Assembly (NCBI RefSeq): GCF_947503415.1
Contig: NZ_CANNDS010000002.1
Coordinates: 558,001 to 622,000, forward strand
Direction: 5' to 3'
DNA from: an uncultured Tateyamaria sp.
GTDB lineage: Bacteria; Pseudomonadota; Alphaproteobacteria; Rhodobacterales; Rhodobacteraceae
DNA: 64,000 nucleotides
The notes below the pieces were generated by a model that searched no databases, was not told where the DNA came from, and saw only the letters and a list, made by a program, of their open reading frames with translations. Positions 1-64,000 of the stretch are shown here, piece by piece; positions within the stretch are counted from its first letter, which is position 1; each line of letters begins with the position of its first letter. Made by a program: the position numbers and the translations under genes.

Positions 1-495
1 ACGCGCCGTGATGATCGCCCGCGCGATGCGACGCGAGGCGCGTTCCTCGCCATACTGAAACAGGATGTCGGCCAAAACACCCTCATCCGCTTCATTGACA
101 ATATCCGCAGCCGACGGCCCGTCCTGTGACATGCGCATGTCCAGTGGCCCGTCCTTCATGAAGGAGAACCCACGCTCTGCCTGATCCAACTGCATGGAGG
201 ACACGCCAAGGTCCAAGACCACACCATCAAGAACCTGACCGTACTCGTCCAGCTTGGAAAACACGCCGGGCTGCATGGTGATCCGGTCGCCATAAGCATC
301 CGCCCAGCTTGCCGCCATCTCAAAGGCCAAAGGATCGCGATCCACCGCAATCACGCGGTCCGCACCGGCCTCCAGCAATGCTCGGGTATAGCCCCCGGCC
401 CCAAAGGTGCCATCCAGCCAAACGCCTTCGATGGGCGCGCATTCCTTCAGGATCGCGTTGATCAGAACCGGAATATGTGGCCCCCCAGCCGACAT
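1..495 (-). CDS. rsmH: 16S rRNA (cytosine-1402-N4)-methyltransferase RsmH, 5' part (cut by window edge)
   Basis: The N-terminal 165 codons of RsmH (MraW), which methylates N4 of C1402 in 16S rRNA using SAM. The visible part has the SAM-binding stretch [16 protein letters not shown] near residues 26-41 and the family motifs [18 protein letters not shown] and GPLDMRM. The remainder lies off the left edge. The ATG directly follows the mraZ stop (TAAATG), so the two genes are translationally coupled at the head of a dcw (division and cell wall) cluster. Family certain; the gene is incomplete only because the window ends. Confidence 0.95.
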
Positions 496-987
496 TTAAC
501 CCAGATCCCCGTCCAAATAGGCGGACGGGTCCAGATCCGGGTCGAACCCGTCATCGTCCAGCGCCGCGATGCTCTCGTCATAGGCGTCGGGCTGCCAAAT
601 CTCGAACGTATCGCCCGAGGACACAAAACGCGCCATGCCGTCCAGACCAATCTTTTGGCGCAGCTTGGCGGGCAGCACGATGCGGCCCGTGTCGTCCACA
701 ACAGTCTCTATGGATTGCGCGGAGTACAACCGCTCCATCGCCTTCCGCTTGGCCGAGCCGCGCGGGAATTTTGCAATCTTGTCGTCCACCTCATCCATGG
801 CCTCAATGGTGAAGCCTTCAAGGTAGTCGCGTGTAGCGCCGCCATAGACGATGATGATGCGGGGTGGCAGGCCGTCGGTCCAGTCAGGGTCGCAGGCTTC
901 GATCACACGACGAAACGAGGCCGGGATAGACACCCGCCCCTTTGCGTCCACCTTGTGGTCGCTTTCGCCTCTGAACCTGCGTGCCAC
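496..987 (-). CDS. mraZ: MraZ, transcriptional regulator of the dcw cluster
   Basis: MraZ is a ring-forming DNA-binding protein that represses its own dcw operon. Two AbrB/MraZ half-domains are visible: SDHKVDAKGRVSIPASFR near the N-terminus and DDTGRIVLPAKLRQKIGL in the second half. I choose the GTG at 987 because it yields the usual start VARRFRGE and has an AAAGGGAC ribosome site about 10 nt upstream; this gives 163 aa, normal for the family. An in-frame ATG at 1020 would add 11 residues. It is followed immediately by rsmH and preceded by an unusually long leader with a terminator. Confidence 0.93.
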   Translation of the reverse strand: MARRFRGESDHKVDAKGRVSIPASFRRVIEACDPDWTDGLPPRIIIVYGGATRDYLEGFTIEAMDEVDDKIAKFPRGSAKRKAMERLYSAQSIETVVDDTGRIVLPAKLRQKIGLDGMARFVSSGDTFEIWQPDAYDESIAALDDDGFDPDLDPSAYLDGDLG

Positions 988-1074
988 TGTGTTGGCCCGT
1001 CCCTTTGTACCGTCGCGCATCCGCGCGTTGCCTTCTGTCCGTCGCGCCCCCGCGCTTGCATTCCCCAGTTGCCT

Positions 1075-1120
1075 GAAAAGAAAACGGCGGGTTGATCTGC
1101 TGCCACTGATCAACCCGCCG
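1075..1120 (-). terminator. Rho-independent terminator inside the mraZ leader
   Basis: A perfect 13-bp inverted repeat (1085-1097 with 1108-1120, 10-nt loop) is followed on the minus strand by a T-rich run at 1084-1075. A second small hairpin (CCCGC-TGA-GCGGG, 1128-1140) lies just before it. The terminator sits about 90 nt upstream of the mraZ start, so it would release a short leader RNA and allow only read-through transcripts to reach mraZ. Confidence 0.85.
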
Positions 1121-1292
1121 CCCTCGTCCCGCTGAGCGGGAAGTCCAGCTGCGCGCGCCACCTGGGGGGATGTCTGCTCGCTCGCGCGCCGGATCTCTGG
1201 TCTGATGAAAGCGAGGTGCCTGTATGAAACCTGCTAGAGTTTTGTTGTCTGCGTGGGGTCGTTTGTTGCCCCGTGCTCGTTCTCATCTGATG
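1076..1292 (-). ncRNA. UpsM-like leader sRNA upstream of mraZ
   Basis: The transcribed leader between a candidate promoter (1300-1327) and the intrinsic terminator would be about 215 nt. In Rhodobacter sphaeroides the dcw cluster is preceded by an extended 5' leader that yields the sRNA UpsM (about 206 nt) by partial termination just before mraZ. Position, size and terminator match that arrangement. The name is inferred from synteny and architecture, not from an alignment. RNase P RNA was considered and rejected. Confidence 0.6.
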
Positions 1293-1298
1293 TCATTA

Positions 1299-1332
1299 GG
1301 TATGACGTGGGAAAACATGGGACGCAATGGTT
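1299..1332 (-). promoter_or_regulatory. Candidate leader/mraZ promoter overlapped by MraZ-box-like repeats
   Basis: On the minus strand TTGCGT (1327-1322) and TCATAC (1305-1300) are spaced by 16 nt and could form -35/-10 elements. The same DNA carries TGGGA at 1308-1312 and 1318-1322 and TGGTT at 1328-1332 on the plus strand, an exact 10-nt period. MraZ binds TGGGN repeats with this period. Overlap with the promoter would fit autorepression. The repeats read on the strand opposite to mraZ, which lowers confidence. Confidence 0.45.
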
Positions 1333-1713
1333 TTTTACGGATTACTGAGGGAAAATAGATCGTTCTAAGCCATAGAAATAAAGGGCGCGCGGTGTAGTTT
1401 CGACAATCCGGCGCATATAATGTTGAATAGGTGGGTATCTACACAACATATTGTGCTTATCGGTGCAGGATCAAAACCTCCCACAATTTCCCAAAAAAAT
1501 GTACTCTCCGAGCGCCCACCGCTTTATGTTTTTCTTTTGTTCTCAGCGAATAACACCCGCATTAACAAAAATTGATTCGCTTCACCCCTGAATCGCACCC
1601 GATGGCCCATGATTTCCCACACCACGTCCCATGAACGCCCATCCGGCCCATGAAATCCCTTGTGTCCCCACCCGCAGTCAGGGAAACACAGGCATTCAGT
1701 CACGAGGTTCCCC
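1333..1713. other. Intergenic stretch without a gene; contains a second TGGGA pair
   Basis: No convincing coding sequence is seen; it is comparatively A/T-rich. TCCCA occurs at 1479-1483 and 1489-1493, so the minus strand carries two TGGGA units with a 10-nt period, this time in the same orientation as mraZ. A GAGG ribosome site at about 1704 belongs to the next gene. Confidence 0.5.
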
Positions 1714-2475
1714 ATGTCACACGCCATCCGCATCTTCACACACGCCGTATCGATGGTGTTCCGCGATCTCGGCGCCACACTCCGCGCGACATCCGTGGGC
1801 GTCATCCTGATCGCCCTGGCGTCCGCCCTTCTGATCGCCATTGCGCCCGGCCTTGCCAGCGGCGTCACGACGTTTGATGATCCGGAGGCGCTGGCGCAGA
1901 TTCCCAATTTCGGACTGGTGGTGCCAGCCTTCTTCCTTATGGCGATCGGGTATCTGGTCATGATCGCTGCATGGCACCGCTTCGTGCTGCTGCCCAACGA
2001 CCGTCGGGACGAAGGGTTCACACCCAACGCAGGCATCGTGCTGGGCTATCTGGGCCGCAGTATTCTGCTGGGCCTCGCTGTTGGGTTGCTGGCCATCCCC
2101 CTGTTCGTCGTGATCGGCATCGTTGGGGCGGGCGCAGGCGAAGTTGTCGCCAGCATTGTTGCCATTCCCCTGATCGCTTTGATGGGATGGCTCTTGCTGC
2201 GTTGGAGCCTGATCCTCCCCGCCTGCACCATCGGCCGAAAAATGACGTTCAAGGAAAGCTGGGAGGCGTCAAAGCCGCTGGCGGGCACGATCTTTGCCAT
2301 CATGATTATTCTGGCGGTGGTCGACTTTGCCCTGAACTTCGCCATGGCCGCAGTGATCACGGATAACGTCATCAGCGCCATCATCAGCATCATCGTGTCA
2401 GTGTTCTATGCACTGGTCAGCGCCAGCATCCTCACGACACTCTATGGCATCGCTGTCGAAGGGCGCGAGGTCTAG
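1714..2475 (+). CDS. Multi-pass membrane protein of unknown function
   Basis: A 253-aa, strongly hydrophobic protein with about six predicted membrane segments (roughly residues 30-55, 75-95, 110-130, 135-165, 195-215, 220-245), short loops and no recognised catalytic motif. I start at the ATG at 1714, which has GAGG seven bases upstream and gives MSHAIRIFTHAV; a longer frame reaches back to 1660 without a better ribosome site. The gene converges on and overlaps the Mrp gene by 4 bp. Function not recognised. Confidence 0.8.
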   Translation: MSHAIRIFTHAVSMVFRDLGATLRATSVGVILIALASALLIAIAPGLASGVTTFDDPEALAQIPNFGLVVPAFFLMAIGYLVMIAAWHRFVLLPNDRRDEGFTPNAGIVLGYLGRSILLGLAVGLLAIPLFVVIGIVGAGAGEVVASIVAIPLIALMGWLLLRWSLILPACTIGRKMTFKESWEASKPLAGTIFAIMIILAVVDFALNFAMAAVITDNVISAIISIIVSVFYALVSASILTTLYGIAVEGREV

Positions 2476-3542
2476 GCCATCCCGCCCTTCACCAACCCTT
2501 CGGCAATGCGGGCATAGGCGTCGGCCATCGGCCCTTCGCCCGCGGCCACCGGCGTGCCGCCATCGCCAGCCAACCGCGTTTCAAGATCAATCGGCAACGC
2601 GCCCAGCAGGGGCACACCCATTTTGTCGGCCTCTGCCGCCACGCCACCCTGACCAAATATCTCGTGTTGTGACCCGCAATCGGGGCACACAAACATCGAC
2701 ATGTTCTCGATCAATCCCAGCACAGGCGTCTTCAACGTCGCAAACATGTCCAGCGCCTTGCGCGCATCAATCAGCGCTACATCCTGCGGGGTGGACACAA
2801 CAATGGCACCCGTCAGTTCGGACTTGGTGCACAGGGTCAACTGAACGTCCCCTGTACCGGGGGGCAGATCGACAAGCAGAACATCCAGCTCGCCCCACTC
2901 CACCTGCCCCAGCATCTGCTGCAACGCGCCCATCAGCATTGGCCCGCGCCAAACCACGGCCTTGCCCTCTTCCATCATGAAGCCGATGGACATGAGCGTC
3001 ACACCATGGGCGTGCAGTGGAATGATGGTCTTGCCATCGGGTGACGCGGGGCGCTTGTTCACACCCATCATGCGGGGCTGACTTGGTCCGTATATATCAG
3101 CGTCCAGCAAACCGACCTTGCGGCCCTGCCTGGCCAAAGCCACGGCAAGGTTCGACGACACGGTCGACTTGCCCACCCCCCCCTTGCCCGACCCGATGGC
3201 CAGAATGCGCTGTACACCGCTTGGCTTGGTCGGGCCTTCCTGCGGCTTGGGGTGCCCGCCGATCTTCAGGCTCGGCGGGGCGGGCTTGGCGGCAGGGCCA
3301 TGGGCGGTCAGGGCGACACGCGCCTCTGCCACACCATCCAGATCGCGCACAAGCTGTTCGGCGGCGGCGCGAATGGGCTCCATCCGGGCGGCCATCTCGG
3401 GCGTGGGGGCCTCGATCACAAACTGCACGGCGCCATCATTCACCTGCACGGCGCGAATCAAATCGCGACTGACAAGATCCCCTCCGTCCGGCATCCCGAC
3501 ACGCGCCAACGCGTCCATGACATTTTGTTTCGTAATGGCCAT
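2472..3542 (-). CDS. apbC: Mrp/ApbC family iron-sulfur cluster carrier ATPase
   Basis: A 356-aa protein with an N-terminal MIP18/DUF59-like domain (about 1-80), a Pro/Lys-rich linker (82-108) and an Mrp/NBP35 P-loop domain. The deviant Walker A GKGGVGKS is at about 119-126, the DLPPGTGD motif near 225-232, and the Cys pair CPDC (Cys286, Cys289) that holds the transferable 4Fe-4S cluster is intact. Mrp proteins assemble or carry Fe-S clusters in the cytosol. The ATG at 3542 follows a GGGGAAA ribosome site; the longer frame to 3722 has none. Confidence 0.93.
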   Translation of the reverse strand: MAITKQNVMDALARVGMPDGGDLVSRDLIRAVQVNDGAVQFVIEAPTPEMAARMEPIRAAAEQLVRDLDGVAEARVALTAHGPAAKPAPPSLKIGGHPKPQEGPTKPSGVQRILAIGSGKGGVGKSTVSSNLAVALARQGRKVGLLDADIYGPSQPRMMGVNKRPASPDGKTIIPLHAHGVTLMSIGFMMEEGKAVVWRGPMLMGALQQMLGQVEWGELDVLLVDLPPGTGDVQLTLCTKSELTGAIVVSTPQDVALIDARKALDMFATLKTPVLGLIENMSMFVCPDCGSQHEIFGQGGVAAEADKMGVPLLGALPIDLETRLAGDGGTPVAAGEGPMADAYARIAEGLVKGGMA

Positions 3543-3705
3543 GCTCGATTTCCCCGCTTTATGGTTAAAGAAATGGCACAAAATTCGCGTCTTGCAAGAG
3601 CCGCCGACATGCCCCTGCGTAAACGCCGCATCGTTGTGCGCAATGCCCGACATTTCAACCAGAAGCCTATGCAATTGCTGCATGGCAGCATTGTCTCGGT
3701 ATCCA

Positions 3706-3733
3706 TTGTGCACCCGCAGCATTGGCTTATATT
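3706..3733 (+). promoter_or_regulatory. Candidate promoter for the DUF1127/CcsR-like operon
   Basis: TTGTGC at 3706-3711 and TATATT at 3728-3733 with a 16-nt spacer lie 34 nt before the DUF1127 start. In R. sphaeroides the equivalent operon is driven by RpoHI/RpoHII; I do not see a clear heat-shock-sigma match here, so sigma use is open. Confidence 0.35.
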
Positions 3734-3766
3734 CAGGTCAACGAAATGAGCATGAGGCAAGAAAAC

Positions 3767-3997
3767 ATGGCCTATTACAACAACGTAGCACAACGCAGCG
3801 ACCTGGTAGAACGTCTTCTGGGCTCCGTTGCACACGCATTCGAAGCCGCTGCAGAGCGTCGCGCCAAACAGCGCATCTACCGCAGCACGTTTAACGAGCT
3901 GAACGTTCTGTCGAACCGCGAACTGGCCGATCTGGGCCTGCACCGGTCCGAGCTGAAGCGCGTGGCTTGGGAATCTGCTTACGGCACAGCTGCCTGA
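3767..3997 (+). CDS. DUF1127 small RNA-binding protein (CcaF1-like)
   Basis: A 76-aa basic protein. The C-terminal half carries the DUF1127 signature (FNELNVLSNRELADLGLHRS). The ATG at 3767 is chosen because GAGGCA lies about 8 nt upstream and the start MAYYNNVAQR fits the family; the frame extends to 3722. In R. sphaeroides the DUF1127 protein CcaF1 is encoded just upstream of the CcsR sRNAs and is an RNA-binding protein acting in sRNA maturation and turnover. Here the stop is 17 nt before the first of six CcsR-like hairpins, so co-transcription and the same job are likely. Confidence 0.88.
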   Translation: MAYYNNVAQRSDLVERLLGSVAHAFEAAAERRAKQRIYRSTFNELNVLSNRELADLGLHRSELKRVAWESAYGTAA

Positions 3998-4014
3998 GCA
4001 CGGAACACACGGAT

Positions 4015-4047
4015 CAGATGGCCCTCTTCTCCTCCCTGGGGCATCTG
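4015..4047 (+). ncRNA. CcsR-like hairpin 1
   Basis: CAGATG (4015-4020) pairs with CATCTG (4042-4047), extended by CCC/GGG. The loop motif is TCTCCTCCC, one base off the consensus; this is the least canonical copy. Confidence 0.75.
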
Positions 4048-4053
4048 AAATTG

Positions 4054-4087
4054 GCGGCGGCGCCTTCCTCCTCCCTGGCGTCGCCGC
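4054..4087 (+). ncRNA. CcsR-like hairpin 2
   Basis: An 11-bp GC-rich stem (4054-4064 with 4077-4087, one G-U pair) closes a 12-nt loop containing CCTCCTCCC. Confidence 0.82.
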
Positions 4088-4106
4088 ACTTTTAACAACC
4101 GCGATA

Positions 4107-4146
4107 CATCGCTGACCGGTCTCTCCTCCTCCCTGACCGCGCGATG
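4107..4146 (+). ncRNA. CcsR-like hairpin 3
   Basis: Outer stem CATCGC/GCGATG (4107-4112, 4141-4146) and inner stem GGTC/GACC (4118-4121, 4135-4138) separated by an asymmetric internal loop. CCTCCTCCC is in the terminal loop. Confidence 0.8.
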
Positions 4147-4154
4147 TTGCAAGA

Positions 4155-4188
4155 GCGGCGGCATTCACCTCCTCCCGAATGTCGCCGC
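4155..4188 (+). ncRNA. CcsR-like hairpin 4
   Basis: A 12-bp stem (4155-4166 with 4177-4188, one G-U pair) and a 10-nt loop that is almost entirely the CCTCCTCCC motif; the most regular member. A plain GCACCA/TGGTGC hairpin without the motif follows at 4198-4211. Confidence 0.85.
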
Positions 4189-4222
4189 ACCAACACCGCA
4201 CCAGATGGTGCACCCGAAATGC

Positions 4223-4254
4223 CTGCTCCGGTCCTCCTCCTCCCTGACCGGCAG
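4223..4254 (+). ncRNA. CcsR-like hairpin 5
   Basis: CCGGTC (4228-4233) pairs with GACCGG (4246-4251), with an outer CTG/CAG pairing across a 2-nt bulge. The loop has an extended CCTCCTCCTCCC run. Confidence 0.8.
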
Positions 4255-4265
4255 ACATGAAGAAG

Positions 4266-4301
4266 ACGGCGGTCCCTCCTCCCTGGGTCCGCCGTTTTTT
4301 T
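4266..4301 (+). terminator. CcsR-like hairpin 6 acting as Rho-independent terminator
   Basis: ACGGCGG (4266-4272) pairs with CCGCCGT (4289-4295), with inner CCC/GGG, and is followed by seven T at 4295-4301. The loop again carries CCTCCTCCC, so the terminator of the operon is itself a motif copy. Confidence 0.88.
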
Positions 4302-4845
4302 GTTTTCGGGCATAGCTGCATAGTGGCGCCGGGGAGCGACGACCCCGATACGCGGGATCACTCCAATTGCGCACAATCAGGTCACATCATTTTGGACACG
4401 CAGCGATACCGGGCATCATGGCCAAGCCGATCATCGACATGCGGAATGCCGTCTCTGTTCTGTCAGCCATGACACATATTCAGGCAGACGTGCTGCGCGG
4501 TGATGAGCACATCGGACCAACGCACGCACCATTGCCTTATCCAAGCTATTGGGCGCCCCGGACATCGAACAACACCAAGTATTCTGGGGCGGTCAGATCA
4601 TCCGTGCAGATGTTGCGCCCGCCTTGTCCGATCTCAAAACGTCGCCCGCTTGAGGCGATACGGAATGGGAAAACGCACGTATCATCGCCGCCGTCTCACT
4701 ATTGAACCGGCAACATCAGCAACCGCGACAGAGCACAAATACCTGCAGATTGACCGACCCAGCCGACCGCCACGCGCGGTATGCCTCCTACACCACCGGC
4801 GATTTGTTTCTTGGCGAATTCGTACGGAATGGGCAATTATTCAGC
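4302..4845. other. Stretch without a recognisable gene
   Basis: Short open frames exist (for example 4367-4705 on the plus strand) but they lack a good ribosome site and resemble no family I know. Given the broken gene directly downstream, this may be decayed coding DNA. Confidence 0.5.
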
Positions 4846-6343
4846 GTGGAATACGGATTTGGACCATATGCGTTGGCATGTTCGCCGCCTGCAATTGGTG
4901 TGAGACGGTGCGCCTGTGCCCACAGAACCGCAAGTGTTTGCGCTGCTGCGGCACCTCATCGAAAATCGGGACCGTGTCGTGTCCCGGGACGAAATCTTCG
5001 AAGTGATCTGGAAAGACCGCATCGTGTCGGATGCCGCGCTGAGCAGCCGGATCAAAGCGGCGCGTGCGGCAATCGGGGACGATGGATCTCGGTAAGCGCT
5101 GGTGCGGACGGTGCATAGGCGTGGCTTTCAATTTGTCGGCGACATCGAGGCACGGAACGCTGAGACTTCGGTGTCCCCGGCCGCAGCACAGCCGTCGCTT
5201 GCGGTCATGCCAACGGCGATGGTCTCTCCGACGGATGCGCAACGCGCCTTTGGCGAGGGATTGGAAGACGACATCAGCGCAGCAATTGGGCGCGTCGGTG
5301 CGATCTGGTCGCGCGGCATACGGGCGACGGCGATGCCAAATGCGCAGCCGAGCGTCCTGGCGTGCGTTATGTGCTTGGCCTCAAGCTGCGCTTTGCCGGT
5401 GACGCATTTCGCCTGAACGCCTCACTGCTTCATGCCGAACGGATGGAAAAAGTGTGGGCCGACCGGTTCGAGGGGCAATTGAGCGACCCGTTCGCCGCAC
5501 AGGATCAGGTTCTGTCTGCCGTGTTGGGCCGCCTTGTGCCGAATATCATGATGGTGAAAGTGCAGCGCGCGATGTGGGAGGCGACGGCCACGGATGCGTA
5601 TCATGAGCTTTTGCGCGCGACACCGTTGTGCATGAGCATGGATGCAACTGACAATCGCCAAGCGGTGACACATCTTGAACGCGCACTCGCCGCTGATCCT
5701 GACCACGCGCTGTCGCATGCGATGCTGTCCTGGTCCCTGGGGCAGCAAGCCCTGTCGGAATGGGCACCGGACCGATCCACGGCATTTGCCCGCGCGATGG
5801 AACTTGGCCGTCGCGCCTTGTCGCTCGTGCCGATGGCCGCGCTGGTCCTTACATTCGTAGCAAGTGCCGAGGTTGCGGCAGGCGAACACGTCGCGGCACG
5901 TCATCATCTGGACACGGCGCTGGACCTTGACCCAAGCCGCATGGGCGTGGGCCATGCTGGGCGCGCTGGAAACCTATTCCGGGCGGCTGGCAGAGGCCAT
6001 CGCGAACTACGAACGTGCACTGCGCCTCAGCCCACACGATCCCATGCGGTTCAGCTATTATTTCGTGATCAGAGCCGCGCGTTATGGCAACGGGGACCAT
6101 GCCGGCGCGCTGCCCCTGCTTGAACAGGGCTATCTTGAAGCGCCCGGATCAACTCGGGCGCCGCGCCTCATCATGGCCTGCGCGGCCGAGTTGGGATTGA
6201 CCGACCGTATGGCGGAAGTCGCTTGCGTCGTCCGGAGCCTCAAACCCAACGCAACCGCCGAAGAGCTGGTCGATTCCGCGCCAATCAGGGACGCAAGCTA
6301 CCGCGAACGGCTCGCGGCATCCTTTCGAAAGGCCGGTTTCTAG
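4846..6343 (+). pseudogene. Decayed winged-helix (CadC/OmpR-type) regulator with TPR domain
   Basis: Stitching frames recovers one protein: an N-terminal YGFGPYAL stretch, a winged helix (VPTEPQVFALLRHLIENRDR ... VSDAALSSRIKAARAAIGDD ... VRTVHRRGFQFVG), a linker of the adenylate-cyclase-like signalling type (VRYVLGLKLRFAGDAFRLNA), and TPR repeats to the stop at 6343 (LETYSGRLAEAIANYERALR). The reading frame is broken by a shift near 4880, in-frame TGA at 4901-4903 (where an Arg CGA would fit), TAA at 5093-5095, and shifts near 5300 and 5932. Five lesions make this a clear pseudogene. The family senses through the TPR half and binds DNA through the winged helix. Confidence 0.88.
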
Positions 6344-6421
6344 GCGACGCGGGCGCGGCCGAGAAAGGCAAGTATCACCTCCGTCGATATGACACCGCAG
6401 CAATCTTATGCCAACGACATG

Positions 6422-7240
6422 TCAAGCCACTCTCCGGTTCACGCCGGGCTCTGACGTTCGCGCCATCTCGGTCTCGCCAAATCCTCGCAACGGGACGACG
6501 CGCACAGGACCGATGTCATACTCATCCAAAACACTGTCCCGCATCGACGCGCAGATCGTGATTTCCATCGGCTCGGATTGCGCCTGAAGCCGGGCGGCCA
6601 TGTAACAATCACCCACCGTCTTGATACGCTCGCAGCCGTGCAATTCACTGATGCGGTCAAACGCGGTGAAGATGTCGCTCAGTTCCGCCACGGTCACATT
6701 CGGGTCACCCGCGGCAGCCATCCGTGTGAAAACGACAAAGTCGAGCATCAGGACCGACACCGATTCGAACAGACGCGGCGCGACAGAACCGAAGGTCATG
6801 TATTCCTCAAAAACCGACCGCGGCATGATGTTCAAAAGCAGTTTCTCGACCTGCGTTTTCTCGCGCTCCAACGCGCGGGTGCGGCGATCTACCATGTCGG
6901 AATAACTGTCGAACAGCGCCTCTGTTTCGCGCAGGCGCGAGATGTTCTGCCCCTCGACCACGATCAGACGCGTGCCATTGTAAAGTGCCTCGTGCGCGCT
7001 GAGTTCAATGACCAGTGTGCGGCGCTTCACCTTGGTGCGAACCTCAACCGGCTTTCGACCAGGCAGTTCGCCAAAGGCAACGGCCGGACCGATATCCAAG
7101 ACCTGCCCAGTGACGGCAGTGTCAAACCATGTACCGAACGTGTCGTTCTGGGAAATGATCATACCCGTTTCAGCCTCGACAATGCAGATGCCGACACTGA
7201 TGGACTGAATAAGCCGTGAGCTGATATCCTGTAATTGCAT
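6422..7240 (-). CDS. PAS-like/class III nucleotidyl cyclase-like protein with an internally deleted catalytic domain
   Basis: A 272-aa protein with a PAS-like N-terminal half (about 1-105), a coiled-coil linker (about 108-138) and the start of a class III cyclase domain. The metal Asp in LMLDFVVFT (Asp167), the base-selecting Lys (IKTVGD, Lys207) and the second Asp (Asp211) are present. The sequence then jumps from YMAAR (about 217) straight to the end of the fold (ITICASMRDSVL ... LRGFGETE). The segment with the DxWGxxVNxAxR motif and the transition-state Asn/Arg, some 70-80 residues, is missing in frame. Activity is therefore unlikely. GAGG lies before the ATG at 7240. It overlaps the broken globin gene upstream. 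Confidence 0.8.
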   Translation of the reverse strand: MQLQDISSRLIQSISVGICIVEAETGMIISQNDTFGTWFDTAVTGQVLDIGPAVAFGELPGRKPVEVRTKVKRRTLVIELSAHEALYNGTRLIVVEGQNISRLRETEALFDSYSDMVDRRTRALEREKTQVEKLLLNIMPRSVFEEYMTFGSVAPRLFESVSVLMLDFVVFTRMAAAGDPNVTVAELSDIFTAFDRISELHGCERIKTVGDCYMAARLQAQSEPMEITICASMRDSVLDEYDIGPVRVVPLRGFGETEMARTSEPGVNRRVA

Positions 7241-7625
7241 AATAATACCTCACTATGATGGACCACCGCGCTTTGACGGCGGCAAGTGTCGTATCCAGAT
7301 CCTCCAGCGTGAAATCTGCGTCTGACAGTGTCTGATTCAGAAGGGTGACAATCTCGTCGAAATGGGCGTGGGAGACGTTCAGTTGCGCATGCGCGGCGGC
7401 CAGTCGCAGGTCCGCAAATTCAGCCGGACCACCCAGGATTGCCGTGAAAAATTTGGTTTGGGGATCAACCAGTTTGGCAATGTCCACATCCTCGAAAAAA
7501 TGCTCCACCACGTCGCTGTCGAGCACACGGTCATAAAAGTCGATGATGACTGCACGCAAGGCACGCAGACCGCCCTATTTGTCAAAAAGCGGACCCGTTT
7601 GAGGCATATGGGTTCGGGCAAGCAT
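7170..7625 (-). pseudogene. Truncated (group 1-like) haemoglobin gene interrupted by an amber codon
   Basis: The ATG at 7625 has an AGGAAA site and starts MLARTHMPQTGPLFDK, then TAG (7577-7575) where the family has Tyr in the motif LFDKYGG. The frame continues without shift as GGLRALRAVIIDFYDRVLDS ... QTKFFTAILGGPAEF ... LAAAHAQLNVSHAHFDEI, matching trHbN helices including the haem-ligand His in AAAHAQLN. The family-like part ends about KARWSIIV near 7240; the frame then runs on to 7170 inside the cyclase gene. Globin plus cyclase suggests an O2/NO-sensing pair that has decayed; a sequencing error at one base is the alternative. Confidence 0.8.
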
Positions 7626-7680
7626 GGTTGGTTTCCTTTTGCAGAAATGGCCCGGCAAAGCGCAGCCGGGCCGGGGGCCG

Positions 7681-8505
7681 TCAGGCGCGGTGAATGATGA
7701 TCTCTGCGTATTCCGCAGGGACGATCATGGCGTGCGGATCAACAGAGTGGTCGCGCGCGACCGCGATCAGATCGGCGGCCAGTGGCGGTGCACGATCCTC
7801 GACGGCGTCAAAGGGCTTGTGCACGGGCCCATATACCTGACGCCAGCGTTCTACCCAGTAGTTGGGTGAGCGCATGCGGAACGTGAAGTGCCGTTTGGTG
7901 GTCTCGATCCGAACCGCCTGATCACCGAAAAGCTCGTTCAGCCGCGCCTCAGTCCCCCATTCGAGCGGAGAGCGCACGCCAGCAGGCGGCGGCACATACT
8001 GCCCAATGGTGCGGAACACATCGCCCACGAAACTTGCAGGCGTCCAGTTCGCGGGGCCAATCGTGCCACCGCTGCCGCACACACGCAGCATCTCGCTCGC
8101 GGCCACCTCCTGATTGGCGGTGAACACCACGCCAAAGGTGGACATGATATTGTCAAATGAGCGCGCCTCAAACGGCAGGTCCTCTGCGTCCGCTTCGCGA
8201 AATGCGACCGTCAGCTGTTCGGCGCCAGCTCGCTCGGTGCCGGCCCGCAAAAGACTGGGAACATAGTCGGTAGACACCACATTGCAGTGCCGCCGGGCCG
8301 CGGCCAGCGTAGCGTTGCCATTCCCAGCTGCCACAACCAGCACCCGCGCATCGGGCCGCAGGTCCATGGCTTCGGCCAGGTTTTCTCCGACGATTTGCAG
8401 GGTTGTTCCGACCGCCGCATAGTCACCGGACGACCAAGTGGCATGCTGCTTGGACTTCACCGCCGCAAGATTGGGTACAGCGGCTTGTTGGGGGGCGATA
8501 TTCAT
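7681..8505 (-). CDS. Class I SAM-dependent methyltransferase (UbiE-like)
   Basis: A 274-aa protein with a Rossmann methyltransferase core: motif I VLVVAAGNGNATLAAA (about 56-71; unusual AAGNGN rather than DVGCGTG), motif II STDYVP, a DAEDLPFEARSFDNIMSTFG segment around 110-130, and a later IGPANWTPASF strand. AAAGGAGA precedes the ATG at 8505. It lies about 55 bp upstream of the globin remnant on the same strand and may have shared a transcript with it. Substrate cannot be told from sequence. Confidence 0.85.
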   Translation of the reverse strand: MNIAPQQAAVPNLAAVKSKQHATWSSGDYAAVGTTLQIVGENLAEAMDLRPDARVLVVAAGNGNATLAAARRHCNVVSTDYVPSLLRAGTERAGAEQLTVAFREADAEDLPFEARSFDNIMSTFGVVFTANQEVAASEMLRVCGSGGTIGPANWTPASFVGDVFRTIGQYVPPPAGVRSPLEWGTEARLNELFGDQAVRIETTKRHFTFRMRSPNYWVERWRQVYGPVHKPFDAVEDRAPPLAADLIAVARDHSVDPHAMIVPAEYAEIIIHRA

Positions 8506-10846
8506 CCACGTCTCCTTTCAACACAGGTTTGGTGGGACGACAGATGCCGCAAACACGACGGTCAAGCTTGAAGGGGAGCTGAAGAAAGTTTGGAGACTTC
8601 TGTAGATTTGTCAGAATTTTCGGTTTTGTCAGGTATAACCCTGCTCTGACGACTGTTTTGTCGATATCTGGCGTGATCTCGACGATGGCATGAAGCAAGG
8701 ACAGAGGGGAACCACCGCCGGTGACCTTACCCACCGTGTAGATATCAGGGGTTTCGGCGAAAATGACGGGATTAAAACGATCAAGTCCCGCGCTCTGCAG
8801 AATGACACAAGCTCGAGCGATCCATTCAGCTTGAGGTGATTGCAATACATGAAGTCAATTCATGATCAGCTCCGAGGAGCCTAGCAAATTCGCATCAATG
8901 GCAATGCAAAGACCCGAACCGTCCAGCGGCGCGGCATAATCTGACAGGTTACAAACTTTCGGAGCTCGTGCCGAGTCGGTGGAGGTAGCCAAACGCAAGC
9001 TGGTGGCGAGCATAAGCTCGCTGCCTCAAGTGCCCCCGATTCATATCCTGATGCAAAGTTGCGGGCACTGGCCACGCTCGCACCTCAGCGTGGGCAGACC
9101 GCCAAATTTCGACAGTTCCGGAGCAACGGAGTCCCTGATACCAACCGTCACGCCTCCAGCAGTGATGGGGTGCTGTGCACCAACTCGTCCAACGACATCG
9201 GCCGGCCGCTTTGCCGGTTGGACCCGCCCACATCCGCGCGGATCATGGCACGCCGTCCGACACCGGTCCGCCAGTCGGCAGACACTCCAAGCTTTGCCAG
9301 AACTACGGGAGACCTGCGGCCCGCGCATCGTTCCATCCGGCTCAATCACACCATGGGTTCAGATCCGAACACGCGTTTTGTTTTGGCGAGATAGACCTCG
9401 TTACCATGCACAAAGCGCAGCACATCGACTTCGGCCAGCGTCCCCTTTCTGGTCAACCACCCCGCGCGCTTACAGCCACTCCATTCGCACCCCGTCCATG
9501 GCGAAACTGCGGTAACCGACTTGGCCGTGGAGCTTGTCCGCCACCCAAAGAGCCGGACATGCATCCGCCCTGGCGGCAACTGGCTTCAGCAGTTCCCCGC
9601 CATGCTTCCACGCCCCAAAAAATCCGGGAACGCACATGTGGAACAGCCCGCCACAGCGACCTCTTGCGCAGTATGCCAACGGTACACCAAGGCCTAGTGC
9701 AGGCTTAAAATTATCGCACGCGCATCCGCATGATCTTTGACAGCAATTCGATCCATCCCGGGTGGTTGAGAGAATGAGGCTGCGCGATCGCCCCCTACAA
9801 TGACCACACTGGTGTGGCTGGGAACTTTTTTTCAAAAGGTGTCGAAAAACTGTTGTCCGGCCAATTGGACGCTGCACCACCGATTATCATGAATGGCTAG
9901 AAAGTATCATCAATTGTTTTGGAGCAGCTCTCGGACATAGAAATGACGTGACGCACGAAGCGCAAGTCACAGCGCGCTGTGTTTTGGCAAACCCTATCGA
10001 CGTGGCTTTGTCCGCTCGCGCGAAACTGTCGAAGCAGCTGATGCAAAACCAAACAGCTTCGTCCGTATGGCAAGGCAAGTCGGCCAAAAAAGCTAGGAAG
10101 ACCTCCGGCCACGGTTTCGCAAAGCAGTCTGCAAGGATGTCGCAAGCTTTCTATGACGAGAGCACTAATTTCGAGACATCCTTAAATAGGGCGATCGTGG
10201 GCGTCATTACCCCGACTTGCCGAGAGGCGGGGGCAGCTCACATCGTGGTCGCCCCTATCGGCCGATTGGATCACGCGACGACAGTCGAGGAGAATACTCA
10301 TCTTGTGGAAAGCGTCCGACGCGGTCTTCAAATGATGGGACCACGTACCGGCGTCATCGGTTGTCGATCACGCGTGCGAGGTGAATTCGGCACGCGCAGT
10401 GATGCACTTACAACGCTGGGAGCGCGACACTGCGGATCATGCGGGAAAGGCACCGAGACTAGCACATTAGACGCAGACCTGTTTCTGGGTCTACGTCGCC
10501 AAAACTGATCTTTCGAAGAGGCGTCAGCTCTCCGCAAACTTGCACCAAATGCGTTGCCGCGCCGGGTTCAGAAAGGACTGCGCGCCGACTGCAAATCCTT
10601 CCAAAGAGTTTGAGGCCGCAAGCCGACATTATCAACATCGTAAGGTGGCCGGTTCGCAAGCGGGTTTTGGGATTGGATGATCTGAGATTCGAAGAGGAAG
10701 TTGCCTGCTTTATCCAGAGTTCTTCGAACTCAGAATATAACCAGATCGCGCGGCAGCGTTTGCAACTTTCAGTTCTGCGCCCGAAGATCAGGCCATATCA
10801 TAACGCTGGCGCGATACGCCCTGCAAGCCGTCGCATGCGGCTCCGC
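8506..10846. other. 2.3 kb gene-poor, probably degenerate region
   Basis: No frame combines length, ribosome site and a recognisable fold. The longest frames are 8423-8845 (-), 8979-9515 (+), 9470-9880 (-) and 9948-10508 (+), with erratic composition, many Cys/Trp/Arg residues and no family I recognise. Minus-strand patches around 9000-9880 look protein-like in short runs (for example LHGQVGYRSFAMDGVRMEWL, then EVDVLRFVHGNEVYLAKTKR in another frame), which suggests a frameshifted relic. No insertion-sequence ends or inverted repeats were seen. Confidence 0.5.
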
Positions 10847-13276
10847 TTAGAATGGAATGTCATCCGTCCCCGAGATAAACCGCGACACCACCTTCTTGAG
10901 GCCTGCCTTCTCGAACTCGACTTCCAGCTTGTCACCCTCGATCCCGACAATAGCGCCGTATCCGAACTTCTGGTGAAACACCCGCTCGCCGACGGTAAAG
11001 GCTGACACAGCGTTCAGATCAATCACCGTATTTCGGCTCTCCTTGGGCTGGCTCATAGGGCGCTCACCGGCCCTTGCCTGCAGGCGTTTCCAACCCGGGG
11101 AGTTGTAGACATTCGCATCCGCCGCCGCCTGATGCAGCCGCGATTCCCCGCCCATATTGGGCGCTGCAGCACCAAAGCCACCCCCATACAACCCGGGCGG
11201 TGTCAGGACATCCACATGCTCCTCGGGCAACTCATCGACAAAGCGTGACGGCAGCGAGGATTGCCACTGCCCGAACACCCGCCGGTTCGCGGCAAACGAG
11301 ATGGTGCACACTTCCTCCGCCCGCGTGATACCCACATAAGCCAAACGACGTTCTTCCTCTAACCCCTTGATCCCGCTTTCATCCATGGACCGCTGCGATG
11401 GGAACAAGCCATCTTCCCAGCCCGGCAAAAACACCTGCGGAAACTCCAGCCCCTTGGCCGCGTGCAGCGTCATGATCGACACTTTGGCGCCCGCATCCTC
11501 GCTGGCATTGTCCATGACCAGCGATACATGCTCAAGAAAGCCCTGCAGGTTCTCGAACCCCTCCAGAGCCTTCACAAGCTCCTTGAGGTTCTCCAATCGC
11601 CCCGGCGCCTCCGGCGTCTTGTCGTTCTGCCAATGCGCGGTGTACCCGCTTTCATCCAGAATGATTTCCGCCAACTCCACATGGCTCACCGGCGGTGGGC
11701 CATACTCAACGCGCAGTGGCCCGTCGCCATCATCCAAGACACTGTCATCCTGTGCCACCTCGATCCGCGGCCCGCGCAACTTCGCATTCCACCGGGAAAT
11801 CCCATCAACAAGGGTGCGTAACTCCTTGCCTCCTTTGCCTTTTATCAATCCCTGTTCAACCGCCAGCCGCGCACCCTCGACCAAAGACACACCATTGGCC
11901 CGCGCCGCTATCTGAATGGTTTGCTGCGCTTTGTCGCCAAGGCCCCGCTTGGGTGTGTTCATGATCCGCTCGAATGCCAGATCGTCGTCGGGCGACACCA
12001 CCACGCGGAAATAGGCCATGGCATCGCGGATCTCCAACCGCTCGTAAAAGCGCGGCCCGCCGATCACCCGGTACGGCAATCCGATGGTCAGAAACCGATC
12101 CTCAAACGCACGCATCTGGTGACTGGCACGTACTAGAATTGCCATATCTTCCAAGGAGATGGCGCGCATACCTCGTGTGCCGCGTTGCGCCGCCTCGATT
12201 TCCTCACCGATCCAGCGCGCCTCTTCCTCGCCGTCCCAATGACCGATCAGGCGCACCTTCTCGCCATCGTTCTTGTCAGTCCAAAGCGTCTTGCCCAACC
12301 GGTTCTCATTGCCGTCGATCACGCCCGAGGCTGCCGCCAGAATATGCGGGGTCGACCGGTAATTCTGTTCCAACCGCACCACATGTGCGCCGGGAAAATC
12401 CTTCTCGAACCGCAGAATATTGCCCACCTCGGCCCCACGCCAACCATAGATCGACTGGTCGTCATCGCCCACGCAGCAGATGTTCTTGTGTCCCTGCGCC
12501 AGCAGCCTAAGCCACAGATATTGCGCGACATTCGTGTCCTGATACTCGTCCACAAGGATAAACGCGAACCAGCGCTGATACTGCGCCAACACATCCTCAT
12601 GCGTCTGAAAGATCGTGACCATATGCAAAAGCAGATCGCCAAAATCGCAGGCGTTTAGTTCAATCAGCCGACGCTGGTATTGCGCATAAAGCTCCACACC
12701 CTTGTTGTTGTAAGCCGCGCCATCCGCCGCAGGCACCTTGTCCGGGGTCAGCGCGCGGTTCTTCCAACCGTCAATGATGCTTGCCAACTGCCGCGCGGGC
12801 CACCGCTTGTCGTCGATGTTGGCCGCGCGCACCAATTGTTTCAAAAGGCGAATTTGGTCATCCGTGTCCAGAATGGTGAAGTTCGACTTCAGACCCACCA
12901 GTTCCGCATGCCGGCGCAAGAGCTTCACGCAAATCGCATGAAAGGTCCCCAGCCAAGGCATCCCCTCGATCTGCTGCCCCAGCATCTGGCCCACACGGTT
13001 CTTCATCTCCCGTGCGGCCTTGTTGGTAAAGGTCACGGCCAGAACCTCGTTGGGTCGCGCCCGACCTGTATTCAGCAAGTGCACAATCCGCGCGGTCAGC
13101 GCCCGCGTCTTGCCTGTTCCCGCACCCGCCAGCATCAGCACTGGCCCGTCCACCTTTTCAACCGCCTCGCGCTGCGCGGGGTTCAAACCGTCCAGATAGG
13201 GTTGCGGTCGCGCGGCCAAGGCACGGGCCGACAAGGACGCCCCCTCGAACGCGTCGAATTCATCAAAACTGCTCAT
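10847..13276 (-). CDS. uvrD: ATP-dependent DNA helicase UvrD/PcrA (superfamily 1A)
   Basis: A 809-aa 3'-5' helicase with all SF1A motifs in order: Q motif LNPAQREAV, Walker A GAGTGKT (about 51-57), VDEYQDTN (motif II, about 237), QSIYGWRGAE (III), LEQNYRS (IV), VMTLHAAKGLEF-type motif V and VGITRAEE (VI). The C-terminus ends in the small KFGYGAIVGIEGDKLEVEF domain typical of PcrA/UvrD. It acts in nucleotide excision and mismatch repair and in clearing RecA or RNA polymerase from DNA. No Shine-Dalgarno is visible before the ATG at 13276, while TATATT lies a few bases upstream, so a leaderless or very short leader transcript is possible. Confidence 0.96.
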   Translation of the reverse strand: MSSFDEFDAFEGASLSARALAARPQPYLDGLNPAQREAVEKVDGPVLMLAGAGTGKTRALTARIVHLLNTGRARPNEVLAVTFTNKAAREMKNRVGQMLGQQIEGMPWLGTFHAICVKLLRRHAELVGLKSNFTILDTDDQIRLLKQLVRAANIDDKRWPARQLASIIDGWKNRALTPDKVPAADGAAYNNKGVELYAQYQRRLIELNACDFGDLLLHMVTIFQTHEDVLAQYQRWFAFILVDEYQDTNVAQYLWLRLLAQGHKNICCVGDDDQSIYGWRGAEVGNILRFEKDFPGAHVVRLEQNYRSTPHILAAASGVIDGNENRLGKTLWTDKNDGEKVRLIGHWDGEEEARWIGEEIEAAQRGTRGMRAISLEDMAILVRASHQMRAFEDRFLTIGLPYRVIGGPRFYERLEIRDAMAYFRVVVSPDDDLAFERIMNTPKRGLGDKAQQTIQIAARANGVSLVEGARLAVEQGLIKGKGGKELRTLVDGISRWNAKLRGPRIEVAQDDSVLDDGDGPLRVEYGPPPVSHVELAEIILDESGYTAHWQNDKTPEAPGRLENLKELVKALEGFENLQGFLEHVSLVMDNASEDAGAKVSIMTLHAAKGLEFPQVFLPGWEDGLFPSQRSMDESGIKGLEEERRLAYVGITRAEEVCTISFAANRRVFGQWQSSLPSRFVDELPEEHVDVLTPPGLYGGGFGAAAPNMGGESRLHQAAADANVYNSPGWKRLQARAGERPMSQPKESRNTVIDLNAVSAFTVGERVFHQKFGYGAIVGIEGDKLEVEFEKAGLKKVVSRFISGTDDIPF

Positions 13277-13351
13277 GGGCCAAATATAGCGCGGCCCATG
13301 GCAAAGCGAAAGCTGTTCCTGATCTGTTCCGCAGAGTGCCGTCAGGCAGTG

Positions 13352-13846
13352 CTACACCGCATCGGCAAAGATGTTGTCGACAGGTTTAGACCGGGCTGCA
13401 TAGGCGGCACGCGCTGCATCCAGGTTGGGTTCAAAGACGGGCTTTGCCACTTTTACAGGTCTGGCGGGTCTGGCCGATTGCGTGACACGACTGCGCAGGG
13501 ATGCGAGACCCAGCTTGATCGCAACGGTGTTGGAGACGTCTTGCCCCAAAATGCAGTGCAACGATGGGAAATGTGCTGACAATGCATCATGATCCGCACC
13601 CACATCCGGCGTCCGCAGCACCGATACAAGGTAAGGATTGCGATCTTCGGCCATACCTAGAGTATCACCCAGCGCATCACCGACGCAGGTCTTTTCGATA
13701 ACCAGCAGGTCCACCTTCATGCGGTTGATGCAGGTCTCGGCCACCAGCAGGCTGCTGGTGCCGGTGACGTGGACGCCTGCGTTCATAAGAGCAATCTGGC
13801 AATGATCGAGGCGGGCAGCTTCTCGGTCGATGATGAGGGCTTGCAT
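13352..13846 (-). CDS. Receiver-like protein lacking the phospho-acceptor Asp
   Basis: A 164-aa protein whose first 120 residues resemble a response-regulator receiver domain (MQALIIDREAARLDHCQIAL; DLLVIEKTC). The acidic residue at the end of beta-1 is present (Asp7), but the usual phospho-Asp at the end of beta-3 is Glu51. The C-terminal 45 residues are Ala/Pro/Arg-rich without a known output domain. A Glu can mimic phosphorylation, so it may be a constitutive adaptor. GGAAA precedes the ATG at 13846. It is divergent from the downstream dehydrogenase. Confidence 0.72.
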   Translation of the reverse strand: MQALIIDREAARLDHCQIALMNAGVHVTGTSSLLVAETCINRMKVDLLVIEKTCVGDALGDTLGMAEDRNPYLVSVLRTPDVGADHDALSAHFPSLHCILGQDVSNTVAIKLGLASLRSRVTQSARPARPVKVAKPVFEPNLDAARAAYAARSKPVDNIFADAV

Positions 13847-13983
13847 GTAGGGTTTCCTTCCCGGTGCGATGTAATGAGCGACGAATCCACTTTTGCGAAA
13901 ATGTCCTTAAAAAATGATTTAAGTTGGCCGCCGTTTTGCGCGCGTCTCTGGACTTCTGACTGTTGCAGCCCTCAGATGCGCTC

Positions 13984-15123
13984 ATGAATTGGAACGGCCG
14001 TTATCCCGCCCTCAGCGATTTGCGCGCCCGCGCGCACAAGCGCATTCCGAAATTCGTTTGGGAATACCTGGACAGCGGCACCGGAGACGAGGCCACACGC
14101 CGCCGCAACCGATCTGCGCTGGATCGGGTTGGATTGATGCCCTCGATCCTGCACGGCGAATTTGAACCTGACCTGTCCACCAATCTTATGGGCCAGAAAC
14201 GGCCCCTGCCCTTCGGCATCGCGCCCGTCGGCATGTCCGGCCTGATGTGGCCAGACGCGGAACGACATCTCGCGCAGGGCGCTGCGCGGCTCAACATACC
14301 CTATTCCCTGTCCACCGTTGCTGCCGCGTCCCCAGAAGATGTGTCCCCGGATCTGGGCGAGGATGCGTGGTTCCAGATGTATCCGCCACGAGATGAGGGC
14401 ATTCGCCGCGACATGCTTCACCGTGCCCGCAGCGCCGGTTTCAGAACGCTGGTGCTGACGGTCGATGTCCCCGTCGCCTCACGCCGCGAGCGGCAGACAC
14501 GGTCCGGCCTGACCAATCCACCTCGGCTGACGCCACGCCTTCTTGCACAAGTGGCGATGCGCCCGGCCTGGGCCATGGCGATGGCGCGCAAGGGCATGCC
14601 GCACATGCGGATGCTTGACGCCTACACGACGTCCGCCACTGAAAACCTGCCGGTGACAGCGCATGTCGGCTACCTGCTGCGCACCTCGCCAGATTGGGAT
14701 TATGTGTCCTGGTTGCGCGACGCGTGGGACGGGCCGTTTGTGGTCAAGGGCGTGATGCGCGGCACGGATGCGGAACGGCTGGAACAGCTCGGCGCGGATG
14801 CGATCTGGGTCTCAAACCACGCGGGTCGGCAGTTCGATGCGGCCCCAGCCACGATTGAGGTGCTGCCTGCCATCCGCCGCGCCACGCGATTGCCCATCAT
14901 TTTCGACAGCGGAATTGAAGGTGGGCTGGACATACTGCGTGCCATGGCGTCAGGCGCTGATTTTGTGATGCTTGGCCGTGCCTGGCACTACGCATTGGCG
15001 GCTCTCGGACCCGATGGGATCGACCACCTCGCCAACATCCTTAGCGCCGATCTGAAGGCCAACATGGGCCAGCTTGGAAGCCGCAGCCTTCACGACCTTC
15101 CCAAACCGTTCCAACACCACTGA
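13984..15123 (+). CDS. FMN-dependent alpha-hydroxy-acid dehydrogenase (LldD family)
   Basis: A 379-aa TIM-barrel flavoenzyme of the lactate dehydrogenase/glycolate oxidase family, which oxidises an L-2-hydroxy acid to a keto acid and passes electrons to quinone or O2. Family marks: PFGIAPVGMSGLMWPDAE near 77-94, VLTVDVPVASRRERQTR, the FVVKGVM strand with its Lys, the catalytic His in WVSNHAGRQFD (about 279), and FDSGIEGGLDILRAMASGADFVMLGR for phosphate binding. I use the ATG at 13984; an upstream TTG at 13963 is in frame. Substrate uncertain. Confidence 0.9.
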   Translation: MNWNGRYPALSDLRARAHKRIPKFVWEYLDSGTGDEATRRRNRSALDRVGLMPSILHGEFEPDLSTNLMGQKRPLPFGIAPVGMSGLMWPDAERHLAQGAARLNIPYSLSTVAAASPEDVSPDLGEDAWFQMYPPRDEGIRRDMLHRARSAGFRTLVLTVDVPVASRRERQTRSGLTNPPRLTPRLLAQVAMRPAWAMAMARKGMPHMRMLDAYTTSATENLPVTAHVGYLLRTSPDWDYVSWLRDAWDGPFVVKGVMRGTDAERLEQLGADAIWVSNHAGRQFDAAPATIEVLPAIRRATRLPIIFDSGIEGGLDILRAMASGADFVMLGRAWHYALAALGPDGIDHLANILSADLKANMGQLGSRSLHDLPKPFQHH

Positions 15124-15274
15124 CAGGACGGGCGGACAACACCTCCGCCTTTACGTGCAAGGCGCATCTTGATGCGCACTGCCCCTGCATACCCACAACC
15201 ACGTATTGTTTGCGTGACGTAAACATCATAAAGGATGCTGCGACTGCAAAATACCGCCCCGGGGGGGAGCTTAC

Positions 15275-18200
15275 ATGCCCGATTTCAAGAAAATTCTCAT
15301 CGCAAACCGGGGTGAGATCGCCATCCGCATCATGCGCGCAGCCAATGAGATGGGCAAAAAGACCGTCGCCGTCTTTGCCGAGGAAGACAAGCTGGGCCTG
15401 CACCGCTTCAAGGCGGACGAGGCCTACCGCATCGGCGAGGGGCTGGGACCCGTTGCTGCCTATCTGAGCATTGACGAAATGATCCGGGTCGCCCGCGAAA
15501 GTGGCGCGGACGCCATCCACCCGGGCTATGGCCTCTTGTCCGAAAACCCCGACTTCGTGGATGCCTGCGAAAAAAACGGCATCACCTTCATCGGCCCCAA
15601 ATCTGAGACCATGCGCGCCCTTGGCGACAAGGCCAGCGCCCGCCGTGTCGCGGTCGAGGCGGGCGTCCCCGTCATCCCGGCCACCGAAGTGCTGGGCGAC
15701 GACATGAAGGCCATCAAGAAAGAGGCCAAGGAGGTCGGCTACCCCCTGATGCTCAAGGCGTCCTGGGGCGGCGGCGGGCGCGGCATGCGCCCGATCATGG
15801 GCGAGGATGAGGTCGAGGAGAAAGTCCTCGAAGGCCGCCGCGAGGCCGAAGCCGCCTTTGGCAATGGCGAGGGGTATCTGGAAAAGATGATCACCCGCGC
15901 CCGCCACGTCGAGGTGCAAATCCTCGGTGACAAGCATGGCGGCATGTACCACCTGTTCGAGCGGGATTGCTCGGTCCAGCGCCGTAATCAGAAGGTCGTG
16001 GAACGCGCCCCCGCCCCCTACCTGACCAACGCCCAGCGCACCGAAATCTGCGACCTCGGCTACAAGATCTGCAAACACGTGAACTACGAATGCGCAGGCA
16101 CGGTCGAGTTCCTGATGGATATGGAAACGTCCAAGTTCTACTTCATCGAAGTGAACCCCCGCGTGCAGGTCGAACACACCGTCACCGAAGAAGTCACGGG
16201 CATCGACATCGTCCGCGCGCAAATCCTGATTGCAGAGGGCAAAACCATTGCCGAAGCCACCGGCAAGCCCACGCAGGACGACATCGTCCTGACCGGCCAC
16301 GCCCTGCAAACCCGCGTCACCACGGAAGACCCGCAAAACAACTTCATCCCCGACTATGGCCGCATCACCGCCTACCGCTCGGCCACCGGCATGGGCATCC
16401 GTCTGGACGGCGGCACGGCCTATGCGGGCGGCGTCATCACCCGTTACTACGACAGCCTGCTGACCAAGGTGACGTCCAAGGGCCCCACACCCGAGATCGC
16501 CATCGCCCGCATGGACCGCGCCCTGCGCGAATTCCGCATCCGTGGTGTCAGCACCAACATCGCCTTTGTCGAGAACCTGTTGAAGCACCCAACCTTTCTG
16601 AACAACGAATACACCACCAAGTTCATCGACGAGACGCCGGACCTGTTCCAGTTCAAGCGCCGCCGCGACCGCGGCACCAAGGTGCTGACCTATATCGCGG
16701 ACATCACCGTAAACGGCCACCCGGAGGTCAAGGACCGCCCCCGTCCCCGCACCGACATCAAGGACCCGAAACCGCCGCAGCTGCAGGCCGACCCGTCACA
16801 CCAGATGGGCACCCGTAATCTGCTGGAGCAAAAGGGCCCGCAGGCCGTCGCCGACTGGATGAAGCAGCAGCAACAACTGCTGATCACCGACACCACCATG
16901 CGCGACGGGCACCAATCGCTGCTGGCCACCCGCATGCGCAGCTATGACATGATCAAGGTGGCACCGGCCTACGCCGCAAACCTGCCACAGCTCTTCTCGA
17001 TGGAATGCTGGGGCGGTGCGACATTCGACGTGGCCTACCGGTTCCTACAGGAATGCCCATGGCAGCGCCTGCGCGACCTGCGCGAGCGGATGCCGAACCT
17101 GATGACCCAGATGCTTTTGCGCGGGGCCAACGGGGTTGGCTACACCAACTATCCCGACAACGTGGTGCAGGAATTTGTACGCGTGGCCGCCTCCAGCGGC
17201 GTCGACGTGTTCCGCGTGTTCGACAGCCTGAACTGGGTGGAAAACATGCGCGTCGCCATGGATGCGGTGCAGGAGCAGAACAAGATCTGCGAAGGCACGG
17301 TCTGCTACACTGGCGACATCATGGACCCGGACCGGGCCAAATATGACCTGAAATACTACGTGGACATGGGCAACCAGTTGAAAGACGCAGGCGCCCATAT
17401 CCTCGGCCTCAAGGACATGGCGGGCCTCTTGAAACCCGCCGCCGCCACCCAACTGATCCGCGCGCTGAAACAAGAGGTGGGCCTGCCCATCCACTTCCAC
17501 ACCCACGACACCGCAGGCTCGGCCGTGGCCACCATCCTCGCTGCGTCCGAAGCGGGCGTGGACGCTGTCGATTGCGCCATGGACGCGCTGTCGGGCAACA
17601 CGTCCCAAGCAACTCTCGGCACCGTGGTCGAAGCGCTGCAACACACCGACCGCGACACCGGCCTCGACATCAATGCCGTGCGCGACATCTCGGACTATTG
17701 GGATGCGGTCCGCGCCCACTACGCGGCATTTGAATCGGGCATGCAGGCGCCAAGTTCCGAGGTGTACCTGCACGAAATGCCCGGCGGGCAATTCACCAAC
17801 CTCAAGGCGCAGGCGCGCTCTCTGGGTCTCGAAGAACGCTGGCCCGAGGTCGCCCGCACCTATGCGGATGTGAACCAGATGTTCGGCGACATCGTGAAGG
17901 TGACCCCATCGTCCAAGGTGGTCGGCGACATGGCCCTGATGATGGTCAGCCAGAACCTGAGCCGCGCAGAGGTCGAAGACCCCGCCAAAGACGTGGCCTT
18001 CCCCGACAGCGTCGTGGACATGATGCGCGGCAATCTGGGCCAGCCTCCGGGTGGCTTCCCCCACGACATCCAAGCCAAGATCCTGAAAGGCGAAGCGCCA
18101 AACACAACGCGCCCCGGCGCCGACGTGCCGCCGGTTGATCTGGAAGCGACCCGCACCGATCTGTCCGACCAGCTTGAAGGCAAGGACATCGATGACGAGG

Positions 18201-18721
18201 ACCTGTCAGGCTACCTGATGTATCCGAAGGTCTTCCTTGATTACATGGGCCGTCACCGCACCTATGGCCCGGTCCGCTCTTTGCCGACCAAGACGTTCTT
18301 CTACGGCATGAAGCCCGGCAACGAAATCACGGCCGAGATCGACCCGGGCAAGACCCTTGAAATTCGCCTGCAGGCCGTGGGTGAGACGAACGAGGACGGT
18401 GAAGTGCGCGTGTTCTTTGAACTCAACGGCCAACCTCGTACAATCCGGGTGCCCAACCGTCTGGTCAAATCGCAGACCGTGTCGCGCCCGAAGGCAGAGG
18501 ATGGCAACACAAGCCATATCGGCGCGCCGATGCCCGGTGTCGTTGCGAGCGTTGGTGTCACGCCCGGTCAGGAGGTCTGCGAAGGTGACCTGCTTTTGAC
18601 CATCGAAGCGATGAAGATGGAAACCGGCATCCATGCCGAACGCGATGCGGTGGTCAAGGCCGTGCACGTCGCACCCGGTGGCCAGATCGACGCCAAGGAC
18701 TTGCTGGTCGAGTTGGAGTGA
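15275..18721 (+). CDS. pyc: Pyruvate carboxylase
   Basis: A single-chain, 1148-aa biotin enzyme converting pyruvate, bicarbonate and ATP to oxaloacetate (anaplerosis). Domains in order: biotin carboxylase (about 1-460, with SWGGGGRGMR and EVNPRVQVEHTVTE), carboxyltransferase (about 535-800, TTMRDGHQSLLATRMR and the FHTHDTAGSAV metal ligands), and a biotin carboxyl carrier domain at the end with EAMKMET (biotinyl Lys1114). GGGGGGGAG lies just before the ATG. The stop overlaps the GTG of the next gene. Length and domains are normal for the family. Confidence 0.98.
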   Translation: MPDFKKILIANRGEIAIRIMRAANEMGKKTVAVFAEEDKLGLHRFKADEAYRIGEGLGPVAAYLSIDEMIRVARESGADAIHPGYGLLSENPDFVDACEKNGITFIGPKSETMRALGDKASARRVAVEAGVPVIPATEVLGDDMKAIKKEAKEVGYPLMLKASWGGGGRGMRPIMGEDEVEEKVLEGRREAEAAFGNGEGYLEKMITRARHVEVQILGDKHGGMYHLFERDCSVQRRNQKVVERAPAPYLTNAQRTEICDLGYKICKHVNYECAGTVEFLMDMETSKFYFIEVNPRVQVEHTVTEEVTGIDIVRAQILIAEGKTIAEATGKPTQDDIVLTGHALQTRVTTEDPQNNFIPDYGRITAYRSATGMGIRLDGGTAYAGGVITRYYDSLLTKVTSKGPTPEIAIARMDRALREFRIRGVSTNIAFVENLLKHPTFLNNEYTTKFIDETPDLFQFKRRRDRGTKVLTYIADITVNGHPEVKDRPRPRTDIKDPKPPQLQADPSHQMGTRNLLEQKGPQAVADWMKQQQQLLITDTTMRDGHQSLLATRMRSYDMIKVAPAYAANLPQLFSMECWGGATFDVAYRFLQECPWQRLRDLRERMPNLMTQMLLRGANGVGYTNYPDNVVQEFVRVAASSGVDVFRVFDSLNWVENMRVAMDAVQEQNKICEGTVCYTGDIMDPDRAKYDLKYYVDMGNQLKDAGAHILGLKDMAGLLKPAAATQLIRALKQEVGLPIHFHTHDTAGSAVATILAASEAGVDAVDCAMDALSGNTSQATLGTVVEALQHTDRDTGLDINAVRDISDYWDAVRAHYAAFESGMQAPSSEVYLHEMPGGQFTNLKAQARSLGLEERWPEVARTYADVNQMFGDIVKVTPSSKVVGDMALMMVSQNLSRAEVEDPAKDVAFPDSVVDMMRGNLGQPPGGFPHDIQAKILKGEAPNTTRPGADVPPVDLEATRTDLSDQLEGKDIDDEDLSGYLMYPKVFLDYMGRHRTYGPVRSLPTKTFFYGMKPGNEITAEIDPGKTLEIRLQAVGETNEDGEVRVFFELNGQPRTIRVPNRLVKSQTVSRPKAEDGNTSHIGAPMPGVVASVGVTPGQEVCEGDLLLTIEAMKMETGIHAERDAVVKAVHVAPGGQIDAKDLLVELE

Positions 18722-19395
18722 CCCCACCGCTGGGCGCATGGGGTTTGACGGGTTCGCCCGTACCCCTGCCCGGCGGCCATCGAAACACCGTGCTGCGCGT
18801 GGGCAACCACGTACTCAAAACCACCCGGCGGTCAGAGGCCGCGATTGCCTGGCTGCTGCCGGTGGCAAAGCATGCGCTTGAATCAGGCTTGAACGTACCT
18901 GTTCCGATGCGGTCCCATGATGGCAGTTTTGTCGTTGAAGGATGGACCTGTGAGCCTTTTTGCCCCGGCCGCCCAACGTCGCCTGTCCATATTGCGGATC
19001 GCATGACCCGTTTCCACGTGTCGGCGTCTAACCTGCCTCAGCGGGACGGCTTTGCAAGTGCACATGACCTGCTGACCTGCACCAAGGGCGGAGACGTGGA
19101 CCTTGATGCGATGCTCGAAGACCTTGTTACCCGCTTGCGGGCTGCGTGGGTATCCGTTGGCCGCGACAGCACCATCGTGCACGGCGATCTCAACGCGGCA
19201 AACATCCTCACGGCAGCAGATGGCACGGTCACATTGGTGGATTGGGACGAAGCCCGGCGCGATGCACCTGTCTTTGATACGGCCGCATGGTCGGACGCCC
19301 CAAGCCCGGCTGCAACGCTGGCATGGGAAGTCGCCTGTTCGTGGCAGATCGAGCCATCACATGCGCGCCGGGTTGCACAATTGTTTACAGACTGA
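18718..19395 (+). CDS. APH-family phosphotransferase (small-molecule kinase-like)
   Basis: A 225-aa protein of the aminoglycoside/choline kinase fold: a degenerate nucleotide loop (GGHRNTVLRVGNHVLKTT), catalytic loop HGDLNAANIL (about 155-164) and metal motif LVDWDEA. The GTG start (18718) overlaps the pyc stop (GTGA), so translation is coupled. Substrate unknown; nothing suggests antibiotic resistance. It could act on a sugar, amino alcohol or protein. Confidence 0.78.
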   Translation: MTPPLGAWGLTGSPVPLPGGHRNTVLRVGNHVLKTTRRSEAAIAWLLPVAKHALESGLNVPVPMRSHDGSFVVEGWTCEPFCPGRPTSPVHIADRMTRFHVSASNLPQRDGFASAHDLLTCTKGGDVDLDAMLEDLVTRLRAAWVSVGRDSTIVHGDLNAANILTAADGTVTLVDWDEARRDAPVFDTAAWSDAPSPAATLAWEVACSWQIEPSHARRVAQLFTD

Positions 19396-19485
19396 AACGC
19401 GGCAACGGTAAGGCCCGTTTGTCGCTTGCAAGCGGCAGGTGAAATGGAAAACGTGCGGGCACATCCCTTTGGTCAGGACTTGCCT

Positions 19486-20634
19486 ATGCCCACCCCCAGC
19501 AACCGCGCCACATGGTTGGCCGTCTCGGCCATGTTTGTACTGAACGGCGCACTTTACGGCATGTGGGCGTCCCGCATTCCGGCTGCCGCGCAACTGCATG
19601 GGCTGGACAAGGCGGATCTTGGTCTTTTGCTGCTGCTTCTGGCAGGCGGTGCGATTGCCGCCTTCCCGCTGGCCGGCAGGGTCGCAGACGCCCGGGGTGC
19701 GGCACCTGTTACATTGGCCATTGCCGTCGCCTATGCGGTGGCGCTTTGCTTGATCGGGCTGGCCCCATCGGTTGCGTGGCTCGCGTTGGCCTTGTTCGCC
19801 TTTGGGGCCACGCACGGGGCCATGGATGTTGCGATGAACACCTGGGCAGGCGAGGCTGAGGCGCATATTGCACGCCCGGTCATGTCATCCTTTCATGCAA
19901 TGTTCAGCCTTGGCGCGGGCCTGGGTGCGGCATCAGGCTATGCGGCGGAGCGGATGGAGATCGGCATTGCACCGCATTTCATCATCGGCGCGGCGATCAT
20001 TCTGGTTTTGACCATGATGCTTGCCCGTGTTCCGTGGGCATCCCAAAAACAAGGCAGCGGTGCAAAGCCTCCTCTCTTTCCCTTTCCACGCGGTCCGCTG
20101 ATCGCTGTGGGGCTGATCGCCTTTTGCTCGTCCATGGGCGAAGGCGCGATGGTTGACTGGAGCGCCCTGTTCCTTGTCGACATTGCGCAAGTCGACGGCG
20201 CACGCGCAGCCCTTGGATACACGATCTTCTCGGTTGCAATGGTCGTGACCCGGCTGCTGGGTGATCAGGTCACCTACCGCCTCGGGCCCGTCAAGACAGC
20301 CCGGCTTGCAGGCGTTTTTGCAACAATTGGCACGTTGTTTGCGGTTGGTTTCGCCAGCTACGGCATGGCGTTGCTGGGCTTTGTATTCATGGGCGTGGGC
20401 TATGCGGTGATCATGCCGCTGGCCTTTTCGCGCGCCGCACGCGACCCGCACCTGCCACCGGGGTCGGCCATCGCAAGCGTGGCGACATTGGGCTATGGCG
20501 GACTGCTCCTCGGGCCACCTGTGATCGGATTTATTGCCCATGCCACATCATTGCGGCTGGGCTTTGGGGTGTTGGCGGCGCTGGCTGGCTTGATCATCGT
20601 ACTGGCCTACGCCGTGCGCCGCCCGTCAAACTAA
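19486..20634 (+). CDS. MFS transporter (YbjJ/fucose-permease-like)
   Basis: A 382-aa protein with 12 predicted membrane helices. The N-terminal pattern LNGALYGMWASRIPAAAQLHGL and the GATHGAMDVAMNTWAGEAE segment in the first half are typical of the YbjJ-type branch of the major facilitator superfamily. The ATG at 19486 has AGGAC about 9 nt upstream; earlier in-frame starts (19426, 19444) have weaker sites. It converges with the NTF2-like gene, overlapping by 4 bp. Substrate not predictable. Confidence 0.88.
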   Translation: MPTPSNRATWLAVSAMFVLNGALYGMWASRIPAAAQLHGLDKADLGLLLLLLAGGAIAAFPLAGRVADARGAAPVTLAIAVAYAVALCLIGLAPSVAWLALALFAFGATHGAMDVAMNTWAGEAEAHIARPVMSSFHAMFSLGAGLGAASGYAAERMEIGIAPHFIIGAAIILVLTMMLARVPWASQKQGSGAKPPLFPFPRGPLIAVGLIAFCSSMGEGAMVDWSALFLVDIAQVDGARAALGYTIFSVAMVVTRLLGDQVTYRLGPVKTARLAGVFATIGTLFAVGFASYGMALLGFVFMGVGYAVIMPLAFSRAARDPHLPPGSAIASVATLGYGGLLLGPPVIGFIAHATSLRLGFGVLAALAGLIIVLAYAVRRPSN

Positions 20635-20981
20635 CCCTTGTTGTAGTAGAACACTTCGCGGACAACCTTGCCGTCCTTCCAGGTCTGGAAAGCGACCTGC
20701 CGCTGGGTGATCCGTTCGCCACCCGTGGGGGTCATGTCGAAAACCCATTCCACGGCCGCTTGATCGCCATCCACCACCACGCGGCCAACGCTGGCGCCAT
20801 GAAACGTCACATTGGCGACGAACTGTTCCTCAAAGGCTCGGTTTGCATCCTTGCCGACACGATCCTCGACCCCGTTCTCGCTCATCACCACGTCGTCAGC
20901 ATAATATTCCTCGAACGTTTCAAGGATTTCGCCGCGCAGAGTGCCGTCGATGACGGCTTGTACGTTCTCTCGAATAGACAT
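20631..20981 (-). CDS. SnoaL/NTF2-like protein
   Basis: A 116-aa protein with the cone-shaped NTF2 fold pattern: N-terminal helices (VQAVIDGTLRGEILETFEEYYADDVVMSE) then alternating strands (VTFHGASVGRVVVDGDQAAVEWVFD ... RQVAFQTWKDGKVVREVFYY). Such proteins are small isomerases/hydrolases or ligand-binding domains; no catalytic residues can be assigned. AAGGAG stands before the ATG at 20981. Confidence 0.82.
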   Translation of the reverse strand: MSIRENVQAVIDGTLRGEILETFEEYYADDVVMSENGVEDRVGKDANRAFEEQFVANVTFHGASVGRVVVDGDQAAVEWVFDMTPTGGERITQRQVAFQTWKDGKVVREVFYYNKG

Positions 20982-21066
20982 CTGGTGTCTCCTTGTTTAG
21001 CTCACCTACAGGTATGCAAAGCGCGGCTGTTTTAATCACGCGTTGTCACGCAGATAAGGTGCACAC

Positions 21067-21444
21067 ATGCACATCATGTCTTTCACGATTCTGGTGCCTG
21101 ACTACAACGCAGGTATCGCATTTTTCTGTCATACGCTGGGCTTCGAGGTGGTGGCCGACATCGATCAGGGGCGCAAGCGCTGGGTGGAAGTGCGCGCGCC
21201 GGGTGCTCAGACGTCAATCATTCTGGCACGTGCCGACGGACCTGAGCAGGTGGCCGCGATCGGGGAACAGGGGGGTGGTCGGGTCTGGCTGTTTCTTCAC
21301 ACCGACGACTTTGCGCGCGATCATGCGCATCTGTTGTCCCGTGGCGTGACCTTCGAAGAAGAGCCGCGCCACGAGCCATATGGCACGGTTGCCGTCTTTC
21401 GTGACCCGTTTGGCAATCGCTGGGATCTGATCCAGCGGACCTGA
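21067..21444 (+). CDS. VOC-family (glyoxalase/bleomycin-resistance fold) protein
   Basis: A 125-aa single VOC domain: FTILVPDYNAGIAFFCHTLGFEVVADI at the N-terminus and GTVAVFRDPFGNRWDLIQ at the C-terminus, the usual paired beta-alpha-beta-beta-beta modules. Metal ligands are not obvious apart from the DPFGNRWDL end. The ATG at 21067 has AAGGTG upstream; an in-frame ATG at 21076 is possible. Enzymatic role unknown. Confidence 0.85.
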   Translation: MHIMSFTILVPDYNAGIAFFCHTLGFEVVADIDQGRKRWVEVRAPGAQTSIILARADGPEQVAAIGEQGGGRVWLFLHTDDFARDHAHLLSRGVTFEEEPRHEPYGTVAVFRDPFGNRWDLIQRT

Positions 21445-21513
21445 CTTGGCGCAACTGAGCGTCTGTTGCCCTCGGTGTTTGAGGCAACACCCGCGCGGCC
21501 ATCCGTTCAAACG

Positions 21514-21645
21514 CTAGTGTGCCAAGGCTGCTTCGAAGATAGACTCCAGCGGCACGAAAGGCAGCGCTTCGCCCGAGGCGACGCAGCCAACAACGATGGC
21601 AAAGGCCAGAGTAATGGTTTTCGCGGTGGACAGAGTGATGTGCAT
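21514..21645 (-). CDS. Small secreted or membrane peptide (43 aa)
   Basis: ATG at 21645 with AGAGGG upstream, stop TAG at 21516-21514. The peptide starts MHITLSTAKTITLAFAIVVG, a Sec-signal-like or single membrane segment, followed by a short tail LPFVPLESIFEAALAH. It lies 20 nt downstream of the secreted protein gene on the same strand, so an operon is likely. No family recognised; it would be missed by standard length cut-offs. Confidence 0.55.
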   Translation of the reverse strand: MHITLSTAKTITLAFAIVVGCVASGEALPFVPLESIFEAALAH

Positions 21646-21665
21646 GTCGATGCCCTCTTTGTTGC

Positions 21666-22049
21666 CTAGTGCAGCTCGTCGTCTGGAATGACCGTTATTT
21701 CGCTTATGCCCGCGGTCCCAAAATCCAACATCAACGTAAAGACCTCCGGCGGATCAGAGGCAAAGGACAGGACCGCGTCAACGCCTACGTCTTCGGCGAA
21801 GCTGATGCTGACAGGGGTTCTCAGGTGGCCAGATGCCCCGCTGGCGTGAACGCCGTGCAAAACCACCGGGCCACCCAATCCTGTCAGGGTCAGGCGCAAG
21901 TCGACCTGCTTGTCTGATACGGTGGCCCGCTCGACCTCGATCAAAATGTCGGGACCATGCGGGCCATCATGTGCCATGGCTGGAAGCGCCGGAATGCACA
22001 TCCAGACCACGGCAAATGCAGACAACAGAAAACGCGAGTGGTGGCTCAT
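21666..22049 (-). CDS. Secreted periplasmic protein of unknown function
   Basis: A 127-aa protein with a clear signal peptide (about 1-26, ending PALPAMA, followed by mature HDGPHGPD). The mature part is a beta-rich domain (VDLRLTLTGLGGPVVLHGVHASGASG) of a size like periplasmic copper chaperones, but it lacks the Met/His set of PCuAC. The ATG at 22049 has AGAAGAGA upstream; a longer open frame exists but starts inside the tRNA region. Divergent from tRNA-Gly. Confidence 0.7.
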   Translation of the reverse strand: MSHHSRFLLSAFAVVWMCIPALPAMAHDGPHGPDILIEVERATVSDKQVDLRLTLTGLGGPVVLHGVHASGASGHLRTPVSISFAEDVGVDAVLSFASDPPEVFTLMLDFGTAGISEITVIPDDELH

Positions 22050-22122
22050 ATCTCTTCTACGGATGCACATGGACAATCCGTCGCGCAGACACAAATTTTT
22101 TGCAATACGCACCATTTTCCAC

Positions 22123-22151
22123 TTGCAGGGTCGGGCCGGTGTAAGTATCTC
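22123..22151 (+). promoter_or_regulatory. Candidate promoter of tRNA-Gly
   Basis: TTGCAG (22123-22128) and TATCTC (22146-22151) with 17-nt spacing end 17 nt before the mature tRNA 5' end, a typical distance. Confidence 0.45.
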
Positions 22152-22168
22152 ACGCCTCACCCAAGGAA

Positions 22169-22243
22169 GCGGGCGTAGCTCAGGGGTAGAGCATAACCTT
22201 GCCAAGGTTAGGGTCGGGCGTTCGAATCGCCTCGCCCGCTCCA
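22169..22243 (+). tRNA. tRNA-Gly(GCC)
   Basis: Full cloverleaf: acceptor GCGGGCG/CGCCCGC, D arm GCTC-AGGGGTAG-AGC, anticodon loop TTGCCAA (anticodon GCC) on stem TAACC/GGTTA, T arm with TTCGAAT, discriminator T and an encoded CCA (22241-22243). Confidence 0.97.
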
Positions 22244-22270
22244 ACATCCTCCCGAACGGGAGTGCAAATA

Positions 22271-22297
22271 AGACCGCCGAACCGGCGGTCTTTTTTT
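22271..22297 (+). terminator. Rho-independent terminator of tRNA-Gly
   Basis: AGACCGCCG/CGGCGGTCT stem (22271-22279 with 22283-22291), AAC loop, then seven T (22291-22297), 28 nt after the tRNA. Confidence 0.9.
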
Positions 22298-22451
22298 GTT
22301 TCAGTGCATTGAGCCCGCGACATATCACAAAACAGACGCAGGATTGTGAAAGATCGCGAACCGGCATCTGTCTAACTTAATTTACAGTTACCAACCTCAC
22401 AGCGTCCCCCCCGAGGCTTGGATAACCTCCAAAGATGTCCGGAAGGTCCTA

Positions 22452-23381
22452 ATGTTGTCTGAATCCCAAACGTCGCACCTGGTGTCCCGCCGAAGCTTTG
22501 GCTTCGGACTTGGCGCGACGGCACTGGCAGGCTTTGCCCCCCAAAGCGCCAGCTCAGCAATATCCAAGCGCCTTCGCATTGGTGACATCTCAGTGACCGC
22601 TCTGTCCGACGGTCACTTCGAATTGCCTCCGGCTGCCTTCTCCCCGCAGCCGGAGGCAACTTCGACCCAAACACAATTAGTCGGCGCGAATGCGTGGCTG
22701 ATCGAGACCGGGAACCGCCGCATGCTGGTCGATACCGGGTCTGGCGAAACACTCAGGGGCAAGTACCCGCAGACAGGTCACCTGCCTGCGGCTCTGGCCC
22801 ATGCCGGTGTGTCACCTGACCAGATCACCGACATCATCATCACTCACATGCATGCAGATCACATCGGAGGTCTGATGCAGGGTGGCATCTCGCGCTACCC
22901 GAATGCCATGCTTCATCTTTGCGAAGTCGAATGGCGGTATTGGGCCGCGCCCGAACGCGCCCAGCTTGTGGCCCCTGCCCAGCGACCGCTTGCCAACTTG
23001 ATCGCCGGTCTGATGGATCAAATGGCCTACCGCATCGCCGTGCATCGCCCAAACGGTGATCTTGGTTCCGGTGTCTGGCTCGAATCCGCTCCCGGCCACA
23101 CGCCCGGCCACCAGGTCGTTCATGTGTCGTCGGGCGCAAACAGCCTGCTTTTGCTGGGCGATGTGTTGATTTCCGGCCCGCTGCAATTTGCTCAACCTGA
23201 CATCCGGTACGTGCTGGATGATGATCCAGACCTTGCCGCCGCGACCCGAACGGTCATGTTCGACCGCATCATGACGGACGGGTTGATGTTTGCCGCCACG
23301 CACCTCATCCATGGCGGCGCGCACAAGCTGGATGCACATCCCCGCGGCGGCTACCACGCCGAAAAGATTTACGCGTCTTAA
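22452..23381 (+). CDS. Exported MBL-fold metallo-hydrolase (Tat-type signal)
   Basis: A 309-aa metallo-beta-lactamase-fold protein. The N-terminus has SRRSFGFGLGATALAGF, a twin-Arg export signal with cleavage near 34, so it probably folds with metal before export. The zinc motif THMHADHIGG is at about 130-139; further ligands lie in SAPGHTPGHQVV, LLLGDVLI and the His near the C-terminus. Most like lactonase/quorum-quenching or arylsulfatase-type members of the family; substrate open. Confidence 0.85.
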   Translation: MLSESQTSHLVSRRSFGFGLGATALAGFAPQSASSAISKRLRIGDISVTALSDGHFELPPAAFSPQPEATSTQTQLVGANAWLIETGNRRMLVDTGSGETLRGKYPQTGHLPAALAHAGVSPDQITDIIITHMHADHIGGLMQGGISRYPNAMLHLCEVEWRYWAAPERAQLVAPAQRPLANLIAGLMDQMAYRIAVHRPNGDLGSGVWLESAPGHTPGHQVVHVSSGANSLLLLGDVLISGPLQFAQPDIRYVLDDDPDLAAATRTVMFDRIMTDGLMFAATHLIHGGAHKLDAHPRGGYHAEKIYAS

Positions 23382-23416
23382 CTTCTCTGCCTCCCCCGCA
23401 ACAATATGAAAGAAAG

Positions 23417-23434
23417 TGTCAACTTAAATTGACA
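23417..23434 (+). promoter_or_regulatory. Inverted repeat TGTCAA-N6-TTGACA before the AraC gene
   Basis: TGTCAA (23417-23422) and TTGACA (23429-23434) form a dyad; the right half is also a perfect -35 hexamer. It lies about 70 nt before the AraC-family gene and could be its promoter/operator. Confidence 0.4.
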
Positions 23435-23501
23435 TACTTGGTGTTACTGAACCTTGGCGTGGTGCGCGCGCTGATGACATCAAACAGAAGGTCAATTGCC
23501 G

Positions 23502-24449
23502 GTGCACTCAGCTTTTTCATTGCCTGTTCCCGCGTCCGATGGATCCTATGATGCCTTGTACGGCTCGCTTTATGCGGACTTTCCGCAGGATGCGCGTCAG
23601 ATCGGAACACCGCGATTTTCGATGATCAAGGCGCAGCAAAATGCGCATGCCACGACAGACCCCTCGGTGCCGCAGCTCGTTCTGCGGTCGTTGTCGCGCA
23701 GTGGGATGACCCACAACACGGTCGATTGTGGCGACGGGGTCAAATCCCTGTCCACCGTGCCGGGCAGTTTTTACGTGGCACCGCCCAATGCCATCGCCGA
23801 CTGGGAAAGCGACGGCAAGCACGACATCTCGTTGCTGGCCATACCGCATGACTATGTGAGCGACCTTCTGGAAACGAATACGGGAGAGGCGGTGTCCAAC
23901 CTCCTGGATCCAATCCTGAATACGCAACTGGTTGACCCGGCCCTCGATCACATGATGGAACAGATCTGGAGCGCAAGTGTGCAAGACAGCAAGGGCGCCG
24001 CACTGCAGGCCGACGGCTTGCTGCTGACGATGATGGGGCGACTGGTCGCCCATGCCGACGAGCGATCAAAAACGAGGGTCAAGGTCTCGGGCACCAAACC
24101 TCTGGACCCCGCCCGCCTTAAACGGGTTGTCGACTATATAGAGGCGCATTTAGGCGAGGTGATCGCGATGCCCGATCTGGCGCAGGTTGCCTGTCTGTCG
24201 CAACACCATTTCGCCCGGGTCTTTCGCGCCGCCACTGGCATGTCGCCGCATGCCTATGTCACCCAAAAACGCATCGAGCATGCGCAGACCCTGTTGCTTA
24301 CCACCAACACGCCTCTGGTCCAGGTTGCGCTGATTTGCGGCTTTGGCACTCAGGCCCATTTTTCGACTGTTTTCAAAAAGTTGGTCGGTGTTCCGCCCAA
24401 GCGATTCCAATCCGAGCGGCGGCGTGAGCGCAGCGTTGTTTTTGGCTAG
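23502..24449 (+). CDS. AraC-family transcriptional regulator
   Basis: About 315 aa: an N-terminal effector/dimer domain (to about 195) and a C-terminal AraC/XylS double helix-turn-helix (VVDYIEAHLGEVIAMPDLAQ, then LVQVALICGFGTQAHFSTVF ending GVPPKRFQ). I prefer GTG at 23502, about 10 nt after AGAAGG; a TTG at 23496 is in frame. The upstream MBL hydrolase is co-directional and may be a target. The stop overlaps the convergent AsnC-domain gene by 4 bp. Confidence 0.88.
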   Translation: MHSAFSLPVPASDGSYDALYGSLYADFPQDARQIGTPRFSMIKAQQNAHATTDPSVPQLVLRSLSRSGMTHNTVDCGDGVKSLSTVPGSFYVAPPNAIADWESDGKHDISLLAIPHDYVSDLLETNTGEAVSNLLDPILNTQLVDPALDHMMEQIWSASVQDSKGAALQADGLLLTMMGRLVAHADERSKTRVKVSGTKPLDPARLKRVVDYIEAHLGEVIAMPDLAQVACLSQHHFARVFRAATGMSPHAYVTQKRIEHAQTLLLTTNTPLVQVALICGFGTQAHFSTVFKKLVGVPPKRFQSERRRERSVVFG

Positions 24450-24685
24450 AAAACCTTGAACGTCATGGTTGTCAGAGACCGCTCGATCCCTTCGATGTCC
24501 AAAAGTTCGTCATTGATGTACTTGCCCACATCCTGTCCTTCGGGAATGTAGACCTTCATCAGCAAGTCATAGTCACCGGATGTCGAATACAGTTCGGAAT
24601 GGATTTCGCGCAGCGCGATCTCTTCGGCGACCTTGTAGGTCGATCCGGGGCGGCAGCGGATCTGGATGAAGACGCAAGTTGTCAT
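24446..24685 (-). CDS. Stand-alone Lrp/AsnC ligand-binding (RAM) domain protein
   Basis: A 79-aa protein equal to the effector domain of Lrp/AsnC regulators without the helix-turn-helix: MTTCVFIQIRCRPGSTYKVA, then LYSTSGDYDLLMKVYIPEG and GIERSLTTMTFKVF. Such single-domain proteins bind amino acids and form rings, and may hetero-assemble with full regulators. The ATG at 24685 is preferred; a weak start at 24718 is possible. Confidence 0.85.
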   Translation of the reverse strand: MTTCVFIQIRCRPGSTYKVAEEIALREIHSELYSTSGDYDLLMKVYIPEGQDVGKYINDELLDIEGIERSLTTMTFKVF

Positions 24686-24829
24686 GGGGCATGGGCCTTT
24701 TGCTGCGGTGATCTGCACCCGTTAGTGGCACGTCTGCACAGGTGGGGGCAAGCATGACGGCCCGCCCCTTGGCGGCACTGCCCTGCCCGCCTATAGAAGG
24801 CGCAACATGGCTTTGGCAGGAGGCGCGCG

Positions 24830-25417
24830 ATGCGCAGCAGCACCCTTACCCGCACCACGGCAGAGACCGACATTTCGGTGACGCTCGATCTGGATGGCAC
24901 CGGTCAGTATGACAACGAAACGGGCGTGGGATTCTTTGATCACATGCTGGACCAATTGGCCCGGCACGCGCTGATCGACATGAGGGTGCGGTGCAAGGGG
25001 GACCTGCACATTGACGACCACCACACGGTTGAGGATGTGGGCATCGCGATTGGTCAGGCTCTCAGCGAAGCCGTTGGAAACAAAAAGGGAATCCAGCGCT
25101 ACGGGTCCTGCCTGCTGCCTATGGACGACGCCCTTGTGCGCGCTGCGCTGGACCTGTCGGGGCGGCCGTTTCTGGTGTGGAATGTGGACCTGCCGACATC
25201 CAAGATCGGCACCTTTGACACCGAGCTTGTCCGCGAATTCTTTCAGGCGCTCAGCACCCATGGCGGCATTACGCTGCACGTGGACATGCTGCACGGGCTC
25301 AACAGCCACCACATTGCCGAAGCAGCCTTCAAGGCCGTGGCCCGCGCATTGCGGATCGCGTTGGAGGTGGACGCGCGCGTGGCAGATGCGATCCCTTCGA
25401 CCAAGGGCAGCTTATGA
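24830..25417 (+). CDS. hisB: Imidazoleglycerol-phosphate dehydratase
   Basis: A 195-aa HisB, step 7 of histidine synthesis, Mn-dependent. Metal-binding motifs are intact: [15 protein letters not shown], the [14 protein letters not shown] segment and [18 protein letters not shown] lies before the ATG. It is the monofunctional bacterial form without the phosphatase domain. ATGA overlap with hisH indicates coupled translation. Confidence 0.97.
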
Positions 25418-26052
25418 GCCTCACGGTTCTGATCGACTATGAAAGCGGCAATCTGCACTCGGCGGAAAAGGCGTTCGAGCGGATGGCGCGCGAGGCGGAT
25501 GCGGGCACCGTAGTAGTATCGTCAGACGCGGATGTGGTGGCCAAGGCGGACCGGATTGTGCTGCCTGGCGACGGGGCGTTTCCGGCCTGTGCCGCGGCGC
25601 TGCGTGGGTCGGGTGTCTATGACGCCCTTGTGGAAGCCGTTGAAAACAAAGGCAGACCCTTTCTGGGTATCTGTGTGGGCATGCAGTTGATGGCCGCGTG
25701 GGGGCGGGAGTATTCCGACACGCCGGGCCTTGGTTGGGTGGATGGGGAGGTGGTGCACATTGACCCCTCTGATCCGTCCTTGAAGGTGCCGCATATGGGT
25801 TGGAACGATCTGGTTCTGGACACAGACCACGCTGTCTTTGAAGGTGTGTCCACGGGTGATCACACATACTTCGTGCACTCCTACCATTTCGAGGTGGCGG
25901 ACCCTGCGATGCGGTTGGCGCATGTGGACTACGGCGGCGATGTCACGGCTGTGGTGGGCCGGGACACGATGCTGGGCATGCAGTTCCATCCGGAGAAAAG
26001 TCAGGATGTGGGGCTGCGGTTAATCCGGAATTTTCTGACCTGGGCGCCGTGA
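25414..26052 (+). CDS. hisH: Imidazole glycerol phosphate synthase, glutaminase subunit
   Basis: A 212-aa class I glutamine amidotransferase that supplies ammonia to HisF. The catalytic triad is visible: Cys87 in GICVGMQLM, and His192/Glu194 in QFHPEKSQD; the PGDGAFP oxyanion strand is present. Starts 4 bp inside hisB. Its partner hisF lies 0.6 kb away on the other strand. Confidence 0.97.
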
Positions 26053-26249
26053 CATACGGTTTGGGTGTCATGGGGTGAGTCGGGGCCTGCGTTTACCTTG
26101 TTTTCATGGAGATTGACGCCAAAAACAGGGTGTCACCCCCCGTGCACCATGCGTACACCCCCTGTGCACCCCCAACGAGCGGATGTTTGGGGGTTAACGC
26201 AACGGGCGGTGATCCAAAGGCCGCTTCGCGACGCGATTCATGTGTGAAT

Positions 26250-26294
26250 GGGGGCCAGCCCCCAAACCCCCGGGATATTTGGAGCCAGAAGAAG
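26250..26294 (+). repeat. Intergenic GC-palindrome repeat, copy A
   Basis: GGGGGC-CA-GCCCCC-type palindrome followed by ACCCCCGGGATATTTGG and a GCCAGAAGAAG tail. Same architecture as the copies at 27500-27553 (+), 40263-40312 (-) and 60030-60072 (-). The rest of 26053-26315 holds no gene. Confidence 0.7.
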
Positions 26295-26315
26295 AAATTT
26301 GGTTATGCGGTATAA

Positions 26316-26636
26316 CTATGTGCCGGACGGCGGGCGGGCGGCTTTTTCTGCAAGGCCGGAAGTGCCCTGGCGGCGGCTAAGTTCGATCATCACATCGCTG
26401 AGGCTGACGTCACGCGATGCGAGCATGACCATGAGGTGGTAGAGCACATCTGCCGCTTCGGAAGTGAGTGCGGCCTTGTCGTTCTTCACCGCTTCGATGA
26501 TGGCCTCAATGGCTTCCTCGCCGAATTTCTCGGCGCATTTTTCGGGACCCTTGGCCAGCAGTTTGGCGGTCCATGAGCTGTCGGGGTCGGCGCCCTTGCG
26601 GGCCTCGATCGTGGCGAAGAGATCGTCAAGCGTCAT
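26316..26636 (-). CDS. hisE: Phosphoribosyl-ATP diphosphatase
   Basis: A 106-aa all-helical MazG-like pyrophosphatase, step 2 of histidine synthesis. Motifs: SSWTAKLLAKGPEKCAEKFG, EEAIEAIIEA and EAADVLYHLMVML, with the acidic Mg-binding residues in place. It follows hisF by 24 nt on the same strand. Confidence 0.96.
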   Translation of the reverse strand: MTLDDLFATIEARKGADPDSSWTAKLLAKGPEKCAEKFGEEAIEAIIEAVKNDKAALTSEAADVLYHLMVMLASRDVSLSDVMIELSRRQGTSGLAEKAARPPSGT

Positions 26637-26660
26637 AGCGCTTGCCCAGAATCGCGTGCG

Positions 26661-27422
26661 TCATGTCAGCCTCATCGGGATGCCAGCGGCGGCCATATGC
26701 GCCTTGGCTTGCGCAATTGTGTAGTCGCCGAAGTGGAAGATCGACGCCGCGAGCACGGCAGACGCGCCGCCTTCGGTCACGCCGTCAACGAGGTGGTCCA
26801 GCGTGCCGACGCCCCCCGATGCGATCACCGGGATCGAAACCGCGTCCGAGATGGCGCGGGTGAGCGGCAGGTTGAAGCCCGCGCGTGTGCCGTCGCGGTC
26901 CATGGAGGTCAGCAGAATCTCCCCTGCCCCTTTGGCCGCGGCGGTCCGGGCAAATTCCACGGCGTCAATGCCGGTGGGTTTGCGCCCGCCATGGGTGAAG
27001 ATTTCCCATTTGCCGGTGCTGACTGTTTTTGCATCGATGGCGCAGACGATGCATTGGCTGCCGAACTGGTCCGCCGCCCGTGTCAACACATCCGGGTCAG
27101 CCACAGCCGCCGAGTTGAAAGACACCTTGTCCGCCCCCGCGAGCAGGAGCGCGCGCACATCCGCCACCGTCCGGACACCGCCGCCAACGGTGAGCGGGAT
27201 AAAGCACTGTTCCGCCGTGCGCTGCACCAGATCGAACATGGTGCCGCGGTTCTCATGGGTGGCGTGGATGTCGAGAAAACACAGCTCGTCCGCGCCGGCG
27301 GCGTCATAGGCGCGCGCTGCAGCCACCGGGTCGCCTGCGTCGATCAGGTCGACGAAATTCACGCCCTTGACCACGCGGCCATCGGCAACATCAAGGCAGG
27401 GGATGATGCGGGTTTTCAACAT
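26661..27422 (-). CDS. hisF: Imidazole glycerol phosphate synthase, cyclase subunit
   Basis: A 253-aa TIM barrel that closes the imidazole ring using ammonia from HisH. Catalytic Asp11 ([16 protein letters not shown]) and Asp130 (CAIDAK) are present, as are the two phosphate sites (GGGVRT; IASGGVG). The ATG at 27422 gives the usual start [12 protein letters not shown]. Upstream on the same strand, hisA would be the natural neighbour, but an oppositely oriented gene separates them. Confidence 0.97.
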
Positions 27423-27457
27423 GGGGCTCTGGTAGCGCGGATTTTGGGGCGGGGAAA

Positions 27458-27553
27458 GGGGCTCCGCCCCCGGCCTGCGGCCGGATTGCTGGCTTTTAGG
27501 GGGCTCCGCCCCCGGCCTGCGGTCTCCCCCGGAGTTTATCTTGCAAGATGAAG
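27458..27553 (+). repeat. Tandem GC-rich 23-bp repeat and intergenic palindrome, copy B
   Basis: The 23-bp unit GGGGCTCCGCCCCCGGCCTG plus CGG occurs exactly at 27458-27480 and 27500-27522 (42-bp period). The second unit runs into TCTCCCCCGGAGTTTATC and a GATGAAG tail, the same design as copy A. Confidence 0.75.
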
Positions 27554-27635
27554 GGGATTTCTGCCCATCACGGAAAGGTGCATGGCGTATGGTCGAACCT
27601 GTGACAGGTTTGGAATATTGAAATGAGGGAGACGC

Positions 27636-28091
27636 ATGATGCGAATTTTGATGGCTCTGGTGATGAGCGTTTTTATGGCGGGAACTGCGATGGCAGGTGA
27701 CAATGGAATTATCCGTAAGGAGTCTGCAAAGGGTGTGGTCGAGACCATGGATGCGCTGCAGAGCGCCCTTGAAGGCGCGGGGCTGACCATCTTTGCCCGT
27801 GTCGATCATGGCGCCGGGGCGCAAGGCGTGGGCGAAGACATCGGTGCCTCGCAGCTTTTGATCTTTGGCAATCCCAAGCTGGGCACCCAAGCCATGCTGG
27901 ATGACCGGACCGCTGCGTTGTTTCTGCCGATGAAAGTGGCCGTTTTCGAAGACGAGACCGGCAAGACCTTGATCGCCTATGAGGCCCCTGCCGAGATGCT
28001 GGGCAAACTGGGCGGCATTGCCGACGACGCGGCTTATGTCCAGACCATGACGGGTGCGCTTGGCAAGTTCACCGATGGTGCTGCGCAGTAA
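27636..28091 (+). CDS. Secreted DUF302 domain protein
   Basis: A 151-aa protein with a signal peptide ([19 protein letters not shown]; start at 27636 or the adjacent ATG at 27639, GGGAG upstream). The mature part has the DUF302 pattern: [32 protein letters not shown] and [19 protein letters not shown]. The family is structurally known but its function is not established. It sits head-on between hisA and hisF, splitting the minus-strand his genes. Confidence 0.88.
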
Positions 28092-28094
28092 CGC

Positions 28095-28814
28095 CTAACT
28101 CTTGAGCGCTGCCAAGGCGGCGCTCAGATCAATCGCTCCGTCATAGAGTGCGCGGCCTGAGATGGCGCCAGAGATTACGCCTGTGGCCTTGAGCGCTGTC
28201 AGATCATCCAGCGATGACACGCCGCCGCTGGCGATCACGGGGATGTCCACCGCTTCGGCCAACGCCTGTGTGGCGGGGATGTTCGGCCCGCCCATTGCGC
28301 CGTCTCGGTTGATGTCCGTGTAGACGATGGCCGCCACGCCTGCGTCTTCAAAGGATTTGGCGAGATCGGTGGCGTCCACATCCGTTTCGGTCGCCCAGCC
28401 CTTGGTGGCAACCTTGCCGTTTCTTGCGTCGATGCCGACGGCCACGTGGCCCGGGAAGGCTTTGGCCGCTGCGCGCACGAGGTCGGGGTTTTCGACCGCC
28501 ACCGTGCCGAGGATGACGCGTTGGAGACCTTTGGACAGCCACGTCTCGATTGTGGCCATGTCGCGGATGCCGCCACCCAGCTGCGCAGGAACTTTGCAGG
28601 ATTTCAGGATCGCCTCGACCGGGGCGGCGTTCACCGGTGCGCCTGCAAATGCGCCGTTGAGATCGACGAGGTGAAGCCACTCGCAGCCTGCATCCACGAA
28701 AGCACGCGCCTGGGCCGCCGGGTCATCGTTGAACACGGTGGCCTTGTCCATATCCCCGTGCACAAGCCGCACGGCCTGCCCGTCTTTGAGGTCGATGGCG
28801 GGATAGAGGATCAT
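28095..28814 (-). CDS. hisA: ProFAR isomerase
   Basis: A 239-aa TIM barrel for step 4 of histidine synthesis (Amadori isomerisation). Catalytic Asp in [16 protein letters not shown] (Asp8) and a second Asp in VYTDINRDG near 170, with phosphate loops GGGIRD and IASGGVS. Its end abuts the convergent DUF302 gene (3 bp apart), so the hisF-hisE pair downstream probably needs read-through or its own promoter. Confidence 0.97.
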
Positions 28815-28944
28815 GATTTCGGCCCTTTTATTGTCGACCTGCGTCCTTGCACGGCCTCATGAGATTCGCAACGCGACCCAAGGTCATTCTTGCCTTGGCG
28901 CGGCGTGATGGCTCACAGTCTCTCGCATTACGGAGGAGACACTC

Positions 28945-29337
28945 ATGAAATATCTAATTGCAGCGGCATGTGTGGCCGTCGCAAGCGCCGGGATGGCCCT
29001 TGCAGAACCAGTGCACGGCACGTGGCAGACTGCGGCGGACGACAATGGCAACTACGGGCACATCAAGGTCACGGATTGTTCCGGCAAGGTGTGTGGCACG
29101 CTGATCAAGTCCTTTGATTCAAGCGGTGCGCCACTTGAAACCGCCAACACGGGTCGGAAGATTATCTGGGACATGGAAGCCAAGGGCGGCGGTGCGTACG
29201 CCGGCGGCAAAGTGTATTCGCCGGATCGTGACAAGACCTACAATTCCAAGATGCAGTTGAATGGCAACAGGCTCGCCGTGTCTGGTTGCGTGTTGGGTAT
29301 TTGCCGCGATGGCGGCACCTGGACGCGCGTGAACTGA
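28945..29337 (+). CDS. Secreted DUF2147 domain protein
   Basis: A 130-aa protein with a signal peptide (about 1-20, cleavage after GMALA) and a small beta-barrel-like DUF2147 domain: VHGTWQTAADDNGNYGHIKV, four Cys (two likely disulfides: DCSGKVCG, SGCVLGICRDGG) and the closing GGTWTRV. GGAGGAGA precedes the ATG. A periplasmic or outer-membrane-associated role is inferred only from the signal. Confidence 0.9.
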   Translation: MKYLIAAACVAVASAGMALAEPVHGTWQTAADDNGNYGHIKVTDCSGKVCGTLIKSFDSSGAPLETANTGRKIIWDMEAKGGGAYAGGKVYSPDRDKTYNSKMQLNGNRLAVSGCVLGICRDGGTWTRVN

Positions 29338-29394
29338 GCCCGCCAGGCACGTGGAACTGGTTCCGCGCCACATCGGCGCGGGCCTTTGAGCGCC

Positions 29395-29868
29395 TTACAG
29401 CTTCGATGAGATGATGCCGGTGTTGAAGCCCCCCATGCGCAACTCACCAAACAGGCGCTGATATTCGATCTTGGGGCAGCGGTTCTGGATCACGGTCAGC
29501 CCTGCGCCCCGCGCTTTGGCCGCCGCATCCGGGTGTTCCACGCCGATCTGCATCCAGATGGTTTCGAGCGTGGGGATCTGTGCCATGGCCGCCTCTACGA
29601 TCTCGGGCACGGCGTCGGAGCGGCGGAAGATGTCGACCATGTCCACAGCTGCGTCGATGTCGTCGAACCCGGCCACAATCCTTTGGCCAAACAGCATCTC
29701 GCCCGCATAGACCGGGTTCACCGGGATCACCGTGTATCCTTTGAGCGCGAGGTAGCGCGCCACGTAATAGCTGGGCCGCACGGGGTTGGTGGACACGCCC
29801 ACGACCGCCACGGTTTTTGTGGATTTCAGCACCTGTCGAAGATGCGCGTCGGAATAGGTTTCGATCAT
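29395..29868 (-). CDS. CoA-binding domain protein (YccU-like)
   Basis: A 157-aa Rossmann-like CoA-binding protein (VAVVGVSTNPVRPSYYVARYL; YTVIPVNPVYAGEMLFGQRI; VDMVDIFRRSDAVPEIVEAA; WMQIGVEHPDAAAKARGAG; NRCPKIEYQRL). The ATG at 29868 follows GGGGGGCAG. These proteins bind CoA or a dinucleotide; the physiological role is unknown. Confidence 0.9.
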   Translation of the reverse strand: MIETYSDAHLRQVLKSTKTVAVVGVSTNPVRPSYYVARYLALKGYTVIPVNPVYAGEMLFGQRIVAGFDDIDAAVDMVDIFRRSDAVPEIVEAAMAQIPTLETIWMQIGVEHPDAAAKARGAGLTVIQNRCPKIEYQRLFGELRMGGFNTGIISSKL

Positions 29869-29895
29869 GCTGCCCCCCTGCCCGGCCATCGTCAC

Positions 29896-29930
29896 AAAAA
29901 AGCGCCCCGATCGCAAAGCGAAAGGGGCGC
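29896..29930 (-). terminator. Rho-independent terminator
   Basis: GCGCCCC (29902-29908) pairs with GGGGCGC (29924-29930), with an inner CGC/GCG, and six T follow on the minus strand (29901-29896). It probably ends the rlmB/zinc-ribbon transcript, about 160 nt beyond its last gene; the gap 29931-30090 shows no gene. Confidence 0.8.
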
Positions 29931-30090
29931 AAAGGTACGGAACGAGGGACAGTGAATTAACCTGCAGGAGTTCCAGGCCTGCGGTTCACTTCTTCAGATA
30001 TGGTGATCTGAGCTCTGTAAAAGAGCCTCTCGCAAATCTGTGAACGAACTCTTAAGCGCCGGATGTCCTGCTTTTTGGCACCCGTGGCGT

Positions 30091-30381
30091 TCAGTCAAAG
30101 ATATCTTCAATGATATCAAAGGCGTCCTCAAACATGTCTTTCCAGCGCGACTTGCGCTTCTTGTATTTTTTCTTGGCGGGTTTTGGCTTGGGCCGGTGAC
30201 GGACCGCCGATGGGCGCACAAGTTCACGGTCGCCGGACTTCTTGCGCGGCAACATCTTGAGATCATGCAGCGGCGCGCCGCAGGTCGAACAGGCCAGCTC
30301 GTGCCGTTCGCGCCCCTGAAGAACAAGTGCGGCGCGGGTCCCGCAATAGCAGCAGGTGGCGATTTTCGTAGGGTGGGCGAT
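30091..30381 (-). CDS. Zinc-ribbon protein with an apparent AUC start codon
   Basis: About 96 aa: IAHPTKIATCCYCGTRAALV, then HELACSTCGAPLHDLK, giving a CxxC...CxxC zinc ribbon, then a Lys/Arg-rich tail and a closing acidic DMFEDAFDIIEDIFD helix. The frame has no ATG, GTG or TTG upstream of the zinc ribbon. A strong GGAGG (30391-30387) is placed 5 nt before ATC at 30381, so an AUC start is the best reading; a single-base error of an ATG is the alternative. It follows rlmB by 11 nt. Confidence 0.65.
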   Translation of the reverse strand: MAHPTKIATCCYCGTRAALVLQGRERHELACSTCGAPLHDLKMLPRKKSGDRELVRPSAVRHRPKPKPAKKKYKKRKSRWKDMFEDAFDIIEDIFD

Positions 30382-30392
30382 GGTCGCCTCCG

Positions 30393-31169
30393 TTATTCGT
30401 GGTCCTTGGAGGCATATAATGCGATTGCGGCCGCATTTGAGACGTTGAGGGACCCAAACCCGCCCGCTGCGTCGATTTTCACCAGCGCATCACAGGTTTC
30501 GCGGGTTTTCTGGCGCAAGCCGGGCCCTTCGGCCCCCAGCACCAGCGCCACGGGGCGGTCCTTTTGACCATGTAGCGTAGCCTCAATCGTCTGGTCGGCC
30601 TCACCGTCGAGGCCCAGCACAGTGTAGCCCATGCCCTGCAATTCCACGATGGCGTCGGCAAGGTTTCGGACGCGCACGTAAGGCTGCCGTTCCAGCGCAC
30701 CGGAGGCGGTTTTCGCCAGTGCGCCGGTTTCGGGTGCCGCGTGGTGGCGCGTGCCAATAACCGCAGACGCGCCCAGCACCTCGGCCGAGCGCAGGATGGC
30801 CCCCACATTGTGCGGGTCCGTGACGCGGTCCAGCAGGATCAGCCGGGGCGCGTCGGCCCCGATGGCCACGTCCGCGAGGCTGCCCCAATCCAGCGGTTTG
30901 ACCTCCAACGCCGCCCCTTGGTGGACCGAGCCGGGGTCAATCGGTGGCTTGAATTTGCGCGGGTCGATCACCTCGGGGGTGATGCCCGCCTGTTCAATCG
31001 CCTCAGCCAGTTTGTTCTGCGCATTCAGCGTCACCATCAGGTGCAGTTTTTCGCGGCGCGGGTTCAGCAGCGCGTCACGGACGGCATGCAGCCCAAAGAG
31101 CCAGACCGTCTGCGCCGCATCCGCCTTTTTCGCCTGTTCCTTTTGGACAACCCATTTGGGTTTTTTCAT
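30393..31169 (-). CDS. rlmB: 23S rRNA (guanosine-2'-O)-methyltransferase RlmB (SpoU family)
   Basis: A 258-aa TrmH/SpoU knotted methyltransferase: substrate domain (WLFGLHAVRDALLNPRRE), then the three SPOUT motifs (ILLDRVTDPHNVGAILRSAE; PVALVLGAEGPGLRQKTRE; VKIDAAGGFGSLNVSNAAAIAL). It 2'-O-methylates a guanosine of 23S rRNA. The ATG at 31169 follows AAAGGTGAAAAG; the frame to 31235 has no better site. Confidence 0.94.
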   Translation of the reverse strand: MKKPKWVVQKEQAKKADAAQTVWLFGLHAVRDALLNPRREKLHLMVTLNAQNKLAEAIEQAGITPEVIDPRKFKPPIDPGSVHQGAALEVKPLDWGSLADVAIGADAPRLILLDRVTDPHNVGAILRSAEVLGASAVIGTRHHAAPETGALAKTASGALERQPYVRVRNLADAIVELQGMGYTVLGLDGEADQTIEATLHGQKDRPVALVLGAEGPGLRQKTRETCDALVKIDAAGGFGSLNVSNAAAIALYASKDHE

Positions 31170-31275
31170 CTTTTCACCTTTGGTGCTGGCCGAGGATTTT
31201 GTGCCTTGACCCCTGATATGCGTCCCGGTAATCACGCGCTCACGCCAACCGGGGTTCAGGCCCTAATGGCGCAGT

Positions 31276-31359
31276 GGGCGACAGGCCGCAAGGTGTGGCA
31301 GGGGACTGTAACTCCCTCGCGGAGACGCACGCCTGGTTCGATTCCAGGGTCGCCCACCA
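31276..31359 (+). tRNA. tRNA-Tyr(GTA)
   Basis: Class II tRNA: acceptor GGGCGAC/GTCGCCC, anticodon loop CTGTAAC (anticodon GTA) on stem GGGGA/TCCCT, long variable arm (CGCGGAGACGC), T loop TTCGATT, discriminator A, encoded CCA at 31357-31359. Confidence 0.96.
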
Positions 31360-31378
31360 CTTTCTCTTCCAGACCGAG

Positions 31379-32404
31379 TTAGTGACCCGACACGCGTGGC
31401 ACGAGTGCTTTGACCAGATCCTTCATGTCGAGCTGGCCGACGATTTCTCCGTTATCGACCACCTTGTAGATGTGATTGGTGTCGCCGCCTGTCAGGGCAA
31501 TCATGTCTTCGAGATTGCTGGACGCCTCCACCTCTCCGTCGAAGCTGTCATGCGTCAGTGGCCCCATCACGGACCTGACCCGCAGCACGCGGGCGCGGTT
31601 GATGTCGCTGACGAAGTCTTCGATGTAAGGGTCTGAAGGCGAGAGCAAAATGCCCTGCGGCTCGCCCTGTTGCACGACCGCGCCGTCCTTGAGAATCACG
31701 AGGTGATCGGCCAGTTTCAGCGCCTCATCCAGATCGTGGGTGATGAAGACGATGGTTTTGTGCAGTTCCTTTTGCAACTCCAGAAGCAGGTTCTGCATGT
31801 CGGTGCGGATCAGCGGGTCAAGGGCCGAGAATGCCTCGTCCATCAGCATGATGTCGGTGTTGGCGGTGAGCGCACGGGCGATGCCGACACGTTGCTGCAT
31901 GCCGCCGGAAAGTTGCGCGGGGTAGCGGTCCTCGAACCCTTCGAGACCCACACGCGCCAGCCATTTGCGCCCTTCGCGGTCGCAGGTGGCCTTGTCGGCA
32001 CCCTGCACGCTGAGCGGCAATTGCGCATTTTCCAGCACGGTGTTGTGCGGCAGCAGCGCGAATTTCTGGAACACCATCGACATCTGCTTGCGCCTCAGGT
32101 CGCGCAACGCGCCCTCGCCCAGCTTCATCACATCCTGCCCGTCCACGAGGATTTCGCCTGCCGACGGGTCGATCAACCGGTTGAGGTGGCGGATCAGCGT
32201 GGACTTGCCGGAGCCGGACAGGCCCATGATGACCGTGATCTCTCCGGCTGCCATGTCGACATTGATGTCCTGCAGGCCCAGCACGTGTTTGTGCTGTTCC
32301 AGCAGCGTGGCCTTGTCCATGCCTGCCTGAACCTTTGGCACCATGGCGGCGTCCTCGGGCCCGAAGATTTTATAGAGGCCGCGCAAGGAAACTTTGGCGG
32401 TCAT
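31379..32404 (-). CDS. Quaternary-amine (choline/betaine) ABC transporter ATPase
   Basis: A 341-aa ATPase of the QAT/ProV family. Walker A GLSGSGKST (61-69), signature LSGGMQQR, Walker B IMLMDEAFSALD and the H-loop (FITHDLDEAL) are complete; the C-terminal 90 residues are CBS-like repeats that sense ionic strength in relatives. The ATG at 32404 gives the family start MTAKVSLRGLYKIFG; the frame to 32464 lies in the permease gene. Distal gene of the transporter operon; ChoV/ProV are equally possible names. Confidence 0.94.
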   Translation of the reverse strand: MTAKVSLRGLYKIFGPEDAAMVPKVQAGMDKATLLEQHKHVLGLQDINVDMAAGEITVIMGLSGSGKSTLIRHLNRLIDPSAGEILVDGQDVMKLGEGALRDLRRKQMSMVFQKFALLPHNTVLENAQLPLSVQGADKATCDREGRKWLARVGLEGFEDRYPAQLSGGMQQRVGIARALTANTDIMLMDEAFSALDPLIRTDMQNLLLELQKELHKTIVFITHDLDEALKLADHLVILKDGAVVQQGEPQGILLSPSDPYIEDFVSDINRARVLRVRSVMGPLTHDSFDGEVEASSNLEDMIALTGGDTNHIYKVVDNGEIVGQLDMKDLVKALVPRVSGH

Positions 32405-32405
32405 C

Positions 32406-33437
32406 TCAACGCTCCTTGCGGCCAGTGTCGACGCGGGCGAGTGCCGCCTTGGACACACGGTCAAGGATTACGGCCAGCAGGACGATGCCAAGGCCCGCGA
32501 CAAGGCCCACCCCAAGCTCAAGATTGCGGATGCCGCGCAGAACCAGAACACCAAGACCGGGGGCGGAGACCAGCGATGCGATCACCACCATCGCAAGGCT
32601 CATCATGATGGTCTGGTTCACACCGGCCATGATGTTGGGCAGCGCCAAGGGCAGTTCCACCCGGCTGAGTTTCTGCCATGCGGTCAGGCCAAAGGCGTTG
32701 GCTGCCTCAATCACGTCGCGGTCGACAAGGCGAATACCAAGATCCGTCAGTCGGATCACCGGCACCACGGCGTAGAGGATGATGGCGATACCGTAAAGCT
32801 TTGATTCCGTGACGGAAAACAGGAAAATGAGTGGGATCAGATAGACGAATGTGGGCAACGTCTGCAGCAGGTCGAGGATGGGCACGATGGTGCGTTGTGC
32901 GGTGTCGGACTTCGACATGCCGATGCCGATGGGCACGCCCAACACGACCGACAGACCGGTGCAGACAAACACGATGGCCAGTGTCTGCATCGCCACGCCG
33001 AAATGGTCGATGAAACCGAAAAACAGCAGGACAGCGGCGACAAAACCGGTCACGGACTTCGACCGGCTGACCCAGTAGGTCAGCAGCAAAAGCGCCGGGA
33101 TCATGATGAACCACGGCGCGCTTTCAAAGAGCCAAAGTGCTGCGTCCAGCATCCATGACAGCGGTTGCGTGATCGGGTCGAGCACGAATTTCAGCTCGGA
33201 CCGGATGGCCAGAAACCCTTCCTCAAGCCCTGCGGTCAGGTCGCGCGTCTGGCCGATGCGTCCGCACGCCTCGTGCAGGACATCGAGCGACGGAAATGGG
33301 AGGCCGCCAGCCTCGGAGGCGTCATCGCCGCCGGTTTGGGCCAAAAGCTGCGCCATGGAGACAGGTGCGTCTTCCTTGCCCTCGTCGCACCAGTCGCGCA
33401 GGCCCAGCGTATCGAACACGCCGTCATAGGCTGCCAT
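32406..33437 (-). CDS. Quaternary-amine ABC transporter permease
   Basis: A 343-aa permease with a long N-terminal soluble part (about 1-85), then about six or seven membrane segments and the BPD-type coupling loop (DVIEAANAFGLTAWQKLSRVELPLALPNIM split around residues 255-285). Typical of ProW/ChoW. It precedes the ATPase by 1 nt and follows the binding protein across a GC-rich stem-loop. Confidence 0.93.
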   Translation of the reverse strand: MAAYDGVFDTLGLRDWCDEGKEDAPVSMAQLLAQTGGDDASEAGGLPFPSLDVLHEACGRIGQTRDLTAGLEEGFLAIRSELKFVLDPITQPLSWMLDAALWLFESAPWFIMIPALLLLTYWVSRSKSVTGFVAAVLLFFGFIDHFGVAMQTLAIVFVCTGLSVVLGVPIGIGMSKSDTAQRTIVPILDLLQTLPTFVYLIPLIFLFSVTESKLYGIAIILYAVVPVIRLTDLGIRLVDRDVIEAANAFGLTAWQKLSRVELPLALPNIMAGVNQTIMMSLAMVVIASLVSAPGLGVLVLRGIRNLELGVGLVAGLGIVLLAVILDRVSKAALARVDTGRKER

Positions 33438-33481
33438 ATCGTCCCCTCACGTTTCTTGATCTTGCGCCCTGCGGGGCGAGA

Positions 33482-33506
33482 TGCGCCGGAGTGGTCCCCC
33501 GGCGCA
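33482..33506 (-). promoter_or_regulatory. Intercistronic stem-loop between binding protein and permease
   Basis: TGCGCCGG (33482-33489) and CCGGCGCA (33499-33506) form an 8-bp stem 6 nt after the binding-protein stop. Without a T run it is more likely a 3'-end mRNA stabiliser giving excess binding protein, as known for other ABC operons. Confidence 0.6.
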
Positions 33507-33512
33507 GTTCGA

Positions 33513-34478
33513 TTATTGCAGCAGTGCCGACAGGTTGCCGCGCGCTTCGTCGTTGAGCCAGCTGCCCCAGACATCCTTGTAGGTTGTCAGGAAATAAACC
33601 GCCGCCTCTTCGTTCGACGCCTCGTTGGCTTCTTGCCAGGCCAGCACTTCGCCCATCTGGGCATTGGTGAAGGTGAGGTTGCCCATCAGCGCCGCCGCAT
33701 CGGGTTCACGATCGACAAAGGTTTGTGTCGCCGCTGTCACCACGTTCGACACCGGATATGACGACAGGCCCGGTGTGGCGCAGTCTTCCAGTCCGTTGCA
33801 GGTGTGGGTGCTTTCGTCATAGGCGGGCATTTCGACCTGAACCATCGGGTATTTGCCCAGGACGGATGTCGGCGCCCAGTAGTAACCGAACCAAGGCTCC
33901 TTGGCCTCGTACGCGGCGGCGATGGCTGTGGCGAGGGTTTCGCCCGAGCCGTGCTGGAACCGTTCGACACCCGAATCTGCCAGTCCTGCGGCCTTGAAGT
34001 TGTTGTGGTTGGTGATGTCGCAGCCCCAGCCCGACGGGCAATCGTGGAAACGGCCACCAACCAGTTCGGGGTTGGCCTTGATGCCTTCAAGCGTTTTCAG
34101 CTCGGGATGCGCTTCGGCCAGATAGTCGGGGATCCACCACGCCTCGACCCCGCCATCGGACAGGACCTTGGACATCTCCACCAGTTTGCCCTCATCGCGC
34201 AGCTCTTCGTAGACCTCGGTATAGCTGGTCCAAAGCTCCGTCAGGATGTCCGGCTCGCCCGTCTCGGCCACGGATGCCATGGCAGGCACGGTGGTGGTGG
34301 GCACAACGGTGACGGAACAGCCATAGCCCTGCTCCAGCAGGAACTTGGCGACGTTGGTCACAACGGCGGCAGAGGCCCAGTCCATTTCGGTGATCGACAC
34401 CTCGCCGCAGTCGGCGGCGGCGAGGGACGCCACGGACGTGCCCATCAGCAAAGTGGCGGCAAATGTGAGTTTTTTCAT
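33513..34478 (-). CDS. Choline/glycine-betaine-type ABC transporter substrate-binding protein
   Basis: A 321-aa periplasmic protein with a signal peptide (MKKLTFAATLLMGTSVASLAAA). The mature domain is of the OpuAC type: VSITEMDWASAAVVTNVAKF, ELWTSYTEVYEEL, a SGWGCDITN segment and several Trp/Tyr (PWFGYYWAP) that could form the aromatic box for a quaternary ammonium. First gene of the operon, with AGGGAA before the ATG at 34478. Exact ligand (choline, betaine, proline betaine) cannot be decided. Confidence 0.92.
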   Translation of the reverse strand: MKKLTFAATLLMGTSVASLAAADCGEVSITEMDWASAAVVTNVAKFLLEQGYGCSVTVVPTTTVPAMASVAETGEPDILTELWTSYTEVYEELRDEGKLVEMSKVLSDGGVEAWWIPDYLAEAHPELKTLEGIKANPELVGGRFHDCPSGWGCDITNHNNFKAAGLADSGVERFQHGSGETLATAIAAAYEAKEPWFGYYWAPTSVLGKYPMVQVEMPAYDESTHTCNGLEDCATPGLSSYPVSNVVTAATQTFVDREPDAAALMGNLTFTNAQMGEVLAWQEANEASNEEAAVYFLTTYKDVWGSWLNDEARGNLSALLQ

Positions 34479-34717
34479 GAGTTTGTTCCCTGTTTTGGCG
34501 GTATTTTCGCAGAATACTGGGAAAGTGATAGACCCAAACGGGTGGAGACTTACAGTCCAATCTGGGCGGCTGCCGCGGCCCCGCCGTTGTCTGCGCCGTG
34601 CGGGATGATCACAATTTCGCTGTGTCAGGCTAAACTGACAGTTTTGACTTGGGTCCGCCTGCATCCGCTTGTTACAGTCGGACCGGAACGACCAAACAGG
34701 CGCAAGGAAGACACCAC

Positions 34718-35089
34718 ATGGACGTGGCACAGGCCCTCGTGATGGCAATGCAAACATGGGGGATGATCGGCGCGGTTGTGGCGCTGGTGTTTCTTGTGAT
34801 CGGGATCGACCGCATCGACGAAGATGCGCGCGGTGCCTACATTTTTCGCCCCCTGCTGATCCCCGGCGTGCTTTTGATCTGGCCCTTGGTGCTGTGGCGC
34901 TGGTGGCAGATCGAGACGGAGCGTGCCGCGTGGGCTGCCCGTTATCGCCCGGTGCGCGCCTCCTACGGCCTGGCCGTCGTGCTGATGAGCGTGGGTATCG
35001 TTGTCATCGTCATCACGGGCCTGAGCGTGCGCCAGACCTGGCCCGCCGACATTGCGCCCGTGCAATTGACCGAAGGGGCAGGCCAATGA
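34718..35089 (+). CDS. Small membrane subunit of a Rieske redox operon
   Basis: A 123-aa protein with three hydrophobic segments (about 12-30, 44-62 and 85-103), a basic WRWWQIETERAAWAARYRP loop and a short periplasm-like tail. The ATG at 34718 has AAGGAAG; upstream in-frame starts lack one. Its stop overlaps the next start (ATGA). No family recognised; by position a subunit or assembly factor of the membrane redox protein encoded next. Confidence 0.75.
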   Translation: MDVAQALVMAMQTWGMIGAVVALVFLVIGIDRIDEDARGAYIFRPLLIPGVLLIWPLVLWRWWQIETERAAWAARYRPVRASYGLAVVLMSVGIVVIVITGLSVRQTWPADIAPVQLTEGAGQ

Positions 35090-36159
35090 GCGTCAAATAT
35101 ATCCCCGTCCAATGGAACCCGAACAAGTGGCTCTATGATATCGTGATGCTGGCGGCGGTGGCCGCGTTTCTGTGGGTGTTTCTGTATGTCACGCCCGAGG
35201 TTCTGAGCCACGAGCGCGCCATCAACCCGCAGATCCACAACGCCCGCGCCTTTGGCGCCTGTGCCTTCATGATGCTGACGGTGATCCTGTGCATTGGTCC
35301 CGCCGCGCGGCTGGACAAGCGGTTTCTGCCGCTCTTGTATAATCGCCGCCATTTCGGGGTGATGACCACCTTCGTGGCGATCACGCATTCGGGCTATATT
35401 CTGAACTGGTACTTCAACTTCTCCAGCTCTGACAAATATGTGGGCCTGCTTTATGCCAACAGCAGCTTTGGGCAAATCGCGGGCTTTCCCTTTGAGATAT
35501 TTGGGATTTTCGCGCTTGTGTGCCTGATGATCCTCGCTGCGACCAGCCATGACTTCTGGCTGAAATTCCTGACGCCCCCCATCTGGAAGCGGCTGCACTA
35601 TTTGATTTATGCCGCCTATTTCTCGGTTGCGGCACATGTGTCCTTGGGCATTTTGCAGGACCAGCAGAACCACGTCTTTACCGTCATGTTCATGGCCGGT
35701 GCGGCCGCCGTCATCGTCCTGCACATCGCCGCCTGGATGGCGGACCGGGCCGAGGCCGCGGCCAAGGATGGCGCATGGGCCGAAGTGGCGCGTGTGGGGG
35801 ATTTCCGCGAAGGCTATGCCAAGATCGCGAAACTCGCCAGTGGAGACCGCGTGGCCGTCTACCTGATGGAGGGTAAGCTGAGCGCCATTTCAAACGCTTG
35901 CGCCCACCAGAATGGCCCCTTGGGTGAAGGCAAGATCATCGACTGTCTGGTCACCTGCCCTTGGCACGGATTCCAGTATGATGTCCGCTCGGGCCGGTCG
36001 CCCGCGCCATTCACCGAAAAAGTGCCCACGTACCGCGTGCGCGTGATGGGTGACATGGTCGAGGTGCACCCGGATGCCAACCCGCCCGGCACCTATGTGG
36101 AACCGGTCCCCTTGCCCGAACCTGAACCCGAATTGCCCGAGGAAGGCGTGACGACATGA
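35086..36159 (+). CDS. Ferric-reductase-like transmembrane protein fused to a Rieske 2Fe-2S domain
   Basis: A 357-aa two-domain protein. Residues about 15-220 form six membrane helices with His residues (His101, His155, His171, His184) that could ligate b haem, as in ferric-reductase/MsrQ-like domains. Residues about 235-335 are a Rieske domain with Cys272-x-His274 and Cys291-x2-His294 (CAHQNGPLGEG; CPWHGFQYD). The tail is Pro/Glu-rich. Predicted role: move electrons between a membrane haem and a cytosolic Rieske cluster; donor and acceptor unknown. Overlaps both neighbours by ATGA. Confidence 0.88.
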   Translation: MSVKYIPVQWNPNKWLYDIVMLAAVAAFLWVFLYVTPEVLSHERAINPQIHNARAFGACAFMMLTVILCIGPAARLDKRFLPLLYNRRHFGVMTTFVAITHSGYILNWYFNFSSSDKYVGLLYANSSFGQIAGFPFEIFGIFALVCLMILAATSHDFWLKFLTPPIWKRLHYLIYAAYFSVAAHVSLGILQDQQNHVFTVMFMAGAAAVIVLHIAAWMADRAEAAAKDGAWAEVARVGDFREGYAKIAKLASGDRVAVYLMEGKLSAISNACAHQNGPLGEGKIIDCLVTCPWHGFQYDVRSGRSPAPFTEKVPTYRVRVMGDMVEVHPDANPPGTYVEPVPLPEPEPELPEEGVTT

Positions 36160-36923
36160 GCGACAAACCCTTCTTTGTCGGATATCTGCCCGCCCCCGGT
36201 CCTTTGCGTACCTTTCTGCTGACCATCTGCATCCTGCTGATTGCGGGCCTTGGCGGCGCGGGGTTCCTGATGGGGGCCGCGCAGGATGATCCGGGCCCCG
36301 GTGCGTTCCGCTTTGATTATGGCCGCCAGACCGTGACGGGCGTGGTCGAGATGACACCTTATCCCGTGATCCACGTCGTCGAGGGCAATGACCGGATCAA
36401 GCCGGGCGACAGCTTCATGATGACAGCCGGTGGCAAGGCAGGCGTTGACGGCCGGGCCATGCCGCTCAATGGGCAACTGGCACAGGTGTCCGGTGTCGTG
36501 CTGGAGCGGGGCGATTTATACATGATGCAGGTGCGCGGCGGCCAAAACGGTCTGCAAGCCGCCGAAGGGGACGCACCCCAGATCACCCCCGAACCGCAGG
36601 GCCGCTGGCAGCTTACGGGTGAGATTTGCGACGGCAAGTGCCTTGCCGGGGCTATGCGGCCGGGTCGTGGGCTGGCCCACAAGGCCTGCGCCAACCTGTG
36701 CCTGCTGGGCGATGTGCCCCCGATTTTCGTGTCCACCCAACCGGTTATGGGCGAGGAATTCCTGCTGGTCATCGGCCCGGACGGCACCCGCCTGCCCCGC
36801 GAAGCCTATGACTACGTGGCCCAGTTCATCACCGCCGAGGGCGAGATCACCAAACACGGTGACCTGCTGATCTGGGAAATCGACATCGACACGATTGCAC
36901 TTGCGGACGAGGGAACGGAATGA
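36156..36923 (+). CDS. Membrane-anchored protein with a conserved-looking Cys motif, Rieske operon
   Basis: A 255-aa protein with one N-terminal membrane anchor (about 19-42) and a soluble domain. It holds CDGKC (about 166-170) followed by GLAHKACANLCLLGDVPPIF, an HxxCxxxCxxGxxPP pattern that could bind metal or haem. Also a VVEGNDRIKPGDSFMM and LVIGPDGTRLPREAYDYVAQF segment. No family named. Overlapping ATGA starts with both neighbours tie it to the Rieske protein. Confidence 0.75.
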   Translation: MSDKPFFVGYLPAPGPLRTFLLTICILLIAGLGGAGFLMGAAQDDPGPGAFRFDYGRQTVTGVVEMTPYPVIHVVEGNDRIKPGDSFMMTAGGKAGVDGRAMPLNGQLAQVSGVVLERGDLYMMQVRGGQNGLQAAEGDAPQITPEPQGRWQLTGEICDGKCLAGAMRPGRGLAHKACANLCLLGDVPPIFVSTQPVMGEEFLLVIGPDGTRLPREAYDYVAQFITAEGEITKHGDLLIWEIDIDTIALADEGTE

Positions 36924-37183
36924 AACGCGCGTTCTGGCTGATCATCGCGGCCCTTGCTGCGGCCATTCTGTTCTATGTCTCACGCTTTTGGTACCTGCGG
37001 CTCTGGCCGCGTGACGGGCTGTTCGGCATCGACACGCTGCGCCCCCAAGGGGGGCTTGTCGGTCAATGGCTGCGCGGCACGGATTTCGCCCCGTTCGAGC
37101 TGGTGATCTGGGCCGTGGGCGCGTTCCTGATCCTGACGATCCTGCAGAAGCTCTATGATCTGCTGAACCCGCCGCCCGAATGA
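36920..37183 (+). CDS. Small two-helix membrane protein, last gene of the Rieske operon
   Basis: An 87-aa protein with membrane helices at about 4-22 and 60-80 and a basic loop (SRFWYLRLWPRDGLFG). ATGA overlap with the preceding gene. Function unknown; likely a complex subunit. Confidence 0.72.
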   Translation: MKRAFWLIIAALAAAILFYVSRFWYLRLWPRDGLFGIDTLRPQGGLVGQWLRGTDFAPFELVIWAVGAFLILTILQKLYDLLNPPPE

Positions 37184-37260
37184 CCCAATCCGGGGCTTTT
37201 GCGATACTCGTTTGCCGCGTATAGTGCCGCAAAACGGCGAAAACGCATATCGGCAGGCTC

Positions 37261-38271
37261 ATGGCACGCACATCCAAAACGGCAGCGGTCCCCCCAACGT
37301 TCAACATCGCGCTGGTCGGGCAATCCGGTCGGCTGGGATACGAAGCCGTTTTGTTCGTCGCCTCCCTGCGCGCCAAGAGCCCTGATTTTGCAGGCCGAAT
37401 TCTGGTCGCCGAGCCGCAGCCCGGCCCGTTGTGGACCAAGGACCCGCGTATGCCGGGCGACCTGCACGACACGCTGAACGCCATGGGTGCGGAAATCGTG
37501 CCCTTCGACAGCGCGCATTTCGGCGAAGCCTACCCCTATGGCAACAAGATCGAGATGCTGACCGCCCTGCCCAAGGGCGCGCCGTTTGTGTTTTTTGACA
37601 GCGACACGCTGGTGACGGGTGATCTGGGCGCAGTACCGTTTGATTTTGCGTACCCGTCCGCATCGCTGCGGCGCGAAGGCACATGGCCGCAGCTGGAACT
37701 CTACGGCCCGGGCTACACCGATATCTGGAAGTCTCTTTACGACAAGTTCGGTCTGGACTTCGCCTCCAGCCTCGACCTGTCGGAGCCTGATGAATACTGG
37801 AAACGGTATCTTTATTTCAATGCGGGCTTCTTCTTTGGCCCCTGCCCGCATGAATTTGGCGTACGGTTTCTCGATTACGCGCTCGCGATCCGTGACGATC
37901 CACCTGCGCCGCTGGTGTGCCAATCGCTCGACCCATGGCTGGATCAGGTGGCACTGCCGCTTGTCATTCACAGCTTTGGCGGCGGGCGCGACAGCGCGGT
38001 GCACGATCACATTGATGGCGACGTGACCTGTCACTACCGCTTGTTGCCGCTGCTCTATGCCCGCGAAAGCCAAGCGGTCATCGACACGCTGGAAGAGGTC
38101 GCAGCCCCCAACAAGATCAAGAAAGTCCTGAAGGGTTACGACCCGATCAAGCGCATGGTGTTTCAGGGACGCGGCGAAAAAGTGCGCGCGCTTTTCGATC
38201 AGAACGACATGCCACGGCGCGAACAAGCCATCCGAAACCGGATCAAGTCCAACGGGTTCTGGATGCGCTGA
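37261..38271 (+). CDS. Glycosyltransferase-like (GT-A, DxD) protein
   Basis: A 336-aa protein with a GT-A layout: FNIALVGQSGRLGYEAVLFV nucleotide strand, NKIEMLTALP, then FVFFDSDTLVTG with the DxD metal motif (about 117-119), a FNAGFFFGP segment and SLDPWLDQVALPL, as in family 8-like enzymes. Two-thirds down a LDYALAIRDD helix and a basic C-terminal helix (KVLKGYDPIKRMVFQGRG) follow. Acceptor unknown. No ribosome site stands out before the ATG at 37261. Confidence 0.75.
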   Translation: MARTSKTAAVPPTFNIALVGQSGRLGYEAVLFVASLRAKSPDFAGRILVAEPQPGPLWTKDPRMPGDLHDTLNAMGAEIVPFDSAHFGEAYPYGNKIEMLTALPKGAPFVFFDSDTLVTGDLGAVPFDFAYPSASLRREGTWPQLELYGPGYTDIWKSLYDKFGLDFASSLDLSEPDEYWKRYLYFNAGFFFGPCPHEFGVRFLDYALAIRDDPPAPLVCQSLDPWLDQVALPLVIHSFGGGRDSAVHDHIDGDVTCHYRLLPLLYARESQAVIDTLEEVAAPNKIKKVLKGYDPIKRMVFQGRGEKVRALFDQNDMPRREQAIRNRIKSNGFWMR

Positions 38272-38404
38272 TTTGTGACGCGGCGTCAGTGCCTTTGTGC
38301 GCCGTTTTGAGACGGGTAGCGTCGTTTTTCCCCTTACCTTGGGGAAGACAGGTTATTATTTGACCAATCAATAAAACCATTTTTCATACATTCGGATCGC
38401 TGAG

Positions 38405-38833
38405 ATGACACAGTCCTTAACGCAGTTTCTGACGTCCCTTTCGCACGCTTTTTGCACCGATCGGCTGGAGTATCTGGCCCAGCATGTCACCTACCCCCTG
38501 CCTCTGTATACCCGTGGCGAATTGCTGGTGTTCGGAGCACCCACGGCGCTGATTGAAGCGCTTGGCATGTACCGCAAGGCGGCCCATGATGCAGACATCG
38601 AAAAGATCGTGCCGCGCGTCATCGCAACCGGCATTCCGCACAAGGGGTATTCCAACCTCTGGGTGGAATGGGATCACTTCGATGCCTCCGACAACCTGAT
38701 CTGCACAAGCCAGGTTCGTTACGCCATATTCCACGACAAGATGGCGCTGCATCCCAAGATCGAAATGGTGGATTACACGTCCATGGCCTTCCCCGAAGTG
38801 TCCGAGTCTTTGCCATTGTTGCAATCCGCCTGA
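38405..38833 (+). CDS. NTF2-like protein of unknown function
   Basis: A 142-aa protein: QFLTSLSHAFCTDRLEYLAQ helix, a VTYPLPLYTRGELLVFGAP segment and late strands WVEWDHFDASDNLICTSQVR, consistent with an NTF2-like cone fold. It has its own upstream region (38272-38404) with TTGACC at about 38359 and A/T-rich DNA, so probably its own promoter. No catalytic assignment. Confidence 0.7.
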   Translation: MTQSLTQFLTSLSHAFCTDRLEYLAQHVTYPLPLYTRGELLVFGAPTALIEALGMYRKAAHDADIEKIVPRVIATGIPHKGYSNLWVEWDHFDASDNLICTSQVRYAIFHDKMALHPKIEMVDYTSMAFPEVSESLPLLQSA

Positions 38834-38930
38834 CGCGCACCAGCCTGCCCTTGCCCACGCTTGCCGCATTGCCTAACCATGACGGCGATGTAATTGACCC
38901 GGCGCTTTCCGCCGGACGTGGGAGACTGAC

Positions 38931-40223
38931 ATGACCGACGGCCCAAAATACGGCTTTGACACCCTTCAAATCCACGCAGGCGCGCGGCCCGATCCGGCGA
39001 CAGGCGCACGGCAAACGCCAATCTACCAGACAACCGCCTATGTGTTCCGTGATGCGGAGCACGCCGCCGCCCTCTTCAACCTGCAAGAGGTGGGCTACAT
39101 CTATTCCCGCCTGACAAACCCGACCGTTGCCGTGCTTCAGGAACGCGTTGCCACGCTTGAGGGTGGCGTGGGTGCCGTGTGCTGCTCTTCCGGGCACGCT
39201 GCACAGCTGATGGCGTTGTTCCCGCTGATGGCACCGGGCCTGAACGTCGTGGTCTCCACCCGCCTCTACGGCGGCACCGTCACGCAGTTCAGCCAGACCA
39301 TCAAACGCTTCGGATGGGAGGCGACGTTTGTCGACTTCGACGATCTGGACGCGGTCAAGGCGGCCATCGACGACAACACCCGCGCCGTGTTCTGCGAAGC
39401 GATTGCGAACCCCGGCGGCTACATCACCGACCTGGATGCGATTGCGAAGATCGCGGATGCTGCTGAAATCCCGCTGATCGTGGACAACACGTCGGCCACG
39501 CCATATCTCTGCCGTCCCATCGAACACGGGGCCACGCTGGTCGTGCATTCGACCACCAAATACCTGACCGGCAACGGCACCGTCACAGGCGGCTGCGTCG
39601 TGGACAGCGGCACGTTCGACTGGTCCGCCAACGACAAGTTCCCCTCGCTCAGCGCGCCCGAGCCCGCGTATCACGGCCTCAAGTTCCACGAGACATTCGG
39701 TCCGCTTGCCTTCACCTTCCACGGCATTGCCATCGGCCTGCGCGATCTGGGCATGACGATGAACCCGCAGGCCGCGCATTACACACTGATGGGCACCGAA
39801 ACCCTGTCGCTGCGGATGGAACGGCACGTGGAAAACGCGGTCAAGATTGCCCAATGGCTCGAAAAGGATGACCGGGTGGATTACGTCACCTATGCGGGTC
39901 TCAAATCATCGCCCTATTTTGACCGGGTCAAAACGATCTGCCCACGCGGCGCGGGGGGCCTGTTCACCTTCGCGGTCAAGGGCGGTTATGACGCCTGCGT
40001 GAAACTGGTCAACGCGCTGGAAATCTTCAGTCACGTGGCGAACCTGGGCGATGCGCGGTCGTTGATCATCCACTCGGCGTCCACCACGCACCGTCAACTG
40101 ACAGCAGAACAGCAACGTGCTGCAGGGGCCGCCCCGGAAGTTGTACGGGTCTCCATCGGCATCGAAGACGCGGATGACCTGATCGCCGATCTCGACCAGG
40201 CCCTGACCAAAGCGGTCAGCTAA
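38931..40223 (+). CDS. metY: O-acetylhomoserine aminocarboxypropyltransferase (sulfhydrylase)
   Basis: A 430-aa PLP enzyme of the Cys/Met metabolism family that makes homocysteine from O-acetylhomoserine and sulfide. The pattern GFDTLQIHAGARPDPATGAR is typical of MetY; the PLP lysine is Lys210 in VVHSTTKYLTG, with the Asp of LIVDNTSATPYL and the SSGHAAQLMAL phosphate loop. GGGAG precedes the ATG. A hairpin follows the stop. Confidence 0.96.
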   Translation: MTDGPKYGFDTLQIHAGARPDPATGARQTPIYQTTAYVFRDAEHAAALFNLQEVGYIYSRLTNPTVAVLQERVATLEGGVGAVCCSSGHAAQLMALFPLMAPGLNVVVSTRLYGGTVTQFSQTIKRFGWEATFVDFDDLDAVKAAIDDNTRAVFCEAIANPGGYITDLDAIAKIADAAEIPLIVDNTSATPYLCRPIEHGATLVVHSTTKYLTGNGTVTGGCVVDSGTFDWSANDKFPSLSAPEPAYHGLKFHETFGPLAFTFHGIAIGLRDLGMTMNPQAAHYTLMGTETLSLRMERHVENAVKIAQWLEKDDRVDYVTYAGLKSSPYFDRVKTICPRGAGGLFTFAVKGGYDACVKLVNALEIFSHVANLGDARSLIIHSASTTHRQLTAEQQRAAGAAPEVVRVSIGIEDADDLIADLDQALTKAVS

Positions 40224-40230
40224 AACAACC

Positions 40231-40258
40231 GGGGCGCGGGTCTATCCACCCGCGCCCC
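40231..40258 (+). terminator. Hairpin after metY
   Basis: A perfect 11-bp GC stem (40231-40241 with 40248-40258) and 6-nt loop, 8 nt after the stop. The following TGCTCTGTTTCC is only weakly T-rich, so efficiency is uncertain. Confidence 0.6.
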
Positions 40259-40262
40259 TGCT

Positions 40263-40312
40263 CTGTTTCCGAAACATTCCGGGGGAGTCCGAAGGACGGG
40301 GGCAGAGCCCCC
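40263..40312 (-). repeat. Intergenic GC-palindrome repeat, copy C
   Basis: On the minus strand GGGGGC-TCT-GCCCCC (40312-40298), a GTCC-TTC-GGAC mini-hairpin, then TCCCCCGGAATGTTTC. Same layout as copies A, B and D. Confidence 0.68.
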
Positions 40313-40354
40313 TGACAATGTCGTCGCGCATGCGGCCTTTGGATCACGTGCAAC

Positions 40355-41032
40355 TCAGGGTGCCAACGCGAACGTCATCGCGACACGCACCGACACAACC
40401 AACTCTCCTGCGGCCACCGGCACATCCGCGGACCGGGCCGCCGCGAACATTTCCGGGCGGGGTGCGTTGCCCCCGTCGCTTATCGACAAAACGTCCCCCA
40501 GTTGTGTACCGGCCGCGGCGCTCAGTTGCGCCGCCTTGTCCATTGCATCTTTCACGGCCGCTTTGCGCGCCTCGGCTTGCGCCGCACTCGGATCCTGCAG
40601 CTCAAAGCGCAGCCCGCCAAAGGTGTTGGTGCCCGCATCCAGCACCTGATCCAGAACCGCGCCCAGCCCGTCCAGAGCGCGCACACGAACCGTGACAGTA
40701 TTGCGCGCCTCGAAACCGGTAATGGTCCGGGGGCTTGATCCATTCCCCTCCCAAACCGGATTGATGCTCAACTGCGATGTCTGGACATCACGCGCCTCGA
40801 TCCCCTGCGCCGTCAGTACATCCAACAGGGCGCGCGCATCATCACTGACCTTGGTCATGGCCGCACCGGCGGTTTTGTCGACATGCACAACACCCAAAGA
40901 TATCACCGCCATATCAGGGGCAACCGCCACCTGCCCCTCACCCGATACTGACAGCACAGGCCCTTGCGTTTGCGCCGCCGCAACGCTTGCCATCATGGCC
41001 CAGATCACCCCGATCAAAATCGACATTTTCAT
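40355..41032 (-). CDS. Secreted SIMPL (DUF541) domain protein
   Basis: A 225-aa periplasmic protein: signal peptide about 1-20 (SVAAAQ cleavage), then the SIMPL pattern LSVSGEGQVAVAPDMAVISL, a central TVTVRVRALDGLGAVLDQVL and a closing VPVAAGELVVSVRVAMTFAL. The ATG at 41032 has AAGGGAAAA. Members form ring oligomers and have been linked to oxidative stress; the exact role is not known. Confidence 0.92.
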   Translation of the reverse strand: MKMSILIGVIWAMMASVAAAQTQGPVLSVSGEGQVAVAPDMAVISLGVVHVDKTAGAAMTKVSDDARALLDVLTAQGIEARDVQTSQLSINPVWEGNGSSPRTITGFEARNTVTVRVRALDGLGAVLDQVLDAGTNTFGGLRFELQDPSAAQAEARKAAVKDAMDKAAQLSAAAGTQLGDVLSISDGGNAPRPEMFAAARSADVPVAAGELVVSVRVAMTFALAP

Positions 41033-41193
41033 CTTGTTTTCCCTTCGCTTACACGCCGCATCTTGGCCCTCGGCATGGGTCACGCACAACCTGCCCAATC
41101 GGCTTTTCCTTTGCATGCGCAAAGACCTGCTTTATCTTCTCTTCATCCGCACCGGATGTTTCAATCGGTGTGCCCAGTTGTTATGTGCTTGAT

Positions 41194-43887
41194 ATGAAGC
41201 CTGAGTTTGCGTTGTCCTTGTCCTTCGACGGGATCCGTCTGCTGCACCGCGCGGCAGGGGGGTGGCGTGAGCTTGGCGCTGTCGATGTGGCCACCGACAA
41301 TCTGACGCGGGACCTGCGGCAGCTGCGCAAAATCGCGGCCCAGTCCAAAAACAAACGCGTCCGCAGCAAGCTGATCATCCCGGACAATCAGGTCAAATAC
41401 CTGACCATCGAAACAGGTGATCTGGACGACGCGGCACGGAAAAAGGCCGCCCTGCTGGCACTTGATGGTGCCACGCCCTACCCCGTCGATGCCTTGGCCT
41501 TCGACATTTCTGCCGATGGCACGAAGACGCACGTGGCGGCGGTGGCCCGCGAAACCCTGTCCGAGGCCGAGGCCTTTGCCGTTGAACACAAGTTCAATCC
41601 GGTCAGTTTCGTGGCCGCACCAGAAGGTGAAGGTTACCTCGGCGAGCCGTTTTTCGGGCAGACTAAACACGCAGACGAGTTGCTGGCCAAAGGGGCGCGT
41701 GTCGAACCTGACGGCATCCGTGTGGTTGTCGTGTCCCACGACGTTGATGCGGCGGCGGATGACGCCCCCAAACCGGAGCCGCGCAAGAAAGCCAGGAAAG
41801 AGGCAGCGGATACAGAAAGCCGGACGGAGGTGGTCAAAGACCCGGATCCTGTGCCGGAAGCCGATGCCGCCAAAGTCGACCCGCCGCCGACAGATAGTCC
41901 CGCGCCCGATCCAACAGCCTCCGATCCCGAGCCTGTCCACGATGCGCCAGTGGACAGCGCGGCAGAAAAACCAGAAGACGCCCCTGCCAGCGCAGCATCC
42001 GCAGAGGTCAGCGGCAAAGACGGCACAGCCTCGGACGACACGCCACCGGATGAACCACCCGGCGATGATCCTGATATCGACCAAGACCCAAATCTTGCCG
42101 ACGTCGCAGCAAGCCAGATCCCCGCAGAGGACGACTCCGCCCTCATGGGATTTGCGACGCGTCGTCGCGCCATCCCGGACGGTTCTGCTGCCGCACCATT
42201 GGGCGGCGTCACGCGCGAGCCTCCGAAGACACCGTCGCCTGCGCGACTGACTGTCGCTGACCGCGGTCCCGAAAAGGGCGAAACGCCTCCGCTCAGCCCG
42301 CAACTGGCCGCTGCCAAAAGCCTGCGCGCCGCCCCCCCGATCGAGGACCTGCCACCGCCACCCGCGCCAGCGAAAGCGGACGCCAAGGCACCACCAAGCT
42401 CAAAGGGCGGCTTCCTGTCTCGGCGCAAGTCCAAGCGTGTGCCGCCGCCCCCGCCAGCGACCCCTCCTGCGCGCGCGGCACGTGCTGCATTGCCATCTGC
42501 GGCCGCCACTGCTCCCTCGGATGTCGAAGCGCAGCGCATGACAGTCTTCGGGGCGCGCGCCGAGGCACAGGTCGGCGGCAAGCCACGCTATCTTGGCCTG
42601 ATCCTGACAGCCGCCTTGCTGATCTTCCTTGCGGGCGTTGCAGCCTGGGCGTCTGTGTTCCTTGATGACGGGCTGGCCAAACTGTTCCCGAAACGCGAGC
42701 GGACGCTTGCATCGACCTTGCCTGCTGACGCCGAACAGACGCTTGCCGAAGACGTGGGTGCCACGCTGGAGCTGGAGCCGACCGAGCAGACCGGCGACGA
42801 ATTGATCGTTGCATCGCTGAACGAAGGTCTGAGCGATGGGCTGACGGCCGAAGATGCCGCCGTACTTGACGCGCTGCGTGATCCGCAACCGGACCCGGCC
42901 GTACAGCAAGAGCTGGACAGCGCGGCGTTGGAGGCGCGCTATGCGGTCACAGGCATCTGGCCGAAAGCGCCGCAAATTCCACCGGCCCCGGCCGAGGTGA
43001 TCGAGCTGGAGGACCTCTATGTCACCGGCATTGACCCGATCAGTCCGGCGCTGGATGCAATCGCCCTGCCGGGTACCACATCCTACCTCACCGACGTGGC
43101 ATTTCCCGACGTCACATCGCCGCCTGCACCGGGCACGAATTTCACACTGGATGACAACGGACGCGTTGTACCGACGGAAGAAGGGGCGCTCAGCCCCGAT
43201 GGCTTTACCGTGTTCCTTGGCCGCCCCCCGGTCGAGCCGCCCACCACACGCACGCAAGAAGAAGAACCGCCCGTCGTCTCCGCCCCTGACGCGGCCCGTT
43301 TGTCGCGCGCGCGTCCGCAGGCCCGCCCCACTGATCTGGTTGAGCAGAACGAACGCGCCACGTTGGGTGGTCTGTCGCTCTCCGAGCTGGCCCTTCTACG
43401 TCCCCGTCTGCGCCCTGCCGCCCCGCAAGAGGCTGAGGAGCCGCAGGATGCCGACACCGCAGAACTGATCGCCGAAGCCGTCGCTGCCGAGACGATCAGC
43501 CCGCTTGCCGTCGCCCAATCCATCCGCCCCGAAACCCGGCCTCGGAATTTCGCGCGGGTTGTCTCCCGCGCCAATCGGACCGCCACAGCACCGCAGCGTG
43601 TGGCTGCAGTGGCGCCGCGCACCGTTACGCCGTCGATCCCCTCATCCACGTCCGTCACGCGCGAAGCGACCGTGCGCAATGCCATCAACCTGAGCCGCGT
43701 CAACCTGATCGGAGTCTATGGCACACCATCGAACCGGCGCGCACTGGTCCGGCTCAGGAACGGTCGGTATCAGAAAGTGAAAGTGGGCGACCGCTTTGAC
43801 GGCGGTCGCGTGTCAGCCATTGGTGACAGCGAGTTGCGGTACCAAAAAGGCAACCGCAACGTCGTTCTGAAAATGCCAAGCGGCTGA
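41194..43887 (+). CDS. Large GspL/PilM-to-GspC/PilP-like envelope protein
   Basis: An 897-aa protein in four parts. Residues 1-170 resemble the actin-like cytosolic domain of GspL/PilM (LIIPDNQVKYLTIETGD; PYPVDALAFDI; VAAVARETLSEAEAFA). About 180-460 is a disordered Asp/Glu/Pro/Ala-rich linker. One membrane segment lies at about 466-490 (LILTAALLIFLAGVAAWASV). After a long periplasmic Pro/Glu-rich part, the last 65 residues (VNLIGVYGTPSNRRALVRLR ... YQKVKVGDRFDGGRVSAI) resemble the homology region of GspC/PilP. No other secretion or pilus genes are near. The ATG at 41194 has no clear ribosome site; an in-frame start upstream is unlikely. Confidence 0.72.
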   Translation: MKPEFALSLSFDGIRLLHRAAGGWRELGAVDVATDNLTRDLRQLRKIAAQSKNKRVRSKLIIPDNQVKYLTIETGDLDDAARKKAALLALDGATPYPVDALAFDISADGTKTHVAAVARETLSEAEAFAVEHKFNPVSFVAAPEGEGYLGEPFFGQTKHADELLAKGARVEPDGIRVVVVSHDVDAAADDAPKPEPRKKARKEAADTESRTEVVKDPDPVPEADAAKVDPPPTDSPAPDPTASDPEPVHDAPVDSAAEKPEDAPASAASAEVSGKDGTASDDTPPDEPPGDDPDIDQDPNLADVAASQIPAEDDSALMGFATRRRAIPDGSAAAPLGGVTREPPKTPSPARLTVADRGPEKGETPPLSPQLAAAKSLRAAPPIEDLPPPPAPAKADAKAPPSSKGGFLSRRKSKRVPPPPPATPPARAARAALPSAAATAPSDVEAQRMTVFGARAEAQVGGKPRYLGLILTAALLIFLAGVAAWASVFLDDGLAKLFPKRERTLASTLPADAEQTLAEDVGATLELEPTEQTGDELIVASLNEGLSDGLTAEDAAVLDALRDPQPDPAVQQELDSAALEARYAVTGIWPKAPQIPPAPAEVIELEDLYVTGIDPISPALDAIALPGTTSYLTDVAFPDVTSPPAPGTNFTLDDNGRVVPTEEGALSPDGFTVFLGRPPVEPPTTRTQEEEPPVVSAPDAARLSRARPQARPTDLVEQNERATLGGLSLSELALLRPRLRPAAPQEAEEPQDADTAELIAEAVAAETISPLAVAQSIRPETRPRNFARVVSRANRTATAPQRVAAVAPRTVTPSIPSSTSVTREATVRNAINLSRVNLIGVYGTPSNRRALVRLRNGRYQKVKVGDRFDGGRVSAIGDSELRYQKGNRNVVLKMPSG

Positions 43888-43897
43888 GCCGACAGCC

Positions 43898-44992
43898 TTA
43901 TCCTGCTGCCAACTCGCCGTTGTTGATCTGCTCCTGTTCGATACTTTCGAACAGCGCCTTGAAGTTCCCCTCGCCAAAGCCGTCATCGCCCTTGCGCTGG
44001 ATGAACTCGAAAAAGATCGGCCCGATCACGGTCTTGGAGAATATCTGGAGCAGGATCTTGGTCTCTGCCCCATCCACAACCCCTTCGCCGTCGATCAGAA
44101 TGCCGTGCTTTTTCATACGGTCGAGGGGTTCATCGTGGCCAACAACCCGCTCTTTCGACAGATCATAGTACGTGTCGGGCGGGCCAGGCATGAACTTCAA
44201 ACCGTTCTCGGCAACCGCATCGGTGCTGTCATACAAGTCGTCAGACCCCACCGCGATATGCTGGATGCCCTCGCCCTTGTACTTTTTGAGGTACGCCACG
44301 ATCTGTCCCGTCTCGCCCCGATCCTCATTGATCGGAATGCGGATACGGCCACAGGGCGACGTCAACGCGCGGGACAACAGCCCGGTAAATTTACCCTCGA
44401 TGTCGAAGAACCGGATTTCCTTGAAGCCGAACAGATCGCCATAGAACCGGAACCAGGTGTCCATGTTCCCCTTGTGCACATTGTGCGTCAGGTGATCGAG
44501 GTAGAAGAACCCGACCCCGCGTGGCTTGGACGGCACCAGCCATTCATATTCATCGTTGTAGGGCGAGGTGTCGTAGTACTGGTCCACGAAGTAGATCAGA
44601 CTGCCACCAATGCCGTAGATCGCGGGCACATCCAGCACCTTGCCGTCGCCCTCGCACGGCGTCGCGCCCAACTGCACGGCCCGCTCGAACGCATGTTGTG
44701 CATCGACCACGCGCCAGCCCATGGACGGGGCGCAGGGTCCGTGTTCCTCGACGAACTGCGCCCCAAAGCTGCCCGCTTCGGCATTCAAGACATAGGTGAT
44801 GTCACCCTGCTGCCACAGCTCAATATCCTTCGATTTATGCTTGGCCACCTTGGCGTATCCCATCCGGGCAAACAGCGCGCGCAGTTCTTCCGGCTCAGGA
44901 TGCGCAAACTCGACAAACTCGAAGCCGTCAGTGCCGGCTGGGTTCTCGGCAGAGATCGTGGATTTCGGGGCATTGTGCGGGAACGGGCCCAT
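43898..44992 (-). CDS. hpd: 4-hydroxyphenylpyruvate dioxygenase
   Basis: A 364-aa non-haem Fe(II) enzyme converting 4-hydroxyphenylpyruvate to homogentisate in tyrosine catabolism. Two VOC-type halves; the iron ligands are seen in YLDHLTHNVHKGN (His), GIQHIAVGSDDLY (His) and GPIFFEFIQRKGDDGFGEGN (Glu). The ATG at 44992 follows AGGAGATG; a longer frame to 45070 lacks a site. Divergent from an Lrp/AsnC regulator that probably controls it. Confidence 0.97.
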   Translation of the reverse strand: MGPFPHNAPKSTISAENPAGTDGFEFVEFAHPEPEELRALFARMGYAKVAKHKSKDIELWQQGDITYVLNAEAGSFGAQFVEEHGPCAPSMGWRVVDAQHAFERAVQLGATPCEGDGKVLDVPAIYGIGGSLIYFVDQYYDTSPYNDEYEWLVPSKPRGVGFFYLDHLTHNVHKGNMDTWFRFYGDLFGFKEIRFFDIEGKFTGLLSRALTSPCGRIRIPINEDRGETGQIVAYLKKYKGEGIQHIAVGSDDLYDSTDAVAENGLKFMPGPPDTYYDLSKERVVGHDEPLDRMKKHGILIDGEGVVDGAETKILLQIFSKTVIGPIFFEFIQRKGDDGFGEGNFKALFESIEQEQINNGELAAG

Positions 44993-45129
44993 GAGACATC
45001 TCCTGATTTGCGCTGTTGATGCACATATGGGGGCGCAGCCGTGCGGTATCTGCGCAAAGTTCTGCATCAACCTTCCACTCCATGCGGCAAACCCGCATAA
45101 AGGTATGAAAGAACGAAAGACCGCCGCAC

Positions 45130-45585
45130 ATGCTCGATTCCATCGACACCCGCCTGCTCGCCGCCCTCCAGAAAAACGCGCATCTGACGGCGCAGGACCT
45201 CAGCGATCTGCTGCACCTTTCGGCCAGTCAGGTCGGGCGGCGGCGTCAACGGCTGGAAGCCGACGGCTATATCGAAGCCTACATCGCACGTCTCGACGCA
45301 AAGAAACTGGGGCTCAGCGTACAGGGCTTTGTGCAGGTCCACCTGTCCGTGCACGGCCCTGAACACGCCACCAGCTTTGCCCGGTTGATCGACACACAGC
45401 CCGAGGTCACCAGTGCCTGGACCATGACAGGCGACGCCGATTACCTGCTGCGGGTCTATTGCGCCGACCTTGCCGCGCTCAACACCCTGATCCACGAGGT
45501 GCTGCTGCCACACCCGGCCGTGGCCCGTGTGCAAAGCCAAATCGTCATGGATCAACTCAAGCGCGACGGCCCGCTGCCCACCTGA
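45130..45585 (+). CDS. Lrp/AsnC-family regulator (probable tyrosine-catabolism regulator)
   Basis: A 151-aa protein: N-terminal helix-turn-helix (LDSIDTRLLAALQKNAHLTA; LSASQVGRRRQRLEADG) and RAM ligand domain (VQVHLSVHGPEHATSF; AWTMTGDADYLLRVYCADLA). The 137-nt gap to hpd on the other strand fits a shared control region. Ligand probably an aromatic amino acid or keto acid by context only. Confidence 0.92.
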   Translation: MLDSIDTRLLAALQKNAHLTAQDLSDLLHLSASQVGRRRQRLEADGYIEAYIARLDAKKLGLSVQGFVQVHLSVHGPEHATSFARLIDTQPEVTSAWTMTGDADYLLRVYCADLAALNTLIHEVLLPHPAVARVQSQIVMDQLKRDGPLPT

Positions 45586-45588
45586 CCG

Positions 45589-46212
45589 CTATTCAACCAG
45601 CGTCCCGGTCGCGTTGGTGGAAAAGCCAAACCCCTTGTCCATCTGCTTGATGCGCTCAAGAATGTCCTGCAGTGCTGCATCGTCGAATGTCTGCGCAAAG
45701 ATCACTTCGCGCATCAGCGTTTCGGACACCGACTGCTTGTCCTTGTAATGCGCATAGAATGCGAACGAAAACGCCGCGAGCGCTGTCACGCTGGTCTGGA
45801 CGGCAGACGTCGTTATGGCCCGCTGAAACCAGTTGGGCGTCGCGTTCGCATAAGAGCTGTTCGTGGGGTCATATTTGAACATCGGCCCCAAGCCGGGATA
45901 CAGCAAAACCAGCACTGCAAGGCCCACAGACACCCAGAAAAACACCTTGTTCAGAAGGGAATAAGACCACGACTTGATGTAAATGTCATCGACCAGCGCG
46001 AGGCGCTTCTTTGTCATCTCATCTTCCAGGTCATCGTGGATGCACCGCGCCTTGCGTTGCAGATAGGCGGCGCTGGTCTCCTCTCCCGGTCCGACGCTGC
46101 AGGCAACGGGGGCCGGATCCTCTGCCAGGGTGGGTCGGTTCTGCAAGGCAATGGCCGCAATGGCGACAATGGACGCGACAAGAACGCCCATCAAAAAGGA
46201 ACTCGCTTTCAT
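45589..46212 (-). CDS. Membrane protein of unknown function
   Basis: A 207-aa protein with an N-terminal signal or anchor (about 4-24), membrane segments at about 88-108 and 143-163, and a CSVGPGEETSAAYLQRKARC segment with two Cys. A charged helical C-terminus (LMREVIFAQTFDDAALQDIL) follows. No family recognised. It converges with the AsnC gene (3 bp gap). Confidence 0.7.
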   Translation of the reverse strand: MKASSFLMGVLVASIVAIAAIALQNRPTLAEDPAPVACSVGPGEETSAAYLQRKARCIHDDLEDEMTKKRLALVDDIYIKSWSYSLLNKVFFWVSVGLAVLVLLYPGLGPMFKYDPTNSSYANATPNWFQRAITTSAVQTSVTALAAFSFAFYAHYKDKQSVSETLMREVIFAQTFDDAALQDILERIKQMDKGFGFSTNATGTLVE

Positions 46213-46364
46213 AGCACTACGCTCTCAAAATTCGGGTTCGTCTAAAATCTATGGGCACCAGACTAGGCGGAAACTGTTTTTGGGCCAAGTTTTCACTGTT
46301 CGCCTTGTATTTCCAAGGCACAACGGCATGTTGTGAGCCACGACCAACGCGTTCAGGGTCCACC

Positions 46365-48236
46365 ATGGAAAGCTTCCTCTACCAAGCCTCGATCTACCTC
46401 GCCGCCGCAGTGATCGCCGTGCCGATTGCGGCCCGGCTTGGGCTGGGGTCTGTGCTTGGGTATCTGGCCGCCGGGATCGCTATCGGCCCCGTGCTGGGCC
46501 TTGTCGGCGCCGAAACCGAGGACCTCCAGCACTTTGCCGAATTCGGCGTTGTGATGATGCTGTTCCTGATCGGTCTGGAACTCGAACCCAGAGCACTGTG
46601 GGACATGCGGCACAAGTTGCTTGGACTGGGGGGGCTGCAAGTGACCCTCTCGGCACTGGCGCTCATGGGCATCGCCATGGCCTATGATCAGCCTTGGGGG
46701 GTGGCGCTGGCCATCGGCCTGACGCTGGCCCTGTCCTCGACCGCGATTGTGCTGCAAACCCTGTCGGAAAAGGGGCTTATGCAAACCAGCGGCGGGCGAT
46801 CCGTGTTCTCTGTCCTGCTGACTCAGGACATTGCCGTGATCCCGATCCTCGCCTTCCTGCCTTTGCTTGTGGTGACGCTGCCGATGCAGATCAACGCGGA
46901 TGGCTCGATTGTCCGTACCGACGGGGATGATCACGGCCACGGGGCCGCGATGAGCCTTGTGGACGGCCTGCCCGCCTGGGGCGTCACGCTGGTCACAATC
47001 GCCGCCGTTGTCGCCGTTATCTTGGCGGGCATCTTCCTCACCCGCCCGGTGTTCCGCTTCATCCACGCCGCCCACCTGCGCGAGATGTACACGGCCCTTG
47101 CGCTGCTCATCGTAGTGTCGATCAGCTTCCTGATGATGCTGGTGGGACTGTCGCCTGCCCTCGGTGCGTTTCTTGCGGGCGTTGTACTCGCCAGCTCCGA
47201 GTTTCGGCACGAACTGGAATCTGACCTTGAACCGTTCAAGGGACTGCTGCTGGGCCTCTTCTTCATCACCGTGGGGGCGGGCATCAATTTCGATCTGCTG
47301 TTCGAAGACTGGCCCGCGCTGCTGTCGATGGCGATTCTCGTGATCGCGGTCAAAGGCGTGCTGCTTTACTGCCTTGCTGTCGCGTTCAACATCCGCGGGC
47401 GCGACCGATGGCTTTTCACCCTTGGGCTCGCGCAGGCAGGCGAATTTGGATTTGTCCTCGTGGCCTTCTCGGTCGGACAAGGGGTGATCCCGCCAAGCGT
47501 GGCCGAAACCCTGCTGCTGGTCGTGGCCCTCACCATGTTGATCACCCCACTGCTGTTCATCCTGTACGAGCTTAAATCCCGGCGCATGGTGGACAGTGGG
47601 CCTGAGGTCGAAGCCGACGAAATCGACGAAGACGGGCCAGTCATCATTGCCGGGATCGGGCGTTTCGGGCAGATCGTGAACCGCCTGCTGCAAGGCTCCG
47701 GCTTCAAGACGGTGGTGCTGGACCACGATATGGAAACCATCGCGCTGATGCGCCGCTTTGGGTACAAAGGGTTTCTGGGCGATCCCAGCCGCCCCGACAT
47801 CCTGCACGCCGCCGGGCTCGAAAATGCGCATATTCTGGTCGTAGCGCTGGACGACAAGGACGCCGCCACACGACTGGTCGCCTATGCCCGTAAAACCCGG
47901 CCCGACATCCACATCATCGCCCGCGCCTATGACCGTGTGCACGTCTACCGGCTCTATCAGGCCGGGGCCGATGACATCGTGCGCGAAATGTTTGACAGTT
48001 CCCTGCGGGCTGGCCGCTACGCGCTCGAACAGATGGGCCTGACGGATTACGAAGCCGCCGAAGCGGAACGGGTCTTCTACGCCCATGACCGCGACGCGGT
48101 CAGGCAATTGGCCGAAGTCTGGGACCCCAACATCCCGGCCTCAAAAAACGACGCCTATGTGGAACGCGCCAAGAGTCTGGAAAAAACACTCGAAGCGGCG
48201 CTGTCAGCGCGACAGGACGAACCCAAGCGCGCCTGA
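46365..48236 (+). CDS. CPA2-family cation:proton antiporter / glutathione-type K+ efflux protein (KefB-like)
   Basis: A 623-aa protein: about 12-13 membrane helices (1-395) of the CPA2 antiporter fold with GYLAAGIAIGPVLGL, LFLIGLELEP and PALGAFLAGVVLASSEFRHE, then an RCK-N NAD-binding domain from about 425 (VIIAGIGRFGQIVNRLL; GDPSRPDILHAAG). The ATG at 46365 with CAGGGT upstream gives the family start MESFLYQASIYLAAAV. K+/H+ or Na+/H+ specificity cannot be told. Confidence 0.94.
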   Translation: MESFLYQASIYLAAAVIAVPIAARLGLGSVLGYLAAGIAIGPVLGLVGAETEDLQHFAEFGVVMMLFLIGLELEPRALWDMRHKLLGLGGLQVTLSALALMGIAMAYDQPWGVALAIGLTLALSSTAIVLQTLSEKGLMQTSGGRSVFSVLLTQDIAVIPILAFLPLLVVTLPMQINADGSIVRTDGDDHGHGAAMSLVDGLPAWGVTLVTIAAVVAVILAGIFLTRPVFRFIHAAHLREMYTALALLIVVSISFLMMLVGLSPALGAFLAGVVLASSEFRHELESDLEPFKGLLLGLFFITVGAGINFDLLFEDWPALLSMAILVIAVKGVLLYCLAVAFNIRGRDRWLFTLGLAQAGEFGFVLVAFSVGQGVIPPSVAETLLLVVALTMLITPLLFILYELKSRRMVDSGPEVEADEIDEDGPVIIAGIGRFGQIVNRLLQGSGFKTVVLDHDMETIALMRRFGYKGFLGDPSRPDILHAAGLENAHILVVALDDKDAATRLVAYARKTRPDIHIIARAYDRVHVYRLYQAGADDIVREMFDSSLRAGRYALEQMGLTDYEAAEAERVFYAHDRDAVRQLAEVWDPNIPASKNDAYVERAKSLEKTLEAALSARQDEPKRA

Positions 48237-48292
48237 GGGTCGGCGGGTGGGCGCCTTTTGGGCGTCAGCACAAAACAGAGCCACCGCCGACA

Positions 48293-49300
48293 CTAGCCGT
48301 CAGACACACCGGCTTCGACGAAGGTGGCCATGCCCGAATGGCATGCGACCGCGCCCTTTAGCACGCCAATCGCAAGCGCGGCCCCCGACCCCTCGCCAAG
48401 GCGCAGACCCAGCGACAAAAGTGGGGCCTTTGCCAACGCATCCAGCATCCGGCCATGCGCGGCTTCGGCGCTTTCATGCCCTGCCACCACATGATCCAGC
48501 GCACCCTCTTGGGTCTTGGCAAGACACGCAGCAGCCGCCGTGCAGATAAACCCATCCATGATCACAGGAATGCGCAACGACCGCGCCCGCGCCATGGCCC
48601 CGACCATCCCGGCAAGCTCGCGCCCACCCAAACGCATCAACACATCCAGGCCATCGGTCGCGGCCCCATGGGCCGCCAGCGCATCGGCCACCACTTCGGT
48701 CTTGAGCGCAAGCGCGTCCCCCTCGACGCCGGTGCCCCGTCCGGTCCAGTCGCCTGCGTCGCCACCGAACAGGCGCGCGGCGATGGCAGACGCCGACGTG
48801 GTATTGCCAATGCCCATCTCACCCACAACCAGCAGGTCGGCGCCCTCATCCACTGCGTCCCAGCCTGCGCGCAGGGCGGTCACGACCTCGGCCTCGGTCA
48901 TGGCAGGGCCTTCGGTGAAATCCGCGGTGGGGCGGTCCAGTTCCAGCGGCACCACGTCCATCCGCGCGCCGAACGCCTTGGCCAACTGGTTGATCGCGGC
49001 CCCGCCATGCTCGAAATTCGCCACCATCTGCACCGTTACCTCGGGCGGAAAGGCCGACACGCCGCGCGCCGCCACCCCGTGGTTGCCCGCGAAAACAATG
49101 ACCTGCGGCGCGTCGATACTGGGCCGCGGGGTCCCGCGCCATCCGGCATACCATTGCGCCAGGTCCTCAAGCCGACCCAGCGCGCCCGGGGGTTTGGTCA
49201 GTTGGCCATTGCGCTCGGCGGCACCTTCGATGGCCGCGTTGTCGGGGCCCGGCATGTTCGCCAAAAGGGCACGCAGCGCATCCAAACTCTCAAAGCTCAT
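48293..49300 (-). CDS. cobT: Nicotinate-nucleotide-dimethylbenzimidazole phosphoribosyltransferase
   Basis: A 335-aa enzyme that makes alpha-ribazole phosphate for the lower ligand of cobalamin. Motifs: [42 protein letters not shown] and the catalytic Glu303 in [14 protein letters not shown]. The ATG at 49300 has AAGGACAAG. Divergent from cobS, 71 bp apart, so a shared control region is likely; no B12 riboswitch fits in that gap. Confidence 0.96.
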
Positions 49301-49371
49301 GGGTCTTGTCCTTGCCTGTTGCTGCATCGCTCTTTACCCAAACGGAACGCACCCGCAAGTCAGGACCGGAC

Positions 49372-50136
49372 ATGGCACAGAATGATTCCGACATCGGCCC
49401 TTTGGGGCGGCTTTGGGACATGGCTGCCGCACTGGTCCTGCTGACCCGCCTGCCTTTGCCGCCCCTGCCCGATCGCGCCTTTGCCTATGGCGCGCGCGCC
49501 GTGTGGGCCTATCCGCTTGTGGGTCTGGTTCTGGGCTTAATCCTGACGGTGCTTGCCGTTATGCTTTCGGCCTTGAGCCTTTCGCCCGGCATCATCGCGG
49601 GCGTGCTGCTGGGCGCGCTGATCATGCTGACGGGGGCCATGCATGAAGACGGGCTGGCCGACACGGCGGACGGGCTGTGGGGGGGACACGACCGCAACCG
49701 CAGGCTCGAGATTATGAAAGACAGCCGCATCGGGGCCTACGGCGTGTTGGCGCTGATCGTGGTGATGGGCCTGCGCTGGCTCGGATTGGCCGAAGCAAGC
49801 TGGACCGGGATTGTCGCTGCCCTGATGCTCAGCCGCGCCGCCATGCCGCCGCTGATGCTGGCCCTGCCGCCCGCACGGGTGCCTGGCCTGTCGCACAGCG
49901 TGGGCGCGCCGCGCATGGGCGACGTCATGGCTGCCGTTCTGATTGGCGGCATCGCGGCGGTGGTTCTTGTTGGAAGTGCGGGGCTTGTCGCAGCCCTTGT
50001 GGCGGCGGCGATAGCCGGGCTTGTTGGTCTTGTCGCCAAGGTCAAGATCGGCGGGCAGACCGGCGATATTCTGGGTGCAACCCAAGTTCTGACCGAGGTT
50101 GCTGTGCTGCTGACGCTGGTCACACTCGCCAAATAA
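49372..50136 (+). CDS. cobS: Adenosylcobinamide-GDP ribazoletransferase (cobalamin synthase)
   Basis: A 254-aa integral membrane enzyme joining adenosylcobinamide-GDP and alpha-ribazole. About 6-7 membrane helices; the acidic loop [32 protein letters not shown] (split, residues about 85-115) carries the Mg-binding acids. The ATG at 49372 has CAGGAC upstream; the frame extends to 49306 inside the cobT 5' end. Also named cobV in some genomes. Confidence 0.95.
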
Positions 50137-50140
50137 AAAA

Positions 50141-50160
50141 CGTGTCCCCGCGGGGACACG
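50141..50160. terminator. Bidirectional terminator between cobS and carD
   Basis: A perfect 10-bp palindrome CGTGTCCCCG/CGGGGACACG flanked by AAAAAA on the left and TTTGTTTT on the right, so it serves both converging genes. Confidence 0.9.
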
Positions 50161-50198
50161 TTTGTTTTCAATGACTTCCGATTATTGTTAACCAGATT

Positions 50199-50711
50199 TT
50201 AAGCAGCGATCCGGCTGCTGAGCACGTCACCGACCTCTTTCGCGGCAGCAATCTCGTCCCCACCGGACACGGCGGCCACTTCGCGGGTCAGACGCTCAAG
50301 GGCCGCTTCGTACAGCTGGCGCTCGGAATAGCTTTGCTCGCGCTGGTCGTCGGTGCGGTGCAGGTCGCGGACCACTTCGGCAATCGCAATCAGGTCGCCC
50401 GAGTTGATCTTTTGCTCATATTCCTGGGCCCGGCGGGACCACATCGCGCGCTTGACCTTGGCCTTGCCCTTGAGGGTCTTCATGGCATGGGCAATCACAT
50501 CGGGGCTGGAGAGCGCCCGCATGCCGATCTCGGTCGCCTTGTTCGTGGGCACGCGTAGGGTCATCTTGTCCTTTTCAAAGGTGATGACGAACAGTTCCAG
50601 TTCAATGCCGGCCACTTCCTGCTTTTCCACGGTTGTGATCTGGCCCACGCCGTGGGCGGGGTAGACCACGAATTCATTCGGGCGGAAGTCGAGTTTCTTA
50701 GATTTTGTCAT
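50199..50711 (-). CDS. carD: CarD-family RNA polymerase-binding transcription factor
   Basis: A 170-aa protein: N-terminal RNAP-interaction (TRCF-RID/Tudor) domain with FVVYPAHGVGQITTVEKQEV, then a helical DNA-binding C-terminus (MWSRRAQEYEQKINSGDLIA; SERQLYEAALERLTREVAAV). CarD stabilises open complexes and in Rhodobacter activates rRNA and other promoters lacking a T at -7. It has a leader of about 160 nt with an unusual inverted repeat. Confidence 0.94.
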   Translation of the reverse strand: MTKSKKLDFRPNEFVVYPAHGVGQITTVEKQEVAGIELELFVITFEKDKMTLRVPTNKATEIGMRALSSPDVIAHAMKTLKGKAKVKRAMWSRRAQEYEQKINSGDLIAIAEVVRDLHRTDDQREQSYSERQLYEAALERLTREVAAVSGGDEIAAAKEVGDVLSSRIAA

Positions 50712-50741
50712 TCCTGATCCTCATGCGACGCATGGTTGCCA

Positions 50742-50762
50742 CGGTTTTGACAGTCAAAACCG
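50742..50762 (-). promoter_or_regulatory. 21-bp inverted repeat in the carD leader
   Basis: CGGTTTTGAC-A-GTCAAAACCG, ten perfect pairs about one central base, 31 nt before the carD ATG. Not followed by a T run. Either an operator (for example for autoregulation) or an RNA hairpin near the start. Two imperfect copies of CTGACSGGTCAAT lie further up near 50819-50848. Confidence 0.55.
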
Positions 50763-50876
50763 CATCAGGCGGGGCAAGCACTGCCTCGTCTTGGTGCGGT
50801 TCGGGTCAAAATTTAAGTCTGACCGGTCAATCATGCTGACGGGTCAATGCAGCGTCCATCTGTCTGTTGTCGCAAG

Positions 50877-50905
50877 AGTATAACACAAAAACGGCGCTTT
50901 CGAAA
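50877..50905 (-). promoter_or_regulatory. Candidate carD promoter
   Basis: Minus-strand TATACT (50882-50877) is a good -10; the -35 position 17 nt away is TTTCGA (50905-50900), weak. It would give a transcript starting near 50870. The rest of 50712-51000 contains no gene. Confidence 0.42.
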
Positions 50906-51000
50906 GCTTACCTAAAGGAAAGTTCCGGAAGTCCCTGTTTTTCCAAGCCGTTTCGTCTCGATTTTTCCGCGCATTTCGCTTGCGAAACCGATTCGCCGGC

Positions 51001-51336
51001 TTATCCGCCCTCGCCCGCGTTTTCCGAGAACAGGTCCATCTTGCCCGGCTTACCGTCCATCTCTTCGGCGGTTGGCAGTGGATCTTTCTTGGTGATGATG
51101 ACCGGCCACATTTCGGAGTACTTGCGGTTGAACTCAACCCACTTTTCCATGTCCGGTTCAGTGTCGGGACGGATGGCATCAGCCGGGCATTCGGGTTCGC
51201 ACACGCCGCAGTCGATGCATTCGTCTGGATGGATCACCAGCATGTTCTCGCCTTCATAGAAGCAATCCACCGGACAGACTTCGACGCAGTCGGTGTATTT
51301 GCAGGCAATGCAGGCATCGTTGACGATATAGGTCAT
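51001..51336 (-). CDS. fdxA: Seven-iron ferredoxin FdxA
   Basis: A 111-aa FdII-type ferredoxin. Cys9, 17 and 50 can bind the 3Fe-4S cluster and Cys21, 40, 43 and 46 the 4Fe-4S cluster; two extra Cys (12, 25) are also typical. The C-terminal half ([20 protein letters not shown]) matches alphaproteobacterial FdxA. An electron carrier in the cytosol. Downstream of the S4 gene on the same strand, 50 bp gap. Confidence 0.96.
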
Positions 51337-51386
51337 GCGGGCTGTCTCAAGTTACGGTCTTGGTCTGACTAAATGACGGGCCGCGA

Positions 51387-51773
51387 TCATTCAAGATGCC
51401 GCGCGCGTGACAGATCGACCTGACGGCGGTCTTTCTTGGTGGGGCGGCCTTTTCCCTCGAACCGGGGGTTTTCCGGAACGGGTGTCTCTTTTGGCGGCGG
51501 TGGAGGGGACATATCGTTATAAAGCGCCTGCGCTTCGGGAGCCGGTCCCCGGCGGGTGCCGATGGCTGCGACCTCTACGATGCGGACCACACGACCTTGT
51601 GAAAAGGTCAGCACGTCGCCAGGCGTGATTGTGGTGGACCGTTTCGTGACCCGGTCGCCGTTGACGCGCACATCACCCGCTGCCACACGGGTCGCCGCCA
51701 ATGAGCGGGTCTTGAAAAAGCGCGCAAACCACAGCCATTTGTCCAGCCGTAGTTTGCCCGCCTCTTCAGTCAC
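51387..51773 (-). CDS. S4-domain RNA-binding protein (Hsp15-like)
   Basis: A 128-aa protein with an S4 domain (LRLDKWLWFARFFKTRSLAA; VRVNGDRVTKRSTTITPGD) and a Pro/Lys-rich tail. Hsp15 relatives bind 50S subunits carrying stalled nascent chains. The GTG start at 51773 directly follows the TAA of the helicase gene (TAAGTG), so it is translated by coupling; no separate ribosome site is needed. Confidence 0.9.
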   Translation of the reverse strand: MTEEAGKLRLDKWLWFARFFKTRSLAATRVAAGDVRVNGDRVTKRSTTITPGDVLTFSQGRVVRIVEVAAIGTRRGPAPEAQALYNDMSPPPPPKETPVPENPRFEGKGRPTKKDRRQVDLSRARHLE

Positions 51774-54653
51774 TTACTTGTCGTCCTTCAACCCCATGAG
51801 GGCTGCTGCAAACGGATTGTCGGGGTCGATTGCCTTTTCCTTCTTCGGCGGACGGGCCGAGAAGTTCTGGCCTTTGTTGTCCTTGCGCGGACCGCCCTTG
51901 CCTTTGGGTTTGCCCTTGGGGCCACCCTTGCCACGGGGTTTGCCGCCCTGTTGCGGACGACGGTTGCCACCCTGCTGGCGCCCCCATGTGAAGGTGTAGA
52001 ACACCTCCATCTCGACCTCTGCCGCGCCTGCGTCGGCGGCGGTGCCGGGGGCGATTTCGGTCTCGGACATCTCGGGGATTTCGGCTGCGACCTCAGGCGT
52101 TTCTGCCTGCTCTTCGATGATGGGGGCCTGGCCTGCATCCGCGATGTCCGCGGTGCCTTCGGGCACATCGGCTGGCGCGGCGGCCTCGCCCTCTGGCGTG
52201 GCCGGTGCGACGTCGCCCGCGTCCATGACAGGCGTGTCGGCGTCGGGTTTGCCTTCGACAGCGGTGTCAACGGCTTTGACCTTTTCGCGCTCGCCCTTTT
52301 CGGCCTTGTAACCCAAGCCCTCCATGAGGCCCGCGAATTGTTCCAGCGTCATGCCGGTGATCGAGAGCATGTCGGCCTTGGCCTCGAACCCGCCGCGGGA
52401 ATCTTCGGCGCGCAGCATGTCGGCCAGCCGTTCCAGCATGTCGATGCGAATGGCCCGCTCGCCTGCGTTGCGGTAGCCGGACATGGTGTCGGTGCCCTGG
52501 GGCGCGTTTGTCATCGCGGGGACCGTTACCAGACCGGGCGGCGGAGATTCAGGGAATTCCGACAGGCCGTTGGTCAGCGACCACAGCACCAGACGCAGAC
52601 GCGTCGGCGCAGGTTTCAGCAGGAGCGGCATGAAAATGGTGAACTGGCCAAAGCGGATACCGTGCTTGCGCAGCGCGCCGCGGGCGTCCTGATCGAGCGC
52701 TTTGACATCATCGGCAACGGTCGCGCGGGGCAACACGCCCATGGCTTCAACCATCTGGAAGGCGAAGCCTTTGGCAAGGCCGGTGAGCGCTTCGTCCTTT
52801 TGCATGGCGATCAGCGGCTCGAACAGGGCCGCGACCTTGCGGTCGATGAAGTGTTGCAGGCGGCGCTGCACCTTTTGGGCGACTTCGGGGCCTGCGACAT
52901 CATCCACGAACACTTCGACCTGCGGCTTCAGCGGGTCCTGCCCTGCCACCAGCTTGCCCACCGCAGAGCTGCCCCACATGAGCCCACCCTGTTCGGTGAA
53001 GTCCAGTTCTGTATCCGGCGCGTTGTAGAACCGGTCGGCCCGCAGGTGGAAATGCGGTGCGAGCGCTTGCAGCGCGGCGGTCTTGATCGTCTTGGCCTCG
53101 GCCGCACCCGCCCCCTTGTCCTGAGAGAACCGGAACCCGTCCAACTTGCCGACGAACTCGCCTTCGACAGTCACTTCACCTTTGTCATTTACTTCGGCCA
53201 CCATGGCCTCCTTCTGGCCTAGCCGGCGCAGCAAGACAGATGTGCGCCGGTCTACAAATCTTTGTGTCAGTTTCTCGTGTAACGCGTCTGACAAGCGGTC
53301 TTCTACATGGCGCGTCTCGTCGCGCCAATGGTCTATCTCGTCCACCCAGCCCTTGCGCTGTGCGACATAGGTCCATGTGCGGATAAACGCCAATCGTTTC
53401 GATATGGCGTCGATGTCCCCGTCGGACCGGTCAATGCGCCTGATCTGGCGCGCCATCCAGTCGTTCGGGATGCTGCCGCGTTCATGGAGGTAGCGGAAGA
53501 TAACGTCCAAAAGTGAGGAATGTTCCTGATGGCTGATGCCCCGGAAGTCGGGCACGCGGCACACGTCCCACAGCAGACGGACGGAGGGGGCATCAGTGCA
53601 GCGGGCGGTGACTTCGGCGGACTCGCTGAGCGATTTCAGCGCTTGCAGATCGTCCGCCTCGCGCGCCTTGACCAGAACCTCGTGGTCGGGGGGCGCTTCA
53701 AGACTGCGCACAAGCGCGTCGATGGTGCCGAATTGCAGGGCGTGGTTGCGCCATTGCAGTTTGTTGAGCGGCGTGAACCGGTGGTCCATGATCGCTTGCG
53801 CCACGCCATCGTCGAGCGGGCGGACATCGCCTGTGACACCGAACGTGCCGTCCTTTTGCCCCCGCCCCGCCCGGCCCGCAATCTGGGCCAGTTCATTGGG
53901 GGCAAGATGGCGCATCCGGCGGCCATCGAATTTCGACAGAGATGAGAAGGCCACGTGGTCAATATCAAGGTTGAGGCCCATGCCGATGGCGTCCGTGGCG
54001 ACAAGGAAATCGACCTCGCCATTCTGGTACATGTCCACTTGCGCATTTCGCGTGCGAGGGCTGAGCGCGCCCATGACCACGGCGGCCCCACCCTTTTGGC
54101 GGCGGATCAACTCGGCGATGGCGTACACATTGTCGACCGAAAAGCCGACGATGGCCGAGCGGGGACGCATGCGCGACACCTTCTTTTGCCCGGAATAGAC
54201 AAGCTGCGACATGCGCTCGCGGCGCATATAGGTCGCCTGCGGCACCAGCGCCGAAATCGGGCCGCGCATGGTGTCAGAGCCCAGAAACAGTGTCTCGTGC
54301 AGGCCGCGGGCGCGCAGCAGGCGGTCGGTGAAGACGTGGCCGCGTTCGGGATCGGCACAGAGCTGGATCTCGTCAATGGCCAGAAAATCGCAGCCCATGC
54401 CCTCTGGCATCGCCTCGACCGTGCAGACCCAGTATTGGGTGCGGGGCGGCACGATACGCTCTTCGCCCGTGACCAGCGCCACGACGGACGGGCCGCGCAG
54501 CGCAACGATGCGGTCATACACCTCGCGTGCGAGCAGGCGCAGCGGCAGGCCGATCACGCCGGTGCGATAGCCCAGCATCCGGTCAATGGCATAGGTGGTT
54601 TTACCTGTGTTGGTGGGGCCAAGAACGGCCACCACGCGCGCGTCGCCCGACAT
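51774..54653 (-). CDS. SUV3-like DEAD/DEAH-box RNA helicase with a low-complexity tail
   Basis: A 959-aa SF2 helicase resembling mitochondrial SUV3. Walker A GPTNTGKTTYAI (about 12-23), DEIQ box (IDEIQLCADPERGHVFTDR), and motifs V/VI (VATDAIGMGLNLDIDHVAFS; QIAGRAGRGQKDGTFGVTG). The region from about 760 is acidic and disordered, and the last 70 residues are Gly/Lys/Arg/Gln-rich (RRPQQGGKPRGKGGPKGK), which could bind RNA. In alphaproteobacteria it usually sits before the S4/fdxA/carD genes, as here; a role in RNA decay is inferred. Confidence 0.92.
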   Translation of the reverse strand: MSGDARVVAVLGPTNTGKTTYAIDRMLGYRTGVIGLPLRLLAREVYDRIVALRGPSVVALVTGEERIVPPRTQYWVCTVEAMPEGMGCDFLAIDEIQLCADPERGHVFTDRLLRARGLHETLFLGSDTMRGPISALVPQATYMRRERMSQLVYSGQKKVSRMRPRSAIVGFSVDNVYAIAELIRRQKGGAAVVMGALSPRTRNAQVDMYQNGEVDFLVATDAIGMGLNLDIDHVAFSSLSKFDGRRMRHLAPNELAQIAGRAGRGQKDGTFGVTGDVRPLDDGVAQAIMDHRFTPLNKLQWRNHALQFGTIDALVRSLEAPPDHEVLVKAREADDLQALKSLSESAEVTARCTDAPSVRLLWDVCRVPDFRGISHQEHSSLLDVIFRYLHERGSIPNDWMARQIRRIDRSDGDIDAISKRLAFIRTWTYVAQRKGWVDEIDHWRDETRHVEDRLSDALHEKLTQRFVDRRTSVLLRRLGQKEAMVAEVNDKGEVTVEGEFVGKLDGFRFSQDKGAGAAEAKTIKTAALQALAPHFHLRADRFYNAPDTELDFTEQGGLMWGSSAVGKLVAGQDPLKPQVEVFVDDVAGPEVAQKVQRRLQHFIDRKVAALFEPLIAMQKDEALTGLAKGFAFQMVEAMGVLPRATVADDVKALDQDARGALRKHGIRFGQFTIFMPLLLKPAPTRLRLVLWSLTNGLSEFPESPPPGLVTVPAMTNAPQGTDTMSGYRNAGERAIRIDMLERLADMLRAEDSRGGFEAKADMLSITGMTLEQFAGLMEGLGYKAEKGEREKVKAVDTAVEGKPDADTPVMDAGDVAPATPEGEAAAPADVPEGTADIADAGQAPIIEEQAETPEVAAEIPEMSETEIAPGTAADAGAAEVEMEVFYTFTWGRQQGGNRRPQQGGKPRGKGGPKGKPKGKGGPRKDNKGQNFSARPPKKEKAIDPDNPFAAALMGLKDDK

Positions 54654-54682
54654 GGGCTGTCCCCCCTAGCTCACACACCTGC

Positions 54683-55240
54683 TTAAAGCTCGCGGCCGAT
54701 GCCTTGGGCTTTCAGCTGCTCAAGCGCCTTGGTGGCGTTTTCATGGTTGGGATGCAAGTCGAGAACCTGTCGAAAGGCCTGCTCGGCCCGGACCGTGTCG
54801 CCAAATTCCTGAAACATGATACCCAGTCCGAACATCGCGTTGTAGTTGTCGGGGTTCAGGGTCAGCGCCTTTTCCAGATCGCTGATGGCGGGACCATACA
54901 GGTCCTTCATGTAGAACGCAGTGGCGCGGGCATGCCAGCCTTCGGCAAAATCGGGCGCATGGTCAATCAGCGCAGTGAAATGCTCAATCGCGACATCGGG
55001 CTGTTCTTCTTCCAGCGCCTCACGGCCCCGGCGCAACAGCATATCGAGCGAGGTGGAGCCGGACTGCGACCATTCCCGCTCAATCTCGCGCGTCAGCCGC
55101 GTGGCTTCCGCCGGTTCGGCGTCTCGAAGTGCCTGCAACATGCCGTCAACCGTTGATTGCGCGAAGGCAGGTAAGGAATTCCCTACTGTCAGTAAAAGTG
55201 CCGTGACGACAGGGTAGAGTTTACGCGTGTGAGTGCCCAT
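54683..55240 (-). CDS. Secreted TPR-repeat protein
   Basis: A 185-aa protein with a signal peptide (MGTHTRKLYPVVTALLLTVG ... AFAQ, cleavage near 28) and about three TPR units (DVAIEHFTALIDHAPDFAEG; YGPAISDLEKALTLNPDNYN; VRAEQAFRQVLDLHPNHENA). Periplasmic scaffold by inference. The ATG at 55240 is preferred to starts upstream that lack a signal peptide. Confidence 0.87.
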   Translation of the reverse strand: MGTHTRKLYPVVTALLLTVGNSLPAFAQSTVDGMLQALRDAEPAEATRLTREIEREWSQSGSTSLDMLLRRGREALEEEQPDVAIEHFTALIDHAPDFAEGWHARATAFYMKDLYGPAISDLEKALTLNPDNYNAMFGLGIMFQEFGDTVRAEQAFRQVLDLHPNHENATKALEQLKAQGIGREL

Positions 55241-55314
55241 AACAGTGAATGTAACAGGCCAGGCCGCGAATTCTAGACACCGCACCGGGCCAGCCAACAA
55301 AAAGGGCATCAAAG

Positions 55315-55605
55315 ATGAGTGACACAGTGACCGAAGCCGTGGCCGTGCTGAACCAAAAGCTGGGCGACGCAGGTTTTGACGGCACAGCGAAATTCGACAT
55401 CGAAGGCGAAGGCGCCATCATGATGGATGGCAACGGCGCACGTGCCGCGGATGAAGCCGCCGATGTGACGCTGTCCGCTGATGCCGATACGTTCCGCTCC
55501 ATCCTTGATGGTGACACGAACCCCACTGCCGCCTTCATGACAGGCAAGCTCAAGGTCGATGGCGACATGGGCATGGCGATGAAATTGGCGTCCGTGCTAG
55601 CCTGA
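55315..55605 (+). CDS. SCP2 sterol-carrier-type lipid-binding protein
   Basis: A 96-aa single SCP2 domain: TAKFDIEGEGAIMMDGNGAR, ADVTLSADADTFRSILDGDT and TAAFMTGKLKVDGDMGMAMK. Such small proteins bind lipids or acyl-CoA. AAAG-rich upstream DNA gives only a weak ribosome site. Its stop overlaps the lipase-like gene (TGATG), suggesting linked lipid function. Confidence 0.92.
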   Translation: MSDTVTEAVAVLNQKLGDAGFDGTAKFDIEGEGAIMMDGNGARAADEAADVTLSADADTFRSILDGDTNPTAAFMTGKLKVDGDMGMAMKLASVLA

Positions 55606-56546
55606 TGACCCTCTCGGCTGCCCCGCTTTTCACAGATGTGAACCCTGCACCGCTGGACGGAGCCGCTTATTGGGCGACGACGTCTGACGGCGTGCGCATC
55701 CGATTGGGTGTTTGGCAGCCGGACAGCGCCAAGGGGACGGTCTTGCTGTTTCCCGGGCGCACCGAATACCTCGAAAAATACGCCCCTGCGGCGGGTGAAT
55801 TTGCGACGCGCGGTTTGGCAACATTGGCCGTTGACTGGCGCGGTCAGGGGCTGGCGGACCGTCTGCTGGACGACCCGCGCATGGGTCATGTGACCACCTT
55901 TGCCGATTACCAGCTTGATGTAACCGCAGCGGTCGAAGCCGCGCGCGAACTTGGGTTGCCGCAGCCGTACTTCCTGCTGGGCCATTCCATGGGCGGCTGC
56001 ATCGGGCTGCGCTCTCTCTACAATGGGTTGCCTGTCGCCGCCGCCGCCTTTACCGGCCCGATGTGGGGCATTCGCATCTCGCCCCATCTGCGCCCCGTGG
56101 CATGGGCTCTGGGCCGCATGATGCCGGCCATCGGACAAGGGCACCGTCTGCCACCAGGCACAATCATCGACAGCTATGTGCTGACGGCCCCGTTTGAAGA
56201 CAACCTACTGACCACCGATGTCGAAATGTACGACATGATGCGTGATCAGTTGACCGCACATCCGGACCTCGCCCTTGGCGGTCCCAGCTTTATCTGGCTG
56301 CGCGAGGCGCTGGACGAAACACTGGAATTGTCCCGCATGCCCGCCCCCAATCTGCCCTGCGACACGTTCCTAGGCACAAATGAACGGATCGTTCATGTGG
56401 GTCGCATCCATGCGCGCATGGACAGCTGGGAAGACGGCCATCTGCACATGGTGCAGCACGGCGAACACGAAGTGCTCATGGATGACGCCCGCACCCGGGA
56501 CAACATCTTCGACACTATGACAGCCCGGTTCGCCGACGCGGCCTGA
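55605..56546 (+). CDS. Alpha/beta hydrolase, lysophospholipase-like (PldB family)
   Basis: A 313-aa serine hydrolase of the monoacylglycerol-lipase/lysophospholipase L2 type: oxyanion strand LLFPGRTEYLEKYAPAAGEF, nucleophile elbow LLGHSMGGCIGL (Ser about 129), later Asp and His (MVQHGEHEVL near 290). Acts in the cytosol or at the membrane on monoacyl lipids. Coupled to the SCP2 gene by a 1-bp overlap. Confidence 0.9.
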   Translation: MTLSAAPLFTDVNPAPLDGAAYWATTSDGVRIRLGVWQPDSAKGTVLLFPGRTEYLEKYAPAAGEFATRGLATLAVDWRGQGLADRLLDDPRMGHVTTFADYQLDVTAAVEAARELGLPQPYFLLGHSMGGCIGLRSLYNGLPVAAAAFTGPMWGIRISPHLRPVAWALGRMMPAIGQGHRLPPGTIIDSYVLTAPFEDNLLTTDVEMYDMMRDQLTAHPDLALGGPSFIWLREALDETLELSRMPAPNLPCDTFLGTNERIVHVGRIHARMDSWEDGHLHMVQHGEHEVLMDDARTRDNIFDTMTARFADAA

Positions 56547-56584
56547 CACTGGCCCGACGCCTTCTTCATGCTAGGTTTGCGCGT

Positions 56585-57589
56585 ATGAGCAGCGCACTGA
56601 CCTTTACCCCCGCAGGCATCTATTGCCCGGCGGGCGACTTCTACATCGACCCATGGAAACCTGTGGACCGGGCCCTGATAACGCATGGCCACGCGGATCA
56701 CGCGCGATGGGGGATGGGATCGTATCTGGCGACGGATACGGCAGCCCCCGTAATGAGGCACCGGCTGGGCGACGTGTCCATCGACACCGTGGCCTACGGC
56801 GAAACACTCACAATCGGCGGGGCCAAAGTATCCTTCCATCCCGCAGGCCACGTGCCCGGCTCCGCCCAAATCCGGGTGGAAGTCGAAGGCGAGGTCTGGG
56901 TTGCGTCTGGCGACTACAAGGTGGTGGATGACGGATTGTCCACGCCGTTCGAGCCCGTCAAATGCCACCATTTCATCACCGAAAGCACCTTTGGACTGCC
57001 GGTGTTCCGCTGGCAGGCACAGGATGTAATCGCCGCCCAGATCAACGATTGGTGGGCAGGCTGTGCGGCGGCAGGCAAGACGGCCTTTCTGGGTTGCTAC
57101 GCTTTAGGCAAGGCACAGCGCTTGATGTCGATGCTGAACCCCGACATCGGTCCGATCCTGACGCACACGGCCATCGAGAACACCAATGCGGTGATGCGCA
57201 CGCAGGGCATTGCCTTGGTTGACACCGTGCAGGCCGGGGCGGACCTCGTGCACAAGGATCATCCCGGGGCACTTGTGCTTGCGCCGCCGTCGGCGCTTGG
57301 CTCGGCTTGGGCGCGCAAGTTCGGGGCGCAAGAGACGGCGTTTGCGTCCGGATGGATGGCTGTGCGCGGTATCCGTCGACGGCGCGCTGGCGACCGTGGC
57401 TTTGTCATCTCGGATCACGCGGATTGGTCGGGATTACTCTGTGCCATCAAAGATACCGAAGCGGAAAACATATATGTCACTCATGGTTACACGGATATCT
57501 TCACGCGATATTTGAATGATCAGGGGTGGAACGCTCAGGTTCTGCAAACCGAGTTCGGTGGAGAAGATGCCGAGGATGAGGCGGCATGA
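56585..57589 (+). CDS. Ligase-associated DNA exonuclease (MBL/beta-CASP-like)
   Basis: A 334-aa metallo-beta-lactamase-fold nuclease of the group coupled to ATP-dependent ligases. HGHADHARWG (about 34-43) gives the zinc ligands; HPAGHVPGSAQIRVE, SGDYKVVDD and ESTFGLPVFRW follow, with the closing VISDHADWSGL. Overlaps the ligase by ATGA. Proposed to clean ends before ligation. Confidence 0.93.
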   Translation: MSSALTFTPAGIYCPAGDFYIDPWKPVDRALITHGHADHARWGMGSYLATDTAAPVMRHRLGDVSIDTVAYGETLTIGGAKVSFHPAGHVPGSAQIRVEVEGEVWVASGDYKVVDDGLSTPFEPVKCHHFITESTFGLPVFRWQAQDVIAAQINDWWAGCAAAGKTAFLGCYALGKAQRLMSMLNPDIGPILTHTAIENTNAVMRTQGIALVDTVQAGADLVHKDHPGALVLAPPSALGSAWARKFGAQETAFASGWMAVRGIRRRRAGDRGFVISDHADWSGLLCAIKDTEAENIYVTHGYTDIFTRYLNDQGWNAQVLQTEFGGEDAEDEAA

Positions 57590-59178
57590 AACGCTTTGCC
57601 GCGCTGTTCAATGCCATCGACCAATCAACAAAGACCACGGTGAAGGTCGCAGCGTTGGCCGCCTATTTCGAGGAGGCTCCGGAAGAGGACCGCATCTGGA
57701 CCATCGCGATATTCTCGGGCCGTCGCCCCAAGCGGGCCGTGAACACAACACGCCTGCGTGAATGGGGGGCAGAGGTGGCGGGCATTCCGCTGTGGCTGTT
57801 TGAAGAAGCCTATCCCATTGTGGGCGATCTGGCCGAAACCATCGCGCTTGTCCTACCGCCGCCCAAGACGGATAGTGACCATGGTTTAACGTATTGGATC
57901 AACGCGTTGCGCGACTTGGCTCAGGTGGAAGAACCCGAGCGCAAGGCTTTCGTTCTCGAGGCATGGGCCTCCCTTGATCCCACGCAGCGCTTTCTGTTCA
58001 ACAAGCTGCTCACCGGCGGTTTCCGCATCGGCGTCAGTCAGAAACTGATGACCCGTGCGCTGGCCCGCGCCACAGGCAAGGACGAACCGGAAATGGCCCA
58101 CCGCCTGATGGGCGACTGGGACCCGGCCACCACCACATGGGCACAACTGATTGAAGAAGACGATCCCGCCGCCAACGCCTCGCGGCCCTACCCGTTCTAC
58201 CTTGCCTACGCCGTTGAGGGAGAGCCGGAAAGCCTTGGAAATCCAGAGGATTGGCAGGCAGAGTGGAAGTGGGACGGGATCCGTGGACAGCTTATATTGC
58301 GGGACGGCGCGCACTACGTTTGGTCCCGCGGCGAAGAGTTAATGACCGACCGCTTCCCCGAACTGGCCCGCGCCCGCGATTTCATCCCCGACGGAACGGT
58401 TCTGGACGGTGAATTGCTGGCGTGGGGCGACGACGCCCCGCAAAACTTCAATGCCCTGCAAAAGCGCATCGGGCGCAAGACAGTGCCGAAAAAACTACTC
58501 ACTGAAGCCCCGGTGATCCTCTACGCATACGATCTGCTGGAGTGGAAGGGCGAGGACATGCGTCAAACACCACTTTCAGAACGCCGGGCAACTCTTAAAA
58601 ACCTCTGCAAAACTCTGCCGACGGACGCCCCGGTGAAGCTCTCGCCGACGGTCCCCTTCAACAACTGGCAATCCCTCGCAGACACCCGCGCCGCCGCCCG
58701 CGACGCTCAAGCCGAGGGGCTGATGCTGAAGCGCAAGGACAGCCCTTACCTGACGGGACGCAAGAAGGGCGATTGGTGGAAGTGGAAGCTGGACCCGCTG
58801 ACCATCGACGCGGTGATGATCTATGCCCAATCTGGCCACGGGCGGCGCGCCAACCTGTTCACCGATTTCACCTTTGCCGTCTGGAAAGGCAACGATCTGG
58901 TGCCCTTCACCAAAGCCTATTCCGGCCTCACGGACGAAGAGTTCCGCAAGATCACCGCGTGGGTAAAAAAGAACACCCAGCAACGCTTTGGCCCCGTCCG
59001 ACAAGTCACCCCGCACCACGTGTTCGAAATTGCGTTCGAAGGCATCCAGGCCTCCACCCGCCATAAATCAGGGGTGGCGCTGCGCTTTCCGCGCATGTCA
59101 CGGTGGCGGCACGACAAACCCGTGCAAGAGGCCAACAGCCTCGATGACCTGAACGAGATGCTTGAGATTTATGGATAG
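57586..59178 (+). CDS. ATP-dependent DNA ligase of the damage-response type
   Basis: A 530-aa ligase: N-terminal helical domain (about 1-200, LDPTQRFLFNKLLTGGFRIG), nucleotidyltransferase domain with the adenylated Lys228 in WKWDGIRGQ, motif III (YDLLEW), IV (AEGLMLKRKDS) and V (WWKWKLDPLTIDAVMIY), then an OB domain to the end. Seen as a cisplatin-response ligase in Pseudomonas, usually with an exonuclease and an Lhr helicase; only the exonuclease is adjacent here. Confidence 0.95.
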   Translation: MKRFAALFNAIDQSTKTTVKVAALAAYFEEAPEEDRIWTIAIFSGRRPKRAVNTTRLREWGAEVAGIPLWLFEEAYPIVGDLAETIALVLPPPKTDSDHGLTYWINALRDLAQVEEPERKAFVLEAWASLDPTQRFLFNKLLTGGFRIGVSQKLMTRALARATGKDEPEMAHRLMGDWDPATTTWAQLIEEDDPAANASRPYPFYLAYAVEGEPESLGNPEDWQAEWKWDGIRGQLILRDGAHYVWSRGEELMTDRFPELARARDFIPDGTVLDGELLAWGDDAPQNFNALQKRIGRKTVPKKLLTEAPVILYAYDLLEWKGEDMRQTPLSERRATLKNLCKTLPTDAPVKLSPTVPFNNWQSLADTRAAARDAQAEGLMLKRKDSPYLTGRKKGDWWKWKLDPLTIDAVMIYAQSGHGRRANLFTDFTFAVWKGNDLVPFTKAYSGLTDEEFRKITAWVKKNTQQRFGPVRQVTPHHVFEIAFEGIQASTRHKSGVALRFPRMSRWRHDKPVQEANSLDDLNEMLEIYG

Positions 59179-60028
59179 CGCACCGCCGCCCCCAGCACCG
59201 ACCTCACCGACAACGAAACTGCCCGTGGGCGCATGGGACACCCACGTCCACCTTCTCGGCGGGCCGGAACACGACCTGTCACCCACCCGCGCGCAGAACC
59301 CTCCTAAAGGGATCGACTTTGACGGCTGGCTTACACGTTTCCGCGCCCATCTTGACGCCTTGGGATGCACCCACAGTCTGATCGTGCACTCGATCCTGTA
59401 TGGCACCGACAACACGGTCACGCTGGAAGCGGTCCGCGCGATGGGCAAAGGGTTCAAAGGGGTTGGCCTGCTGCCCGACGGCGCGGCAACCCGCGACATC
59501 AAACACTTCGCGGACAACAACTTGGTGGCCGTCCGGCTCAATTACGTCCACGGCGGCGTGCTCACTTGGGACGGGGCCAAGGCGATGGCCCCCGCCCTCG
59601 CAGACCACGGAATGCATATCCAGATGCTGCTGCACGCCGACCAGCATATCGAGGAACTGGCCGACGACATCCGCGCCCTGCCCGTTCCTCTGGTCATCGA
59701 CCATTGCGGCTGGCCCACGAACTTTGATGCGCACACGCCCGCCATCGACGCACTCTGCGCCCTGCTGGCCGAGGGGCACGTGCATATCAAACTCTCTGCC
59801 CCTTACCGGCTCACGGACGACGCCGAACAAACGAACACGCTTGTGCGCCGCCTGATCGACGCCAACCCGGACGCCTGCCTGTGGGGGTCCGACTGGCCCC
59901 ACATCATGCTGAACGGAGCACAGATGCCGCAGGCGGCCACACTGGCTGATGAACTCACAGTGATCACCACTAAAGAAGAACAGCAAAAGATCTTTGTGGA
60001 CACACCGACCCGTCTTTTCACGCCCTGA
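59171..60028 (+). CDS. Amidohydrolase-family metal-dependent hydrolase (PDC hydrolase-like)
   Basis: A 285-aa TIM-barrel hydrolase of the 2-pyrone-4,6-dicarboxylate lactonase group: GAWDTHVHLLGG (His25, His27), LNYVHGG, LLHADQHIEELA, VIDHCGWP and the late WGSDWPHIM with the catalytic Asp. The ATG at 59171 overlaps the ligase stop by 8 bp; TTG at 59162 is also in frame. Substrate (lactone of aromatic catabolism or other) uncertain. Confidence 0.88.
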   Translation: MDSAPPPPAPTSPTTKLPVGAWDTHVHLLGGPEHDLSPTRAQNPPKGIDFDGWLTRFRAHLDALGCTHSLIVHSILYGTDNTVTLEAVRAMGKGFKGVGLLPDGAATRDIKHFADNNLVAVRLNYVHGGVLTWDGAKAMAPALADHGMHIQMLLHADQHIEELADDIRALPVPLVIDHCGWPTNFDAHTPAIDALCALLAEGHVHIKLSAPYRLTDDAEQTNTLVRRLIDANPDACLWGSDWPHIMLNGAQMPQAATLADELTVITTKEEQQKIFVDTPTRLFTP

Positions 60029-60029
60029 T

Positions 60030-60072
60030 CTTCTTCTGACTGAAAATACCACGGGGTCTGGGGCAGCGCCCC
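60030..60072 (-). repeat. Intergenic GC-palindrome repeat, copy D
   Basis: Minus strand GGGGC-GCT-GCCCC, AGACCCCGTGGTATTTTC and an AGTCAGAAGAAG tail. It begins one base after the amidohydrolase stop. Confidence 0.65.
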
Positions 60073-60165
60073 AGCCGGTCGCCGCAAACACATGCGGCGA
60101 AACCCTTGCCCCCACGCACGCCGCCCCATACCTATTGCGCAACACGAAAAACCAAAGGTGCCCGT

Positions 60166-61986
60166 ATGTTCCAACTCCCCTTCCCCGTCCGCGACGCCAA
60201 CGCCACAGCCGGGGATCAACCCTTGGGCAATCTGCCCGAATGGAACCTCGATGACCTCTATGCGGGTGAAGATGCCCCTGAACTCAAACGCGACCTCGAT
60301 TGGCTCGAAGAGGCATGCAAGAGCTTTGCGACCGATTACGAAAACAAGCTCGACCAACTGGATGCGACGGGGTTGCTTGACTGCATCCAGCGCCAGGAAC
60401 GGATTAATCAGGTCGCCGGGCGTATCATGTCCTATGCGGGCCTGCGCTATTACCAACTGACGACGGATGCGGGCCGGGCCAAGTTCATGTCCGACGTGCA
60501 GGAAAAGATCACCAACTTCACGACGCCGCTTGTGTTCTTCACCCTCGAACTCAACCGGCTTGAAGACGACCACCTGTCGGGTCTGCTGGATCAGAATGAC
60601 GACCTCGCTCGCTACAAACCAATCTTCGACAAGATCCGGGCGATGAAGCCGCACCAGCTTTCCGACGAGTTGGAGAAATTCCTGCACGACCTCGGCGTGG
60701 TGGGCGATGCCTGGGAGCGGCTGTTTGATGAAACCATCGCCGGTCTCACCTTCGACATCGACGGCGAGGCACTCAATATCGAAGGCACGCTGAATTTCCT
60801 CACGGACCCGGACCGCAAGAAGCGAGAAACGGCCGCGCGTGAATTGGCCGAGGTTTTTTCAGGCAACATCAAAACCTTCGCCCGTGTGCACAACACGCAA
60901 GCCAAGGAAAAGGAAATCGTGGACCGTTGGCGTGGCATGCCCACGGCGCAGACGGGCCGGCACCTCAGCAACCAGGTCGAGCCAGAGGTGGTCGAAGCGC
61001 TGCGCAACGCGGTGGTCGATGCCTACCCCAAACTCAGCCACCGCTACTACGAACTGAAGCGCAAATGGCTGGGTCTGGAAACCATGCAGGTCTGGGATCG
61101 CAACGCACCCCTGCCCATGGAGGACCCCCGCATCGTCAATTGGGACGAGGCCGAAAAGACGGTCATGGACGCCTACAACGCCTTTGATCCGCGGATGGGC
61201 GACCTCGCACAGCCGTTCTTCAAAAAGGGCTGGATCGACGCAGGCGTGAAACCCGGCAAAGCCCCCGGTGCCTTTGCCCACCCCACAGTCACGGATGTGC
61301 ATCCCTACGTGATGCTCAACTACCTGGGCAAACCGCGCGACGTGATGACACTCGCCCACGAACTTGGCCACGGCGTGCATCAGGTCCTCGCGGCAGGCCA
61401 AGGTGAAATGCTGTCCTCCACGCCCCTCACGCTGGCCGAAACGGCTTCGGTCTTTGGCGAGATGCTCACGTTCCGCAAAATGCTTGACGGGGCCAAGGAC
61501 GACGCCCAGCGCAAAGTGATGCTGGCCGGCAAAGTCGAGGACATGATCAACACGGTTGTGCGCCAGATCGCGTTCTATGACTTTGAATGCAAATTGCACG
61601 AGGCCCGCCGGGGCGGCGAACTCACGCCCGAAGACATCAATGCGCTCTGGATGTCGGTTCAGGCCGAAAGCCTCGGTCCGGCCTTCGAATTCATGGACGG
61701 GTACGAGACCTTCTGGGCCTACATCCCCCACTTCGTACACTCGCCCTTCTACGTCTACGCCTACGCGTTTGGCGACGGGCTCGTGAATGCGCTGTATTCT
61801 GTCTACGCCGATGGCGCGGAAGGGTTTGAGGACAAGTATTTCGACATGCTCAAGGCGGGCGGTTCCAAACACCACAAGGAATTGCTGGCCCCGTTCGGCC
61901 TCGACGCCTCTGATCCCAAATTCTGGGACAAAGGACTCAGCATGATTTCCGGCTTCATCGACGAGTTGGAAGAAATGGAAGACTGA
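60166..61986 (+). CDS. pepF: Oligoendopeptidase F (M3B metallopeptidase)
   Basis: A 606-aa cytosolic zinc peptidase. The HExxH motif is intact in TLAHELGHGVHQ (about 394-405), with the third ligand Glu in TLAETASVFGEML. The N-terminal PepF domain (WNLDDLYAGEDAPELKRDLD) is complete. The ATG at 60166 follows AAAGGT; the frame to 60106 adds an unlikely Arg/Pro stretch. Normal length for the family. Confidence 0.95.
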   Translation: MFQLPFPVRDANATAGDQPLGNLPEWNLDDLYAGEDAPELKRDLDWLEEACKSFATDYENKLDQLDATGLLDCIQRQERINQVAGRIMSYAGLRYYQLTTDAGRAKFMSDVQEKITNFTTPLVFFTLELNRLEDDHLSGLLDQNDDLARYKPIFDKIRAMKPHQLSDELEKFLHDLGVVGDAWERLFDETIAGLTFDIDGEALNIEGTLNFLTDPDRKKRETAARELAEVFSGNIKTFARVHNTQAKEKEIVDRWRGMPTAQTGRHLSNQVEPEVVEALRNAVVDAYPKLSHRYYELKRKWLGLETMQVWDRNAPLPMEDPRIVNWDEAEKTVMDAYNAFDPRMGDLAQPFFKKGWIDAGVKPGKAPGAFAHPTVTDVHPYVMLNYLGKPRDVMTLAHELGHGVHQVLAAGQGEMLSSTPLTLAETASVFGEMLTFRKMLDGAKDDAQRKVMLAGKVEDMINTVVRQIAFYDFECKLHEARRGGELTPEDINALWMSVQAESLGPAFEFMDGYETFWAYIPHFVHSPFYVYAYAFGDGLVNALYSVYADGAEGFEDKYFDMLKAGGSKHHKELLAPFGLDASDPKFWDKGLSMISGFIDELEEMED

Positions 61987-62117
61987 GACCAAGGGTGGGA
62001 TGGCCGTGTACCGGGCTGCTCCCACCGCACCCGACGTCGCGGCGAGAGCATGGCTTCCAGCAAGCATGTTGGGCTTTTTGTCTGGATAGATATCCCCCAT
62101 AGGAGCAATTTTCCAAG

Positions 62118-62660
62118 ATGCTCACTCTCGCGCCACTGACACCATCGGACCTGACACGCGTGGGACATGTCACTGTCCATCCCGACCAGATCAAGTTCTC
62201 GGGCACCGTGGCAGAGGCCTTCCAAGCCTCAGAACCGGATGTTGATTTCCACGGGATCTTTGAAAACGACACGGCGGTTGGCTTTTTCAAGATCGACCGA
62301 GCCTATGCCACACGCTACCCCTTCGCAGCGCCACATGGGTTGGGCCTTCGAGCGTTCATGATTGATGCGGCGCGGCAAGGCACTGGTATCGGCACGCAGT
62401 CCTGCAGACTGCTCCCGGACTATTTGCGGGTGCGCTACCCGGACCAGTCGAAACTCTGGCTGACTGTGAACTTCACCAACCCGACGGCCTATCGTGCCTA
62501 TCGATCTGGAGGATTTCAGGATACAGGGCACGTCTGGCCACACGGAGATGCCGGCCCGCAAAACGTTCTGATGCTCAACTACACAGCAGAAGCTACCAGC
62601 CCCCGGCATAAATCCGGGCCAGGCTCCCATCTGTCTGCAAATCGCGCAGCGCAGCATTGA
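62118..62660 (+). CDS. GNAT-family N-acetyltransferase
   Basis: A 180-aa protein with a GNAT core: HGIFENDTAVGFFKIDR, FMIDAARQGTGIGTQSCRLL (acetyl-CoA loop with QGTGIG) and LTVNFTNPTAYRAYRSGGFQDTGH split at 155-165. The last 30 residues are weakly conserved-looking and overlap the convergent transporter gene by 68 bp. AGGAGC is 14 nt before the ATG. Acceptor unknown. Confidence 0.85.
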   Translation: MLTLAPLTPSDLTRVGHVTVHPDQIKFSGTVAEAFQASEPDVDFHGIFENDTAVGFFKIDRAYATRYPFAAPHGLGLRAFMIDAARQGTGIGTQSCRLLPDYLRVRYPDQSKLWLTVNFTNPTAYRAYRSGGFQDTGHVWPHGDAGPQNVLMLNYTAEATSPRHKSGPGSHLSANRAAQH

Positions 62661-63375
62661 GCGCATCCAGGTGCACATGCGCTCCGCTGGCCTTGGACAG
62701 GCCAAAATGAGCGGTGCGCGGCGCGATCGTCACGGGCATGGCACGGATCACGTCGGACAGGCCGACGGTTTGCAGGTGATGTTCGCCCACCTTGGCATCC
62801 AATGCCGCGAACTGGATGCGGCCAAATTTCAACATGTCGAACATGCTCGCAATCGAATTGGCCCGCTGGATCGGCTGGTTGCGCGCAAATGCGGCCTCCA
62901 TCTCTGCATCGATCACGGCACCGTTCAACAAACCCAAGCGGGCATCGGCGATGTCGGCATAGTCGCCCGCCCACGCCGCAGCGTCTGGCCTTGTTTCGCT
63001 ATTGTACCACAGCGCGCTGGTCTGTTCGAAAGTAGCATCGGAAAAAGCGAGGAACTCAGCGCGCGCATCGCTGTAAAACAACGGCAGAATTCCATCGACA
63101 TCGCCGACGCGTGCCTCTTCCTGACAGCGCGCCCAAGGCATCAGAACCACTTCTGCCGTGATCCCGTCCATGCGGTCCACCAAGGCCTCAAGCAACTCGA
63201 CCTTCAGCCCGCCGGTGGGCGCACCTTCCGTCCCAAGCGTATAGGGCGGGTACGGGTCATAACAAAACACCAGGTGGGTCTGCGCGCGCGCGACAGGCGC
63301 AAACATACACAAGACCAGGACCCAACAGAGGGCCCGGCTGACTGTTCGTACTGCCGCGGTTGTCATGATGTGCAC
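62593..63375 (-). CDS. Family 3 periplasmic solute-binding protein
   Basis: A 260-aa protein with a signal peptide (MTTAAVRTVSRALCWVLVLC ... ARAQ; the ATG at 63375 or 63366) and a bilobed binding fold: LVFCYDPYPPYTLGTEG, GGLKVELLEALVDRM, ARVGDVDGILPLFYSDAR and late DALNAALRDLQTDGSLARIY. Amino-acid-type or orphan PAS-like sensor domain. No permease or ATPase genes nearby. Confidence 0.88.
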   Translation of the reverse strand: MHIMTTAAVRTVSRALCWVLVLCMFAPVARAQTHLVFCYDPYPPYTLGTEGAPTGGLKVELLEALVDRMDGITAEVVLMPWARCQEEARVGDVDGILPLFYSDARAEFLAFSDATFEQTSALWYNSETRPDAAAWAGDYADIADARLGLLNGAVIDAEMEAAFARNQPIQRANSIASMFDMLKFGRIQFAALDAKVGEHHLQTVGLSDVIRAMPVTIAPRTAHFGLSKASGAHVHLDALNAALRDLQTDGSLARIYAGGW

Positions 63376-63495
63376 CTTTCAAGGCTCGAGCCAATAACGC
63401 CGCTGTGATCGAATAGTTCCCGTCACAGCGCACTTTTTATCGGCATCGCAGTTAACCGCCCCTTAAGGCACGCAAGCACCGCTCATTTGAGGCGC

Positions 63496-63765
63496 TCACT
63501 TCAACTGACTGTCCTTGGATCCGCGGCGGTTGATCCCGCCCCGCGCTTTGAAGGCTGCATCGCGTTCGGCCACGCAATCCACGCATAGTTTCACGCCAGG
63601 CAACGCTTTACGGCGTGCTTCGGGGATCGGCTCTTCGCATTCCGCACAATGGGTCAGGCTCTCGCCAACAGGGGCTTTGCGGGCCTGCATACGCGCCAAC
63701 TCGTCCGAAATGGACGCCTCGATCTGTTCCGACACCGCCCCGTCCTTGGCCCAACCGCCTGCCAT
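63496..63765 (-). CDS. DksA/TraR-type C4 zinc-finger protein
   Basis: An 89-aa protein whose C-terminal half has the C4 finger C-x2-C...C-x2-C (HCAECEEPIPEARRKALPGV then LCVDC). It lacks the long DksA coiled coil with its DxxDxA tip, so it belongs to the small YbiI/TraR-like branch and may bind RNA polymerase without ppGpp. The ATG at 63765 follows GGGGTAATG. Confidence 0.9.
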   Translation of the reverse strand: MAGGWAKDGAVSEQIEASISDELARMQARKAPVGESLTHCAECEEPIPEARRKALPGVKLCVDCVAERDAAFKARGGINRRGSKDSQLK

Positions 63766-63789
63766 TGCATTACCCCTTTTCGATCTGCG

Positions 63790-64000
63790 CTATCCCTTGG
63801 CCTTGGCAAACACAGCATCAATCAGGGCCTGCGTGCCCTGCGCATCCTCAAGATGCCAGGGATAAGGCGTGCCGGTCTGAACATGGCGCGAGAATGCCTC
63901 AACCTGTAACACATAATGGTTTGCGCCGGGAAATCGTTCCTCCGTCACCGCCGGAGGACTGTCATCACGCGCCGTGTTGCGCTGCAACTCCAACCGTGCC
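63790..64000 (-). CDS. Gfo/Idh/MocA-family oxidoreductase, C-terminal end (cut by window edge)
   Basis: The last ~69 residues only. The pattern FPGANHYVLQVEAFSRHVQT, then PYPWHLEDAQGTQALIDAVF, is the end of the C-terminal domain of NAD(P)-dependent dehydrogenases of the Gfo/Idh/MocA family. The frame is open to the right edge, so the start lies outside. Confidence 0.75.
   Translation of the reverse strand, partial: ARLELQRNTARDDSPPAVTEERFPGANHYVLQVEAFSRHVQTGTPYPWHLEDAQGTQALIDAVFAKAKG

Follow-up and report, generated by a model that had tools for sequence, protein, structure and literature searches.

The window analysed here, a stretch of 64,000 nucleotides of an uncultured Tateyamaria sp., contains a gene for a CcaF1-like DUF1127 protein of 76 residues, which is followed on the same strand by an array of six hairpins and preceded by a bipartite promoter element (Table 1). 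A divergent gene for an mrp/ApbC-type P-loop NTPase on the other side of the promoter serves as a syntenic landmark: mrp is present in the fetched flank of 39 of 52 loci, with counts of 19 of 19 in the genus and 3 of 3 in Cereibacter/Luteovulum. The DUF1127 protein of the window is identical to the 71-residue protein of the equivalent locus of C. johrii at 32 of 63 aligned positions (51%), and the latter is equal in length to CcaF1, reported as 71 residues (PMC10253847). A search of NCBIfam with the DUF1127 protein returned no model up to an E-value of 1. At gathering thresholds, no Rfam family was found at the array locus or at five promoter-motif loci, the sole Rfam match in the window being a tRNA gene at 22169-22240. 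A MraZ-type protein (PF02381) is encoded on the minus strand at 496-1161. Three more DUF1127 genes lie elsewhere in the genome (C2:964528, C2:263096 and C3:330888), none of which coincides with a motif pair.

Table 1. Genes, promoter elements and hairpins of the DUF1127 locus, in window coordinates
Feature	Position	Strand	Remarks
mrp/ApbC-type P-loop NTPase gene (PF10609), divergent, syntenic landmark	2472..3542	-	326.2 bits; start 3542 picked from the domain match
Upstream promoter box TGCAATTGCTGCATGGCAGCATTG	3670..3693	+	TGCA-N6-GCAT (3670-3683) overlapping TGCATGGCAGCATTG (3679-3693)
Second promoter element TTGTGCACCCGCAGCAT	3706..3722	+	overlaps -35-like TTG
Putative -10-like TTATAT	3727..3732	+	by eye, aligned upstream regions
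DUF1127 protein gene, 76 aa, CcaF1-like	3767..3997	+	PF06568, 40.3 bits (cut-off 23.3)
H1, first hairpin of module 1	4014..4048	+	loop TCTCCTCCC 4028-4036; 5 clear stem pairs in all 18 aligned genus loci
H2, second hairpin of module 1	4054..4087	+	loop CCTCCTCCC 4067-4075; 11 pairs in all 18 aligned genus loci
H3, first hairpin of module 2	4101..4150	+	loop 4125-4133
H4, second hairpin of module 2	4155..4188	+	loop 4168-4176
Motif-free linker hairpin between modules 2 and 3	4198..4211	+	GCACC agat GGTGC
H5, first hairpin of module 3	4219..4258	+	loop 4236-4244
H6, second hairpin of module 3 and rho-independent terminator	4266..4301	+	loop 4275-4283; seven T at 4295-4301

The hairpin array and its modules

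The six hairpins 3' of the DUF1127 gene present (C/T)CTCCTCCC in their loops, five of them as CCTCCTCCC (starting at 4067, 4125, 4168, 4236 and 4275) and one as TCTCCTCCC (starting at 4028), just as the initial annotation had described six stem-loops with one variant. There is no excess of the motif over the whole window, where 16 matches with up to one mismatch compare with 16.87 expected, and the genome contains 56 copies of CTCCTCCC against 71 of its reversal. Across the whole genome (4.87 Mb), the pair pattern CTCCTCCC-N20-50-CTCCTCCC has four occurrences, every one of them in the array, and its reversed control does not occur at all. It is the clustering of the motif and not its frequency that is the signal.

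The fold of the 308-nt array has an energy of -134.4 kcal/mol (z -6.72), and none of 100 shuffles is equally low. Folded locally, with the motif forced to stay unpaired, the six hairpins have energies of -11.3 to -24.8 kcal/mol; of 8 control sites, taken from the 50 copies of CTCCTCCC in the rest of the genome, six give -2.0 to -7.8 kcal/mol and two give -12.7 and -17.3 kcal/mol. The stems had been described as different but compensated and, in agreement with this, the hairpins fold better with their own arms than with swapped arms in all three sets of loci, the mean energies being -19.33 against -10.07 kcal/mol in the genus (100 hairpins of 19 loci, the window's included), -19.84 against -9.48 kcal/mol in other genera (183 hairpins of 28 loci) and -20.04 against -12.28 kcal/mol in Cereibacter-type loci (29 hairpins). 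The number of hairpins with at least 7 spanning pairs separates own from swapped arms less well than energy does (100/100 against 368/500 in the genus and 183/183 against 740/915 in other genera). The alignment of module 1 covers 18 genus loci (all 19 except L045), and its count of 16 clear pairs excludes the two-register upper part of H1. All 288 cells of this alignment are paired, compared with 26-62% in slid controls, and 3 of the 16 pairs have changes on both sides (2 of the 11 in H2); the alignment of the last module was too gappy and was set aside. Loss of the stems in related genomes had been named beforehand as an outcome that would speak against the assignment, and the stems are kept.

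The start-to-start spacings of CTCCTCCC in the window array are 39, 58, 43, 68 and 39 nt, that is, 39/43/39 nt within pairs and 58/68 nt between pairs. The 19 genus loci, the window's included, have spacings of either 39-44 nt (n=49) or 56-102 nt (n=32), and the 28 loci of other genera have spacings of 32-46 nt (n=90) and 47-113 nt (n=63) when divided at a cut of 46 nt that we chose; spacings are near-even in L019, L020 and L022, where the pairing of hairpins is less clear. A 5' arm of the CGGCG type (CGGCG, CGGTG, CGACG or CGGCA within 20 nt 5' of the motif) is found in second hairpins at 49/49 in the genus, 72/90 in other genera and 12/15 in Cereibacter-type loci, compared with 0/51, 22/93 and 5/14, respectively, of the remaining hairpins. 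The genus arrays differ by whole pairs, with four exact motifs in 6 of the 19 loci, five in 2 loci (a variant sixth stands behind both) and six in 11 loci. The bimodal spacing, the distinct arms of the second hairpins and the whole-pair differences together lead to the reading of the locus as three two-hairpin units.

The motif-free hairpin between modules 2 and 3 is present as claimed, and in the window organism it occurs in the longer linker only. It had been regarded as unusual, but it is regular in the genus, where all 23 linkers with a motif spacing of at least 60 nt contain a stem of at least 5 bp (5.9 expected from shuffles, 0.6 expected with an equally good stem; 9 shorter linkers fall outside this count), although the stems themselves differ, as in GCACC/GGTGC and GCATCT/AGATGC. 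Cereibacter-type linkers have such a stem in 6 of 11 cases against 4.2 expected, so that the linker hairpin is not established there. An energy test of the linker hairpins discriminates poorly beyond the genus, with 23/23 against 16.9 expected and, in Cereibacter-type linkers, 9/9 against 7.8.

Seven T directly follow the last hairpin, which is also the terminator, as proposed earlier. Its being a copy of the repeated unit had been considered unusual and proved ordinary: a T-run, taken as at least 4 T in the 45 nt that follow the final exact motif, is present at 17 of 19 genus loci, the other two ending in a variant motif hairpin that is then followed by a T-run, and in 26 of 29 groups elsewhere (missing in L011, L016 at a contig end, and L033). 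The corresponding count in Cereibacter/Luteovulum is 2 of 3.

Relatives of the locus

The closest likeness is to ccaF1-CcsR1-4 of Rhodobacter (Cereibacter) sphaeroides, with which the locus shares mrp, a divergent DUF1127 gene, two-hairpin modules with CCUCCUCCC loops and the promoter element. This likeness was checked in C. johrii, C. azotoformans and C. changlensis. A StsR probe reported in PMC11354728 led to records of Cereibacter changlensis, Luteovulum (Cereibacter) azotoformans and C. johrii, and C. johrii and C. azotoformans were used as stand-ins for R. sphaeroides, the array of strain 2.4.1 itself lying outside the loci compared. All 3 Cereibacter/Luteovulum loci have the order mrp-DUF1127-array. 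Behind these genes, the arrays of C. johrii and C. azotoformans comprise eight motif hairpins that form four pairs, and a C. johrii draft has the same four pairs split over two contigs. C. changlensis has 13 motif hairpins, corresponding to six pairs and one, and a genome whose locus matches that of C. johrii with 97.9% identity across 864 bases has 14 motifs in seven pairs. Three loci of the Cereibacter group, L112, L200 and L110, have 4, 7 and 6 modules, respectively, with one hairpin more in L110, and the modules are alike and about 114 nt long; such variation in the number of alike modules among Cereibacter relatives points to recombination between modules.

Most likely, to judge from the pairing of hairpins, one CcsR corresponds to one hairpin pair and the four CcsRs to four pairs. 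The array had been called expanded, and longer than that of R. sphaeroides, because six hairpins were set against four sRNAs; since the stand-ins have eight hairpins in four modules and the window has three modules, the window array is shorter, not expanded. The last copy also differs between the two, running into a T-run in the window and lacking one in C. johrii. Nor is a copy number of six unusual, the number of exact motifs per array in other genera ranging from 2 to 26 with a median of 6 (29 groups, 28 loci); this count comes from loci with about 1.5 kb of flank, in which long arrays and those at contig ends may be cut, and leaves out L017 and L028, which have pairs without DUF1127. An expansion in copy number was rejected on the basis of the 8 motifs of the stand-in arrays, the up to 13-14 motifs of the L110/L200 types and the median of 6 in other genera. 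The 26 motif hairpins of L019 (G165) are largely tandem near-identical three-hairpin repeats (spacings 47, 51, 42), which is a recent amplification, and one genome (G112; L172/L012) has, on a contig separate from that of its larger array, a second array of two motifs behind a DUF1127 gene.

The motif pair is present in 246 of 295 family genomes and in 19 of 20 genus genomes, the organism's own included. A sample of the class contains it in 47 of 385 genomes, 5 of which belong to the same family; outside the family, it is found in 42 of 380 genomes, many of which have reversed-control matches too. Five out-of-family loci were inspected, and two further families proved to have two-hairpin loci with the loop motif.

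The locus also resembles the cuckoo RNA family, or alpha-r14, of the Rhizobiales (NfeR1, SmelA075 and SmelA099), which is reported to have adjacent hairpins with CCUCCUCCC loops and variable stems (PMC3927594, PMC4504443, PMC10746234), and each two-hairpin module of the window shows this combination. The short DUF1127 gene directly upstream of the array is a further family character found here. There are differences as well. The cuckoo family is described with 2-4 hairpins, the helices of which lack sequence conservation (PMC4504443), whereas the window has six hairpins in one stretch, in three pairs, and the second hairpins share arm sequence. NfeR1 is reported to have its own promoter (PMC10746234), whereas the array of the window follows the DUF1127 gene. 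The locus is an operon of the ccaF1-CcsR (CIN1/cuckoo RNA) type, a known kind, and is ordinary in size and layout.

The promoter element and its candidate regulator

The promoter contains the bipartite element TGCA-N6-GCATRGCNGCATT followed by TTGTGCAnnnGCAGCA. TGCA-N6-GCAT is exact at 19/19 genus loci, the window's included, and at 25/30 family box loci, all 30 of which fit TGC(A/G)-N6-GCAT; as background, 38 of the 455 GCAT sites of these 30 loci, boxes included, have TGCA-N6 in front. The second part, TTGTGC followed by N3-5-GCAGCA, is found at 19/19 genus loci, 29/30 family box loci and 4/4 Cereibacter-type loci. The 19 genus loci have in common an upstream block, ATGCA-GCTGCAT(A/G)GC(A/G)GCATTG, in which a few bases separate ATGCA from GCTGCAT; ATTGTGCA-n-GCAGCAT comes after it. 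Of the 295 family genomes, 195 contain the pattern GCATRGCNGCAWT-N8-22-TTGTGC, in most cases a single time, and the reversed control is 0 in every row; the exact pattern is absent from the other 100. At 30 such loci, 25 of them from genomes that also yielded a motif-pair locus, the match is always 32 or 33 nt long, a loop motif lies within 600 nt downstream in 30/30 and at least two copies lie within 900 nt in 29/30. Outside the family, 5 of 380 genomes contain the pattern, with irregular lengths (27-39); as 3 of 385 genomes contain the reversed control, this is chance level. Two loci of a different alphaproteobacterial family in the class sample (L099 and L100, family f116) have two-hairpin loop motifs, a TGCA-N6-GCAT at a distance of 171-172 nt upstream of the first motif and a second block resembling GCA-n-CTGCA(A/G)CAT.

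TGCA-N6-GCAT is reported as the LsrB site at nfeR1, where it lies upstream of the core promoter (PMC10746234). This published box is contained exactly in the window promoter, upstream of the -35-like element. The VtlR motif is reported as CAATGCAGCCATGCA, and VtlR is reported to activate abcR2 and three DUF1127 genes (PMC12595884); in A. tumefaciens, VtlR is an activator of abcR1, of vrsA and of atu1667, which encodes a small protein (PMC7486931). In reverse complement, the VtlR motif agrees with TGCATGGCAGCATTG in 14 of its 15 bases. The locus thus resembles the LsrB/VtlR regulon of the Rhizobiales (DUF1127 genes, AbcR sRNAs and NfeR1) in its target classes, its TGCA-N6-GCAT box and a near-identical VtlR motif. 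These likenesses suggest that a putative LysR-type activator binds the promoter box.

The element may instead belong to a regulator other than an LysR protein of the LsrB/VtlR type, or to an RpoHI/RpoHII promoter itself, and this alternative carries considerable weight, if somewhat less than even odds. The R. sphaeroides ccaF1 promoter is assigned to RpoHI/RpoHII (PMC10253847), and trxB has no adjoining LysR gene. The -35-like TTG and the -10-like TTATAT, spotted by eye in the alignment of upstream regions, do not assign the window promoter to a sigma class. The identity of TGCA-N6-GCAT to the LsrB site at nfeR1 (PMC10746234), the 14/15 match to the VtlR motif, the position of the box upstream of the -35-like element and the target classes shared with the Rhizobiales, DUF1127 genes and an anti-Shine-Dalgarno sRNA, argue against the alternative and in favour of an LsrB/VtlR-type activator. 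No LysR regulator of the R. sphaeroides ccaF1 promoter is mentioned in the parts of the literature covered, which assign RpoHI/RpoHII instead, and no title or abstract within this partial coverage states an LsrB/VtlR link for the Rhodobacter locus; no priority is claimed.

Synteny with trxB led to no vtlR gene: vtlR is reported to lie beside trxB in A. tumefaciens (PMC7486931), whereas the window genome lacks the trxB-vtlR order, the trxB neighbourhood containing no LysR gene and being flanked, by eye, by an AsnC/Lrp-like ORF and an ORF resembling a ferredoxin-domain cyclase. Further LsrB/VtlR-like boxes were likewise rejected, as 4 of 5 genomic GCATRGCNGCAWTG sites lie deep inside long ORFs of a mechanical list whose ORFs also cross the window's own box.

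Loop function and proposed mode of action

The loops had been proposed to be complementary to ribosome sites, and the genome agrees with this: GGGAGGA-N4-10-ATG occurs 119 times against 9 for the reversed control, with one of the sites antisense inside the array. The 119 complementary sites offer many possible partners for the loops and single out no target. In S. meliloti, the redundant CCUCCUCCC loops of NfeR1 are reported to silence ntrB by pairing at the translation start (PMC10746234), and flhR mRNA is the named target of CcsR in R. sphaeroides (PMC8307010). RNase E is reported to release CcsR1-4 from the transcript of ccaF1 (PMC8625941) and PNPase to turn them over (PMC7866481), CcsR1 has been co-purified with Hfq in a pull-down (PMC5036791), and processing into sRNAs is reported together with induction by oxidative stress (PMC10253847, PMC8625941, PMC7866481).

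A DUF1127 gene was found by phmmer in 28 of the 30 loci fetched with the promoter pattern. L177 (G092) and L190 (G128), which belong to two genera, have none between the promoter element and the array by phmmer, suggesting that the array may persist where the protein gene is lost. Their first motif follows the promoter element after 185 nt and 117 nt, respectively. Salmonella YjiS, another DUF1127 protein, is reported not to bind RNA (PMC12501420). Given this and the two array loci lacking the gene, a role of the DUF1127 protein in maturation is not to be assumed.

The whole is best explained, with a probability of about 0.85, as a ccaF1-CcsR-type operon with three sRNA modules that silence mRNAs and a probable LysR-type switch. 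By this explanation, a single transcript would start at the conserved promoter, run through the DUF1127 gene and the three two-hairpin modules and end at the last hairpin. If processing follows the R. sphaeroides pattern, cleavage of the linkers by RNase E, perhaps with aid from the DUF1127 protein, would release three sRNAs, each offering two CCUCCUCCC anti-Shine-Dalgarno loops that may pair with GGGAGGAGG-like ribosome sites and so block the translation of a set of mRNAs. If the case of S. meliloti NfeR1 is a guide, the loops would be redundant and the number of modules would set the dose. An LysR-type activator of the LsrB/VtlR kind, acting at the upstream box, would probably switch transcription, and a stress sigma factor possibly acts alongside it. 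The initial annotation is thus partly supported: it was right in placing CcsR-like hairpins with anti-Shine-Dalgarno loops after a DUF1127 gene and in taking them for likely translational regulators, and wrong in calling the array expanded.

A decoy function, in which the loops would be bulk mimics of the 16S tail that titrate ribosome sites or a Shine-Dalgarno-binding factor, so that copy number would matter and not pairing specificity, is unlikely: the constancy of the anti-Shine-Dalgarno core among varying stems, arrays of up to 26 motifs and the abundance of extended Shine-Dalgarno sites would all suit it, but arrays of two motifs exist, and the silencing of ntrB and the naming of flhR as a target (PMC10746234, PMC8307010) speak for specific pairing. 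That the hairpins are merely a stable repetitive 3' UTR and terminator protecting the DUF1127 mRNA, with a loop motif that has no partner, is highly improbable, for although the array stands directly behind the gene and ends in a terminator, the loop sequence is constant while the stems change, L177 and L190 have promoter and array without a DUF1127 gene that phmmer detects, and the R. sphaeroides RNAs are reported to be cut from their transcript and to target in trans (PMC10253847, PMC7866481, PMC8307010).

The locus illustrates the growth of such arrays by whole two-hairpin modules, the final module doubling as terminator. A wider hypothesis, to which we give a little under an even chance, is that an LsrB/VtlR-type LysR activator, possibly redox-sensing, runs the operon of DUF1127 and anti-Shine-Dalgarno RNAs throughout the family. 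The rhizobial LsrB-NfeR1/AbcR/DUF1127 and ccaF1-CcsR systems would then be one ancient regulon, in which two-hairpin modules gained or lost would tune the dose of the RNA output and some genera could dispense with the DUF1127 protein. The conserved promoter element is the part of the locus that deserves a second look. If its reading as an LsrB/VtlR-type site is true, studies of CcsR in R. sphaeroides would gain a candidate transcription factor, and the literatures on RpoH-driven CcsR, LsrB-driven NfeR1 and VtlR-driven DUF1127 genes, treated apart so far in the sources covered, would be joined.
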